Shown here in pieces: positions 1 to 50,571 of a DNA stretch of 50,571 bases. How positions within the stretch are numbered: position 1 is the stretch's first letter; every line of letters begins with the position of its first letter. The stretch is taken from assembly GCA_018434325.1 (NCBI GenBank), contig JAHDPO010000045.1, positions 1 through 50,571 on the forward strand. The letters run 5' to 3'. The notes under the pieces were generated by a model. The model was not told the DNA's origin. It ran no database searches and saw only the letters and a program-made list of their open reading frames with translations. The translations under genes and the position numbers were made by a program. The DNA is from Clostridia bacterium. Lineage in GTDB: Bacteria > Bacillota > Peptococcia > DRI-13 > UBA5745.

Positions 1-129
1 AGTCTGGGCAAAAAGACGCCTGCTTTTTCTGCCGTCTATTCTTTTTCACGCTGACTACTCTTTGATGACAGAACTAATTCCATCCCCACCTCATTTTCCA
101 GCCTAATTTATTTTTTCTCCTACAACAAC

Positions 130-157
130 TTGACACCGACGAAATCAGATATAAATT
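130..157 (+). promoter_or_regulatory. Candidate promoter of the PocR/AraC regulator
   Basis: A perfect TTGACA lies at 130-135 and an AT-rich TATAAATT stretch at 150-157. The spacing is 14 to 16 bp depending on the hexamer chosen, which is a little short. The rest of 1-190 shows no gene; a weak hairpin near the left edge (AGACG...CGTCT followed by T-rich sequence) may be the terminator of a gene outside the window. Confidence 0.4.
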
Positions 158-208
158 TGCAATGGATTTTAATTTCGTATATAGTGTTTATTGGCTGAAG
201 AATTATTT

Positions 209-1915
209 ATGCCGCATCAAGAATTGGGGACCGCAAGTATGATGGAGCAACGGGAAGAAAAGATCAACGACTTATTAACCGTATTTTTCAGAACTTCAGG
301 TATTGAAGCCTTATATTTTGACAAAGATCTGAATGCTATTTCCTGTAACTTTTCCAAATACACCGGCGAGGATTTCGTCAGCCTCAGCCAAGGCAAGATC
401 GAAAGCTTTCTCAGCGGACTCTTTAACGAAACAAAGGAAGCCTCGCAAGACTATTATACTTATTTTCTGAAGAACAATCTTATTTGCAATATTGCCTTAC
501 TCTCGGAGAATGGCGCTTGCTGCGGCGCTTTGGTCAGCCAGCCCGTTTCTCTCAATATGATTAAAGATTCAGAAATCAATGGAGTCCTTGGCCCTGCCCT
601 TTCAAGCACCGAAGAACAGGATTTATATAAGCGGGCGCTGCTGCGAGCACCGGTCATCTTTTATGACAGGATCAAACCTCTGGGGGAAATCCTCAGTCTG
701 CTCTGCTGGTCGGCTTCTTGCCAAAAGGAATCCCGGCAAGTCTTGCAGGGCGGCGATATCGACCCCGCTATCTATCGGTTTATCCAGCCCGGCTCCTTAT
801 TCAACCGCAATTATAAAGACGTAACCGGCGAAAAATATCGCAACTACCCATTCTATCTAAAAATCAAGGACCATATCGCCAAAGGCGATACAGCCATGCT
901 GGCGGCAGCGATGAGCGGCACCCTTAGACCTGCCAGCCTGCCGATCTCCTCTGCCGACCCGAAAAATCTTATTCGCTCCTTCAAAAACAGCTTTATTAAA
1001 TATTGTTCCATCGGCTCCATGACCGCCATCGACGCCGGAGCCCCCTATTCCAAAACCATGGATTTATCCGACGAATTGATTGGCGAAATGGAAACCCTTG
1101 ATAATATCAATGATATTCATGAGCTGCTGAAATCCGCTTTTGCGGCCTTTGCCAGAGCTGTAGCCGTCAGCCGCATTACCGCCTATTCCAAGCCCGTCCG
1201 TTTGGTCATCGAATATATTGAAAACCATTACAGCGAAAGGATCACGCTGGATAAGCTGTCTAAAAGCACCAACCTCAGCAGCTCTTATTTATCCAGCCTG
1301 ATAAAAAAAGAGACGGGCTTGAGTCTGGCGGAGAATATTAATAAAATCAGAGTGGATGCCAGCAAGAAAATTCTTTTGAAATCCAATGTAAATATTACCG
1401 AGCTCTCCGCTATGGTGGGTTTCGCCTATAGCAATCATTTTGCCAGGATCTTCAAACAGTTTACCGGCATGACGCCTTCGGAATTTAAAAATTCCGTCTG
1501 GTCCGAAGATGAGGAAAACAGAAATTCGACGGATATGCTACGTCTGATCGCCGATCAGCTTTTCCACATGATGACTATCTTCCCCGGCGTCGTCGATATC
1601 GGCAGAATCGTAGATCCTATCGCCAATATTTTTTGGCTGCAGCAGCCGGGCGGCGCAACGGTTCAGGGCACCTGTTATGATTTTTGGAACAGAAGCAAAC
1701 GCTGCGATACGTGCATATCGCAGATGGCTTTTGACAAAAATAGTCCTTTTATGAAATTAGACCAAAAAAAAGACAGCGCCTTCTTCGTCCTGGCCTCACC
1801 GATAACTGTTGGTGATAAAAGGTACGTCTTAGAGCTGCTGAAAAAAATCAGCGATAATTTCTTCGACTGCACCGGTATAACCTTTGAAAAACTCCATTCT
1901 CATAGCACAAATTAA
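209..1915 (+). CDS. AraC-family regulator with N-terminal PocR-like sensor and C-terminal Cys-rich PAS-like domain
   Basis: Probable cytoplasmic transcription regulator of 568 residues. Residues about 20-170 resemble the PocR ligand-binding domain (INDLLTVFFRTSGIEALYF at its start). Residues about 335-430 are a double helix-turn-helix of AraC/XylS type, recognisable from the NLSSSYLSSLIKKETG segment and from FAYSNHFARIFKQFTGMTP. A further domain of about 130 residues follows, with CYDFWNRSKRCDTCIS near residues 488-503; similar CxFW...CxxC segments occur next to PAS-like domains in clostridial signalling proteins. Most AraC proteins end at the DNA-binding domain, so the tail is unusual. The start is uncertain: a TTG at 191 and ATGs at 209 and 239 are in frame and none has a strong ribosome site. 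It lies just upstream of the cupin-hcp pair in the same direction; whether it controls them is unknown. Confidence 0.8.
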   Translation: MPHQELGTASMMEQREEKINDLLTVFFRTSGIEALYFDKDLNAISCNFSKYTGEDFVSLSQGKIESFLSGLFNETKEASQDYYTYFLKNNLICNIALLSENGACCGALVSQPVSLNMIKDSEINGVLGPALSSTEEQDLYKRALLRAPVIFYDRIKPLGEILSLLCWSASCQKESRQVLQGGDIDPAIYRFIQPGSLFNRNYKDVTGEKYRNYPFYLKIKDHIAKGDTAMLAAAMSGTLRPASLPISSADPKNLIRSFKNSFIKYCSIGSMTAIDAGAPYSKTMDLSDELIGEMETLDNINDIHELLKSAFAAFARAVAVSRITAYSKPVRLVIEYIENHYSERITLDKLSKSTNLSSSYLSSLIKKETGLSLAENINKIRVDASKKILLKSNVNITELSAMVGFAYSNHFARIFKQFTGMTPSEFKNSVWSEDEENRNSTDMLRLIADQLFHMMTIFPGVVDIGRIVDPIANIFWLQQPGGATVQGTCYDFWNRSKRCDTCISQMAFDKNSPFMKLDQKKDSAFFVLASPITVGDKRYVLELLKKISDNFFDCTGITFEKLHSHSTN

Positions 1916-1930
1916 GATTTTTCTCAATCT

Positions 1931-1972
1931 TGTTGTAAATACAACAGCATTATTGGAGTAATCTGGTATAAT
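1931..1972 (+). promoter_or_regulatory. Promoter and CRP/FNR-type palindrome of the cupin-hcp operon
   Basis: TGTTGTAAATACAACA at 1931-1946 is a perfect 7-bp inverted repeat with a 2-bp centre. An extended -10 element, TGGTATAAT, follows with its hexamer at 1967-1972. The implied transcription start near 1979 puts the palindrome centre at about -40.5, the usual position for an activator of the CRP/FNR family at a class II promoter. There is no good -35 hexamer, which fits an activator-dependent promoter. Confidence 0.65.
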
Positions 1973-1996
1973 GTAGCCATAAAGGAGGTCGAATAA

Positions 1997-2311
1997 ATGG
2001 CAGCACAAGTATTTAGGTTAGCCCAAGGCGAAGACAAAGCCATCGAAAAAGTGATTTTTGATGAGAACATCCATTACCTTCATCTGATTCTCCCCACCAA
2101 CGACGGCCTGCCTGAGCATTTTTCCAATTCCAATGTGTACATGACCGTAATAAGAGGCCGGCTTTCCATTGGCCTCGATGACCAGGAGATCCTCGTTTAC
2201 GACAGCGGCTCCTTATTAAAAATTCCCTACAATACAAAAATGAACGTTAAAAACCTTCACCGCGAAGCCTTGGAATTAATCATCGTAAAAGCGCCTGCTC
2301 CCAAAGGCTGA
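1997..2311 (+). CDS. Small single-domain cupin protein
   Basis: The 104-residue product has the spacing of a single cupin barrel: HYLHLILPTNDGLPEHFSN, then YMTVIRGRLSIGLDDQE and a final strand region LLKIPYNTKMNVKN. Only one clear histidine remains in the first cupin motif, so metal binding is uncertain. A strong ribosome site, AAAGGAGGTCG, sits 6-7 bp before the ATG. It is the first gene after the palindromic promoter and precedes hcp by 87 bp. Small cupins of this kind are seen beside hcp in other anaerobes, to my recollection, which suggests a role in nitrosative or redox stress. That role is inferred from position only. Confidence 0.75.
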   Translation: MAAQVFRLAQGEDKAIEKVIFDENIHYLHLILPTNDGLPEHFSNSNVYMTVIRGRLSIGLDDQEILVYDSGSLLKIPYNTKMNVKNLHREALELIIVKAPAPKG

Positions 2312-2323
2312 TAGGGCTTCATA

Positions 2324-2342
2324 TCCTCAACAGGCCTGAGGA
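2324..2342 (+). other. Short hairpin between cupin gene and hcp
   Basis: TCCTCA at 2324-2329 pairs with TGAGGA at 2337-2342 around a 7-base loop. No T-run follows, so it is not a terminator; it could set relative expression or mRNA stability of the two genes. Confidence 0.35.
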
Positions 2343-2398
2343 GACCTTCTGTTTGCAAAACTCGCAAGAGGCTAAAAATAATTAAAGGGGTTGTTTGA

Positions 2399-4027
2399 AT
2401 GAGTATGTTTTGCTTTCAATGTCAGGAAACGGCAAGAGGCACGGGATGCACAATCCAAGGTGTCTGCGGTAAAACAGAGGATATCGCAAAGCTCCAGGAT
2501 TTGTTGATTTACACGTTAAAGGGTATCTCTGATATCGTCGTCAAAGGCAAGATCGACGTCCACAAGATCACGGAGATCAATCATCAGGTTCTTAATAGCC
2601 TTTTTATGACGATTACCAACGCCAATTTTGACGGCGACGCTTTGGAAGCCCAGATCAACAAAATGCTGGGAATGCGGGATTCCCTGGATAAATCGGCAAT
2701 CAGCCAGCTCCACGATGCCGCGGTCTTTACCGTAGGCGACAGGCAATCCATGCTGGAAAAAGCCGCCGCCATCGGCGTGCTTGCCACCGAAAACGAAGAT
2801 GTACGTTCCTTGCGGGAAATGATCACTTACGGCCTCAAAGGCATGGCCGCCTATACAGAGCATGCCCTTAATCTCGGCAAAGAAAACCCGGATATTTACG
2901 CCTTTATTTATGAGGCCTTGGCGGCAATCATCAACAACAGCCTCTCCGCCGATGATCTGGTGGCTCTCACCCTGAAAACCGGCGAATACGGCGTCAAAGC
3001 CATGGCTTTGCTGGACGAGGGCAACACCTCAAAATACGGCAATCCGGAGATCACCGAAGTTAACATCGGCGTTAGAAAAAATCCGGCCATCCTGATATCC
3101 GGCCACGACCTCACCGATTTAGAGCAGCTCCTGGAGCAGACGAAAGATACGGGAGTAGACGTTTATACCCACAGCGAGATGCTGCCCTCCCACTACTATC
3201 CGGCTTTCAAAAAATACGACAACTTTGTTGGCAACTACGGCAATGCCTGGTGGAAGCAAGTGGGCGAATTTGAGACCTTCCACGGTCCCATTTTGTTCAC
3301 CACCAACTGCATTGTTCCCCCCAGAAGCGAGGAAGTCAGGGAAAGAATCTATACCACAGGCTCCGCCGGTTATCCCGGCTGCAAGCATATTGTACCTGAC
3401 GCCAATGGCAAGAAGGATTTTTCCGAGATCATCGCCCATGCCAAGAAGCTTCCCGCACCGGAAGAAATCGAAAGCGGCAGCATCGTCGGCGGCTTTGCTC
3501 ACAATCAGGTTCTGGCGCTGGCCGATAAAGTTGTCGAGGCCGTTAAATCCGGCGCCGTCAAAAAATTCTTCGTCATGGCCGGCTGCGATGGCAGAATGAA
3601 ATCCAGAGAATATTACACCGATTTCGCCGGCCAGTTGCCCGATGATACCATTATTCTCACGGCGGGCTGCGCCAAGTATCGCTATAATAAGCTGAAGCTG
3701 GGCGATATCGGCGGTATCCCCAGAGTCCTGGATGCCGGTCAGTGCAACGACTCTTATTCTCTGGCCGTCATTGCCCTGAAGCTCAAAGAAGTATTCGGCC
3801 TGGAGGATATCAACCAGCTGCCCATTGCTTTCAATATCGCCTGGTACGAACAAAAAGCCGTTATTGTGCTGCTGGCCCTGCTGTATCTGGGCGTGAAGAA
3901 CATTCACCTCGGCCCCACGCTGCCCGGCTTCCTCTCTCCCAATGTGGCCAAAGTGCTGGTAGAGACCTTCGGCATTGCCGGTATCGGCTCTGTGGAAGAC
4001 GACATCGAGCTGTTCATGGCTCAATAG
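2399..4027 (+). CDS. hcp: Hybrid-cluster protein (hydroxylamine / nitric oxide reductase), class I
   Basis: Cytoplasmic Fe-S protein of 542 residues, the usual length. It carries an N-terminal [4Fe-4S] motif with cysteines 5, 8, 17 and 23 (C-x2-C-x8-C-x5-C), the class I spacing of strict anaerobes. The ligands of the Fe-S-O hybrid cluster are recognisable in order: His in SGHDL, Glu in HSEML, Cys in TTNCIVPP, the persulfide-type Cys in GYPGCKHI, Cys in TAGCAKY, Cys in AGQCNDSY, and the Glu and Lys in WYEQKAV. Members of this family reduce hydroxylamine in vitro, and the E. coli protein reduces nitric oxide and acts as an S-nitrosylase. AAAGGGG provides the ribosome site. No Hcr-type NADH reductase is encoded nearby, as is common in anaerobes, where another electron donor must serve. 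It is probably cotranscribed with the cupin gene from the palindromic promoter. Confidence 0.97.
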
Positions 4028-4161
4028 TTCCGGCCGCCGATCTGGCTCGGCTGCCTGAATTCCCAGAAAGTAAACTTGCATAAAATAAAACAAAGGCATC
4101 GGCTTCTCCGCGGTGTGATAGGGACATTTTCTAAACCGTGATGGAGTGGGGCGGTATGGTT

Positions 4162-4191
4162 CGGCAGGCAGTGAGGTTTCGCTGTCTGCCG
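4162..4191 (+). terminator. Hairpin downstream of hcp, possible terminator
   Basis: CGGCAGGCAG at 4162-4171 pairs with CTGTCTGCCG at 4182-4191 with one G-T pair. The following sequence is only weakly T-rich, so termination would be inefficient. Confidence 0.4.
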
Positions 4192-4202
4192 TTTGCCGTG
4201 TT

Positions 4203-4372
4203 ATACTATTCTGCGATTAAAATAGGGAATATTTTAATCTGGCAATTCTTGATTGCCACTGCGCCAAAGGCGCAGGCAGAATAGCATATATGCCAATCTG
4301 CGTGGGCAAAGCCCGCTGCCGCATTCTGTGCGGCAAATTAAAAACTAACGGTTTTTAATTGCAGATTAGTAT
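4203..4372. repeat. Double-cloverleaf hairpin-mosaic element, copy 1
   Basis: The 170-bp element is bounded by near-perfect inverted ends (ATACTATTCTGC and GCAGATTAGTAT). It folds into two consecutive multi-arm structures. In the first, CTATTCTGC at 4206-4214 pairs with GCAGAATAG at 4276-4284 and encloses three hairpins: 4215-4239 (10-bp stem), 4240-4258 (7 bp) and 4259-4275 (7 bp). In the second, AATCTGC at 4295-4301 pairs with GCAGATT at 4361-4367 and encloses hairpins at 4302-4316, 4317-4335 (7 bp) and 4336-4360 (10 bp). The self-complementary CATATATG links the halves. Related copies occur at 29752-29861 and 50434-50571. No reading frame is present. Confidence 0.9.
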
Positions 4373-4375
4373 TAT

Positions 4376-4545
4376 GCGGCCTCTGCCGATGTGTCGAATA
4401 AAGATCTTAAATAAGAGATACATGAAATTAATATCTCACCGACAGGCTGTCTCCAGTTTCCGGCTGGAGCAGATACCGTTCATGTACCCACAAGATCATG
4501 ATTTTGAACAGAAAAAGACGGGCTCTTCGGAACCCGTCTTTTGTT
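4376..4545 (+). ncRNA. Candidate structured small RNA ending in a terminator
   Basis: The stretch has no convincing reading frame but has nested pairing: TACATGAA near 4419 with TTCATGTA near 4480, a CTCCAG/CTGGAG hairpin near 4450-4467, and a strong Rho-independent terminator at 4513-4545. No gene follows on this strand, so the terminator must end either this RNA or read-through from hcp. I do not recognise an Rfam family. It could also be just a long hcp 3' untranslated region. Confidence 0.35.
4513..4545 (+). terminator. Rho-independent terminator
   Basis: AAAAGACGGG at 4513-4522 pairs perfectly with CCCGTCTTTT at 4533-4542 across a 10-base loop, followed by T-rich sequence. The flanking A-run makes it potentially bidirectional. 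Confidence 0.8.
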
Positions 4546-4589
4546 ATTTTCTCTTCTTTTTCACCAAAAAGGGAGGGCCCTCTCCTCCA

Positions 4590-4733
4590 ATGTCATGATT
4601 CGGGTGTCAAAAGGTACGAAGCAATAGCAAGCACACTATATATGATGGTTTATACAAAGACCAACCACTATGTATAGTATGCTTGTTCATCAAAATTTAT
4701 TAAACATGACTTTTGACACCCGAATCATGTCAT
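4590..4733. mobile_element. 130-bp MITE with 7-bp target-site duplication
   Basis: The element spans 4597-4726. It has perfect 17-bp terminal inverted repeats (GATTCGGGTGTCAAAAG and its complement) and is flanked on both sides by ATGTCAT (4590-4596 and 4727-4733), which reads as a target-site duplication. Further inside, AGCAAGCACACTATATATG and its near-complement extend the hairpin, so the whole element can fold back on itself. It encodes nothing and must depend on a transposase elsewhere. I cannot assign the parent insertion-sequence family. Confidence 0.8.
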
Positions 4734-4862
4734 TTAGATAAGGGTCAAATGAAAAAGCGAAAAGTGGCAGGGTAGTTAACGCCTGTGCCCTGGTGGCAGT
4801 GACCGCCTATGGCTGGGGAGCAGTGATCCTTAGACGATTCTGTCCTACGGACTCAATCTTAC

Positions 4863-4949
4863 GGATACAATCCTAAGGATACAATCCTAAGGATACAAAT
4901 TCGCTATCCTGAGATATTTAGCACGCGAATGTTCCGCTATCCTGAGATA
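4863..4949. repeat. Short tandem and direct repeats
   Basis: GGATACAATCCTAA is repeated head to tail at 4863-4876 and 4877-4890, with a partial third unit to 4898. GCTATCCTGAGATA then occurs twice, at 4903-4916 and 4936-4949, a 33-bp period. There is no spacer diversity or regularity suggesting CRISPR. Confidence 0.75.
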
Positions 4950-4959
4950 ATTGGGCATT

Positions 4960-5169
4960 GAGCAATTTTTACGGTTGTAGGTGATTGCCGGCGGCAATCT
5001 GTGCAATTTTTGCGATAGTAGGTGATTTGCAGAGGTTTTTAGGCCAAATCCAGGCCCCTTCTGTGCAATTTTTACGGTTGTGCGTAAATATCCGCTTTGT
5101 CTTTTACCTACTAACGCAAATTTTGCTCACCCGGATTAGTCCGTTTGACTACAAACGCAAATTTTGCAC
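4960..5169. repeat. 210-bp compound repeat, copy A
   Basis: A unit of about 25 bp resembling GTGCAATTTTTACGGTTGTA occurs three times forward and twice inverted (inverted units contain CTACTAACGCAAATTTTGC-type sequence) within 210 bp, so the element has inverted ends. The same five-unit arrangement, with the same material between units, is at 20099-20307. The remaining 5170-5448 shows no gene and no further repeat. Confidence 0.85.
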
Positions 5170-5342
5170 CGAAAGTCGAGTCGCTGCCCTGCCTCCGCCC
5201 GCCGGGTTAGTGCCGAGTTGAGCCGTAAAATGTCCGATAGAAAAAAGGGCTGTTACTACGGCAGCTCCTTTTCGCGGTGTGGGCCAGCTTTGGCAATTTT
5301 GCTTATTTTCTGCTCCGGCCAATTGACCGTTCACTAACAGCA

Positions 5343-5377
5343 GTGCCGGGAGTCATCGTTGTATTGCTACCCGGCAC
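5343..5377. terminator. Hairpin beyond the nucleoside transporter operon
   Basis: GTGCCGGG at 5343-5350 pairs with CCCGGCAC at 5370-5377. The T-rich tail lies on the plus-strand side. On the minus strand, where the operon ends at 5449, the tail is poor, so its role as terminator of the operon is doubtful. Confidence 0.3.
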
Positions 5378-5448
5378 CTTCGTTTTATTTAAAAGCATAT
5401 CTTGTATCCCGGACAGCCTATCCTGTCGGACGCCCATAAGCGTCGCCG

Positions 5449-6375
5449 TTAAAACTTGTATTTGTTGCGCAGATACTGGGTGTCCAAAGCCGCTAGACGG
5501 GTGGCGCCGGTCTGCAGGCTCAAGACAGCGATTCCCGCCACATAAGGCAAAAGCTGCAGCATCTCCGGCGGGATGCCGATGATGCCGTTGATTTGCAGCT
5601 GCAACTGGACGGCGTCAAAAAAACCCAGCAATAAAGCGGTGCCCAGGATCCCTTTCGGCTCCCACTTGCCCATTTTCACCGCGATTACCGCCAGCATGCC
5701 TTTGCCGGCAATCATGCCCTCAAAAAAGCGGTCCAGCTGCCCTAAGGACATATAGGCGCCGGCAATACCGCAAAGCAGGCCGCAGATCAGCACGCCGCTG
5801 TAGCGCATTTTCCAGACGTTGATGCCGGCTGTCTCCACGGTACGGGGATCATCGCCGACCATCTGTACCCTGAGACCGTAGGGCGTCCGAAAAATCACGA
5901 AATAGGAGATTACGGCAATCAGGCCGCCCAGATAAACCAGCGGCGAAAGAGCGCCTAAATATTTGCCCAATACCGGCACTCCCTGCAAAATTTTGGTGGT
6001 CTGCAAGGCCGCCACGTTAGGCGTAAAGGTGGAGCCAAAAATTGAAAGGCATAGAAACTTCGTTACGCCGTTAAACAGCATGGTGATGCCCAAACCGCTG
6101 ATGGCATGAAGGCCGCCGAATTCCACGCAGATCAAAGCATGGAGAGCGCCGGCCACCAAGCCTCCGACCATACCGCAGAACACGCCGATCCAGGGATTGC
6201 CGGTGTAATAAGAGCCCAGCACGGCGGCAAAGGCGCCGCTGACCATCATGCCCTCAGCTCCCAGATTGAGGATACCCACCCGCTCGCAGTACATATTGCC
6301 CAGACCGGCAATAAACATGGGGGTGCTCAGCCTGATCACCGACAGCAGCAATACTACAAAAAAGCTTACAGTCAT
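5449..6375 (-). CDS. ABC transporter permease, nucleoside/BMP type (second permease)
   Basis: Integral membrane protein of 308 residues with about eight to ten hydrophobic segments. It belongs to the permease family shared by ribose-type and BMP-dependent importers: the conserved GLGNMYCERVGILNLGAEGM segment lies near residues 24-43. It would pair with the other permease to form the translocation channel. Its ATG overlaps the stop of the upstream permease gene by 4 bp (ATGA), implying translational coupling. It corresponds in position to NupQ/YufQ of the Bacillus guanosine importer. It is the last gene of the operon. Confidence 0.92.
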   Translation of the reverse strand: MTVSFFVVLLLSVIRLSTPMFIAGLGNMYCERVGILNLGAEGMMVSGAFAAVLGSYYTGNPWIGVFCGMVGGLVAGALHALICVEFGGLHAISGLGITMLFNGVTKFLCLSIFGSTFTPNVAALQTTKILQGVPVLGKYLGALSPLVYLGGLIAVISYFVIFRTPYGLRVQMVGDDPRTVETAGINVWKMRYSGVLICGLLCGIAGAYMSLGQLDRFFEGMIAGKGMLAVIAVKMGKWEPKGILGTALLLGFFDAVQLQLQINGIIGIPPEMLQLLPYVAGIAVLSLQTGATRLAALDTQYLRNKYKF

Positions 6376-7445
6376 TGGCCTGCCTCCTTCCCCGCTTTGC
6401 CTGAGCGGCGGCGGTTCAGCAAATATTTGACGAAATAATTAGCGGCAATGCACAAAATCAGGGAACCCTGGATCACGGAGATGATTTCGTCGGAGATGCC
6501 GACCTTGGCCTGCATATTTAAGGAGCCGGTTCGCAAAGCGCCAAAGAGCAGGCTGCCCAATATGCTGATCAGCGGGCTGCCGCCGGAAAGCAGAGCGATA
6601 GGTATGCCGTCATAGCCGTAGCCCGGCGAAAAATCGATATAAAGCCGGTGATGATTGCCCAAAATCTCCAGGCCGCCGCCGACGCCGGCCAAGGCGCCGC
6701 TGAGCAAAAGCCCCAGCAGCATGTATTTATTAATATCGATGCCGGCATAGCGGGCAGCTTCAGGGCTCAACCCCACTGCCCGCATTTCGTAGCCCGCCGT
6801 AGAACGGCGGAAAAACAACTCTAAAACGATAGCAACAGCCAGCACAATCAAAACGGCGATGGTCAGCCGGTAAGGCGGCCCAATCAAATAAGGCAGCCGG
6901 GCGCTTTCCATAATCCTGTCCGTGGAGGGCACCAGAGCATTATCGGAGGCAAAGGCGTCGAGAACGAAAAATTGCAGCAAAAACCTGGCGATATTGTTCA
7001 TGAGGAGCAGTACAACCAGAAGATTAATGCCCCGCTTCACCCGCAAGAGTGCGGGAACCAGCGCAAAAGCCATGCCCCCCAAGGCCGCCGCCAGAATAGC
7101 CGCCGGAATATGGACGGCGGCAGGTAGCCCCTTCAGGAAAATGCCGGCCATAGTGGCGCCAAAAGCCCCCATGGCCAATTGGCCTTCCGCCCCGATATTG
7201 AAAACATTGGCTTTGGTGGATACGATCACCGCAAAGGAGGCAAAGGCAATAGGCACTGATTTTTTGACGGTATTGACAACGCCGCTTGTGGAACCGAAGG
7301 CCCCGGCAAACAAGGCCCGGTAAGCCTCCAGAGGGCTTTTGCCCATAAAGCTGATCCAGATGGCGCTGAATAAAAAGGCGATCAAAATCAGAATCAAAGG
7401 CACCAGAGCGTCTTTGAGCCGAAGCTTGAGTGCGTTTATCTTCAT
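6372..7445 (-). CDS. ABC transporter permease, nucleoside/BMP type (first permease)
   Basis: Integral membrane protein of 357 residues. It begins with a basic segment and a long hydrophobic helix (ALVPLILILIAFLFSAIW), followed by the family segment ANVFNIGAEGQLAMGAFGA near residues 79-97. The family includes NupP/YufP and the permeases of purine nucleoside importers. The ATG overlaps the ATPase stop codon by 4 bp and its own stop overlaps the next permease in the same way, so the three proteins are probably made in fixed ratio. Confidence 0.92.
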   Translation of the reverse strand: MKINALKLRLKDALVPLILILIAFLFSAIWISFMGKSPLEAYRALFAGAFGSTSGVVNTVKKSVPIAFASFAVIVSTKANVFNIGAEGQLAMGAFGATMAGIFLKGLPAAVHIPAAILAAALGGMAFALVPALLRVKRGINLLVVLLLMNNIARFLLQFFVLDAFASDNALVPSTDRIMESARLPYLIGPPYRLTIAVLIVLAVAIVLELFFRRSTAGYEMRAVGLSPEAARYAGIDINKYMLLGLLLSGALAGVGGGLEILGNHHRLYIDFSPGYGYDGIPIALLSGGSPLISILGSLLFGALRTGSLNMQAKVGISDEIISVIQGSLILCIAANYFVKYLLNRRRSGKAGKEAGQ

Positions 7446-8974
7446 GAGGCCGGCCCCTCCTTTCCCTCCAGGGAGCTGCCCACCATCATCATACCGATCT
7501 GTTCTCTGGTGGCCGTGGCGCTATCCAATATTCCCATCAGGCGGCCGTCAAAGAACACGGCGATCCTGTCGGAGAGCATCATCAATTCATCCAGCTCCAA
7601 AGAGACCAGCAGCACGCTGCCCCCTTTATTGCGATGATTGATCAAGATATTATGGATGGCTTCAATAGCGCCCACATCAACGCCTCTGGTGGGCTGGTCC
7701 GCCACAATCAGCTGGGGCCGGCTGCCCATTTCCCGGGCTACAACCACCTTTTGCTGATTGCCGCCGGATAACATGGACACCCGCACCTGTTCGCCGGGAG
7801 TACGGATGTCATATTCTCTGATCCTTTTTTGGGCGTCGCTGATCACGGCCTTGCTGTTGACCGCTATCTTATATTGACAGTATTCGGGCCGCCGCTGAAA
7901 GCCCAAAACGAGATTTTCCGCTATGCTGAAATCCATGACCAGGCCGTGTTTCTGGCGGTCCTGGGCAATAAAGCCGATGCCCTCTTTCTTGCGCTGGGCC
8001 ACTGTTTTGCCGGTGATATCCCGGCTATGATAAACGACGCTGCCGCCGGAAGGCGTCAATACGCCCGCCACGATCTCCGCCAATTGGGTCTGACCGCTGC
8101 CGTCAATGCCCGCCAGGCCTAATACCTCACCCTTATGCAAAACCAGGGATATGCTTTTTAGTATTTGCCGTCCGGCGGCGGCATAGACGATATCCGTCAG
8201 GCGCAAAGCCTCTTCTTTGCCGGGAGCGCTTTCCTTGCGGCCCCCTAATTGGACATCCCGGCCCACCATCAGCCTTGTCAATTCCGGTATATCCGTCTCC
8301 GCCTTGCGGAGGGTGGCTATATGCTTGCCGCCCCGCAGCACGGAAATGTCATCGCTGAAATCCATTACCTCTTCCAGCTTGTGGGTGATGATGATGATCG
8401 TTTTGCCGCCTTCTTTCAATTGACGGAGGATCTCCCCCAGATCATCGATCTCCTGAGGCGTCAGCACAGCGGTGGGTTCATCGAGAATAATAATTTCGGC
8501 GCCCCGGTAAAGGGTCTTGACGATTTCCACCCGCTGCTGCATGCCTAAGGAAATATCCGCCACTTTTTTGGCGGGGTCTACTTGAATATTATGCCGGCTG
8601 CAAACCTCGGCCACTTTGGCGATAGCGGCCTTGCGGTCATAAAGCAGCCCTTTTCTCGGCTCCTTGCCCAGGACCACATTATCGGCCACCGTAAGCCGCG
8701 GTACCAGCATAAAATGCTGATGAACCATGCCGATACCGCAGTCAATGGCGTCGGTGGCGCTGCCAAAAGCCTGCTTTTGGCCGTTGATCAGAATCTCTCC
8801 CTCATCCGGCTTATGGAGACCGTAAAGGATGTTCATCAACGTAGATTTGCCGGCGCCATTCTCGCCAATAATGGCATGAACGGTCCCGGCTTTGATGGCA
8901 ATATCGATATGGTCGTTGGCCAGTACGGCGGGAAACCTTTTGGTTATGCCCCGCATCTCAACTGCGTAAACCAC
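7442..8974 (-). CDS. ABC transporter ATP-binding protein, double ATPase, nucleoside/BMP type
   Basis: Cytoplasmic protein of 510 residues with two ATPase domains in tandem, as in sugar and nucleoside importers. The first domain has a full Walker A (GENGAGKST), the signature ISLGMQQR and Walker B with ILDEPTAVLTP. The second has a degenerate P-loop (GIDGSGQTQLAE), the signature LSGGNQQK and VADQPTRGVDVG. This one-active, one-degenerate arrangement is typical of the family. The reading frame is open upstream to 9034, but I chose the GTG at 8974 because GGAGG sits 7 bp before it. The gene follows the BMP gene by about 65 bp and overlaps the permease gene. Confidence 0.93.
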   Translation of the reverse strand: MVYAVEMRGITKRFPAVLANDHIDIAIKAGTVHAIIGENGAGKSTLMNILYGLHKPDEGEILINGQKQAFGSATDAIDCGIGMVHQHFMLVPRLTVADNVVLGKEPRKGLLYDRKAAIAKVAEVCSRHNIQVDPAKKVADISLGMQQRVEIVKTLYRGAEIIILDEPTAVLTPQEIDDLGEILRQLKEGGKTIIIITHKLEEVMDFSDDISVLRGGKHIATLRKAETDIPELTRLMVGRDVQLGGRKESAPGKEEALRLTDIVYAAAGRQILKSISLVLHKGEVLGLAGIDGSGQTQLAEIVAGVLTPSGGSVVYHSRDITGKTVAQRKKEGIGFIAQDRQKHGLVMDFSIAENLVLGFQRRPEYCQYKIAVNSKAVISDAQKRIREYDIRTPGEQVRVSMLSGGNQQKVVVAREMGSRPQLIVADQPTRGVDVGAIEAIHNILINHRNKGGSVLLVSLELDELMMLSDRIAVFFDGRLMGILDSATATREQIGMMMVGSSLEGKEGPAS

Positions 8975-9039
8975 TTGTTTTCCTCCGTCAGAAAGATAAG
9001 CCGGGCAGAAGAACGCCGCCCGGCTCTTGGTCACTCTTA

Positions 9040-10104
9040 TTATTTGGCAACGTAGGCGTTGTAGGAAGCTTCATCGGTGGGAGGTACAATCTCACCGGAA
9101 ACGATCTTCGCCTCGATTTCCGCCATCTTGTCCTTGATCTCCTGAGGAATCTGATCGCCGATCAGCGGAGAGATCCGGATGCCGGTAGCGCCGTCCTTGA
9201 GACCTGCCTTAATTATACCGGAAGGCATTTCACCGGCAATAAATTTCTTGCAAACTTCATTGAAGTATTCGTCGGTCTTGATGATGTGGGAGGCCAGAAT
9301 ACGCTCCGGGGAGAGATTGAACTGGCCGGTGGCCGCACCCATGGCATAATTGCCTTCGGGCAAGGATTCCACTGCCTGATAAACACCGTTGGCAGCGCCG
9401 CCGGCAAAGGCCTGAACGATGACCATACCCTCGCCGTACATCTGCAGAGCCAATTCCTTAGCCTTAGCAATGTCCTGGAAATCGCCTACATAGGATTCCA
9501 CAGCCTGGCCGCCGGCATAGTGGGCGCCGGCCTGGAAGCTGTAGCGGCACATCTCCAGATCGTTGATCCGCATACCGCCGATCCAGCCTACCTTATTGAC
9601 TCCGGCCAGATGCTCGCTCATCATCACCGCAAAAGCGCCGCCGATGAAACCGGCCTGAGGCTCTTCAAACTGGATGGACGTGCAATTGTCGTAGCCGTCT
9701 ACCGTACCTTTATTCAGGATGTAATGCGTATTGGGGAAGTCTTCCAAAACCTCGGGCATCAGCTCGCTGACGGTACCGCCCATGATCACCATGTCATAAC
9801 CCTGCTCGCCAAAGTTTCTGGCATGAATGGCATGGTCGCTGAGCTCAGACACTTCCACCTTCGTCACCGGGATACCCGTATCGGCAGTAAAAGCATCAAC
9901 GGCAGCTTTCAGCGCGTCATTAAGACCGTTGTCGCCAAATTTGCCGGCAGCTACCAGACCGATTTTCCACTCTTTGGCAGGAGCGGCAGGCTCAGTGGAC
10001 GAAGCGGCGGGCTCGGTGACGCCCGGCTCGGCCGGTTTAGAACCGCAAGCTGCCAGGCTAAATACCAGTAAGACCATCAGAAAAAGCGAAACCATTTTTT
10101 TCAT
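9040..10104 (-). CDS. BMP-family substrate-binding lipoprotein (nucleoside importer)
   Basis: Exported binding protein of 354 residues. It has a lipoprotein signal peptide ending in FSLAAC, so Cys20 is lipidated and the protein is held on the outer face of the membrane. A short Ala/Pro/Glu-rich linker follows, then a PnrA/TmpC-type bilobed domain (IGLVAAGKFGDNGLNDALK, EQGYDMVIMGGTVSE, NKVGWIGGMRINDLE). Known members bind purine nucleosides; a few bind other ligands, so the exact substrate is open. The open frame starts with a TTG at 10125, but the ATG at 10104 follows the GAAGGAG site and begins the signal peptide. It is 45 bp downstream of the MBL-HD gene, in one operon. Confidence 0.92.
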   Translation of the reverse strand: MKKMVSLFLMVLLVFSLAACGSKPAEPGVTEPAASSTEPAAPAKEWKIGLVAAGKFGDNGLNDALKAAVDAFTADTGIPVTKVEVSELSDHAIHARNFGEQGYDMVIMGGTVSELMPEVLEDFPNTHYILNKGTVDGYDNCTSIQFEEPQAGFIGGAFAVMMSEHLAGVNKVGWIGGMRINDLEMCRYSFQAGAHYAGGQAVESYVGDFQDIAKAKELALQMYGEGMVIVQAFAGGAANGVYQAVESLPEGNYAMGAATGQFNLSPERILASHIIKTDEYFNEVCKKFIAGEMPSGIIKAGLKDGATGIRISPLIGDQIPQEIKDKMAEIEAKIVSGEIVPPTDEASYNAYVAK

Positions 10105-10149
10105 GTTTGTATTACACTCCTTCAATCCCTATTCTTTACTGTATTACCT

Positions 10150-11625
10150 TTATTTGTACTGCTTGAGAAGGCTGTCGTGGAGCCCCCCCTCAACTGCGCA
10201 TTCGCCGTAGAGCGACTGCAGATAGTTGATCATAAAACGATGCCTCTCTTCGGCAATAGCTTTAGCCGCAGGCGTATTCATCAGCTCTTTGAGATGTAAA
10301 AGCTTTTCATAAAAATGATTTACCGTACTGGACTTGACGGCTCTGTCCTTATATTCGGCTTTGCCCATCTTCGTCCGGGGAGACAAGTCCGGATCAAAAA
10401 GCAAATTGCCCAGAGCGGAGCCAGTAGCAAAAGCCCGGGCTACGCCGATGGCCCCTATGGCATCCAGCCGGTCGGCATCCTGAACGATCTCACCCTCCGC
10501 CGTTTTCATGGGACTGGGGCTGCCCGTACCTTTGAATGAAAGATCCAGGATAATCTCTTTGACGTGCTCAATATCCGCCTCTCCAAGACCCAGGGTCTTA
10601 AGCCAGGCGGCAGCCGCCCGGGGACCGGCCGTCTCGTCGCCGCCGGCAAACTTCCAATCCTCAATATCATGCAGCAAAGCTGCCAAAGCCACAATACGCA
10701 TGTCCACCGGCTTTTCGCTGACCCGGCCCAGCTTGAGGGCCATCCGGTAAACCCGCCGGGTATGATGATAATCATGCCCCGTAGTCTCCGCACTTTGCAG
10801 TTCTTTCATATGGGTGATAGTCTTCCGAACCAGCTCATCAGCTTCCGGATCGTATTGGCCGCCGGCAGCTTTTGCGGTTTCTCCGCTTTCTTCCTGACCG
10901 AGGTCAAAATCCATCCGCTGATGCTGCCGCAAAAACCGCAGCCCCTCCTGCAGGAAAGGCGGCGCTAAAAGGCCGTGGTGCATCAAATAGAGGCAGTCCT
11001 TAATATGCTGCGGATAGTCCTTGATCTTCTCAAAGCCGGCATGGACAGGCGAGCCATTTAAAGCGCAATCATGGAAAATGACTCTAATCCCCTGAGCATA
11101 AAGGCTTTCCAGAAGCTCCAAATCCGCCACCATATCGGAAGTATAAAAGAGTTTCTCGGCAATGACCAGGCCGCAGCTGAACTTGCCGGCTACGTGGTTC
11201 GTCTTGACCCAGCGGGCGGTGATGCCGCCGCAGAGGTCAAAAACCTGGTTTTCCGCCGGTGAAACCACATGAAAAAAATCCTCCTGACAGCTTGTCCCCG
11301 GCTGATCCGAGCTCAATCCCCCAGAAAGATAATTGTCCCACAGCGTCTGGCGCAGGGGAGCAGGCACAATCAGCTCCAAGGGCTGACTGATGAAGTATTT
11401 CGTATAAAGAGCCAAGGGCTCCAGCCCGCCGGCATGGTCAAAATGAATATGGCTGAGAAAAACCCGCCGGATGTCTTTTACTGACAGTCCCAGGGAGCTT
11501 AAGCTTTCCCAGGCAGTGAGTCCGCAGTCGATCAGCGCTTTTTCCCCGCCGGCCTCCAGCAGGGCGTTATTGTTATATACACCAGGCGAAAAGCCGTTTC
11601 CTACACCTAACATAGTGATATGCAT
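10150..11625 (-). CDS. Metallo-beta-lactamase / HD-domain fusion hydrolase
   Basis: Cytoplasmic protein of 491 residues that joins two metal-dependent hydrolases. The N-terminal half is an RNase Z-like metallo-beta-lactamase fold: MLGVGNGFSPG, then SHIHFDHAGG (the HxHxDH motif) near residues 62-71, a later Asp in YTSDMVAD and a His in LMHHGLL. After an acidic linker, the C-terminal half is an HD phosphohydrolase of the YedJ/YpgQ type: HHTRRVYRMA, ALLHDIEDW and QDADRLDAIGAIG. Such HD enzymes act on nucleotides or phosphodiesters. The ATG at 11625 was chosen for its GGGAGGG ribosome site. It is the first gene of the nucleoside-transporter operon, so a role in processing an imported or product nucleotide is plausible. 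The substrate is unknown. Confidence 0.88.
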   Translation of the reverse strand: MHITMLGVGNGFSPGVYNNNALLEAGGEKALIDCGLTAWESLSSLGLSVKDIRRVFLSHIHFDHAGGLEPLALYTKYFISQPLELIVPAPLRQTLWDNYLSGGLSSDQPGTSCQEDFFHVVSPAENQVFDLCGGITARWVKTNHVAGKFSCGLVIAEKLFYTSDMVADLELLESLYAQGIRVIFHDCALNGSPVHAGFEKIKDYPQHIKDCLYLMHHGLLAPPFLQEGLRFLRQHQRMDFDLGQEESGETAKAAGGQYDPEADELVRKTITHMKELQSAETTGHDYHHTRRVYRMALKLGRVSEKPVDMRIVALAALLHDIEDWKFAGGDETAGPRAAAAWLKTLGLGEADIEHVKEIILDLSFKGTGSPSPMKTAEGEIVQDADRLDAIGAIGVARAFATGSALGNLLFDPDLSPRTKMGKAEYKDRAVKSSTVNHFYEKLLHLKELMNTPAAKAIAEERHRFMINYLQSLYGECAVEGGLHDSLLKQYK

Positions 11626-11647
11626 GACAATCCCTCCCTGCAAGCGT

Positions 11648-11690
11648 ATAGTATCCTATAGTCAGCCTGAGACGATAGGACATATGTCCT
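11648..11690 (-). promoter_or_regulatory. Operator AGGACATATGTCCT and promoter of the MBL-HD / transporter operon
   Basis: The perfect 14-bp palindrome lies at 11677-11690. On the minus strand a -10-like TACTAT follows at 11653-11648. The implied start near 11641 puts the palindrome centre at about -42, the position of a CRP-type activator site in a class II promoter. The palindrome with its flanking T-run is identical over 20 bp to that at 12445-12464, on the other side of the CRP/FNR gene. Confidence 0.7.
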
Positions 11691-11719
11691 TTTTTGGGTA
11701 AAAAGGGCGTAAAATCCGT

Positions 11720-12385
11720 TTACTGATAAACGGCCAGCTTCTTTAGTTTTTCGGGATTAACAACTTGCAGGCTGCCCCGCCCCACCCTTTTTAACATATT
11801 CTCCTTTTCCATTTCCGCCAGCAAGCGTCCCAAATGCCGGGGCGTAATGCCAAAATGCTCCGCCAGCTTGCTTTTATGATAAAGCAGCTCACCGCTCCCC
11901 TGATCCAGCAGGTAACGGGCCAGACGATTTTTTGCCGGATAAAGCAGAGTAAAGGAATAGCTGGTGGAAGAGCGAAAGAGCTTTTCAATAGTGCTGCTGC
12001 AAGCCAGCTTATAAAAAGCCACATTGTTTTCCAAATACTGCTCCGTCAGAGCCATGGGGATGCCGATGAGGGTGACGGCGGTTTCGGCCACCACATTATG
12101 CAATGTATCCCTTTTTAGCAGTATTTCGATATCGCCAAACAAGCTGGGAGGCTCCTCCAAAGCAATACTGATCATTTTGCCGGTTTCCGACAGGGAAATG
12201 ACCCGCAGCTTTCCCACCGCTAAAATGGTGAAATGGTTTACCGGCTCGCCGCTGCGCATCACCATCTCGCCCTTTTCATAATGAAACAGCGAGGCCCCCG
12301 CCTCCACTTCCGGAACAAAAATCTCGTTTAATTTGTATTTATCAATGTAGCCTTTCAGCTTTGCGGCATTTTTTTCACTTTTCAT
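11720..12385 (-). CDS. CRP/FNR-family regulator, YeiL-like
   Basis: DNA-binding regulator of 221 residues. Residues about 25-135 form a cyclic-nucleotide-binding-type beta barrel (GEMVMRSGEPVNHFTILAVG, PPSLFGDIEIL), but there is no cysteine set for an Fe-S cluster. Residues about 165-215 are a winged helix (KLAEHFGITPRHLGRLLAEM). The recognition helix, with PRHLGRLL, resembles the YRHLL helix of E. coli YeiL, whose gene lies among nucleoside genes. Copies of AGGACATATGTCCT lie 61 bp before its own start and 29 bp beyond its stop codon, in front of the transporter operon. It is probably the regulator of both and of the divergent gene. The inducing ligand is unknown. Confidence 0.9.
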   Translation of the reverse strand: MKSEKNAAKLKGYIDKYKLNEIFVPEVEAGASLFHYEKGEMVMRSGEPVNHFTILAVGKLRVISLSETGKMISIALEEPPSLFGDIEILLKRDTLHNVVAETAVTLIGIPMALTEQYLENNVAFYKLACSSTIEKLFRSSTSYSFTLLYPAKNRLARYLLDQGSGELLYHKSKLAEHFGITPRHLGRLLAEMEKENMLKRVGRGSLQVVNPEKLKKLAVYQ

Positions 12386-12445
12386 ATCCTGCTCTGTCTC
12401 CTTCCGGCTGTCGGCGCCGGCCTTTGAGTCTTTAAGATTTCAAGT

Positions 12446-12473
12446 AGGACATATGTCCTTTTTTCAGTATACA
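12446..12473. promoter_or_regulatory. Operator AGGACATATGTCCT between the CRP/FNR gene and the SAHase-like gene
   Basis: The palindrome at 12446-12459 is followed on the plus strand by a T-run and a -10-like TATACA at 12468-12473. It lies 61 bp before the divergent regulator start and 104 bp before the SAHase-like start, so it could serve both promoters. Nearer the plus-strand gene, GGCAAATTATGAT is repeated directly (near 12513 and 12531). Confidence 0.65.
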
Positions 12474-12563
12474 AAATACGTTATGGTTATGCCAGTAGAA
12501 TTTGCCGGGCTGGGCAAATTATGATCAATGGCAAATTATGATTAAGAAAACAGGAGGGCCATC

Positions 12564-13739
12564 ATGCAATCCATCATCGACGACAAGAGCCTGGCGGAGG
12601 CCGGCCAGCAAAGAATGGGCTGGTTCCGGGAACAGATGCCCTTAATTACCGCCATCAAAAAAACCTTTGAAAAAGAAAAGCCCTTTCAGGATCTCAATAT
12701 TGCCATTTGCCTCCATGTGGAGCCGAAGACCGCTTATTGGATTGAAGCCCTTTTGGCCGGCGGCGCCAGGCATATTTTCCTTGTGGGCTGCCTAGGCACC
12801 ACCAAGCCGGATACCGCCGCTTTCCTGGCGGCCAATGAACAGGTTACCGTGTTGGCCAAAGAAAAGGACACCATGGAGGATCACCGGTGCTACCTGGAAA
12901 TGGTCATGGCCGAAAAGCCTCAGCTCTTTTTGGACAACGGCGCCAGCCTGATTCTGGCCTACCATCAGCGGGAGCGGGATTGGCTGCCTTTGGGCGCCAA
13001 TGAGGAAACCCGCACCGGCCGGCTATTGATCGACGACTCCGGTTATAGTCTTAAGTTCCCCGTCATCGTCATCGATGATTCGCCTTTAAAAAAATTACTG
13101 GAAAACGCCGTCGGCGTCGGCCAGTCTGTAGTGGACGGCCTGATGCGTTCCACCAGCCTGCTTTTAGGCGGTAAGCGCATTCTGATCATTGGTTACGGCT
13201 ATTGCGGCAGCGGCACCGCCGGCAAGCTGCGGGCCATGGGCGCTCACACCAGCGTCTACGATATCGACCCCGTATATTTGCTGAAAGCCAAGGCCGACGG
13301 CCACCGGGTCAGCGAAGACCTGCCGGCTCTGATTGCCGAAGCCGATATCATCATCACCTTGACCGGCCGTTTCAACATCCTGACGGCGGAGCACATCCCC
13401 TGCTTCAAGGACGGCGTTATTTTAGCCAATGCCGGCCATTTCGGCTTCGAGATTGATGTTCCCGGCCTGTCTTCCCATGCAGAGGCAATCGAAACCGTCG
13501 GCAAAGGCAAGCAAATGCTGTCCTTCCGTGATAAACGCGTCTTTTTATTGGAAGAAGCCAATCCCCTCAATTTATCTGCCGGCGACGGCAACCCCATTGA
13601 AATCATGGATCTAGGCCTCTCCCTTCAAGCCTTATGCGGCGCCCGCATCGCTACAGACCACAGCCAACTGATCACCGACGTCCAGCCGGTACCCAGGGAT
13701 ATCGATTGCCTGGTCAGCCGCCAAATGATCAATTTATAA
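12564..13739 (+). CDS. Divergent S-adenosylhomocysteinase-like NAD-dependent enzyme
   Basis: Cytoplasmic protein of 391 residues related to SAH hydrolase but well diverged. Retained by eye: His51 in CLHVEPKTA, the NEETRTG segment (Glu147-Glu148), Lys176 and Asn181 around DDSPLKKLLEN, the NAD-binding IIGYGYCGSGTAG near residue 208, and NAGHFGFEID. Changed relative to classical enzymes: the active-site Asp is Glu180, the usual YGCRES is VGVGQS, the HP of NLGCATGHP is NP (NLSAGDGNP), and the C-terminal YRY tail is absent. It may cleave a related thioether nucleoside or act on a different nucleoside. ACAGGAGGG is a clear ribosome site. It is divergent from the CRP/FNR gene and shares its operator. 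Confidence 0.85.
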   Translation: MQSIIDDKSLAEAGQQRMGWFREQMPLITAIKKTFEKEKPFQDLNIAICLHVEPKTAYWIEALLAGGARHIFLVGCLGTTKPDTAAFLAANEQVTVLAKEKDTMEDHRCYLEMVMAEKPQLFLDNGASLILAYHQRERDWLPLGANEETRTGRLLIDDSGYSLKFPVIVIDDSPLKKLLENAVGVGQSVVDGLMRSTSLLLGGKRILIIGYGYCGSGTAGKLRAMGAHTSVYDIDPVYLLKAKADGHRVSEDLPALIAEADIIITLTGRFNILTAEHIPCFKDGVILANAGHFGFEIDVPGLSSHAEAIETVGKGKQMLSFRDKRVFLLEEANPLNLSAGDGNPIEIMDLGLSLQALCGARIATDHSQLITDVQPVPRDIDCLVSRQMINL

Positions 13740-14322
13740 TCAATTTATAAAAAATTTACGATTATTTGCAGCCAATTTATGCTTTGATCCCAACAGCAGC
13801 TTGAAATGGGCCGTTGCCTGCTCCTTAAGGTCAAAGCCGGGATAACGGATACACCATTCATAACTGACGCCCCGGATGGCCATGACCAAATGCCGGGTCA
13901 GTTCATCGGCCGGCAGATTATTTTTAAATTCTCCCTGCCGGATGCCTTTAGCCAATATCTCTCTGATAAACCTTCTTCATGTTTTCATAGCCGATTGTGC
14001 CCTCCAGCACATCGGCTATTTTTGCAATTAAGGCAAGCATTACCTCAGCAGACGGCATATCGGAGGGAAGATCCGCCAAAAAGGCTTTATAATCCGTATC
14101 GACCTGGGCGGCATAATCGGCAATAACCAGGGCAATAAGTACATCCTTCGATTCAAAATGCACATAAAAGGCGCCCTTGGTAACGCCGGCTTCATCGGTA
14201 ATATCCTCGACGCCTACAGCATCGAAATCCTTTTCCTTAAATAGCTTCTGGGCACTTTCATATAATTTCTTTCTCGTCTCCGCCCCTTGCTCTTTTTTCT
14301 TGTTCGGCTTTTTTGTTCTCAC
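13740..14322 (-). pseudogene. TetR-family regulator, frameshifted
   Basis: Two overlapping frames together make one TetR protein. The first, from a GTG at 14322 behind AGAGGAGGG, encodes the DNA-binding domain (ETRKKLYESAQKLFKEKDFD, then ITDEAGVTKGAFYVHFESKD) and ends with VYQRDIG and a stop. The second resumes with EILAKGIRQGEFKNNLPAD and completes the ligand-binding domain. The break falls in a GAGAGA run near 13958-13964; restoring one GA would give a continuous QREILAKG. Decay, phase variation or a sequencing error are all possible. It is divergent from the SLH protein gene, which it may once have controlled; TTAGTAA is repeated directly (14389 and 14402) between them. Confidence 0.8.
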
Positions 14323-14489
14323 CCGCTTGTCCCTCCTCTTGAACTCCCGATAAGGGTATAGTACAATATTACACAATGCTAAACGATATTAGTAAACATG
14401 GTTAGTAATAACGGTTGTTCTATTTGCACTATAGCATCGGCAAGCTTTAACTTCAAGGCTACAGAGCGGCTAAGAACGGAGGAAATAAT

Positions 14490-17400
14490 ATGGGTAAACA
14501 CAAAAGACTGCAAAAGCTTACAGCCCTAATACTATTCATTGCAATGCTTACAGGCATAGCGTCCGGGGCAGCGGCTGCCCAAGACTTACCGACAGAAGCA
14601 TCTCCGGCGTTTAACGAAGCCGGGCCGGCGTCTTTGGGAATGCAGCCGGATTTGCTGGGTTCCGGCGCCGCCTCGTTTATTCTGAAAAACCTGGCTGCCG
14701 GCGCCTTGACCTCTCTTGGAGAATATGGCATGGATCAAGCCCTGGAGGCAATATTCGGCTCGCAAACCGGCGAGGCTATCCTCGCTTTCGAAGAAATCAA
14801 GGATGAAATACGAGGGCTCAAGGCCCAGATTGAAAACCTCAGCGCCAAGCTGGATCTGGTTTCGCTGAAAAACGACCTGAATACCTACGCCGTCTTCATG
14901 AACAACTACTCCGGCGTATACGAAAAATTCTGTATCAGCCGTGATTATTACGCCAAGGATGCCAAGCAGACAAAGCTTTTTCTGACCAATCTCTATTCCG
15001 TCAAGGATCTCAACTATCTGGTTGAGGGTAAAAGCGTCATCAACGCCACTTTGGCTTTGGGCAACCGGCTGACCATGCCCTTTGCGGGAAATTACAATGT
15101 TTTTGGCGCCTTTGACAAGCTGGACCGGTTTATCCACCGCTGGGAACATCAGGGCTATGCCCAAAGGAAGTCTTTCAGGGACAGTGCCGTCTATACTTAT
15201 GCCCTGTTTTCTTCCATGAGCCAGCTGGCCTGCCAGACAATCATCGACAGCAATCCCGGCAACGATGAAAATTCCAGGAACCTGCGGCTGGAGGCCGCAG
15301 GCTGGCTCCAGCTGCTCAAGGAAAATGCCGTGAAAGTCAACGAAATGAATGAACGCTGCTCCGTTATCGAGCACCCCGGCTTACGCATCTACCGGGATAC
15401 CAAAAAGGGGATCGACCTCTATGTTTTCTATAAAGAGGTGAAAAAAAGCTATATGTACACCGAAAAAAATCCTGAATGGAAATGGTACACCTCTAAGTGG
15501 AGCTCTTTTTATTCCGAAAAGCTGATTTTCCCCATGGCCCAAACCTCCAAATTCAACATATATGACGACGGCCCTCATAGCACACGATACCATTCTCAGC
15601 AGCCTGCTATAACGATGTATCAAGTAATCTACAAGGACTACCAGGCGGATAACGGAGGGAAACCGATAGACTTACACGATATATTTTTCGGCGCCAACAA
15701 CGGCGCCTTTACCCGCCCCGATGGCGTGCCAGCAAAAGCAAGCTTTGCCACCCATATTTATCGGTGGCAGGAGTCGCCTTACCGAGCGCCGCGATGTACC
15801 TGGACGGCCACAGTAGTCAACCATCAGGCTCAGACCCAAAGTCTCACCCTGGTCGACGCCCAATTTCATCCAAACTATGATTTATATACGATCAACAGCC
15901 ACCTTGACGCCTCCTTTTACAGTCCCATATATTATTACGGCACAGTGGAGCAGGGAAAACTGATGCTGCCGCCGGAGGAGGAGCCGGTTCCCGAGCCTGC
16001 CGACAGAATCAGCGGCATGGCCGGCTTTTATGAGCTGCCCTATGCCGGGACGGTTACCCTTTCAGTGGAGGAAAAAGTCGGCTATACCTGCCAGTGGCAT
16101 GTGAATACCGGCAACGGCAGCGTTTATGAGGCGATTTACGGCGAGACCGGCACAAATTATAACCTGCCTCCTCTTACTCCCACGATGAACGGTTATCAGT
16201 ACGCCTGCACCTTTGTCAAAGGTGACGGCGCAGCGGAAGATCCTCCGGGCGATCCCTGGTCAGACTATTCCTATACCGCTCCCGTCACTCTCCGCTTGGT
16301 TGGCGAAGGCGTATCTGTTCTTGAAGCAGTCCATGAAGTGAGCAATGCCGCCGAGTTGGAAGCCGCCCTGGAACAGGTAAGCGCAGGGGAATGGAATGGT
16401 CATACTTTAAAGCTGACTTCGGACATCCGCTACCCCTTGCCGCTTACGCTCCTGGATCGCTCCCTTACCCTTGACTTAAACGGCTGCCGGCTGATTGTGG
16501 CGCCGGCGGCAACGGCGGCCCCCAATATTGATCCCTTGGGCAGCGCACCGGCCGTCGCCGCTATTTATGCGGGCAGCAACAGCTCCTTGACGGTCATCGG
16601 CGGCGAGGTAGTGGCCGGCCAGGGTGTGGCCTACGGCATTTATGCCACGGAAGAAAGCTCCGTCCAGGCAGGCTCCGTTACATCGGAGGGTGGCGCCGAC
16701 GACGTCCCAGGCGCTGCCGCTATCCGGGTATCAGAGGGCGGCCAGGCGGTAATCACCGGGGACTTGCAAGCTAATGGGCAGCAAGCTTTGGGCGCAAGCG
16801 CCGACGGCGGCAGCATCAGCATAAACGGCAATATGACTATAGCCGGAGCCGGTTCTGCCGCGGCATATATAGCATCGTCCAACGGCACGGACTCTGGTAT
16901 TACCGTCGGCGGCAATATCACAGTAACCGGCGCCGGCAGCCGGGCTGCTTATCTTGATACGGAAAAGGCAGCCCTTATGGTAGCCGGCAGCATCAGAGTA
17001 ACCGAAGGCAGCGGCGTCGCCGCCGGTCAGGGCAGAGTGACTATCCATGGCGGGATCACCGTCCAAAGCTATGCCGTAAACGCCTGGAATGGCGCCGCCG
17101 TTTATGTGGGAGGAAACATCCTGGCCACAGGTAAAGAAACCGCGGCCCTATCGGCGGCCGGAGCCAGCTTGCAGATAAGCGGCAACGTAACCGCTTCGGG
17201 ACAGGGCGGCACCGGAATTAAGGCGGCGGCCTGGGAGCTGTCGGAGCCGGCCTTAGGCACGCGGGCTACCGTCGACGGCAGGATCAGTGCGCCAACCCCT
17301 TTGCGGATCGGCAGCCTGCCGGTGACAGAAAACCAGCATGGTGATCTATCGGCCAAACCGGGTTATTATGCTTTCAGCGACGGTATAAATACCCTATGGG

Positions 17401-18974
17401 CAAAGCCCGGCTCTTTCGTGGTGCTTACAGGCGACAGCTCCGATGAGGGAAACGGCAACGGCGGTGGCAGCTCTACCGGCGGCGGTACGCCGGCAACCGG
17501 CAGCGGAGAAACCAATCCTGACCGGCCGGTCACGGCGGTAGTACCCGTCACGGCACAGGCCGCTGCAAGCGGCATGGATGGTGCAAACGGCATGGCCGGT
17601 GCAGCCATCCCCGATCAGGCGGTCAGCGAGGCTATTGCCAGAGCTCAGGCCGAAGCCGAATCCCAAGGCAAGGCCGCCGCAGGTATTGCCCTGGCGCTGA
17701 ATATCGCCATGCCGGCAGAAGCCTCATCTCTGACAGCAACCTTAAGCCAAAGCGCTCTGAACAATTTGATCAATGCCGGAGCAAGGAGCCTGGCCATCAA
17801 TGGCGGACCGGTATCCTTAAGCCTTGACCTGAAGGCACTGGAGGAAATCCGCCGGCAAAGCGGCGGCGATATCAGCATCGTCATCACGCCGGCCGCCGGG
17901 CTTTCCTCTCAGGCTCAGGCCCTTATCGGCAACAGGCCGGTATACAGCATCACCATCAACAGTATTGCCGGGGGCCAAAGCATCGATGTGAGCAGCCTCG
18001 GAGGCGGCCAGGCCGCTCTGGTCATTCCCTACGTTCCGGCAGCAAACGAGGCAGTAGCCTATCTCTTCGGCGTATACGTGAACGACAACGGCAATGCGGC
18101 ACCTATTCCCGGCTCAGCCTATGACCCAAGCAGCAGAGCCATCCTCATCCCCACCGGCCACTTCTCCATCTACGGCGCCGGCTATACCGCCCCGGCAGCA
18201 AGGTTCACCGATATTGGCGGCCACTGGGCAAAAGCATCCATCGACTATGCGGTAGGACGAGGTCTGCTTGCCGGTACCTCCGGCGCCACCTTCTCTCCCG
18301 ATCTTCCCATGACCCGCGGCATGCTGGCCACAGTCCTCGGCAGGCTGGCCCAGGTGGATACCAGCCTGTACACCGGCGGCAGCTTTACCGACGTGCAAGA
18401 AGGTAACGCCTTCCGTCCGTATATCGATTGGGCCGCCGCAAAAGGCATTATCCAGGACGCCGGCAACGGCCGGTTTGCTCCTGACCGCAGCCTCAGCCGG
18501 GAGGAAATGGCCCTGATCCTGCAAAACTTCGCCAGGGCTGCCGGCTACCAACTGCCTTTGCTCCATCAACCGCTCCCCTACGCAGACAAGGACAGCATCG
18601 GCAACATTTATCAGGATGCCGTTCAGGCCATGCAGCAGGCCGGCGTCATGACGGGCCAAGCGGCCGGCAATTTCAACCCCAAGGCTCAGGTTACCCGGGC
18701 CGAGGTTACGGCTATACTCCACCGTTACATCAAGCTGACCGTCGATTCCGCCACCGCCCAGGGCTGGACATTAAAGGATGACGGCCGGTATTTCTACTAT
18801 AAAGACGGCAAAGCCCTCACCGGAATCCAGGCCATTGACGGCGTAAAATATTTCTTTGAGGCCGAGGGCGGCCTCAAAACCGGCTGGGTCAAGGATGATA
18901 CCGGCAAATGGCTCTTTTACGACATCAACAAACTTTCACAGCTTATTCACGCTTCTTACCTTTTACCGTCATAA
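14490..18974 (+). CDS. Large exported SLH-domain protein with beta-helix-like region and choline-binding-like repeats
   Basis: Cell-surface protein of 1494 residues. A signal peptide covers residues 1-30 (LILFIAMLTGIASGAAAAQ). Residues 50-480 are of unknown fold, with a predicted helical stretch (EIKDEIRGLKAQIENLSAKL). Residues about 615-945 are repetitive, Gly/Ala-rich strands of parallel beta-helix type (VITGDLQANG, ITVGGNITVTGAG). A Gly/Ser/Thr linker lies near 985-1010. Three SLH domains follow, about 1237-1420 (FTDIGGHWAK, FTDVQEGNAFRPYIDWA, YADKDSIGNIYQDAV), which bind pyruvylated wall polymer. The end (1430-1485) has choline-binding-type repeats (GRYFYYKDGKALTG, TGKWLFYDI) and stops abruptly in an unrelated-looking tail. 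GGAGG precedes the ATG. The function is not known; adhesion or polysaccharide binding is possible. Confidence 0.88.
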   Translation: MGKHKRLQKLTALILFIAMLTGIASGAAAAQDLPTEASPAFNEAGPASLGMQPDLLGSGAASFILKNLAAGALTSLGEYGMDQALEAIFGSQTGEAILAFEEIKDEIRGLKAQIENLSAKLDLVSLKNDLNTYAVFMNNYSGVYEKFCISRDYYAKDAKQTKLFLTNLYSVKDLNYLVEGKSVINATLALGNRLTMPFAGNYNVFGAFDKLDRFIHRWEHQGYAQRKSFRDSAVYTYALFSSMSQLACQTIIDSNPGNDENSRNLRLEAAGWLQLLKENAVKVNEMNERCSVIEHPGLRIYRDTKKGIDLYVFYKEVKKSYMYTEKNPEWKWYTSKWSSFYSEKLIFPMAQTSKFNIYDDGPHSTRYHSQQPAITMYQVIYKDYQADNGGKPIDLHDIFFGANNGAFTRPDGVPAKASFATHIYRWQESPYRAPRCTWTATVVNHQAQTQSLTLVDAQFHPNYDLYTINSHLDASFYSPIYYYGTVEQGKLMLPPEEEPVPEPADRISGMAGFYELPYAGTVTLSVEEKVGYTCQWHVNTGNGSVYEAIYGETGTNYNLPPLTPTMNGYQYACTFVKGDGAAEDPPGDPWSDYSYTAPVTLRLVGEGVSVLEAVHEVSNAAELEAALEQVSAGEWNGHTLKLTSDIRYPLPLTLLDRSLTLDLNGCRLIVAPAATAAPNIDPLGSAPAVAAIYAGSNSSLTVIGGEVVAGQGVAYGIYATEESSVQAGSVTSEGGADDVPGAAAIRVSEGGQAVITGDLQANGQQALGASADGGSISINGNMTIAGAGSAAAYIASSNGTDSGITVGGNITVTGAGSRAAYLDTEKAALMVAGSIRVTEGSGVAAGQGRVTIHGGITVQSYAVNAWNGAAVYVGGNILATGKETAALSAAGASLQISGNVTASGQGGTGIKAAAWELSEPALGTRATVDGRISAPTPLRIGSLPVTENQHGDLSAKPGYYAFSDGINTLWAKPGSFVVLTGDSSDEGNGNGGGSSTGGGTPATGSGETNPDRPVTAVVPVTAQAAASGMDGANGMAGAAIPDQAVSEAIARAQAEAESQGKAAAGIALALNIAMPAEASSLTATLSQSALNNLINAGARSLAINGGPVSLSLDLKALEEIRRQSGGDISIVITPAAGLSSQAQALIGNRPVYSITINSIAGGQSIDVSSLGGGQAALVIPYVPAANEAVAYLFGVYVNDNGNAAPIPGSAYDPSSRAILIPTGHFSIYGAGYTAPAARFTDIGGHWAKASIDYAVGRGLLAGTSGATFSPDLPMTRGMLATVLGRLAQVDTSLYTGGSFTDVQEGNAFRPYIDWAAAKGIIQDAGNGRFAPDRSLSREEMALILQNFARAAGYQLPLLHQPLPYADKDSIGNIYQDAVQAMQQAGVMTGQAAGNFNPKAQVTRAEVTAILHRYIKLTVDSATAQGWTLKDDGRYFYYKDGKALTGIQAIDGVKYFFEAEGGLKTGWVKDDTGKWLFYDINKLSQLIHASYLLPS

Positions 18975-19036
18975 AGCTGGTATACACTGAAGTCGTAGCC
19001 AGCAATTAAAAAGCTGCAAAAGAAAAGGAGTTGATA

Positions 19037-19879
19037 ATGATGAACAAGAAAAGCGGCCTTGCTGCCGTACTGGCTCTGGGGATTGTGGCAGGCGGAAGCG
19101 GCGGGGCTTACGCTGCGGTCAACGAATCGGCAGCCAATGCCAGACCCGCAGTCTCTTCCCAGCAGCAATACAGCCGGGAGGCAGCAGACAAATCGGCAGG
19201 AAGATCAGCAGGAAGAATAGCGCAGGCTTTACCCAACCTTGATGAGCTGATTGCTGCCGGCGTCATCGATCAAGCTACCGCCGACCGGCTCAGCGAGTTC
19301 ATGAAGCAGCAAGCCGCTGAACGCAAGGCGGAAATGGAAAAGGTAAAGGAAATGACCGCCGAAGAACGGCAGGCCTACATGGAAAGCCGCCAGAATGCGG
19401 GAAAGGCCGGCTGCTTGTCTGAGGCCGTAGCCGCCGGCGTCATTACCCAGGCTCAGGCAGACGCCATTCAAGAGCTGCTGCCCCAAAAGCCGGCAGATAA
19501 CGGCAGAGGGATGGCCGGCCGCCGGCAGGAGCAACCTTTTGATTTAAACGAGCTGATTGCTGCCGGTACCATCGATCAGACAACTGCTGACCGGCTCAGC
19601 GAGTTCATGAAGCAGCAAGCTGCTGAACGCAAGGCAGAAATGGAAAAGGTAAAAGAAATGACTGCCGAAGAACGGCAGGCCTACATGGAAAGCCGCCAGA
19701 ATGCGGGAAAGGCCGGCTGCTTGTCTGAGGCCGTAGCCGCCGGCGTCATTACTCAGGCTCAGGCAGAGGCCATTCAAGAGCTGCTGCCCCAAAAGCCGGC
19801 AGATAACGGCAGAGGGATGGCCGGCCGCCGGCAGGAAAAGCAGGAACAAGAACAGGAACAGTCCGGCTCTATCGCATAA
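19037..19879 (+). CDS. Exported protein with two near-identical 102-residue repeats
   Basis: Secreted protein of 280 residues with a signal peptide (LAAVLALGIVAGGSGGAYA). It is highly charged and rich in Glu, Lys, Arg and Gln. Two copies of a 306-bp unit (starting at 19244 and 19550) encode ELIAAG...DRLSEFMKQQAAERKAE, an amphipathic helix, a KAGCLSEAVAAGVITQAQA segment with a single cysteine, and an Arg/Gly-rich spacer. The AAGVITQAQA helix resembles clostridial DUF2680 proteins, but I am not sure of the family. The ATG at 19037 follows AAAAGGAG by 6 bp. It lies 62 bp after the SLH gene and ends before a terminator, so it may be cotranscribed with it. Confidence 0.8.
   Translation: MMNKKSGLAAVLALGIVAGGSGGAYAAVNESAANARPAVSSQQQYSREAADKSAGRSAGRIAQALPNLDELIAAGVIDQATADRLSEFMKQQAAERKAEMEKVKEMTAEERQAYMESRQNAGKAGCLSEAVAAGVITQAQADAIQELLPQKPADNGRGMAGRRQEQPFDLNELIAAGTIDQTTADRLSEFMKQQAAERKAEMEKVKEMTAEERQAYMESRQNAGKAGCLSEAVAAGVITQAQAEAIQELLPQKPADNGRGMAGRRQEKQEQEQEQSGSIA
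19244..19837 (+). repeat. 306-bp tandem duplication inside the exported protein gene
   Basis: Copy one begins at 19244 and copy two at 19550. They differ by scattered, mostly silent changes, so the duplication is recent or kept uniform by gene conversion. Confidence 0.9.
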
Positions 19880-19911
19880 AGCACAGGCAAGCCTCGGACT
19901 AAAACAAATTT

Positions 19912-19966
19912 AAAGAGCGTGTCGCAAAACGTTAAAGTAAAACGTTGGGCGGCACACTCTTTTTTA
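19912..19966 (+). terminator. Rho-independent terminator after the exported-protein genes
   Basis: AAAGAGCGTGTCGC at 19912-19925 pairs with GCGGCACACTCTTT near 19950-19963, with one mismatch and one wobble, followed by a T-run. An inner AACGTT repeat extends the stem. Confidence 0.85.
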
Positions 19967-20051
19967 TCCTGTTCAGATGCGGATAACTTTTCGATTGTAA
20001 TCAGGATTAAATCAAAAACGGAAGGGTAAGCAGTGGGCTTGGAGGTCCAAG

Positions 20052-20093
20052 GCGGCAGTGGCCCCTTGGCGGCAGTGGCCCCTTGGCGGCGGC
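20052..20093. repeat. Short GC-rich tandem repeat
   Basis: GGCGGCAGTGGCCCCTTG is repeated twice with the start of a third unit. It directly precedes copy B of the 210-bp repeat. Confidence 0.7.
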
Positions 20094-20098
20094 CGTCT

Positions 20099-20307
20099 GT
20101 GCAAATTTTACGGTTGTAGGTGATTGCCGGCGGCCGTCTGTGCAAAATTTGCGTTAGTAGGTGATTTGCAAAGGTTTTTAGCCAAATTCAGGCCGATTCT
20201 GTGCAATTTTTACGGTTGGGCGTGAATATCCGCTTTGTATTTTGCATACTAACGTAAATTTTGCTCACCCGGATTAGTACGTTTGCATACTAACGCAAAT
20301 TTTGCAC
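20099..20307. repeat. 210-bp compound repeat, copy B
   Basis: It matches 4960-5169 across its length in the same orientation: three forward and two inverted units of the GTGCAAATTTTACGG type, bounded by GTGCAAATTTT and AAATTTTGCAC. The right half also keeps the internal CACCCGGATTAGT sequence. No coding capacity is seen. Confidence 0.85.
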
Positions 20308-20351
20308 AAGAATGGCCTAGCAGTGAGACAGGCAGGAGCCCAATCTTCCCG

Positions 20352-22397
20352 CTAAATGCTTTCTTCCAGCAGGTAGGCCGTCTTTTCCAAAAAGGCTAGC
20401 CGGGCTTTGCCTCTGCTCATTAGCTTGCGGCTGTGGTAATCGGCCATTTCTCCCGTGGCCGCCGGATAGCTGGCCCTTTTCAGCCTTTCGATCATTCTAG
20501 CCGGATCACCTATCATCAGGTATAGGCTCTTGATCTGGCTATGAACCACTTCCAGCAAAAATTTGTTTTCCTGCTTCTCCGCTGCGGCTGCGGCGGCCCG
20601 TTCCGCCTTATCACTCAATGCCGCTTCCGCTGCTTCTGCTGCCGGAATTTCTGCCGGCCCATGGGGGAACAGCTGACGGACGATTCCTTTGGGAGAAAGC
20701 CAGCTGACCAGAGGATTGAAGTCGGGGCAGTTCTGCTCTTCCGCCCAGGCCAGAGCTGAATCGGTAGTGGCCGGCAGGATATCGAAAGCAAATATAACCC
20801 GGCAGCAGCGCTCCGGCCGTCCGGCAGCGGCAGCCTCGGACCATAAAGGCCCCGGCGCATAGCGGACTGCCGTCCAAGCTTCATGTTCCACCAGAGACAG
20901 TCTGGGATCATCATCATACCTCACCGGCATATATACGGCAGTATCCTGGGACTCGCGGAAATAAGCTGCCCGGCAGGAGCTCCGATCTACCATGAAGCCG
21001 CCCTCACAATGGATTTCCAAATCATTGGTGGTGTGCAAAACCCTTTCCGTAAAATCCAGCAGCTCGCCGGTCAGAGCCGCCGGCCCGCCGCCTGCCGCCA
21101 AATCTAGAACAGAGGCCTGACGGCAGGAATCCAGCCGGTCTAAAGGATTAACCATCTTGACGCCGCTGCCGATGCCCACGGCTTTAATATGTACCGCTTG
21201 CTGCCTGGCTTGCCGGCCGGCTGCCACCAGCAAGCGTTTGGCGCTCCGGCTGCCGGCAGCTTCCTGACCCTGCCGCTGATCATAATCAATCAAGCAAGTC
21301 TCAGTTAGCTTGCAGCTGTGGATATCGCCCTGGGGAAATACGGGATCCAAAGGCAATCCGCCGGACCAAAAATAACCCTTGACGTCATTTTCTTGCTGAA
21401 AATCAGGGATATCCGCTACCCGAATCACTTGGGCGTCATTGTTGATGCCGTCAAAATTATGCCATTCTCCCGCAAAAGGATTAATCACCAGCTCATCGGT
21501 AAGATTGCGGAAGAAATCCAAACTGCGGCCGGCTGTCCGCAGCTTCAGCTCCATTTTTTGGCTTTCGCCGGTAAAACTATTTTCCGCCAGCACCGGGTCA
21601 AGGCCGCTGAGAATCATATCCTCCCGCCTTACCGGCAGCTTCAGTCCGCCGGTAAGCAGCCAAAGCTCCTCTTCCTCCCGCACAAACTCCGCCGCCGCCA
21701 GGGTGGCTGCCACCGGCGCCTGATGATAATAGGTATAAAACGTAGAAGAAGTATTGCTTTCGCCATCGGTAATAAAAATCACCATCTTGTGGGCACTGGC
21801 AGGGGCTGCCTTCAAGAGCCGGCCGGCCAGCAGCAGGCCGCTTTCGCCGTTGGTATTTTCAAAACGGCTGATATTGCGGACCATTTCTCTGAACTCCTGA
21901 GGATTTTTATAGAAGAAGCGGGATTTGTCTTCCACCGCCTCAAATTTAGCAAAGGCCGCCGCCGCTTCCCGGGGATCATCGCTGTTAGCGCCGATATAAT
22001 GATCCTGAACTTTCTCCAGGCCGCCGGCAGATATCCAGCAGGGATGGGGATTCAGCAAATTTTTCACTTCGTCTTGAGCGGCGTCGGCAGCGGAAACGTG
22101 AACCCTGGCTCCGTTGCCAAAAGAGACTAAGGCATAATTTTTCTCCAAAAACTTGTACGGCGAGGAACTTAATTTTTGCAAATACTCTTCCACCGCCTCC
22201 AGCGCAACCTGAAATCTGGCTATCCCCCTGCCTGTCAATCCCTCTCTGACAGCCATGGAAGGGGTCGCGTCCATAACGAAGACAATATACAAGGGAGCCG
22301 ATTGATATGTGGATTGACCCTCTACTTCCAGGGTCACCGTATATTTGAAAGGCTCCCTGTTTTTCATTTTTATGGATTTTGCGATATTCAAAGGCAT
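20352..22397 (-). CDS. VWA-domain protein of unknown function
   Basis: Protein of 681 residues without a signal peptide or membrane segment. Residues about 35-230 look like a von Willebrand factor A domain: IVFVMDATPSMAVREG gives a MIDAS-type DxTxS, and MVIFITDGESNTSS a second metal-site segment. A long insertion between strands includes HPCWISAGGLEKVQDHYIG. The rest is not recognised; residues about 560-640 are Ala/Glu-rich and probably helical. The ATG at 22397 has a GGGAGGATCGTC ribosome site. It follows dut on the same strand with an 84-bp gap from the dUTPase stop, so the two may share a transcript. Bacterial VWA proteins often work with partner ATPases, but none is visible here. Confidence 0.75.
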   Translation of the reverse strand: MPLNIAKSIKMKNREPFKYTVTLEVEGQSTYQSAPLYIVFVMDATPSMAVREGLTGRGIARFQVALEAVEEYLQKLSSSPYKFLEKNYALVSFGNGARVHVSAADAAQDEVKNLLNPHPCWISAGGLEKVQDHYIGANSDDPREAAAAFAKFEAVEDKSRFFYKNPQEFREMVRNISRFENTNGESGLLLAGRLLKAAPASAHKMVIFITDGESNTSSTFYTYYHQAPVAATLAAAEFVREEEELWLLTGGLKLPVRREDMILSGLDPVLAENSFTGESQKMELKLRTAGRSLDFFRNLTDELVINPFAGEWHNFDGINNDAQVIRVADIPDFQQENDVKGYFWSGGLPLDPVFPQGDIHSCKLTETCLIDYDQRQGQEAAGSRSAKRLLVAAGRQARQQAVHIKAVGIGSGVKMVNPLDRLDSCRQASVLDLAAGGGPAALTGELLDFTERVLHTTNDLEIHCEGGFMVDRSSCRAAYFRESQDTAVYMPVRYDDDPRLSLVEHEAWTAVRYAPGPLWSEAAAAGRPERCCRVIFAFDILPATTDSALAWAEEQNCPDFNPLVSWLSPKGIVRQLFPHGPAEIPAAEAAEAALSDKAERAAAAAAEKQENKFLLEVVHSQIKSLYLMIGDPARMIERLKRASYPAATGEMADYHSRKLMSRGKARLAFLEKTAYLLEESI

Positions 22398-22481
22398 GAC
22401 GATCCTCCCTTTCCCGATATAAATTACTCCACTATATGCCGGCAAAGGAAAGAGTGTTAACAGAAGTTAAGCTTTTTTAGT

Positions 22482-22979
22482 TTATTCTTTTGTCGGGCTG
22501 GCAGCGCTAGAGCCGATGCCGGCAGAACCGGCAGCGGTAGAACCTGTACCGGTGGAGCCAAAACCGCCGCCGCCCCGCTCCGTATCCTCCAAGCCCTCCA
22601 CCAGCGTAAGCTGCGCGGGCCAAACCCGGCCGATCACCATCTGCGCTATCTTCATGCCTTTCGTGACCTCGAAAGCCTGCTTACCGTGATTGATCATGAT
22701 AACGCCGATTTCCCCTCGGTAGCCGGCGTCGATAGTCCCCGGCGTATTCAGCAGGGTGATCTGATTTTTTAAGGCCAGCCCGCTTCTGGGCCGGATCTGG
22801 GCTTCCGTCAGCGGCGGCAGGCCCAAAGCGATGCCTGTGGGCACCAGCCGGCTTTCCGACGCCGGGATTACCACCGCCTCCCGGGCAAACAAATCATAGC
22901 CTGCGTCATCCTCGTGGGCTTTTTCCGGCAGTATGGCGTCTTCTTTTAATTTTAGCACTCTGATGTTCAACTTCTCCAT
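22482..22979 (-). CDS. dut: dUTP diphosphatase
   Basis: Cytoplasmic trimeric enzyme of 165 residues that converts dUTP to dUMP and pyrophosphate, keeping uracil out of DNA and feeding dTMP synthesis. All five motifs are visible in order: DAGYDLFA, RPRSGLAL, NTPGTIDAGYRGEIGV, GMKIAQMVI and RGGGGFGSTG. The last motif normally ends the protein, but here a Gly/Ser/Thr/Ala-rich tail of about 22 residues follows. The ATG start is clear. Confidence 0.96.
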   Translation of the reverse strand: MEKLNIRVLKLKEDAILPEKAHEDDAGYDLFAREAVVIPASESRLVPTGIALGLPPLTEAQIRPRSGLALKNQITLLNTPGTIDAGYRGEIGVIMINHGKQAFEVTKGMKIAQMVIGRVWPAQLTLVEGLEDTERGGGGFGSTGTGSTAAGSAGIGSSAASPTKE

Positions 22980-23069
22980 GATCCTTCTTTTCCTTTGCTG
23001 TTTTTCTCATTATTTTATCATATTTTTTTCAATTAATCAGGCGATATGCCTCTGTCATGATGAGATTTA

Positions 23070-23078
23070 TGATATAAT
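23070..23078 (+). promoter_or_regulatory. Extended -10 promoter element of glnN
   Basis: TGATATAAT is an extended -10 with a perfect TATAAT at 23073-23078. No convincing -35 is present. The leader of about 70 bases contains a small GC-rich hairpin (CCGCCCTAGCGGG region), but I recognise no riboswitch in it. Confidence 0.6.
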
Positions 23079-23155
23079 ATGAAAATATGTTAGTGATACA
23101 AAACCGCCGCCCTAGCGGGTGCGCGGATTAGTGGATTAGATGAAAGGAGCGCCAT

Positions 23156-25258
23156 ATGGAGCTATACCCTAAAACTGTTGCCGATATTTTTGGCTCCCTC
23201 GTTTTTGACGACAATTCCATGAAGGAGCGTTTACCCAAGCATATTTACACCTCTCTCCAAAAGACCCGCCGCTTGGGGTTGCCCCTGGAACCGGAGGTAG
23301 CCGATGTGGTAGCTAACGCCATGAAGGACTGGGCTCTGGAAAAAGGCGCCACTCATTATACCCACTGGTTTCAGCCCATGACCAATGTGACTGCCGAAAA
23401 GCATGACGCCTTTATCAGCCAGGTGGAAGAAGGCAAGGTGATGATGGAGTTTTCCGGCAAGGAGCTGATCAAAGGCGAACCCGACGCTTCCTCCTTCCCT
23501 GCCGGCGGCATGCGCAGCACCTTTGAAGCCAGGGGCTATACCGCCTGGGACCCTACTTCTTTTGCCTTCATTAAGGACAATACCCTTTGCATCCCTACAG
23601 CTTTTTGCTCTTACGGCGGCCAGACCCTGGATAAGAAAACTCCCCTCCTGCGTTCTATGGAGGCGGTCAATATTCAAGCCCTGCGGATTTTGCGGCTTTT
23701 TGGCAACACAACCGCTACCCGGGTCAATACCACCATCGGGCCGGAGCAGGAATATTTCCTGATCGACCGGGAGCTTTATAATAAACGAAAGGACCTGCGC
23801 TTTACCGGCCGCACTCTTTTTGGCGCTTCAACGCCCAAAAACCAGGAAACGGCTGCTCATTACTTTGGGGCTATCCGGCCCCGGGTAGCAAAGTTTATGC
23901 GGGATCTGGACGAAGAGCTGTGGAAATTAGGCATCACTGCCAAAACGGAGCATAACGAAACCGCTCCCGCCCAGCATGAGCTAGCTCCTATTTTCACAAA
24001 CGCTAATGTCGCCACCGACCATAACCAGCTCACCATGGAATATATGCGTAAAGTGGCTGAACGCCACGGCCTCACTTGCCTGCTCCATGAAAAGCCCTTC
24101 GCCAATATTAACGGCTCCGGCAAGCACAACAACTGGTCTTTAGCCACCGACGACGGCCAAAATCTGTTGGAGCCGGGAGATTCACCGTCGGAAAACGCTC
24201 AATTCCTTTTGTTTCTCTCTGCCGTCATCAAAGCCGTAGACGATTACAGCGGCCTTTTACGCACCTCGGTAGCTACCGCCGGCAACGACCATCGCTTGGG
24301 CGGTCACGAAGCTCCCCCTGCCATTATCTCTATTTTCCTGGGCGATGAGCTGACGGAAGTACTCCAGGCCATCGAAAGCGGCAGCGCCTGCAACGCCAAG
24401 AAAGACAATTGCCTGGAAATCGGCGTCACCAGCCTGCCTAAATTGCCCAAGGACACCACAGACCGTAATCGGACCTCTCCCTTTGCCTTCACCGGCAATA
24501 AGTTTGAATTCCGCATGACAGGCTCCAGCGCTTCCATCGCCGGCGTCAACTTCGTCATGAACGCCATCATCGCCGAGACCCTGTGCCGGTTTGCCGACGA
24601 GCTGGAGCAGGCTGCCGATTTCCGGCAGAGCTTGCAGCAGCTGATCAGAAATACTGTTATTCATCACAAAAGAATTCTTTTCAACGGCAATAACTACTCC
24701 GACGAATGGCGGGAAGAGGCCGCCCGCCGTGGCCTGCCCAATTATCCGGCAGCGGTAGACGCCTTGCCCCATTTTGTAGATCAGGAAAACATCGACGTTT
24801 TTGTGAAGCATAAGATCTTCACCGAAGAAGAATTGCGCTTCCGTCTCGATATCCTATTGGATATATACTCCCGGACCATCTCTGTGGAAGCCTTGACCAT
24901 GCTGGACATGGCTCGTCAGGAAATCCTGCCGGCGGTGCTGGCCTTCAGCAAGCTGATCAGCGAAGGGCTCCAGAGCAAGAAATCCACCGGTTTGTCCTTG
25001 GATCTCACCTACGATAATGACCTGTTGATCAACCTTTGCCGGGAAACCGGCCTGCTTTATTCCGCTCTTGGCCAGCTGGAGGCAGCGAACAACCAAGCCT
25101 CGGCAATCCAAGACCCCTTGCTGCGGGCCAGAGCCTGGCGGGATTTGGTCGTTCCCGCCATGGATGAGGTCAGAGCGCCGGCAGACCGTCTGGAAACCAT
25201 GGTAGGCAAGGAATACTGGCCCTTCCCCACCTATGCCGATCTCTTATTCAGCGTATAA
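23156..25258 (+). CDS. glnN: Type III glutamine synthetase
   Basis: Large cytoplasmic glutamine synthetase of 700 residues that condenses glutamate and ammonia using ATP. The length and motifs are those of the GSIII class: FPAGGMRSTFEARGYTAWD, GPEQEYFLID (a metal-binding segment), NETAPAQHELAPIF, NINGSGKHNNWSL and GNDHRLGGHEAPPAI. GAAAGGAGCGCC precedes the ATG. The gene stands alone and ends at a strong terminator. Confidence 0.97.
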   Translation: MELYPKTVADIFGSLVFDDNSMKERLPKHIYTSLQKTRRLGLPLEPEVADVVANAMKDWALEKGATHYTHWFQPMTNVTAEKHDAFISQVEEGKVMMEFSGKELIKGEPDASSFPAGGMRSTFEARGYTAWDPTSFAFIKDNTLCIPTAFCSYGGQTLDKKTPLLRSMEAVNIQALRILRLFGNTTATRVNTTIGPEQEYFLIDRELYNKRKDLRFTGRTLFGASTPKNQETAAHYFGAIRPRVAKFMRDLDEELWKLGITAKTEHNETAPAQHELAPIFTNANVATDHNQLTMEYMRKVAERHGLTCLLHEKPFANINGSGKHNNWSLATDDGQNLLEPGDSPSENAQFLLFLSAVIKAVDDYSGLLRTSVATAGNDHRLGGHEAPPAIISIFLGDELTEVLQAIESGSACNAKKDNCLEIGVTSLPKLPKDTTDRNRTSPFAFTGNKFEFRMTGSSASIAGVNFVMNAIIAETLCRFADELEQAADFRQSLQQLIRNTVIHHKRILFNGNNYSDEWREEAARRGLPNYPAAVDALPHFVDQENIDVFVKHKIFTEEELRFRLDILLDIYSRTISVEALTMLDMARQEILPAVLAFSKLISEGLQSKKSTGLSLDLTYDNDLLINLCRETGLLYSALGQLEAANNQASAIQDPLLRARAWRDLVVPAMDEVRAPADRLETMVGKEYWPFPTYADLLFSV

Positions 25259-25311
25259 GCGCCGTATTGGCCCGGCTATCCATAATAAAGACAATAGCTA
25301 ACCCTGCGTTC

Positions 25312-25361
25312 AATAAAAGAAGACCCTGCTGTCGGCTTCGACAGCAGGGTCTTCTTTTATT
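25312..25361. terminator. Bidirectional Rho-independent terminator
   Basis: A 19-bp perfect stem (AAAAGAAGACCCTGCTGTC at 25315-25333 and its complement at 25340-25358) with A- and T-runs on both sides. It separates convergent glnN and the 42-residue gene. Confidence 0.95.
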
Positions 25362-25371
25362 GTTTTACTTC

Positions 25372-25500
25372 TTAGTCAACGATAGTGGTAATTGGTTCGT
25401 CGCTGGTCTTGCTCTTACCCTGAATTTCCGGCACCGGACGCTGGCTGTTTTTGGGCTTCTTCTCGTTGGGTTCCGGTCTTTTCATGCCTTCTTTTGCCAT
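25372..25500 (-). CDS. Small charged protein, 42 residues
   Basis: Very hydrophilic short protein beginning MAKEGMKRPEPNEKKPKN and ending in an acidic tail, with no cysteine, signal or membrane segment. A GGGAG ribosome site lies ahead of the ATG at 25500 and a strong terminator follows directly, which supports real expression. Short proteins with a similar MAKEGMKRPEP start occur in other clostridia, to my recollection; their function is not known. Confidence 0.6.
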   Translation of the reverse strand: MAKEGMKRPEPNEKKPKNSQRPVPEIQGKSKTSDEPITTIVD

Positions 25501-25636
25501 AGTTTCATCTCCCGCTTTCGTATTGTCCAATTTTATATTATCTTTTACGAAAAAGCGGCTGCTTATACATACCAATAACGGCGTAAGAGAAGATAAGCTT
25601 CATAACAACTTTATCTTCTCAAAAAGCTAAGAAAGC

Positions 25637-25670
25637 AAAAAATCCTGCCGGATGAAGGGCAGGATTTTTT
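25637..25670 (-). terminator. Rho-independent terminator after the GlsB-like gene
   Basis: AAAAAATCCTGCC at 25637-25649 pairs perfectly with GGCAGGATTTTTT at 25658-25670. A second, AT-rich hairpin (GAGAAGATAA at 25587-25596 with TTATCTTCTC at 25611-25620) lies beyond it. Confidence 0.9.
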
Positions 25671-25702
25671 GTTTACTTTCTGGCATTGACGCTTTCCATG
25701 AA

Positions 25703-25966
25703 CTAATTGGTAGCTCTTGTGCGCATAAAAGCATTAGCAATCCATAATAAGATGACAGCGCCAACCACTGCTACCAGCAGGCTCCATAAGTTAAATCCTG
25801 TTACACCATGGCCTCCGATGAGGTTCATGGCCAGCCCGCCGATAAAACCACCAATAATGCCTACAAGAATATTCATTCCGGCGCCCATTTTTTTGCTGTT
25901 ACCGGTGATCATACTGGCAATCCAACCAGCCAGCGCCCCGATAATAAGCCAACCAACAATACCCAT
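25703..25966 (-). CDS. GlsB/YeaQ/YmgE-family small membrane protein
   Basis: Membrane protein of 87 residues with three hydrophobic segments and many glycines: GWLIIGALAGWIASMITG, NILVGIIGGFIGGLAMNLIGG and LWSLLVAVVGAVILLWIANAF. It matches the transglycosylase-associated family, linked to general and envelope stress in other bacteria. AGGAGGTGAAAAC precedes the ATG. It is a single-gene unit ended by a terminator. Confidence 0.88.
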   Translation of the reverse strand: MGIVGWLIIGALAGWIASMITGNSKKMGAGMNILVGIIGGFIGGLAMNLIGGHGVTGFNLWSLLVAVVGAVILLWIANAFMRTRATN

Positions 25967-26145
25967 GTTTTCACCTCCTCGCCATTAATATTCCACATTA
26001 CTTAGGAAATTATAACTAAACCCAAAAAACTTCAATAAAAAACTGCTTTTTTTGCTGACGTTCAAATTGCAGCAAGGAAGAGGCTTAGGCCAAAACTCAT
26101 ACCTATTGCTATTGGCAAGTTTGTACAGCCTAACTTGCCCACAAC

Positions 26146-26183
26146 AAAAAAAGTATCCCGGAAAATTCCGGGATACTTTTTTT
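26146..26183 (-). terminator. Rho-independent terminator after tRNA-Gly
   Basis: AAAAAAAGTATCCCGG at 26146-26161 pairs with CCGGGATACTTTTTTT at 26168-26183, immediately beyond the tRNA 3' end. Between it and 25967 I see no gene; GGCAAGTT and AACTTGCC near 26113-26139 form a weaker hairpin. Confidence 0.9.
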
Positions 26184-26188
26184 GAGAG

Positions 26189-26260
26189 AGCGGAAGACGA
26201 GATTCGAACTCGCGACCCTCGCCTTGGCAAGGCGATGCTCTACCACTGAGCCACTTCCGC
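26189..26260 (-). tRNA. tRNA-Gly (anticodon GCC)
   Basis: The minus strand folds as a complete cloverleaf: acceptor GCGGAAG/CTTCCGC, D arm GCTC-AGTGGTA-GAGC, anticodon arm TCGCC-TTGCCAA-GGCGA, and T arm GCGAG-TTCGAAT-CTCGT. The anticodon is GCC, reading GGC and GGT. The discriminator base is T, and CCA is not encoded, so it is added after transcription. Confidence 0.97.
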
Positions 26261-26390
26261 ATATTTCTGCCGCCTGGTGCAGCCAAAAGCTAGTCCCTGG
26301 CGACAAAATGTATTATAGCACAAAATACGGCCGGCTGACAAGAGGATTTTTTCATAAAATTTCTTTAACTATTCTTTCCTATCTCCTGCT

Positions 26391-26993
26391 TTATTCCGGA
26401 TTGCACTTTTTCGTTAATTTATTTTCCGTACCTGCCAGAATCCTCTTAATATTGCTCTGATGCTTCCAGATCACTAAGCTTACGGCACATACGCCAAAGA
26501 GAATGGTAGGCAGAGGCGGCCGGATAAAGGCCATGCAGGCAAGCAAAGTGACGGCGCCCATAATAGAGCCGAGAGAAACCATTCTGCTTATCACAATAGT
26601 AAGAACAAAAGCCACAACCATGACCAGCAAAGCTTGGGGCAGCAAAATCAGCACCACGCCGGCGCCGGTAGCCACGCCTTTGCCGCCTTTGAAGCCGAAA
26701 AACACGGGAAAACAATGGCCCAGCATGGCAAAAATACCGGCTGCACCGCCGCCGGCAACTCCGGCCAGACCAAGGCCTATCCCTGCCGCCAAAGCCCCCT
26801 TCAGCAAGTCTCCCAGCAATACTAAGCCGCCCTGGAGCTTGCCTTGGGTACGCAATACATTGGTCGCTCCGGCATTGCCGCTGCCTTCTTTGCGGATATC
26901 CTGAGAGGTTCCCAGGAGTCTGGGAATGATGATACCGAAGGACATCGAACCCAGTAAATAAGCAAAAATTCCAGCCATGATCAGTCTAATCAT
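26391..26993 (-). CDS. plsY: Glycerol-3-phosphate acyltransferase PlsY
   Basis: Membrane enzyme of 200 residues that transfers an acyl group from acyl phosphate to glycerol 3-phosphate, the first step of phospholipid synthesis. Five hydrophobic segments are visible, with the three cytoplasmic active-site motifs: GSGNAGATNVLR, the PVFFGFKGGKGVAT segment, and a weaker third near the end. The ATG at 26993 overlaps the der stop (ATGATTAG), with GGTGGGG as ribosome site inside der; an upstream GTG at 27002 is less likely. Confidence 0.95.
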   Translation of the reverse strand: MIRLIMAGIFAYLLGSMSFGIIIPRLLGTSQDIRKEGSGNAGATNVLRTQGKLQGGLVLLGDLLKGALAAGIGLGLAGVAGGGAAGIFAMLGHCFPVFFGFKGGKGVATGAGVVLILLPQALLVMVVAFVLTIVISRMVSLGSIMGAVTLLACMAFIRPPLPTILFGVCAVSLVIWKHQSNIKRILAGTENKLTKKCNPE

Positions 26994-28314
26994 TATCCCC
27001 ACCCTTTTGTCTTACAGTCATGCGAATGGGTGTTCCTTCAAAACCAAAGTTTTTGCGGATCTGATTCTCTAAATAACGAAGATAGGAAAAATGCATCAGC
27101 TCAGGCTCATTGACAAAGAAAATAAAATTAGGAGGTTTAACGCCGGCTTGGGTACAATACAGGATTTTCAGCCGTTTGCCCTTATCCGTGGGGGCGGGAT
27201 TCAGCTGCACCGCCTGGCTGACCACGTCATTGAGCACGCTGGTGGTAACCCGGTGATTTTGCTGCTCCGCCACAAAAGAAACTAATTCCGGCAGCTTGCT
27301 TACCCGCTGCTTTGTCAAAGCGGAGATGAACAAAATAGGAGCATAAGCCAAAAAGCCCAATTCCTGCCGCAGCTGTTTTTCCATACGATGCATAGTATTT
27401 TGGTCTTTTTCGATCAAGTCCCATTTGTTGATCACCAAAATCAGGCCCCGGCCGGCTTCGTCGGCATACCCGGCAATTTTCTTATCCTGTTCTGCCAAGC
27501 CGGTGCTGCCGTCGATAACCATCAATACCACGTCGCTGCGGTCTACCGCCCGTAAAGCCCGAATAACGCTGTAGCGTTCCGGCCCTTCTTCCACATTCTT
27601 TCTCTTGCGCATGCCTGCGGTATCGACGATAACGTAATTTTGGCCATTGGCCTTAAAAGGCGAGTCGATGGCGTCTCTGGTGGTACCGGCAACATCGCTG
27701 ACAATAGACCGGTTTTGGCCGATGATGGCATTAACCAAAGAAGATTTGCCTACGTTAGGCCGGCCGATTACCGCAATGCGGATCACATCCGGTTCCCGGG
27801 CCTCGTCTTCCGTATCCGGCAGCTCTTTAACGACAGCATCCAGCAAATCACCGGTATTCATACCATGGAGGGAAGATACGGGAATAGGCTCGCCAAAGCC
27901 CAAACTGTAAAACTCCACAGCGTTAAAGTTGTTGACGAAGTTGTCCGTCTTATTTACGCAGACGATCACCGGCTTTTTGGTGCGGCGCAGGAGTACCGCC
28001 AGGGCTTCATCCTCTGCCGTCATGCCTACCTGGCCGTCTACTACGAAAACAATGGCGTCGGCTTCCTCCATGGCGATGGCCGCCTGGAGCCTGACTTGCC
28101 CAAGAATGGTGCCCTCCTCTTCCACTAAATCGATACCGCCGGTATCGACAATGGTCATCACTGTATTTTGCCATTCCGTATCAAAGTACAGTCTGTCTCT
28201 GGTAACGCCGGGCTGATCGTCTACTATGGCTATACGGCCGCCGGCCAGCCGGTTAAATAAGGTGGACTTGCCTACATTGGGCCGTCCGACTATAGCCACT
28301 ATTGGTTTTGCCAC
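26986..28314 (-). CDS. der: Ribosome-assembly GTPase Der (EngA)
   Basis: Cytoplasmic GTPase of 442 residues needed for 50S ribosome maturation. It has two GTPase domains and a C-terminal KH-like domain. The first has GRPNVGKST, DTGG and NKTD; the second GRPNVGKSS, DTAGM and NKWD. The KH-like part begins near HRVTTSVLNDVV. I chose GTG at 28314, 8 bp after AGGAAGG, which puts VAKPIVAIVGRPN at the start, as in the family; an in-frame ATG at 28341 is also possible. It overlaps plsY. Confidence 0.97.
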   Translation of the reverse strand: MAKPIVAIVGRPNVGKSTLFNRLAGGRIAIVDDQPGVTRDRLYFDTEWQNTVMTIVDTGGIDLVEEEGTILGQVRLQAAIAMEEADAIVFVVDGQVGMTAEDEALAVLLRRTKKPVIVCVNKTDNFVNNFNAVEFYSLGFGEPIPVSSLHGMNTGDLLDAVVKELPDTEDEAREPDVIRIAVIGRPNVGKSSLVNAIIGQNRSIVSDVAGTTRDAIDSPFKANGQNYVIVDTAGMRKRKNVEEGPERYSVIRALRAVDRSDVVLMVIDGSTGLAEQDKKIAGYADEAGRGLILVINKWDLIEKDQNTMHRMEKQLRQELGFLAYAPILFISALTKQRVSKLPELVSFVAEQQNHRVTTSVLNDVVSQAVQLNPAPTDKGKRLKILYCTQAGVKPPNFIFFVNEPELMHFSYLRYLENQIRKNFGFEGTPIRMTVRQKGGDND

Positions 28315-28366
28315 TTGTCTTCCTTCCTTTCTGCTTCCCATACTAATGCCGGAACAAAATCCGGTA

Positions 28367-29662
28367 TTACGATAATAACCTGGCCAAAAGCCGATCTCCG
28401 GCAGAGGGTAAAAAAATCAGGTTCAGTTCTAATGCTTCGCTTACTTCCGCTACGGTCAGGCCGTCCAGGAAGCGGTCTCCTTTATCCCGGATCATGACCT
28501 CCGGCAGGTAGACCGCAGTGCCGGGGCTGAAGTCTTTCTTGCCCAACTCAGCCATCAGACAGCTGCCGGTCAAAAGCCCGCTGACATTGACAGTGGGGCC
28601 AAAAAAATGATTCTCCAGCGGCAGCACCTCAACAGTCAGGCCCTTCACTTCATTTAATCTATCCCATAAAGGATGCAAAGCCTTGACGGCGGAAGTACCG
28701 CCGGCCATAACCAAATGCTTCGGCTGCGGCAAGGCTGCCGGCAAGGGATAGTCCTCGGCCTCTTCCAGTAACCCCCGGATCAGTCCCACGCCGTTTTCCC
28801 ACTGAGGATAACCTTCATAGGTCTCAGCCTCAGGCATAGCCTGACCGGCCAGTACATAAAACTCATCAGACAGCCAGACAAAGCGAGTACCTTTTTCGTT
28901 CAGAAACTTTTCTTGCCAGGGCAGCAACCGGCTAATTAAGGCTGCGGCTTCATCCGCCGTCACTTGCGGCAAGGCCGGCAAGCCCTCCCGGTATTTCGTC
29001 AGCCCCACGGGAACAACCGCCAAACTTAAAGCTCCCGGCAGCCGGCCCAGCTCCTCCACCGTACGCTCAAGGACGGCACCGTCATTGTAACCGGGACAAA
29101 GGACTACCTGGCCATGAAATTCGATGCCGGCCTGATCAAAACGGGAGAGAATCTCCATCAGCCGGTCCGGGCCCTTGCGGCCCAAAAGCCGGCTCCTTAC
29201 CTCGGGATCGGTGGCATGAATGGACACATAAAGAGGCGAAAGCCTTTCTTCCTCTATTCGCCGCAAGTCTGCCTCAGACAAATTGGTCAGCGTAACAAAA
29301 CTGCCCTGCAAAAAAGAAAGCCGGTAATCGTCATCCTTAATATACAAGCTTTGGCGGCAATTGGGGGCCATTTGATTGACAAAACAAAAAAGGCAATCAT
29401 TGGCGCAGCTGCGGATGCCGTTAAAGACCGGCTCCTCAAACTGTACGCCTAATCCTTCGTCATATTCTTTATGTATGCGGTGCTGTTTTATACCTGTATC
29501 GGTCAGCACTTCCAGCAGGATATCTTCACCGGCCCATTCCCATTGCAGCTGGATGAGATCTTTAAGCGGCAAGCCGTTGATGCTGGTGACTTCCTGTCCC
29601 GGTTGAAGACCAAGACGGCAGGCTATGGTATCCGGGTAAACTTGGGCAATAACAGCCCCCAT
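28367..29662 (-). CDS. DUF512 protein with PDZ and radical-SAM-like segments
   Basis: Protein of 431 residues in the DUF512 family found in clostridia next to der. Residues 1-75 form a PDZ-like domain (VIAQVYPDTIACRLGLQPGQ, VTSINGLPL). Then CANDCLFCFVNQ near residue 87 gives a C-x3-C-x2-C motif, the usual ligand set for a radical-SAM [4Fe-4S] cluster, followed by DDYRLSFLQGSFVTLTNL. The C-terminal DUF512 region includes LVMAGGTSAVK. The reaction is not known. AAGGAG precedes the ATG, and the stop lies 52 bp before the der start. Confidence 0.9.
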   Translation of the reverse strand: MGAVIAQVYPDTIACRLGLQPGQEVTSINGLPLKDLIQLQWEWAGEDILLEVLTDTGIKQHRIHKEYDEGLGVQFEEPVFNGIRSCANDCLFCFVNQMAPNCRQSLYIKDDDYRLSFLQGSFVTLTNLSEADLRRIEEERLSPLYVSIHATDPEVRSRLLGRKGPDRLMEILSRFDQAGIEFHGQVVLCPGYNDGAVLERTVEELGRLPGALSLAVVPVGLTKYREGLPALPQVTADEAAALISRLLPWQEKFLNEKGTRFVWLSDEFYVLAGQAMPEAETYEGYPQWENGVGLIRGLLEEAEDYPLPAALPQPKHLVMAGGTSAVKALHPLWDRLNEVKGLTVEVLPLENHFFGPTVNVSGLLTGSCLMAELGKKDFSPGTAVYLPEVMIRDKGDRFLDGLTVAEVSEALELNLIFLPSAGDRLLARLLS

Positions 29663-29751
29663 AGGTTATTCTCCTTGCATTTTCCGTGATTGCGCCAATT
29701 GGCGTATGATATTATCTATTATGGTGGATGAAGAGTGATTCGTCAATAATA

Positions 29752-29861
29752 ATACTAATCTGCAATTAAAAACCGTTAGTTTTTAATTTGCCGCACAGAG
29801 TGCGGCAGTGGGCAAGCCCACATAAATAGCTATAGTGGGCTTTGCCCACGCAGAATAGTAT
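29752..29861. repeat. Hairpin-mosaic element, copy 2 (single cloverleaf, inverted orientation)
   Basis: The 110-bp element lies between ATACTAATCTGC (29752) and GCAGAATAGTAT (ending 29861), which form the outer stem. Enclosed hairpins are 29764-29788 (10-bp stem, identical to 4336-4360 when inverted), 29789-29807, 29808-29821 (GTGGGCAAGCCCAC) and 29835-29849 (GTGGGCTTTGCCCAC). It lacks the left-hand cloverleaf of copy 1 but has the extra GTGGGC hairpin also present in copy 3. Confidence 0.9.
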
Positions 29862-29863
29862 AA

Positions 29864-29897
29864 GGGCTAAATTAAAAGAAGGGAGGCTAACCTCCCT
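29864..29897 (-). terminator. Terminator of the spoIIP operon
   Basis: On the minus strand GGGAGG-TTAG-CCTCCC is followed by TTCTTTTAATTT, 32 bp beyond the spoIIP stop. Confidence 0.75.
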
Positions 29898-29928
29898 CTC
29901 TAACCAATAAGCTCTTTATCAGCGGCTA

Positions 29929-31119
29929 TTAGCTTTTGCCTCTGGCGGGGCCGCGGCTGACCAAAATAAATACTACGCCCAAAACTACGGCCACCCCGGC
30001 AATGATGGCAGCGCCGCTGCCGGATTTCTTATCTACTGCCGTGGTCTCTTTCTTTTCCGTTTTGGCTGCCGCCCCTACGCCGGAGCCGATGCTGGCCTGA
30101 AGATATTCGCCGACCCCTTTGGCAAAGATCTGAACGCCGGCCTCAGCCTCTTCCCGGCTATTGGTGTGAGTGCCCACTTCCACCAGCGCTACCCGGGGAC
30201 CCAGGTCCTGATTGTAGTTGCCTTTGCCCATATAGATATCTTTGATCATTCCCGGATAATGCTTATCCATATAAGCTTTGATTTCTTTAGCAAACGTCAG
30301 GTTAGACTCCATATGGGGATTTTGTTTGCCTACCACCAGCCGGATACCCGTTACCTGCTCGCCGTTGATATCCGTTTTATAATAGTTGGGATCTTCAATT
30401 CCATCCCGGTGGACATCAAAAAGCACGTCGGGATTTTCTTTCAGCAGCTGCACCGCCGTTTTGCGGGAACGATGGTAAGCATTGGCGTCATGAGGATCAT
30501 GATGGTTTTCACTGATAGACACCTTATGCCCGATCTTTTCCAAGGCTGAAGCAAAGACATTACCAACCTTTACGATGCCCCCCTCGCCGTCGATGCTTTC
30601 CGTGCCGTCCGTAGGCACGTAGCTTTCGTCATTGTGGGTCATATAGATGCCGATTTGGGGATTATCCTTCTGATTATTGAATAAGGAAGCCACCGGAGCT
30701 TCATCCCAGGCCGAATAATAAGCCATTTCTTCCACACCGACAAACCGGCAGGCAGCCGTCAAATTCGTGTAATCAACGGAAATCACTTCAAAACGGCGGT
30801 TATTGGCAGTAATCACTTCATCACCTTGATGAACGATGATCGACGTATATTGCAGTGGCTGGCCCTGTTCATCTTTGAGGGTAAAGTATTGGCCTGCCGG
30901 CATTTCGCCGTGAACCTCCACCCAATTAGGCAAGCCGCCTTCCGCCTGTGCCTCCACCTCACCGGACTGACCGGCCAATTGGGCCGAAGTCCGGCTGTCT
31001 CTGTTGCGGTCATAATCCAAGTATAGACCACCGGCCAGCATAAAGAGCAGAGCAGTGAAAATCCATATATAAGTTAAGCTTTTGGCGGGCTTCACCGGCC
31101 CCTTCGGATATTTCATCAA
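29929..31119 (-). CDS. spoIIP: Stage II sporulation protein P
   Basis: Membrane-anchored peptidoglycan hydrolase of 396 residues. In sporulating cells it works with SpoIID and SpoIIM to thin septal wall and drive engulfment. An N-terminal membrane segment (LTYIWIFTALLFMLAGGLYL) is followed by the SpoIIP domain, about residues 150-345: IGIYMTHNDESYVPTDGTESI, DVLFDVHRDGIEDP and RVALVEVGTHTNSREEA carry the probable zinc ligands. An added C-terminal hydrophobic helix (AAIIAGVAVVLGVVFILVS) with a basic end would give a second anchor, which I do not recall in the Bacillus protein. The start overlaps the upstream gene by 4 bp. This gene is the best evidence that the host makes endospores. Confidence 0.93.
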   Translation of the reverse strand: MMKYPKGPVKPAKSLTYIWIFTALLFMLAGGLYLDYDRNRDSRTSAQLAGQSGEVEAQAEGGLPNWVEVHGEMPAGQYFTLKDEQGQPLQYTSIIVHQGDEVITANNRRFEVISVDYTNLTAACRFVGVEEMAYYSAWDEAPVASLFNNQKDNPQIGIYMTHNDESYVPTDGTESIDGEGGIVKVGNVFASALEKIGHKVSISENHHDPHDANAYHRSRKTAVQLLKENPDVLFDVHRDGIEDPNYYKTDINGEQVTGIRLVVGKQNPHMESNLTFAKEIKAYMDKHYPGMIKDIYMGKGNYNQDLGPRVALVEVGTHTNSREEAEAGVQIFAKGVGEYLQASIGSGVGAAAKTEKKETTAVDKKSGSGAAIIAGVAVVLGVVFILVSRGPARGKS

Positions 31120-31520
31120 TATTCCTCCTCTGCTTTATCATCAGCAATATAGGCGTCGCCTAAAGCGCCCTCAGCCACATAGGAAGGTATTCCTTCCCGC
31201 GCAGCCAAGGCATGGGCTTTGGCCTGAGCCTGCCCTTGTCTGTCCCAGATCACTTCCACGGGAATTTCGTGGGCGTATTCCTCCAGCATTTTGCCGTAGC
31301 CCTCATGGGCTCCCAGTTCTTTTGAATATTCCTCGGCAGTAATGGGATAAGGCCAGCGATTCCGCTTACCCGTAGCGGCGGCTTTTTTCTCTTCTTCCGT
31401 CAGCTGAGCATCCAGCTCCTGTTTCACTTTGCGCTGCCGGAATTTCTCGTTGTCAATCAGTTCCTGAGCTGTTTCCTCCATATTTTTATGGATAGATCTT
31501 GACTGTTTTTCGCGGCTCAT
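31116..31520 (-). CDS. Hydrophilic protein of unknown function, spoIIP operon
   Basis: Charged 134-residue protein with a long predicted helix in the first half (ETAQELIDNEKFRQRKVKQ) and no signal, membrane segment or cysteine. I recognise no family. The start overlaps the upstream DUF1614 gene by 4 bp and the stop overlaps spoIIP by 4 bp, so all three are translationally coupled. The GKRNRWPYPITAEEYSKEL segment resembles the tail of the DUF1614 protein (WQGPAAPLTNEIAQEFMDK) only loosely. Confidence 0.8.
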   Translation of the reverse strand: MSREKQSRSIHKNMEETAQELIDNEKFRQRKVKQELDAQLTEEEKKAAATGKRNRWPYPITAEEYSKELGAHEGYGKMLEEYAHEIPVEVIWDRQGQAQAKAHALAAREGIPSYVAEGALGDAYIADDKAEEEY

Positions 31521-32533
31521 ACCCGGTCCTCCTTGCCAATTTCCTCATCGGCCAGCTTTTTCGCGATCTTCTCATTATCACTGCCGGGCGTAGCATAAGA
31601 CCAGGCAATATCGGTTCTGTCCTCGCTGTCGTTGCGGACAACATTAACGGGCTTTTCCCAGGACTGGATAGGCTGCCAGGCTGCCCCTTCCCGCTTGTCC
31701 ATGAATTCCTGGGCAATTTCATTGGTCAAAGGCGCGGCGGGGCCCTGCCAGTGACGTTTTTCCTCTTTATCCTTTTGGTTATCGCGGCCGGGTTGCTCCT
31801 GACCTTCGTCCTGCTTATTTCTTCTGCCAAACTCCAGATTGCCTTCACCCTCGGGACCAACCTTTTTCAGATTAGCCAGAAGGGCCGGATCCCGCCCTTC
31901 CTCACTGGGACCGCCCTGGAGCCGTTCTCTGGTCTCTCCCACCACCTCTGCCAATACTACGGCAAAGATTCCGGCAAAGACGATGGAGTCAAAGGCGCCG
32001 GCGCCACCCAGATAAACGGTGCCGGGCACGTTATTCCAGGCCAGCCAAACCCAGTGGACCACATCCAGGGACATGACGCCCAGGATGGCGGCAATAAAAG
32101 CGCTGCGGCGGGAGCGGCCCATTAGATAACCGATAATGCCGGCCACTAAAGGATATAAATAAAGCGGATCCAAAAAAGCCATCTGCTCGCCAAGCTCCCC
32201 CGTCATCATCACGCCGCCTAAAACAGCCGTAACGATACCGGTAACCAGTGCAGCAAATAAAGCCCGCCACCTTTCTTTGTTGGTTCCCGCTTTGACCAGT
32301 AGGAAAATCACCAGGAGCAACGGTATCACGGCGCCCCCCAGATTCAAGGTGACATTGATGTCCCCCCGCCAAATCGGGATATCCACAAAGCTGCCGGCGG
32401 CCATCAGGATAAGAGCCAGGATAGCTTGCCAGTTGGTCAGGCCCATACGGTCAAGAACCCGCTCCCCCAAACCAAAAAAGATAATCAGCATTACCGCTGC
32501 CAGCAAAATCACTCCCCATGAAAGGGACCACAT
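31517..32533 (-). CDS. DUF1614-family membrane protein with long charged tail
   Basis: Polytopic membrane protein of 338 residues. Seven or so hydrophobic segments fill residues 1-205 (WGVILLAAVMLIIFFGLG, AVIPLLLVIFLLVKAG, FDSIVFAGIFAVVLAEVVG), matching DUF1614. The last 130 residues are hydrophilic and rich in Glu, Lys and Gln, probably cytoplasmic. GAGGAGGA lies directly before an ATG at 32539, so the second ATG at 32533 has better spacing and was chosen. It is the first gene of a three-gene operon ending in spoIIP, so a sporulation or envelope role is inferred. Confidence 0.82.
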   Translation of the reverse strand: MWSLSWGVILLAAVMLIIFFGLGERVLDRMGLTNWQAILALILMAAGSFVDIPIWRGDINVTLNLGGAVIPLLLVIFLLVKAGTNKERWRALFAALVTGIVTAVLGGVMMTGELGEQMAFLDPLYLYPLVAGIIGYLMGRSRRSAFIAAILGVMSLDVVHWVWLAWNNVPGTVYLGGAGAFDSIVFAGIFAVVLAEVVGETRERLQGGPSEEGRDPALLANLKKVGPEGEGNLEFGRRNKQDEGQEQPGRDNQKDKEEKRHWQGPAAPLTNEIAQEFMDKREGAAWQPIQSWEKPVNVVRNDSEDRTDIAWSYATPGSDNEKIAKKLADEEIGKEDRV

Positions 32534-32645
32534 AGTCATTCCTCCTCTGAGACAGATTAATTTAAAATGAAGCGAGCTAGTCTCTGTCTAAGTTTTTCCA
32601 TGATATTTTTAACGCAATAGCAGGAAAATATACGGCAGCAGGAAT

Positions 32646-32671
32646 TTGACTCCTGAAAAATGTGGTATACT
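32646..32671 (+). promoter_or_regulatory. Promoter of pepF
   Basis: TTGACT at 32646-32651 and an extended -10 TGGTATACT (hexamer 32666-32671). The 14-bp spacer is short, so the extended -10 probably dominates. Confidence 0.55.
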
Positions 32672-32722
32672 AGTGCAAAATGAAATAGAAATAAATATCT
32701 GCCGATTAAGGAGTGATTCGTT

Positions 32723-34516
32723 TTGAAATTAAGGCGTGAAGTGGACCTCAAAGACACCTGGAATCTTAGCGATCTTTATACCAACGATCAGGAATGCCTG
32801 GCTGCTTTAGAAAAAACAAGCAATATCGCCGGCCGGCTAGCCGAATTTAAAGGCCGTTTAACGGACTCGGCGGCAAATCTTTTGGAGGCTATGCAGTTAA
32901 GCGATGAAATGGGTCTTTTAGCGGAACGGGCCTGCACCTATGTACGGCTGAACTTCGATTCCGATATGGGCGAGCCTTCGGCCAAGGAGCTCTACGGCCG
33001 GATGGATTACTTGCTGACCAGCGTGGGAGAAAAGCTGGCTTTCCTGGAGCCGGAACTATTATCCATGAGCCCTGAGGATTTTCAGGCTTTCTTGAAGCAA
33101 TGTCCCGAGCTGTCTTTATACCAGTGGTCCATGACTAAGCTGTTCCGCCAAAAAGACCATGTGCTGTCGGCAGCGGAAGAAGAGTTAATGAATCGCATGG
33201 CTGCCATAGCCGGCAATTTTGATAAAATTTTTGACGACCTCACCGTCAACGATATTCAATACCCCACCATCGAAGGGCCCGACGGCCAGCCGGTGGTAGC
33301 CAATGAAGCCAATTACCGCAAGGCCCTGGAATCTGAGGACCGGGCTTACCGGCAGCGTTATTACAACAGCATGCTGGGCACCTACGGACAGCATGTCAAC
33401 ACCATCTGCTCCACCCTGGCCGGCAATACCCGCTACCATGTGCTGGCGGCCAAATCCCGGCGCTATAGCTCTTCTTTAGAAAGAGCTCTTTCCTCGGACA
33501 ATATTCCCCTTGCCGTCTACGACAATTTGATTGCCACTTTGCGGGACAGCTTAAAGCCTTTACAGGAATACTTGACTTTCCGGCGGCAGGCCCTGGGCTA
33601 TGAGGACCTCCATTTTTATGATCTTTTCGTCCCTATTGTCAAAGGCCATAGCCGCAGCTTTACTTTTGATGAGGCAAGACAAATTGTCCTGGAAGCCGTG
33701 GCTCCTCTGGGCAAAGAATATCAAAGCACCATGGCCCGGGCTTTCAGCGAGCGCTGGATCGATATTTACCCCAACAAAGGAAAAGCCACCGGCGCTTACG
33801 CTACCGGTGTCTACGGCGTTCATCCTTATAGCTTGTTAAACTTCAACGGCACCTTCGACGACCTTTTCACCCTGATCCACGAATTAGGCCACGCCCTGCA
33901 TAGCCATTACAGCAATACCCACCAGCCTTTTGTGGACTCAGGCTACTGTATTTTTACCGCCGAGGTGGCTTCCACCGTCAACGAAAACCTGCTCTTCCAT
34001 TATCTGCTGAATCGGGCCGACAACCCCCAGGAAAAAGCTTATCTGCTTTCCAGCCATTTGGACAGCACCCGCTCCACCCTGTATCGCCAAGGCTTTTTTG
34101 CGGATTTTGAGCGCTACATGCACAATCTGGTGGAACAAGAAGAGCCCATGGTGCCTCAAAACCTCTGCGCCGCTTACCGCAAGCTTTATGAGCTCTACCA
34201 CGGACCGGATTTCGTCATCGATGAGAGTCTGACCTTTGAATGGTCCCGCATTCCCCATTTCTACCGGCCTTTCTATGTCTATCAGTACGCTACCGGTATT
34301 TCCGCCGCCATCTGCCTGGCTCAGGGCATCCTCAAGGAAGGCCCGGCTAAGGTGGAGCCTTACTTGCGCTTCCTCCAGTCCGGCGGCAGCAAGGACCCCA
34401 TCGACCTGTTGAAAGACGCCGGCGTCGATCTGTCCACCACCGTGCCCATCAAAGCGGCAGTGGCAGATTTTGCGGAGCATCTGGCAGCTCTGAAAGAGGC
34501 CATGGCAAAGCTGTAA
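32723..34516 (+). CDS. pepF: Oligoendopeptidase F (M3 zinc peptidase)
   Basis: Cytoplasmic metallopeptidase of 597 residues that cleaves peptides of roughly 7 to 17 residues. The M3 zinc site is HELGHALHSHYSN near residue 386, with a downstream Glu in the IFTAEVASTVNENLLF segment as third ligand. The length and N-terminal region are typical of PepF. Translation starts at TTG, 9-10 bp after AAGGAG. Confidence 0.96.
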   Translation: MKLRREVDLKDTWNLSDLYTNDQECLAALEKTSNIAGRLAEFKGRLTDSAANLLEAMQLSDEMGLLAERACTYVRLNFDSDMGEPSAKELYGRMDYLLTSVGEKLAFLEPELLSMSPEDFQAFLKQCPELSLYQWSMTKLFRQKDHVLSAAEEELMNRMAAIAGNFDKIFDDLTVNDIQYPTIEGPDGQPVVANEANYRKALESEDRAYRQRYYNSMLGTYGQHVNTICSTLAGNTRYHVLAAKSRRYSSSLERALSSDNIPLAVYDNLIATLRDSLKPLQEYLTFRRQALGYEDLHFYDLFVPIVKGHSRSFTFDEARQIVLEAVAPLGKEYQSTMARAFSERWIDIYPNKGKATGAYATGVYGVHPYSLLNFNGTFDDLFTLIHELGHALHSHYSNTHQPFVDSGYCIFTAEVASTVNENLLFHYLLNRADNPQEKAYLLSSHLDSTRSTLYRQGFFADFERYMHNLVEQEEPMVPQNLCAAYRKLYELYHGPDFVIDESLTFEWSRIPHFYRPFYVYQYATGISAAICLAQGILKEGPAKVEPYLRFLQSGGSKDPIDLLKDAGVDLSTTVPIKAAVADFAEHLAALKEAMAKL

Positions 34517-34565
34517 ACTATGATAAACCAAAACATTTTATGTCTGATAGAAAGGAGGTTGCCAT

Positions 34566-34847
34566 ATGACCAGTAAAACCGATACAAGTATGACGATCAG
34601 GATGAACAAGGACGTAAAGCAGCAGGCCCAGCAGATCTTTACCGATTTGGGTATGGATATGACTACTGCTGTTAATGTCTTTCTGCGTCAAGCTATACGT
34701 TATCGCGGCTTCCCCTTTGATGTTACGCTGGATGCTCCCAATGAAGTTACGCTGACTGCTATGGAAAATGCAGTAAATGGCCGGGATATTTACGGTCCTT
34801 TCGATAGCGTGGAAGCTTTGATGGAGGATCTTAATGCTCAAAATTGA
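34566..34847 (+). CDS. RelB/DinJ-family antitoxin
   Basis: Protein of 93 residues. The N-terminal ribbon-helix-helix (DTSMTIRMNKDVKQQAQQIFTDLGMDMTTAVNVFLRQAIRYRGFPF) would bind DNA and autoregulate the operon, and the acidic C-terminus would wrap the toxin. GAAAGGAGG precedes the ATG. The expected toxin gene starts inside its last codons but is cut short, so this is now an orphan antitoxin. Confidence 0.93.
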   Translation: MTSKTDTSMTIRMNKDVKQQAQQIFTDLGMDMTTAVNVFLRQAIRYRGFPFDVTLDAPNEVTLTAMENAVNGRDIYGPFDSVEALMEDLNAQN

Positions 34848-34956
34848 ATATCAGACGAGGGCACTAAAAAATGAGCAAAATTGCAAGTTTAAAGTGTCCT
34901 TGACATGGGGTACACATCAAAACCGGCTGTATTTGGCTCTATTTAGCCATATTTAG
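34834..34956 (+). pseudogene. Truncated RelE/YafQ-type toxin, interrupted by an inverted-repeat element
   Basis: The frame starts at an ATG within the antitoxin stop region, the usual arrangement, and begins MLKIEYQTR, like YafQ/RelE toxins. After nine residues it runs into the repeat element and gives unrelated sequence to a stop at 34956, 40 residues in all instead of about 90. The rest of the toxin is not found beyond the element. Confidence 0.75.
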
Positions 34957-35048
34957 TGTGTCCTCGGGAGGAAACCGCTATTCTGAGAGGGCAGCACACT
35001 TTAAACTTGCAATTTTGAGCAATGGTCTGAGGCTTGACCGACTTTTAC
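34862..35048. mobile_element. Inverted-repeat element, family 3, copy A
   Basis: Perfect 22-bp inverted repeats, at 34876-34897 (CAAAATTGCAAGTTTAAAGT and two more bases) and 34996-35017, flank about 100 bp of unique sequence. The shared flanks CACTAAAAAATGAG on the left and a CTTGAC...ACTTTT segment on the right, also present in copy B, show that the element extends beyond the inverted repeats. No transposase is encoded. Insertion has removed all but the start of the toxin gene. Confidence 0.8.
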
Positions 35049-35082
35049 AGCGCCCTCTATCAGGACGGACACTCACAGCGAT

Positions 35083-35496
35083 TTATTCTGAAGTCGTTGT
35101 TTCGTGGGGCCAATCGACGATGCCGCCAAATTCATAAATATTGGTATAGCCCAGGTCTGCCAAGGCCTGGGCTGCCAGTTTGCTGCGGCGGCCGCTGCGG
35201 CAATAGACCAAAATAACGGCATCCTTATCCGCCAGCTCCTTTTCGGCCCTGTCTTTGATTTCCGTATCGGGTATCAGGATAGCACCGGGGATATGGCCCT
35301 CATTGTATTCCGATTGAGTACGGACATCCAGCAAAACATCGCTTTCGCCCTCGTCCATCTTCTTTTTTGCTTCCTCAGCGTTGATGGAGATATATGTGCT
35401 TTTTCCCTCTGCTTTTTCTTTGCCGCAAGCCCCTAGCAGCAAGCCTAGAGCCAGCGCCAATAAGCAAAAAATTGCTAATGGAAAAAGGCCTTTCAT
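35083..35496 (-). CDS. Rhodanese-domain lipoprotein
   Basis: Exported protein of 137 residues with a lipoprotein signal (FCLLALALGLLLGAC). The single rhodanese domain has DVLLDVRTQSEYNEGHIPGA and the active-site loop VYCRSGRRS with the catalytic cysteine. It would transfer sulfane sulfur or sense redox state outside the membrane. I chose the ATG at 35496 because the lipoprotein signal begins there; the frame is open to 35532. Confidence 0.9.
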   Translation of the reverse strand: MKGLFPLAIFCLLALALGLLLGACGKEKAEGKSTYISINAEEAKKKMDEGESDVLLDVRTQSEYNEGHIPGAILIPDTEIKDRAEKELADKDAVILVYCRSGRRSKLAAQALADLGYTNIYEFGGIVDWPHETTTSE

Positions 35497-35605
35497 TCTG
35501 ATTTCTTCCCTCACTCTAATCCCTCCTCTCACCGTGTATTACGGTGATTTTGTTGAAATATCGCCAAATGCAGGCAAACCGACATTAATTATGGAGGATA
35601 ACCCC

Positions 35606-36146
35606 ATGCTGAACAATCACGGATTTGATCTTTGGTCGGACAGTTATGACGATTCGGTAAGACATCTGGATACAAAAAATCAATATCCTTTTGCCGGTTA
35701 TACCAATCTAATGAACGCAATATATGGAACAATCATGAAGCAAGCCCCTGCAAAGATTCTTGATATCGGCTTTGGTACGGCTCTATTGACCTCCAAGCTG
35801 TATGACGCAGAAAACACCATTACCAGCCTTGATTTTTCGTCTGAAATGCTTAAAATTGCCTTGTCGAAAATGCCGGCTGCCAATTTGCTGCAATGGAATT
35901 TTAATCTGGGTATCCCGCCTGCCTTAAAGGGCCATCTATTTGATTTTATTATCAGCACGTATGCTCTCCATCATCTTACCGATTGCGTCAAAATTGACTT
36001 TATCGCCGCATTGCTCAACTTGTTGGAACCTCAAGGCAAAATTTTGATTGGCGACGTCTGCTTTCTTAGCAGAAACGATCTTCGCCTTCCATGAGTTTTC
36101 CTTTTGCTCCGGTATTATCGAAATCCGCAAGCTTACAAAAGCTTGA
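35606..36146 (+). pseudogene. Class I SAM-dependent methyltransferase, 3' end disrupted
   Basis: From an ATG at 35606 behind ATGGAGGATAACC the frame encodes 162 residues with the SAM-binding motif ILDIGFGTALLTSKLY, then LDFSSEML and ISTYALHHLTD. It stops at 36094 after LIGDVCFLSRNDLRLP, about 40-50 residues short of similar proteins. The next frame (+1) continues with FAFHEFSFCSGIIEIRK to a stop at 36146, which resembles the usual end of this family. A deletion with a frameshift near 36080 is likely. The low GC content differs from neighbouring genes. The substrate is not known. Confidence 0.7.
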
Positions 36147-39100
36147 TTTCTTTCCCTAAAGCAAGAGAATAAAGCATCATTTCGCTGACCTTCTGTCCGG
36201 TAAAGGCTTCCAGCCCTTCCCGATAAAGGCGCAGCTGACTGCCATAGCGGCGGAGCAACTCCTCTTCCTGACCGGGTTTTGCTCTGTCGCTTTTATAATC
36301 CACCAGAACCAGGCCGTCTCCCTCGGTAAAAAACACATCGATGGTGCCTTGAACGACAATTTCATCCTCGCTGATGCCGCCATACATCCGGCTGGCGGGC
36401 ACCGCCATGATGAAGCTGGCCTCTTGCCGGCAGTTGCCTTTGGCGTCGGCGGCAGCCAAGCGTCTGAACAGGCCGCTGAGCAGAAATTGTACCAAGAGCT
36501 GCCGGTCCACAGCTTCCTTTTCCCAAGGGCTGAGGAATTGATCCTTGGCCAGCTGCTCCAATAGGCTATCCAAATAAAATGCCGCCGCTGCCGGGCCGGG
36601 TTTACCCTGCCGCTCCATTTCCTCGATGGCAGAAAGGGCTTGATAGGGACCTATTCTGGCCAGCACCCGGTGCAGCAAAGTACCCCGCTCCGCGCCGGTA
36701 AAGGTTTTTTCCTTCTGCAAAAACCGGGGCCCCTCCAAGCGGGGCTGATAAAGGCGCTTGCTCCATTGCGCCTCCTCTGCTTCCGCGTCTTCTTCCGGGT
36801 AGAGACGGCCTCTGGCTTGGGTTACGGAAAGCTTGGCCGCCTGCTGCCCCTCTTTTTCCCAAGGGTAACGCCAAGACAACTGCTTGCCGATGACCGACCA
36901 GGAGCTTTCGGCGGCGCTCAGCTCCGGCAGCGTCAAGAAAGCCTGCCACAGCCGCTTTTCTTCTTTTTCCTTTTTTACCTCCTGGGCAATTTCACTGACG
37001 GCCCATAAACGGCTGACCCAAGGAGAAGGCCCCTGATAGCCCAGGACTGCCGGCCCCAGCCAATCCATAAAAGACAGAGCCTGCAGAGCTGCCTCGCCGC
37101 TTTCTCCCGGCTGATATTTCTCTTCCTGCCATTCCTGATAACGCCGCCGGCCTTTTTTATCCGCCGTTACCACCAGCAAGCGCTGCTCGGCTCTGGTCAG
37201 GGCCACATAAAGCAGCCGCTGCTGCTCCGCTACCTGCTCTTGCAATATCTTGGCCGCTACCAGCCGATGGTAAGCCCCGGCATATTTTATCCGGAAGCGA
37301 GGCTGGATTACGGCGCTGGCCATACCTAGGCCTTCGTGGAGCAGCAAATCGCTGCGGCTTTCCTTCAGCATAAAGGAACGGCCAGCGGTAGCCAGCAAAA
37401 CGATAGGAAATTCCAAGCCCTTGCTTTTATGGATGCTCATGATCCGCACCACATTTTCACCCTCACCGACCACTGCCGGCGTGGCCAGATCCGCCCCCTT
37501 CTTCTCCAAAGCTTCTATATAGCTAATGAATTGATATAAGCCCTGCAAATTTGTTTCTTCAAACTCTCTGGCTCTTTGTATTAAAGCCAGCAAATTCGCC
37601 CGGCGCTGGAGACCCCCGGCCATGGCCCCGGCCATAATCAGAAAGCCGGTATCCTCATAAAAGCGCAGCAGCACGTCGGCCACGGAAGCTCTCCGGGCGT
37701 AAAGGCGGTACTCTTTCAGTTGCTGTAAAAAACGGCGCAGGCCGGCAATGCCCAGCTCCTTTTCTCTGGCGGCGGCTTGAACCAAAGCGGCATACAGCCC
37801 GCCGGCCCGGCTGCGGTTTTGACTGCCTACCCTGATTTTGGCCAAATCCTCCGGTGTGAAGCCGAAAGCCGGTGAAAGCATGACGGCGGCCAGGGGTATA
37901 TCCTGCCGTGGATTGTCCAGGATTTTTAAAAAGCTTAAAGCCGTTAATACTTCTTGGGCCTGAAAATAACCGCCGCCCATATCGGCATAAACGGGGATAC
38001 CCCGGCTTTGCAGAGCCTGCACAAAGGCATCGGCCACCCCTTTCATCGCCGGCAGCAAAATAACGATATCGCGATACTCCACAGGGCGATTTTTTTCCCG
38101 GCTTCTATCCCATAAAACCTCTTGCCGCAAACCGCTGATGCGCTGAGCGCAAAATAAGGCTTCTGCCTGTAAAGCATCGGGCTCCGGCAAATCCTCAGCC
38201 TCATCGTCAGCCGGATCCTGAAAAGCCGTCTCGGCAGCCTCAGCAGCATCGGTGTCGCCAACAGTGGCGGCGGCATCGGCAGTATCGGCAGCGCCTACGT
38301 CTCCTGCCGCACCAATCTCATCTGCCGCCATAGCGATAACATGAAGCTCCAACACGCCTTGGCCAAGACCCCGATCTTCCCGGGGGCGGGCCTCCTCTGC
38401 CAGGGGCGCCGCGGCAATAAAACGGCCCTCCAGGCGGTAATCGATACCGCAGGTTGCTTCTGTCATACAATGGTCAAAAACCTGGTTGATGCCCGCCACC
38501 AGCCACTGGCTGCTGCGGTAGCTTTCCTCCAGCATTACCAGAGAGCCCTCGCCGCCTTCTTTATAACGCCTGAACTTGTCCAAAAACAGCTGGGGGGCTG
38601 CCTGCCGGAAGCCGTATATGCTTTGCTTGATATCGCCCACCATAAAAAAGCTCTTGCCCCGCAGAGCCTGAAGCAAAGCTTCCTGGATTGGGTTGATGTC
38701 CTGGTATTCGTCCACCAGGACCTCTTCATAGCGTTCCTTTAACGTCTTGCCCAGATTAGTCAACTGACGGCTCTCATCAAACAGCAAGGCTAACGCATAA
38801 TGCTCGATATCACTGAAGTCCAGTACATTTTTTTCTTGCTTAACTTTTTCGTATTCTCGATAAAACCGGGCCGTCAGCCCGGCCAGAGCCGTCATCGCCG
38901 GCGCCATTAAAGCCACTTCCGCCGCCAGCTGCTCCCGGGTTTCGCCAACCAGGCTTTGAGCCAGCTTGCGAAATTCTTTCTTGCCTTTTTCCCGAATACC
39001 TTTTATTTTCTGCTGAAGCGTCAGACGAATTTCATAAGCCTCGGGGCCTTCATCCTTAGCTGCCTTTTGGAGAATGCTGGGCAAGCGGCCAAATAAGCGG

Positions 39101-39921
39101 CTGGCCCCCTCTTCCATAGCTGCCACCAGCAGGTCCCAATCCTGCAATTGCATCAGCTCCCGGAGTTTTTCCCCATCCTCCCTCAGACAGTCGGCGTATT
39201 TTTTCAAAGCGGGCAGACTTGCCGCCAGCTTCGTTCCCTTATCGAAATTTCTGATCAATAGATTGAGGCTTTCTGCCGTTTGCGCCAACAAAAAGGGGAT
39301 CAGCTCTTTCAGCCCTTCTTCACCCTGATACAGAGCGACACAATCCTTAAGCCAGGTAAAAGGCTGAGGCTGGGCGGCGGCAAACTCATAAACCCGCAAA
39401 ATAAGCTGTTTAAAGGCTGCGTCGGTTTTTTCACCGCCGTAAGCCGCTGTCAAAGCCGCAAAAGCCGGCTCATTTTCTTCATAGCATTCTTCCAGCAAAG
39501 CATCCAAAACCTCGCCCTGCATAAGGATTTGCTCCGGCTCGCTGAGCACCCGGCTTTGGGGATCTATACCCAGCTCCTGATAATGTCGGCGGATCAGATT
39601 CAGGCAAAAGCTGTGCAGGGTGGAGATGGCCGCTTGTCCCAATAAAAGCTGCTGCTGTTTAAGCAGCCGGTTGCCCGGCTCCTGACGCAGCCGCTCCTCC
39701 AGACCTTTTCTGACCCGGCGGGTCATTTCCTGAGCCGCCGCGTTGGTAAAGGTGACCAGCAAAAAGCGATCCATTGCCAGAGGCGCAGCCGGATCCGTCA
39801 AGCGTTTGACCAGGCGCTCCACCAAAACGGCGGTTTTGCCGGTACCGGCAGCAGCGCTGACTAAGATATTGGCGCCCGCGGCGTCGATGGCCTGGCTTTG
39901 TCCTTTATTCCAGCTTCTCAA
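36133..39921 (-). CDS. addA: ATP-dependent helicase/nuclease subunit A
   Basis: Cytoplasmic helicase-nuclease of 1262 residues that, with AddB, resects DNA double-strand ends for recombination. It has UvrD-type helicase motifs (Walker A SAAAGTGKTAVLVERL near the N-terminus, DEYQDINPIQEALL as motif II, SIHKSKGLEFPIV, LYVALTRAEQRLLV) and a C-terminal RecB-family nuclease core (VLVDYKSDRAKPGQ). Residues about 529-575 are an Ala/Asp/Glu-rich low-complexity insertion. Translation starts at TTG 39921, inside the end of addB (17-bp overlap), after AGGAAAG; the longer open frame to 40050 is addB shadow. Confidence 0.95.
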   Translation of the reverse strand: MRSWNKGQSQAIDAAGANILVSAAAGTGKTAVLVERLVKRLTDPAAPLAMDRFLLVTFTNAAAQEMTRRVRKGLEERLRQEPGNRLLKQQQLLLGQAAISTLHSFCLNLIRRHYQELGIDPQSRVLSEPEQILMQGEVLDALLEECYEENEPAFAALTAAYGGEKTDAAFKQLILRVYEFAAAQPQPFTWLKDCVALYQGEEGLKELIPFLLAQTAESLNLLIRNFDKGTKLAASLPALKKYADCLREDGEKLRELMQLQDWDLLVAAMEEGASRLFGRLPSILQKAAKDEGPEAYEIRLTLQQKIKGIREKGKKEFRKLAQSLVGETREQLAAEVALMAPAMTALAGLTARFYREYEKVKQEKNVLDFSDIEHYALALLFDESRQLTNLGKTLKERYEEVLVDEYQDINPIQEALLQALRGKSFFMVGDIKQSIYGFRQAAPQLFLDKFRRYKEGGEGSLVMLEESYRSSQWLVAGINQVFDHCMTEATCGIDYRLEGRFIAAAPLAEEARPREDRGLGQGVLELHVIAMAADEIGAAGDVGAADTADAAATVGDTDAAEAAETAFQDPADDEAEDLPEPDALQAEALFCAQRISGLRQEVLWDRSREKNRPVEYRDIVILLPAMKGVADAFVQALQSRGIPVYADMGGGYFQAQEVLTALSFLKILDNPRQDIPLAAVMLSPAFGFTPEDLAKIRVGSQNRSRAGGLYAALVQAAAREKELGIAGLRRFLQQLKEYRLYARRASVADVLLRFYEDTGFLIMAGAMAGGLQRRANLLALIQRAREFEETNLQGLYQFISYIEALEKKGADLATPAVVGEGENVVRIMSIHKSKGLEFPIVLLATAGRSFMLKESRSDLLLHEGLGMASAVIQPRFRIKYAGAYHRLVAAKILQEQVAEQQRLLYVALTRAEQRLLVVTADKKGRRRYQEWQEEKYQPGESGEAALQALSFMDWLGPAVLGYQGPSPWVSRLWAVSEIAQEVKKEKEEKRLWQAFLTLPELSAAESSWSVIGKQLSWRYPWEKEGQQAAKLSVTQARGRLYPEEDAEAEEAQWSKRLYQPRLEGPRFLQKEKTFTGAERGTLLHRVLARIGPYQALSAIEEMERQGKPGPAAAAFYLDSLLEQLAKDQFLSPWEKEAVDRQLLVQFLLSGLFRRLAAADAKGNCRQEASFIMAVPASRMYGGISEDEIVVQGTIDVFFTEGDGLVLVDYKSDRAKPGQEEELLRRYGSQLRLYREGLEAFTGQKVSEMMLYSLALGKEIKLL

Positions 39922-42900
39922 CCCTGCTTTCCTCCTTAAGCTTGTGCAAAACAGCCTGATCATTAAAGGCCGGCAAATAACGATAACTATGGCCCGGCAT
40001 CGCCGGGTCAAAACGGCAGACACTGCCATAGGGACAATAAACACAGGCATTTTTTTTGCCTGTTTGGTAAGGAGATAAAGAAATATCCCCTTCCATGATC
40101 CTTTGACCGGCTGTATTAAGCAGCCGGCGGCTGTAGCCCCCTAAAAGCCGGAAGCCATCGTCGGTCAGTAATTTAGAATTCCTGCCGAATTCGCCGGACT
40201 TCAATTCGGCCACCGGCAAAAACAGTGATTTGCCGTAATTGCGATCCATCAGAATCGCCACCTCCCGATCCTGCAGCAAGTAGCCTTGGAGGGACTGGGC
40301 TTTAATCATCTTCTCCTGCCGCCATTGTTCATCCAAAGCCTCGCGGATGTTGGCCGCCCGCAGTATGGGATCATGCACTTGAAAATAGAACAAGCCGGCG
40401 GGCCTGGCCTGGGGCAAGGCCGCCAAAGCTGCTTCCATATACAGAACCAGCTGAAGTTTCAGACCATGAAAGACTTCATGAAGGGCCAAGGTTTTGTGGC
40501 CGGATTTATAGTCCACTACCCGCAAAAACTGCTGGCCGGTTTGGGGCAGGAAAGCCTGATCAATACGATCAATACGGCCCCGCAAAAGTATGCGGCGGTC
40601 TTCCCCCAGCTCTAAAGCCAGGGGCGGCAGGCTGCCCGGCTCATCAAAACCGAAAGCCGCCTCCAGGGCATAGGGGCGAAAATTACCCTGCCCCTCCTGG
40701 TAAGCCAAAGCTCTGACTGAGCTTTGCAGGATGCGGTTCAAATTATCCGACAGGCTGCGATACCAGGCGGAGGTCAAAAATATCTCATGGCTTTTTTGAG
40801 CCAGCTGCTCTTTGGCCACTTTTTCCACCCAAGCCTCCAGCTCCTCCTGGCCCAGACTGCCCAAGAACAAGCCCCGGTCCTTGACCTGATTAATCAAAGT
40901 CTCCAGGCTATCATGAAAAAAATTGCCGATGGCCGGCGGCCGGACTTCATATTCTTCTCGGGGCTCAAGCTTTAAGCCAAAGGCTAAAAAATGCGCAAAG
41001 GGGCAGGCCTGAAACTGTTCCAGCCGGGTGATGCTTGTTTTGATGATCCGGCCAAAAAGCCGTTCCGCCAAGGCCTTGGGCAGAGGCTTGCCCAAAGGCG
41101 CCAAATCATAAGCCGCCTCCAGCCGCCGCATATCCCGGCGGTAGGCTTCCTGACGGTAAAACCACTGAAAGACAAAGCGCCACAGCCCTTCCCACTGATC
41201 ATCCGGCAAACCGTCAGCTTCTTTTGCCGCCAGGCTTCTTTCTTCACTCTGCAAGGCTAAGCCTAAAAGCTGTAAAGTCATGGCCGGCCTGGTCAGCTGC
41301 CGGATTAAAGCCGGCTCTTTTTCTTCTATGGCAAGGCCGGGAAACCAGCGGCAAAGCTGCTCCAGCAAAGGCGAAGCAGCCTGGCTTTTGCCCTGGGTAT
41401 CGGCTCTGGCGCAGCTGATGCTAAGGCTTTGGGAAGCTCTGGTTAAGGCAATGTAAATTAAATACGCTTCGGAAAACATCCGGCGCCGGCTGTCCGGGGC
41501 CAGGTATACTTGCTTTTGGGCCAGCCATTGCCGTTCCGCCGCCGCCAAGAGACCGTCCTCCTGAATATGAGCCGGCAGCACGCCTTCATTAGCGCCTAAA
41601 ATCCAGACCTTGGCGGCCAAAGGAGAGCGGCTGCGATCCATGGAGCAGATGGTTACCTGATCCAAAGCCGGCGGCAGGGCTGCCATTTCCAAAGCCTCCA
41701 GACCGCTTTCCCAAACGGCCGCCAAAAGACCGGCATCCGCCTTGCCGGCAGCCGGCGCTGCCATATCGGCGGCTCCTTCCCGCTCAGAGTCATTATCCTC
41801 TGCCGCCAAAGGTTCTTGCCCTCCTGATACCGGCGTTAGAAACAATACGGTCTGATCGAAAAGCTCCATAATCTTTTGCCAAGTTCTTTGGTGGATTTGA
41901 GCCAGCTCCGGCTCACCCTTTTCCAAAGCCTCATTGGCCCAGCGGCTGCAGGTTTCCTCTGCTTTCAGTTCCCGTAAATGCTCATAAACAGCCTCAACCA
42001 TTTTCTCGATAGTAGAAGCCTGCTCCAAAGTTTTTCTTAAACCCTGAATAGGCCGCCAGAGCTTTTGCCGCAGACCTTCCATGTAAGCGTCGATACGCTC
42101 TTTATCCGGGTCTTCCGGAGCAGTAAAGCTCCAGGGACGCCGGCTTTCCCAATGCATACGCTGGATACCGTAAGCCAGGCAATAATTTTCCAAGGCATCC
42201 CCTTGGTTATCGGTGAGACCGGACAGGCCGGTCTTTACATAGGCCATTAAAGTGCCGGTGCTCCAGCGGTCTTTTAAAATCACCATCAGCTCTTTAAGCA
42301 GGCAGACCAGCGGGTGATACCGCAAAGGCTTGGCGCCGTCAAAAAAGTAAGGTATGCCGTAAGAAGGCAATATGCTGTGAAACAGGCTTTCATAAGCCTC
42401 GGGCCGCCGCAGCAGCACCACCATATCCTTGTAGCGCAGCCCCTCGTCTCTGGCAGCTTCCAGGATCTCCACCGCCAGCCGTTCTACCTCCCGCCGCATA
42501 TCGCCGCAGCTGGCCAAACGGATACCGCTCCAATCTGCCGCTGCCCTGGCCCCGGCCTCTGATCCACCGGCCAGAGCCGCCTCCAGCCGGGCCATTGCGG
42601 GGCTGGCTTGAAACCTTCTCCGGCCGGGAGCGGCCATATAAATTGGAGGCTCCATAGCAAAGCCTCCCTGCCTGCAAATTTCCCTGAGGTCCCGGGCAGT
42701 CTCCCAAGGAGGATAGAATAAATCATCCTCCTCCAGCCGCTCCTGCTCATAACCCCGGGGCAGATTCAACGTGATCTTGACAGGGCGGCCGGCCGCCAAC
42801 AGACAGCGAATAACCTGGAATTCTGCCGGCGTAAAGCCGTGAAAACCGTCCAGCCAAAAAGAAACCTGTTTAAGCCTTGGCCAGGCCGGCAGCTTCTCGC

Positions 42901-43522
42901 AGAGCAGCGTCAGTTCCCCCGCCAGATCCAGCCAGCCCCGGCTTAAAAAGGCTTCATAATCCTGAAAAATTCCGGCGATATCCGCCAGCTTGCCGGCCAA
43001 ATCCGGCGGCAGGTCCTGCCGGGCTGCACCGCCGCTTGGCACCTGACTGCCGGTCCCGCCATTTGCCCCAGCGCCGCCTTCACCCGAATCCAGGCATGAC
43101 AATAACAAAGGAGGATCGACCCGGTAAATCCGCAGCTCCTCCATCAAAGCCGTCAGCTGTTCCACAAAGCCTTTTTTATTCCATACCCGCTGGAAAGCCT
43201 TCAAATTATGTTTTTTCTCTTCTAAAATACTGCGCAAAACCAGGCTTTTGCCCACGGTATCCAAGGGCGGCAGCAGACCGCCGCCGGTTTCCTGCAAAGC
43301 CCAATGAACAAAGCGCCGGAAGCTTAAGACCTTTACCCGCAAGCCGCCGGCGCTGCCCAGAGCTTTCAGCAGCCTTTTTTCGTTGGCAAAAGTGGCTTGC
43401 TCCGGCGTCAGAAAAATATACTCTTCTTCCCCGCTGCCGGCAGCCAGCCGTTCACCGATCTGCCGGATACAGGTTTCCGTTTTGCCGGAGCCTGCTCTGC
43501 CCAGAATTAACTCTAAACTCAA
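39905..43522 (-). CDS. addB: ATP-dependent helicase/nuclease subunit B
   Basis: Partner of AddA, 1205 residues. It begins with MSLELILGRAGSGKTETC, holding a P-loop. The C-terminal nuclease domain has VVDYKSGHKTL. A [4Fe-4S] cluster staples the domain: one cysteine in FQACPFAHFL and three in NACVYCPYGSVC, the known AddB pattern. Start is TTG at 43522 after AAAGGAG. The gene is 12 bp downstream of ilvN and overlaps addA. Confidence 0.95.
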   Translation of the reverse strand: MSLELILGRAGSGKTETCIRQIGERLAAGSGEEEYIFLTPEQATFANEKRLLKALGSAGGLRVKVLSFRRFVHWALQETGGGLLPPLDTVGKSLVLRSILEEKKHNLKAFQRVWNKKGFVEQLTALMEELRIYRVDPPLLLSCLDSGEGGAGANGGTGSQVPSGGAARQDLPPDLAGKLADIAGIFQDYEAFLSRGWLDLAGELTLLCEKLPAWPRLKQVSFWLDGFHGFTPAEFQVIRCLLAAGRPVKITLNLPRGYEQERLEEDDLFYPPWETARDLREICRQGGFAMEPPIYMAAPGRRRFQASPAMARLEAALAGGSEAGARAAADWSGIRLASCGDMRREVERLAVEILEAARDEGLRYKDMVVLLRRPEAYESLFHSILPSYGIPYFFDGAKPLRYHPLVCLLKELMVILKDRWSTGTLMAYVKTGLSGLTDNQGDALENYCLAYGIQRMHWESRRPWSFTAPEDPDKERIDAYMEGLRQKLWRPIQGLRKTLEQASTIEKMVEAVYEHLRELKAEETCSRWANEALEKGEPELAQIHQRTWQKIMELFDQTVLFLTPVSGGQEPLAAEDNDSEREGAADMAAPAAGKADAGLLAAVWESGLEALEMAALPPALDQVTICSMDRSRSPLAAKVWILGANEGVLPAHIQEDGLLAAAERQWLAQKQVYLAPDSRRRMFSEAYLIYIALTRASQSLSISCARADTQGKSQAASPLLEQLCRWFPGLAIEEKEPALIRQLTRPAMTLQLLGLALQSEERSLAAKEADGLPDDQWEGLWRFVFQWFYRQEAYRRDMRRLEAAYDLAPLGKPLPKALAERLFGRIIKTSITRLEQFQACPFAHFLAFGLKLEPREEYEVRPPAIGNFFHDSLETLINQVKDRGLFLGSLGQEELEAWVEKVAKEQLAQKSHEIFLTSAWYRSLSDNLNRILQSSVRALAYQEGQGNFRPYALEAAFGFDEPGSLPPLALELGEDRRILLRGRIDRIDQAFLPQTGQQFLRVVDYKSGHKTLALHEVFHGLKLQLVLYMEAALAALPQARPAGLFYFQVHDPILRAANIREALDEQWRQEKMIKAQSLQGYLLQDREVAILMDRNYGKSLFLPVAELKSGEFGRNSKLLTDDGFRLLGGYSRRLLNTAGQRIMEGDISLSPYQTGKKNACVYCPYGSVCRFDPAMPGHSYRYLPAFNDQAVLHKLKEESRVEKLE

Positions 43523-43534
43523 CGGTAGCTCCTT

Positions 43535-44032
43535 TTATAACTCTTTAGCCGGTAAGGGTCCCCGGGATATGATGATCTTACCGGTACGGACGATCTCGAT
43601 AATACCGTAATCCTTCAGCACCTCGCACAAGGCGTCGATTTTATTTTGGTTGCCGGCCAACTCGATAACCATGGTTTCCCGGTTGACGTCCACGATATTT
43701 GCCCGGAATATATTGACGATATCCACAATATCGGAGCGCTTCTCCGGAATAGCTTTAACTTTAATCATCACCAATTCCCGCTCCAGCGCATCTATATGAG
43801 TATGATCCACAATGCGAACCACATCCACCAGCTTAGCCAGCTGCTCTACCAATTGCTCGATGCGCATCGCGTCATTTTCCCGCACAACGATAGTAATTCT
43901 GGTAATATCGTTATCTTCCGTATAACCGGCGGCAATACTCTCAATATTGAAAGCCCGCCGGCTGATCAGGCCGGAAATTCTCGTCAGGACACCGGGACGG
44001 TTTTCAACTAAAACTGCTAATGTATGGGACAT
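43535..44032 (-). CDS. ilvN: Acetolactate synthase small subunit
   Basis: Regulatory subunit of 165 residues for acetolactate synthase in branched-chain amino acid synthesis. The N-terminal ACT domain (HTLAVLVENRPGVLTRISGLISRR) binds the feedback inhibitor valine and the C-terminal domain completes the family fold. The catalytic subunit gene is not adjacent: upstream there is a repeat element and rnpB. AGGAGGTAATCAA precedes the ATG. It may share a transcript with addB-addA. Confidence 0.95.
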   Translation of the reverse strand: MSHTLAVLVENRPGVLTRISGLISRRAFNIESIAAGYTEDNDITRITIVVRENDAMRIEQLVEQLAKLVDVVRIVDHTHIDALERELVMIKVKAIPEKRSDIVDIVNIFRANIVDVNRETMVIELAGNQNKIDALCEVLKDYGIIEIVRTGKIIISRGPLPAKEL

Positions 44033-44091
44033 TTGATTACCTCCTTAAATCAATGATCAGTTATGTGCAAAATTTCAACTTCTCCAGAGTC

Positions 44092-44278
44092 CACTAAAAA
44101 ATGAGCAAAATTTCAAGTTTAAAGTGTCAGAACACCGTTTTGGGGAATGTATTTGACTGCATCTGACCGCATTTGGCTATATCTAGTGCATTTGCATGAG
44201 AATAAACCATATTTTGAATAGACGACACACTTTAAACCTGCAATTTTGCGTATTTAGCTGAGACTTGACAACTTTTTT
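44092..44278. mobile_element. Inverted-repeat element, family 3, copy B
   Basis: Imperfect 22-bp inverted repeats at 44106-44127 and 44227-44248 match copy A, with the same left flank (CACTAAAAAATGAG) and a similar right flank. TTCAACTTCTCCA before it and TTCAACTTTTCCA after it could be a diverged target duplication. It sits in the upstream region of ilvN. Confidence 0.75.
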
Positions 44279-44369
44279 CAATGACTTCAACTTTTCCATA
44301 CGAATCCTTGCAGTTAGCCGCCTTGAACCCACATCCCCTGCGTTAGTATGAGTTAGTAGGTCTTCCCTC

Positions 44370-44398
44370 TTGAAAGGTATAATCGGCCATGATAAAAT
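44370..44398 (+). promoter_or_regulatory. Promoter of rnpB
   Basis: TTGAAA at 44370-44375 and TAAAAT at 44393-44398 with an ideal 17-bp spacer. The predicted start near 44405 is just ahead of the RNase P RNA. Confidence 0.8.
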
Positions 44399-44411
44399 GA
44401 GAGAATGGTGT

Positions 44412-44819
44412 ATAGCCTGAGCCCGCCGGGTGGTCGCAGCCGCAAGAGCCGAAAGGCTGCGGTTGAGGAAAGTCCGGGCTCCGCAGGGCAGGATGCTGGA
44501 TAACGTCCAGTGAAGGCGACTTTAAGGAAAGTGCCACAGAAACATACCGCCTATGGCTTGGCCATACCTTTGGTATCGGCCATGATCAGGCAAGGGTGAA
44601 ATGGTGAGGTAAGAGCTCACCGGCGAAAGGGTGACCTTTCGGCCGGGTAAACCCCATCCGGAGCAAGACCGAATAGAGGAGCAATGAGGCGGCCCGTCTC
44701 GCTCCCGGGTTAGGTCGCAAGAGGCGGCGGGTAACTGCCGTCCCAGATAGATGGCTACCACTTTTAGCGGCTTTGCCGCCAAAAGTACAGAACCCGGCTT
44801 ACAGGCAGGCTCAGGTCAT
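44412..44819 (+). ncRNA. rnpB: RNase P RNA, type A-like
   Basis: The catalytic RNA that cuts tRNA 5' leaders. The P1 helix joins GCCTGAGCC at 44415-44423 with GGCTCAGGT at 44808-44816. The conserved core is clear: GAGGAAAGTCCGGGCTCC near 44464 and ACAGAACCCGGCTTA near 44788, which form P4, with AGGGTGAAATGGTGAGGTAAGAGC-type sequence between. The compact arrangement looks like type A, as in clostridia, not the Bacillus type B. The ends are accurate to a few bases. Confidence 0.95.
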
Positions 44820-44899
44820 ACGCCGTATTATTATGTATTACATTATAACGCATCAGTAGAAAAATTTCGAGTGTAGAAATTTTAGAAGGGGTGTATTCC

Positions 44900-45679
44900 T
44901 TGGCCGATAATCAAACCATAGTGACACAGCTGATCTTTCAGACAGCCATAGGCAAGCAAAAGCCCCAAACTCTGCGCTCTCAGGAAACCCCTTGCCCATT
45001 TTGCGACCGTAGCCAGCTGCCGTCTATCCTCAAAGAAGACGGCGACATTTTACTGGTTCCCAACAAATACCCGATCCTGCAGGGCAGCACTCCCCTTGTC
45101 CTCATTGAGACGGCCGATTGCGAATCAGAACTCTCTCAATACGAGGAGGACCACTTGCTCCGTGTTTTCCATATGGCCTTTGAGACCTGGGAAGAAATGA
45201 TGGCTGATTCTGCCTACAAATCCGTGCTTTTTTTAAAAAACCACGGCCCCTTATCCGGCGGCAGCCTCCGCCATCCCCATATGCAGCTCATCGGCTTACG
45301 GGATGTAGATTACCGGTATAATATCCGTCACGAAGATTATTACGGACCGGTAATTTATCATTCTCCGGGAACAGAGCTCAATGTTTCTGATCACCCCCGC
45401 ATCGGCTTTACGGAATTCAACGCCGTTTTGACCGATGAGAAAGGCTTTAAAGATTTTTGCCTGCTGATTCAGAAGACTGTCCAATACGTTCTTCATTACC
45501 ATCAGGGGGGACGGATTAGCAGCTATAACCTTTTTTTCTATCGCCTTGACGGCATTACCTATTGCAAAATAATGCCCCGCTACGTTACCACTCCGCTTTT
45601 TATGGGCTACTCTATCCCCCAGGTGGTAGACAATTTGGAGGCTATTGTAGAAGATTTTCAAAAGCATTATTTCCCTTGA
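44900..45679 (+). CDS. DUF4931 protein, galactose-1-phosphate uridylyltransferase-like
   Basis: Protein of 259 residues with a HIT/GalT-type fold. TPCPFCDRSQLP near the N-terminus gives a zinc-type CxxC, and SGGSLRHPHMQLIG carries the HxHxQ active-site motif, so nucleotidyl transfer or hydrolysis is expected. The sugar or nucleotide is unknown. I chose TTG at 44900, 8 bp after AGAAGGGG; an in-frame GTG at 44891 lies too near that site. Confidence 0.85.
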   Translation: MADNQTIVTQLIFQTAIGKQKPQTLRSQETPCPFCDRSQLPSILKEDGDILLVPNKYPILQGSTPLVLIETADCESELSQYEEDHLLRVFHMAFETWEEMMADSAYKSVLFLKNHGPLSGGSLRHPHMQLIGLRDVDYRYNIRHEDYYGPVIYHSPGTELNVSDHPRIGFTEFNAVLTDEKGFKDFCLLIQKTVQYVLHYHQGGRISSYNLFFYRLDGITYCKIMPRYVTTPLFMGYSIPQVVDNLEAIVEDFQKHYFP

Positions 45680-45717
45680 GAGAAGCAGCCCCCCATTTCA
45701 AAAAAAGGAGGTTCACC

Positions 45718-45972
45718 ATGAATATCAGCCAAATTCGCATTGCCTTAGGAGAGGAAAGCAAAATTAATCAAGGCCACCAGAAGCTTACGATTAAATCCGA
45801 CTCCCCCCAGATTACCTGTGCCGAAAATATCAAAATCGAATTCGACGAGAATTATAGCGTTGAAATAAAAGAAAACGCTGCCGGCCAGACCGTTTTGGTT
45901 CTTACTGCCGGCGGTATCCACCGGGTTATGGATACGTCCACTATTCAGCACCTGGTTTCTATGACCTATTGA
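45718..45972 (+). CDS. Small conserved-looking protein of unknown function, 84 residues
   Basis: A soluble, mostly beta-strand protein without signal, membrane segment or motif I recognise; TCAENIKIEFDENYSVEIKEN holds the only cysteine. AAAAAAGGAGGTTCACC is a very strong ribosome site 38 bp after the upstream stop, so it is probably cotranscribed with the DUF4931 gene. Confidence 0.75.
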   Translation: MNISQIRIALGEESKINQGHQKLTIKSDSPQITCAENIKIEFDENYSVEIKENAAGQTVLVLTAGGIHRVMDTSTIQHLVSMTY

Positions 45973-46040
45973 TCATCCTCAAAATCCATACGACTTCAAA
46001 TTTTGCTCAGCTAAGGGTGCAGGTTGCATCACCGGCTGAT

Positions 46041-46083
46041 AAAACGGGACGCTCCAGCCTCTTAGGGCCGCAGCGTCCGTTTG
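46041..46083. terminator. Bidirectional terminator between convergent genes
   Basis: ACGGGACGCT at 46044-46053 pairs with AGCGTCCGT at 46072-46080 with a one-base bulge, with A-run and T-run on either side. Confidence 0.75.
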
Positions 46084-46092
46084 TTATTTGTC

Positions 46093-46323
46093 TTATTTAT
46101 TGTTTTCCTGATACTTTCTCCGTCTTTGTTTGCGCAATTCTTTTTGGCGTCTTTTTTCTTCTTCGAGGGCTTTTTGCTGTTGGCCGGCCTTACGGCTTTT
46201 ATCATAAATCTGAACGACCATGCCAAGAACAATGCCGGCCGCCACGGCTATCAAAGGCTGCTTGGTTATCATGCCAAGAAACAGCGCCAGCAGAAAAGCT
46301 GCTGCAGTTAAAGCCCAAATCAT
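46093..46323 (-). CDS. Small membrane protein with basic C-terminus
   Basis: Protein of 76 residues: two adjoining hydrophobic segments (MIWALTAAAFLLALFLGMI and LIAVAAGIVLGMVVQIY) and then a strongly charged helix ending KELRKQRRRKYQENNK. The ATG at 46323 overlaps the TGA of the zinc-ribbon gene (ATGA), with AAAGGAG upstream. Function unknown; it is the last gene of the trmK operon. Confidence 0.75.
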   Translation of the reverse strand: MIWALTAAAFLLALFLGMITKQPLIAVAAGIVLGMVVQIYDKSRKAGQQQKALEEEKRRQKELRKQRRRKYQENNK

Positions 46324-47048
46324 TCCTTTGCTCCTTTGTGAGACGGTAATAAAATCCGCATGCAGTTTTCGCAGCAAATCAATTTATCCCCGTGATTGAC
46401 CAGCTTTACCATATGCTTAGACAAGCCGATGCGGCAGCCGCCACAGATGTCTTTTTCTAATATCACTACCGGATTGTCGGGGTTAGAACGGATGGCGTCC
46501 TGATACAAAGCGGCGGTTTCCGGGTCCAGCCCCTCCATCAGCTCCTCTTCCTTGGCTGCAAAAGAGGCCATTTGCAAGTCTGCCTTAGCCTTTTCCTGAT
46601 TATATATTGTCGCCCGTTGATTAAACTGGGCTTTTAATTCTTTGATTCTTGCCTGCGCTATGCTTTTTTCTTTTGTATAGGCGGCCAGCTTATTTTGCAA
46701 ATCGATAGCCTTGGCCTCGCCCAAAAGCTGATTTTCTTCGGCCTTCGCCACTTCCTGCTGAATTTCCAGCATATCCTTCAGGGACAGGCCCCGTTGCCGG
46801 ATCATCCGCTCCTTCGCTTTGGCAATATCCGCAGTCCACTTGGGCACATCAAGAAGCAGCTGATCCAGCTCTTCTTTTTTCTCCTGATATTCCCGGGCCA
46901 TATGGTTCAACTGCTTTTCAGCCGCCAAAATCGCACTCTTTAAATCCCTGATCTCCCGGTAAATCGGCCCCAGTTGCTTTTTAGGATCAACTTTACTTCT
47001 TTCCCTGTTGTTTTCACCCAATGCCATCAGAATTTCTATCTTGTCCAT
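46320..47048 (-). CDS. Coiled-coil protein with C4 zinc ribbon
   Basis: Protein of 242 residues: a long coiled coil (about 20-175) followed by a zinc ribbon with ICGGCRIGL and LICCENCMRIL (two CxxC pairs). It matches the CT398/zf-RING_7 family, commonly next to the Nif3-like gene. Binding of DNA or RNA has been proposed for the family, but the role is not settled. GAAAGGAGG precedes the ATG at 47048. Confidence 0.9.
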   Translation of the reverse strand: MDKIEILMALGENNRERSKVDPKKQLGPIYREIRDLKSAILAAEKQLNHMAREYQEKKEELDQLLLDVPKWTADIAKAKERMIRQRGLSLKDMLEIQQEVAKAEENQLLGEAKAIDLQNKLAAYTKEKSIAQARIKELKAQFNQRATIYNQEKAKADLQMASFAAKEEELMEGLDPETAALYQDAIRSNPDNPVVILEKDICGGCRIGLSKHMVKLVNHGDKLICCENCMRILLPSHKGAKE

Positions 47049-47073
47049 ATTAGCCCTCCTTTCGGACAAATTG

Positions 47074-47868
47074 CTATAAGGTGTGAAATGGGTTGCCGCT
47101 GACCGCCGATACGGCGATGGTCAAATCCGGCAGCTGTTCTTTTAAATAGGCTGCTACTACGGGTATAACCGGGTTTTCTGTGGCAAAATGGCCACCATCC
47201 ACCAGCCCCAGATCCAATTCCATGGCGTGGACGCCTTCATGGTGGCTGATATCGGAAGTAACATACGTATCAGCCCCTTTGGCTTTAGCCTCGGCCATCA
47301 AAAAAGCGCCGGCGCCGCCGCAGCAAGCAACCTTAGATACTTGTTTTTCTTGTCCACCGCAATAACGGATTTGATTCGTACCCAGCTTTTGGGCGGTGAA
47401 AGCGGCAAATTCAGCCAAAGTCATGGGATTCTTTAATGTGCCGATCCGGCCCAGGCCGGCGTAGCCGGTATTTTGGTTCAGAGGCTGCAGGATTTTTGTG
47501 TCTTCGATACCCAGCAACTCTGCCAATACGTCATTGACGCCGTTTTTAACACAATCCAGATTGGTATGAGCAGTATATAAAGCAATGCCCCGGCGAATCA
47601 ACTCCAAGACGATCTTGTCATGGCCATAATCCTCTCTTAGCTGCTTAAAGGGCTTGAAAAATGGCGTATGATGGACAAAGATCATATCCGGCTGAAAGGC
47701 CAAGGCTTCCTGGGCCGCCTGCGGCGTCAGCTCCAAAGCCAAAAACAGCCTGACTACCTTTTGATTATAGCTCCCTAAATGCAACCCGATAGGATCCCCA
47801 TCTAATGCTAAATTAGGCGGGGCGTATTCATCGATTCGTTTGCAGATTTCTCTGCAGGTATAAGACAT
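47074..47868 (-). CDS. Nif3-like dinuclear metal centre protein
   Basis: Protein of 264 residues of the YqfO/Nif3 family, which forms toroidal hexamers with a two-metal site. Ligand segments are visible: HHTPFFKP, HTNLDCVKNGVND and GLVDGGHFATEN. This is the short form, without the PII-like insert of the Bacillus protein. The biochemical role is not settled; some members have GTP cyclohydrolase or hydrolase activity reported. The start lies 61 bp inside the trmK gene, and AGGGGAGG there is its ribosome site. Confidence 0.93.
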   Translation of the reverse strand: MSYTCREICKRIDEYAPPNLALDGDPIGLHLGSYNQKVVRLFLALELTPQAAQEALAFQPDMIFVHHTPFFKPFKQLREDYGHDKIVLELIRRGIALYTAHTNLDCVKNGVNDVLAELLGIEDTKILQPLNQNTGYAGLGRIGTLKNPMTLAEFAAFTAQKLGTNQIRYCGGQEKQVSKVACCGGAGAFLMAEAKAKGADTYVTSDISHHEGVHAMELDLGLVDGGHFATENPVIPVVAAYLKEQLPDLTIAVSAVSGNPFHTL

Positions 47869-48590
47869 TGCAATAAAGCCTCCCCTTCTTTGATCTGCTC
47901 TTGACAGCGGAGTTTCTTCTCATGGCTTAAAGGCGACTGGGATTTAGCCAATTGGCTGATTATCCGCCTTAGCCCCTCAAGCCTCTGCTGCACTGCCAAA
48001 GCCAAAAGCGGCGGTTTTTCGGCCAAAAGCAAAGGGCCGTATTGAGCCTCCAAAGAACTAAGAGGCTTCATCGCACCCGGCTGAGCCAGGATGATCTGGT
48101 AAAGAATATCCCGCTCTTCCAATATCGCTTCTTTGATGATCTGCCAGCCTTGCTTCTGCAAATATATACGGACTTGGCCGGCTTGCGTCATCGGCTGCAG
48201 CAGCAAGTAAGAAAGCTTTTTCACTACCGCCGGGCTGCCGGCTAAAATCTCCAAAATGGTGCCGCCGCCCATGCCGGCAATGGCTGCCGCCATCACCTCA
48301 CCGGGGACCAGAGGTTTGAGGCCGTCGCCTTTACGGATCTCAATGCTCTCCGTCAGCCCCAGTGCTTCTACATTGGCTAAAGCCCTGCGGTAAGGCCCCT
48401 CTACAACCTCTACGCCTATGCCTTTTTGGATCTTTCCCGATTTGACCAAATCGGCAAGCAGCCCTGCATGGTCTGTACCTATGTCTGCCAGGCTGGTTAT
48501 CTCCGGCAGAAAATCCGCCAGCAATGCCAGCCGGCGAGATAAAGCAGTTTTTTCATGGTTTTTTCCGTGGGTTTCCACATTAGCATTCAT
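47808..48590 (-). CDS. trmK: tRNA (adenine-22-N1)-methyltransferase TrmK
   Basis: Enzyme of 260 residues that methylates N1 of A22 in tRNA using SAM. The SAM motif SLADIGTDHAGLLADLV and the family segment AAIAGMGGGTILEIL are clear. It is the first gene of the trmK / Nif3-like / zinc-ribbon operon, an order common in Firmicutes. The ribosome site is weak. The last 20 codons overlap the Nif3-like gene in another frame. Confidence 0.94.
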   Translation of the reverse strand: MNANVETHGKNHEKTALSRRLALLADFLPEITSLADIGTDHAGLLADLVKSGKIQKGIGVEVVEGPYRRALANVEALGLTESIEIRKGDGLKPLVPGEVMAAAIAGMGGGTILEILAGSPAVVKKLSYLLLQPMTQAGQVRIYLQKQGWQIIKEAILEERDILYQIILAQPGAMKPLSSLEAQYGPLLLAEKPPLLALAVQQRLEGLRRIISQLAKSQSPLSHEKKLRCQEQIKEGEALLQCLIPAEKSANESMNTPRLI

Positions 48591-48657
48591 ATTACCAATT
48601 ATACCATAATTTCTTAGAAAGAGCCAGCAGGGCCAAGCCTTATTTCAGCAAGTCGCC

Positions 48658-50415
48658 TTATTTCAGCAAGGCCAAAATAGAAGCAGCCTCCTGCTCCACC
48701 AAATCCAGGAACTGCCGGGCCTGCACACCGCTTGCCTCATAAGCGGCGACTGCCAGCTGCAAGGAATCCTGCTTTAGTCCATAGCCGATACCTATGCCAT
48801 CGGCCACTACCGGCGCGAAGCTGAAAAAAGCCACAGCGGGAGCTACTACGCTGCTGGTAGATAACGTGTTATGCCCCAGCACCCGGCAACCCTGATCTGC
48901 CAAAAGAGGCAGCAGCGCTGCATTGGCCGTCATCTCTCCTATAGCCGATAATCCATATAAATGGCGCTCCGCCCCTAAACCGGATTGACTTCTGGCAACC
49001 CGCCGGCGATGCTCCTGTTCTGCCTGCCGATACTTATCCTGCATTGCCGCTTTGGCTGAAGCCCCCTGCTCACGGCCCTCTGTGTAAGAAATAACGAAAT
49101 CTTTAGCTGCCGCCGAGCAAGGCCGGACGCATTCCGTGCGGCCTTCATAAAAGCTCCTTACGGAAACGGATTCATATACCGAAGGGAATTTCTTGGTCAG
49201 CTTATAATATGCCACTTGAAACAGCAGCTGGACAAAGGCGTCGGGATAGCAGCCCCTCTCTTTTAACTGCTGCTTGGAGATGGAAGTTATGCTTTTTTGG
49301 GCCGTAGTCATTTCTTTTAAGATCTGATCATATTCCCGGCTTTCGCCAATCAGCGCTTTTTGAGTTTCCGCCTTTAAGCGCCAAGGCAAATGCCTGGGTT
49401 TCGGGCTATCGGCGTTCTTCTTATGCTCCGCAGCTTTTGCCAATTCCAGGCTTCTGCCGACAAACCATAGCCACATGCCGGCGTCGCAGCCGGTATGCTC
49501 CAGATTCAGGCCCAAATCCCCCCGGGGACCTGCAATAATCTGAACCGATTTGTCAAACCAGCGGTTGCCGGATTCGCCGCCGATCAAACGGGCGCTGGAT
49601 ATCTCCCGCTCATCCAGACAGACTGCAAAATGGGCCTGTTCAATGGCAGCCAGGCTGTGCCGGTTCAAAGGCTCATCCATCAATTGCGCCCTGATGGCTG
49701 CCGCCCTGTCTCGTTTGGCGCAAGTCATGGCGCCTACAGGCCCGGCGTAAACAGCGGCAGCAGCTTCGGCAGCTTCGGCAAGCTTTAGCCCTTGCTCTTT
49801 GATTTCTTCCAAAGCCCCTTGGAGGGCATCCGGCTGATAAATATTGCCTTCCTTATCGGTCAGCGGCAAAAGGAACCAATTGCCCCGGCAAACTACGGCG
49901 GCACTTAAAGGGCCGGCCAGAAAGCAGCGATGCAGCAGGTCCTTCCCTTGGCAGGCCGTCCGGGTATAAAACATGGACCGCAGAGTATCCATACTCATAG
50001 GACCGGCTTTGCCGGTTTCGACAGGAAAAGAACCGTCGCCAATCGCCCTGATCGCTGTACAAAAACCGTAAATCAAGGCCGGCAAAGCCGGCTGCGGCCA
50101 TTGGTTATGATCCAGCTGTAAGTTGTAGCTCAAATCCGTAGGCACCCGGCCCCGAAAAGCCAGATAACTGTCGTCCCACAAAGGACGCAGCCAGCTGCTA
50201 TTGGCAGGAAGCCTTTCCTTCCAGGCCAGCAGCTCCTCTTGCAGACGAGGCCCCGCCTCGGTTTCTTCGGCAAGCTCCCCCAAAAGCCGGCAGGTTTTCT
50301 GCCACTGGGCTTCACTGACCAATGGCTTGATCAGTTCTTTCAGCTCGTCAAAAGTCGCCGCCAGCTCCGGCACAGGCAGCGAGGGTAAAGTGCAATCCCA
50401 ATCAAAAACTCGCAT
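48658..50415 (-). CDS. Choline/carnitine O-acyltransferase family protein
   Basis: Protein of 585 residues, close to the length of eukaryotic carnitine acetyltransferase, and cytoplasmic by sequence. Family segments are visible by eye: NRWFDKSVQIIAGPRGDLGLNLEHTGCD, here quoted in part as GLNLEHTGCD with the catalytic-type His; SVYESVSVRSFYEGRTECVR, the YExxxxRxFxxGRTE motif; and GRVPTDLSYNLQ near the N-terminus. The expected reaction moves an acyl group between CoA and an alcohol such as carnitine or choline. This family is uncommon in bacteria and suggests lateral transfer. It is followed by trmK with a 67-bp gap. Confidence 0.9.
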   Translation of the reverse strand: MRVFDWDCTLPSLPVPELAATFDELKELIKPLVSEAQWQKTCRLLGELAEETEAGPRLQEELLAWKERLPANSSWLRPLWDDSYLAFRGRVPTDLSYNLQLDHNQWPQPALPALIYGFCTAIRAIGDGSFPVETGKAGPMSMDTLRSMFYTRTACQGKDLLHRCFLAGPLSAAVVCRGNWFLLPLTDKEGNIYQPDALQGALEEIKEQGLKLAEAAEAAAAVYAGPVGAMTCAKRDRAAAIRAQLMDEPLNRHSLAAIEQAHFAVCLDEREISSARLIGGESGNRWFDKSVQIIAGPRGDLGLNLEHTGCDAGMWLWFVGRSLELAKAAEHKKNADSPKPRHLPWRLKAETQKALIGESREYDQILKEMTTAQKSITSISKQQLKERGCYPDAFVQLLFQVAYYKLTKKFPSVYESVSVRSFYEGRTECVRPCSAAAKDFVISYTEGREQGASAKAAMQDKYRQAEQEHRRRVARSQSGLGAERHLYGLSAIGEMTANAALLPLLADQGCRVLGHNTLSTSSVVAPAVAFFSFAPVVADGIGIGYGLKQDSLQLAVAAYEASGVQARQFLDLVEQEAASILALLK

Positions 50416-50433
50416 TGACTCCTCCTCAATGTA

Positions 50434-50571
50434 ATACTATTCTGCGATTAAAATATTCCATATTTTAATCTGGCAATTCTTGATTGCCACTGCGCCAAAG
50501 GCGCAGGCAGAATAGCATATATGCCAATCTGCGTGGGCAAAGCCCACTATAGCTATTTATGTGGGCTTGCC
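50434..50571. repeat. Hairpin-mosaic element, copy 3 (runs off the window)
   Basis: It starts with ATACTATTCTGC at 50434 and keeps the whole left cloverleaf of copy 1: outer stem 50437-50445 with 50507-50515, and inner hairpins 50446-50470, 50471-50489 and 50490-50506. CATATATG follows, then the second structure with GTGGGCAAAGCCCAC, TATAGCTATTTAT and the beginning of a GTGGGCTTGCC hairpin, as in copy 2 inverted. It combines modules of copies 1 and 2. Confidence 0.9.

Follow-up and report, generated by a model that had tools for sequence, protein, structure and literature searches.

An identical palindrome on both sides of a YeiL-like CRP/FNR gene: the probable operator of a local regulon in a Clostridia bacterium

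The locus and its two palindromes

The window, by which we mean the whole stretch of 50,571 nucleotides from a Clostridia bacterium that was analysed, holds a CRP/FNR regulator gene between two sets of genes. On its left and on the same strand lies an operon for a metallo-beta-lactamase/HD fusion protein (MBL-HD) and an ABC transporter of nucleoside type, and on its right a SAHase-like gene is read in the opposite direction. The features are as follows.

5449..6375, minus strand: ABC permease 2
6372..7445, minus strand: ABC permease 1
7442..9034, minus strand: sugar/nucleoside-type ABC ATPase with two ATP-binding domains
9040..10104, minus strand: PnrA/BMP-family nucleoside-type substrate-binding lipoprotein
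10150..11625, minus strand: fusion of a metallo-beta-lactamase (Apyc1-like) and an HD phosphohydrolase, ATG at 11625
11648..11653, minus strand: TACTAT, the predicted -10 element for the MBL-HD operon, which begins 30 bp from the centre of site 1; conserved in the congener G004
11677..11690: predicted operator copy 1, AGGACATATGTCCT, between the regulator gene and the MBL-HD/transporter operon, ahead of the latter; conserved in G004
11720..12385, minus strand: YeiL-like CRP/FNR regulator, 221 aa (Pfam domains above cutoff, YeiL profile below cutoff, tree)
12446..12459: predicted operator copy 2, AGGACATATGTCCT, between the regulator and the SAHase-like gene; conserved in G004
12466..12471, minus strand: TATACT, the predicted -10 element for the regulator gene (promoter CTGGCA-18-TATACT); conserved in G004
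12482..12487, plus strand: TATGGT, the predicted -10 element for the SAHase-like gene, which begins 29 bp from the centre of site 2; conserved in G004
12564..13739, plus strand: SAHase-like protein of a divergent paralogue subfamily

The original prediction was that an identical 14-bp palindrome flanks the regulator gene, that the identity reaches 20 bp with the T-run, and that the window has no further copies. All of this was recovered: AGGACATATGTCCT is exact at 11677-11690 and 12446-12459, the 20-bp identity, TAGGACATATGTCCTTTTTT, covers 11676-11695 and 12445-12464, and beyond both palindromes the window gives 0 further matches even at up to 3 mismatches. The core is GGACA-N2-TGTCC, with the 14-bp geometry of FNR sites. 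Nor is the palindrome scattered over the genome, for the exact word occurs only twice in the whole 3.83 Mb, both times at the regulator locus. The base composition predicts about 0.013 copies per 3.83 Mb and the reversed control word has 0 occurrences in the same genome; two copies 769 bp apart are therefore not due to chance. A genome scan for AGGAC-N4-GTCCT with one mismatch gave many matches, yet fewer than the reversed control, and none of them except the known sites has the full ATAT centre, so that a wider regulon in this genome is unsupported.

A scan of genome contigs had the Clostridia bacterium MAG G004, a congener, as its sole match. The regulator of G004 is 87% identical and both sites are kept. 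Its first site reads AGGACATATGTCCCGTTTT, which is a single change, and the T-run is lost there; the T-run is thus outside the conserved element. In the alignment, conservation covers the DNA between site 1 and the beginning of MBL-HD as well as the DNA that runs from site 2 into the promoter of the SAHase-like gene. The interval between site 2 and the start of the regulator, in contrast, is not conserved and contains a deletion, which indicates that MBL-HD and the SAHase-like gene are the regulated units. The MBL-HD protein was absent from 398 genomes of the phylum at E 1e-55 and was seen in the genus of the window only, so its link to the operator concerns just the two congeners. As to its domains, the fusion joins a domain of the Apyc1-like cyclic-nucleotide phosphodiesterase family to an HD phosphohydrolase of the YedJ/YpgQ type.

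The regulator and the distribution of its putative operator

The regulator belongs to the CRP/FNR superfamily according to PF00027 (cNMP_binding, 51.6 bits, cutoff 27.5) and the C-terminal PF13545 (HTH_Crp_2, 41.5 bits, cutoff 27). The alignment shows Asp in place of the Glu72 of CRP phosphate binding and no Arg at the Arg82 position, and the N-terminal region is without cysteines such as those of the FNR oxygen sensor. A YeiL-like recognition helix had been proposed, and what stands is an R-H-L-x-R helix together with kinship by profile, YeiL being the best named relative over the full length (2e-25). The relative is only a distant one: the regulator scores 89.6 bits against NCBIfam YeiL (NF007707), which has a curated cutoff of 180, and 165.9 bits was the best score among the homologues tested. 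It should be kept in mind that the name YeiL as used here denotes kinship and not formal membership. The YeiL-like group is defined here by the R-H-L-x-R helix and by GGACA-N2-TGTCC near the regulator gene, both of which are found in the window; R183, H184, L185 and R187 are invariant across 8 diverse members of the group.

E. coli YeiL is listed among the transcription factors of unknown function (PMC9308461). The two proteins fall in the same wider profile group (2e-25), share R-H-L in the recognition helix and are both adjoined by nucleoside genes; E. coli yeiL lies beside rihB-nupX and psuT-psuG-psuK, which bears out the nucleoside link that had been claimed for it. The proteins are only 23% identical, however, and the operator of the window is absent from the 16 kb around E. 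coli yeiL. The yeiL-rihB intergenic region (L088 7287-7303) has instead a different palindrome with FNR spacing, TATGAGAAATCTCATA, which is a candidate operator of E. coli YeiL.

The original prediction implied that the palindrome should accompany orthologues of the regulator. Besides its retention in G004, this was examined with distant homologues, mostly of 25-35% identity, from the 398 phylum genomes and two family samples. With up to 2 mismatches the word was found beside 17 of 26 homologues in the phylum and beside 26/28 and 30/30 in the family samples, i.e., beside at least 73 of 84 when the three samples are pooled, counts which are statistically non-independent as the family samples include related genomes. 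Shuffled upstream regions reach this level in at most 0.3% of cases. When the first family sample (n = 28) was scored separately, 20 sites were exact, 4 had one and 3 had two mismatches. None of 17 CRP/FNR loci outside the YeiL-like group has a site at up to 2 mismatches. The exact word occurs 24 times in the 398 phylum genomes, against 4 times for the reversed control, and is held by 8 of the 19 genomes with a homologue (E 1e-12) compared to 11 of the 379 others (Fisher p 3e-7). A consensus of 79 sites gives the half-site (A)GGACA(T), in which the five core bases are 99-100% conserved.

There are exceptions in both directions. Three homologues with the same helix (L043, L065, L121) are nevertheless without the site. 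Relatives with other helices mostly lack the word or have variants of it, e.g., TGACATATGTCA at L060, and a relative in G122 has the helix R-S-I-N-R, yet an exact site. Some exact copies were set aside as chance occurrences: the one in G010 lies within an HMG-CoA reductase-type gene, and those in G280, G183, G358 and G138 appear to be coding or repeated. In G183 (L097-L100) there are four exact 14-mers, three of them with the common flanks TTCAGGACATATGTCCTCAG or the reverse complement; these copies look like parts of a repeat that has nothing to do with the regulator. The exact site in G042 is located about 260 bp ahead of a deoD-like gene, and a -10 at the right distance is absent. A separate observation concerns G067 (L132 7251), where an exact site and a perfect TATAAT at offset 30 precede a 5'-nucleotidase gene. 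This case is suggestive only, as the closest regulator in G067 has a different helix.

Spacing to the promoters and the explanations weighed

The site ahead of the MBL-HD operon had been placed about 42 bp in front of its start and called ideal for a class II activator. The distance is right for the predicted transcription start and wrong for the likely ATG at 11625, which is 58 bp from the centre of site 1. The class II placement itself gained statistical support from 30 related sites oriented towards their operon, in which a -10-like hexamer was taken as one with at least 4 of 6 matches. In 26 of the 30 such a hexamer begins at a distance of 29 or 30 bp from the centre of the site; in 2000 shuffles the number averaged 3.95 and never exceeded 11. 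An offset of 29/30 puts the centre at -41.5/-42.5, which is the class II position of CRP/FNR activators. The window has offset 29 for the SAHase-like gene and 30 for MBL-HD, both predicted from -10 elements which match only 4 of 6, and G103 has an identical TATGGT, at the identical offset, ahead of its SAHase-like gene.

The site resembles that of FNR and CRP at class II promoters in being 14 bp long, with two 5-bp half-sites around 4 bp, xxGAx and a centre at -41.5. It differs from the FNR site in its half-site, AGGAC rather than TTGAT, and in the helix of the regulator Arg and His replace the Glu and Thr of CRP/FNR; the regulator is also unlike FNR in having no iron-sulphur cysteines and unlike CRP in having no equivalent of Arg82. 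The PrfA box of Listeria is TTAACA-N2-TGTTAA. When only the DNA boxes are compared it has the same spacing and the same central ACA-N2-TGT, but the outer bases are TTA/TAA instead of AGG/CCT. Neither the 14-mer nor the 12-bp core is mentioned in the open-licence paper texts that were searched, and the motif may be recorded elsewhere.

We propose that a dimer of the YeiL-like CRP/FNR protein encoded between the two copies binds AGGACATATGTCCT, and that this operator is common to much of the subfamily. That AGGACATATGTCCT is the operator of the neighbouring regulator we hold to be very probable, given how closely the word follows the regulator. A dimer at -41.5/-42.5 would then activate two transcription units in the class II manner, a step which we regard as likely from the spacing. 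One unit would comprise the MBL-HD phosphohydrolase and the PnrA-type nucleoside ABC importer, the other the divergent SAHase-like gene, and both together would constitute a local regulon by which nucleosides, and adducts such as S-adenosylhomocysteine-like compounds, are taken up and broken down. Binding and activation are what we infer from these signals. The predicted promoter of the regulator might put operator 2 over roughly the positions +1 to +14 of the regulator's own transcript, from which it could be guessed that site 2 both activates the SAHase-like gene and damps, or even represses, the regulator. Taken as a whole, the explanation by a YeiL-like operator, a class II activator and a local nucleoside/adduct regulon is in our judgement a probable one.

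Alternatively, the regulator could use the same operator to repress one or both promoters until a nucleoside-type ligand relieves the repression. Repression is found in many operons for uptake and breakdown, the -35 region is overlapped by the site, and the predicted promoter of the regulator places site 2 near +1 to +14, all of which would suit a repressor. The fixed spacing of -41.5 in 26/30 sites is, however, the geometry of a class II activator, and CRP/FNR proteins mostly activate, so we find repression unlikely. It is very unlikely that the palindrome is instead the site of another transcription factor controlling these genes. Such a factor might be considered because binding of the regulator is a prediction from sequence and because a few of the exact copies in other places stand without a regulator, but across the YdcZ, SAHase-like and PNP contexts the regulator subfamily is the one shared neighbour. 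Since it is the regulator that these loci share while their targets vary, the word belongs to the regulator.

The T-run recalls an intrinsic terminator or an RNA element, and a pattern scan does score both copies as terminator-like on the plus strand, with a hairpin energy of about -6 kcal/mol. This reading was rejected and has hardly any probability left: no plus-strand gene ends at either copy, the T-run is gone at one G004 site, conservation at two of the four loop positions equals that of the stem, and a terminator would make no sense where the element is found in the homologues, 29-30 bp ahead of a -10. A chance duplication or a repeat element has a negligible likelihood. Two genome copies where 0.013 are expected speak against it, and the retention of the palindrome next to distant homologues, over a large evolutionary distance, already rules it out.

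The SAHase-like gene and the targets in other genomes

The SAHase-like protein passes NCBIfam NF004005 (SAHase) with 334.7 bits (cutoff 275), while it scores 293.9 bits against a cutoff of 497.6 for TIGR00936, and it is about 35-40% identical to the ordinary SAHases of the phylum. It differs from these in having GNP for the GHP histidine motif, KxxxEN in place of KxxxDN and a truncated end without the C-terminal tail, as well as in its linkage to the regulator and the operator. The GNP and the truncated end are found in the whole linked subfamily (the window, L046, L049, L103, L108, L109, L111 and L137), which adjoins a YeiL-like regulator in every locus seen. As the GHP histidine and the tail are missing, the substrate is possibly a different one, and SAH hydrolysis should be taken as a lead that these motifs qualify, not as a result.

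Six genomes (G362, G401, G469, G478, G517 and G565) repeat the arrangement around operator 2, with the regulator divergent from a SAHase-like gene of 57-59% identity to that of the window and a site with 1-3 mismatches between the two genes. In G469 the SAHase-like gene is followed by genes for a purine nucleoside phosphorylase (PNP), a purine-type permease and a nucleoside:H+ symporter. G103 has an exact site before a 41%-identical SAHase-like gene without an adjoining regulator, and in G122 the exact site precedes the related regulator and a nucleoside phosphorylase. In the tree the regulator of the window clusters with the SAHase-linked regulators and two further ones, with support of 98/92.

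Most Bacilli-type genomes present another picture, since there the site leads into an operon of a YdcZ-type transporter, the regulator and a second transporter; a YdcZ gene was found in 51/58 loci of the two family samples, which carries no information about nucleosides. The regulon of the subfamily is thus not purely nucleoside-related. The nucleoside link of the original prediction is supported by a SAHase-like/PNP/transporter operon beside a distant homologue, but YdcZ transporters are the most common targets, and the nucleoside theme comes from the genes that adjoin the regulator in a minority of subfamily members. From these neighbours we infer the kind of inducing ligand and of substrates, and that the regulated genes serve nucleoside or SAH-type salvage seems to us a reasonable expectation, held with less assurance than the mode of activation. 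The idea of a probable local regulon around the palindromes is, for its part, favoured by the tracking, the spacing and the neighbour genes taken together.

A near-invariant operator in a large part of the YeiL-like group, in Bacilli-type genomes as well as Clostridia, offers a route to prediction of regulons and a direct one to binding assays and a search for the ligand. It may also tie an uncharacterised SAHase paralogue and the MBL-HD phosphohydrolase to nucleoside salvage. One could speculate, although we find it rather doubtful, that one CRP/FNR subfamily has kept a nearly invariant operator while the targets were swapped between YdcZ and SAHase-like/nucleoside genes, which would mean that its members have a common type of small molecule as their signal. 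If so, this shared small molecule would be a nucleoside or a nucleoside adduct, one could predict what class of substrate the uncharacterised YdcZ transporters handle, and the SAHase-like subfamily would be a new enzyme of nucleoside-adduct breakdown.

Two minor observations may be added. A TetR-type regulator ORF at 13948-14376 of the window codes for 142 aa, compared to 210 aa in the congener (L024 10989-11621), and is possibly truncated or frameshifted. A Nudix hydrolase gene lies beside the same operator or regulator at L090 7408 and L093 6565-7855.
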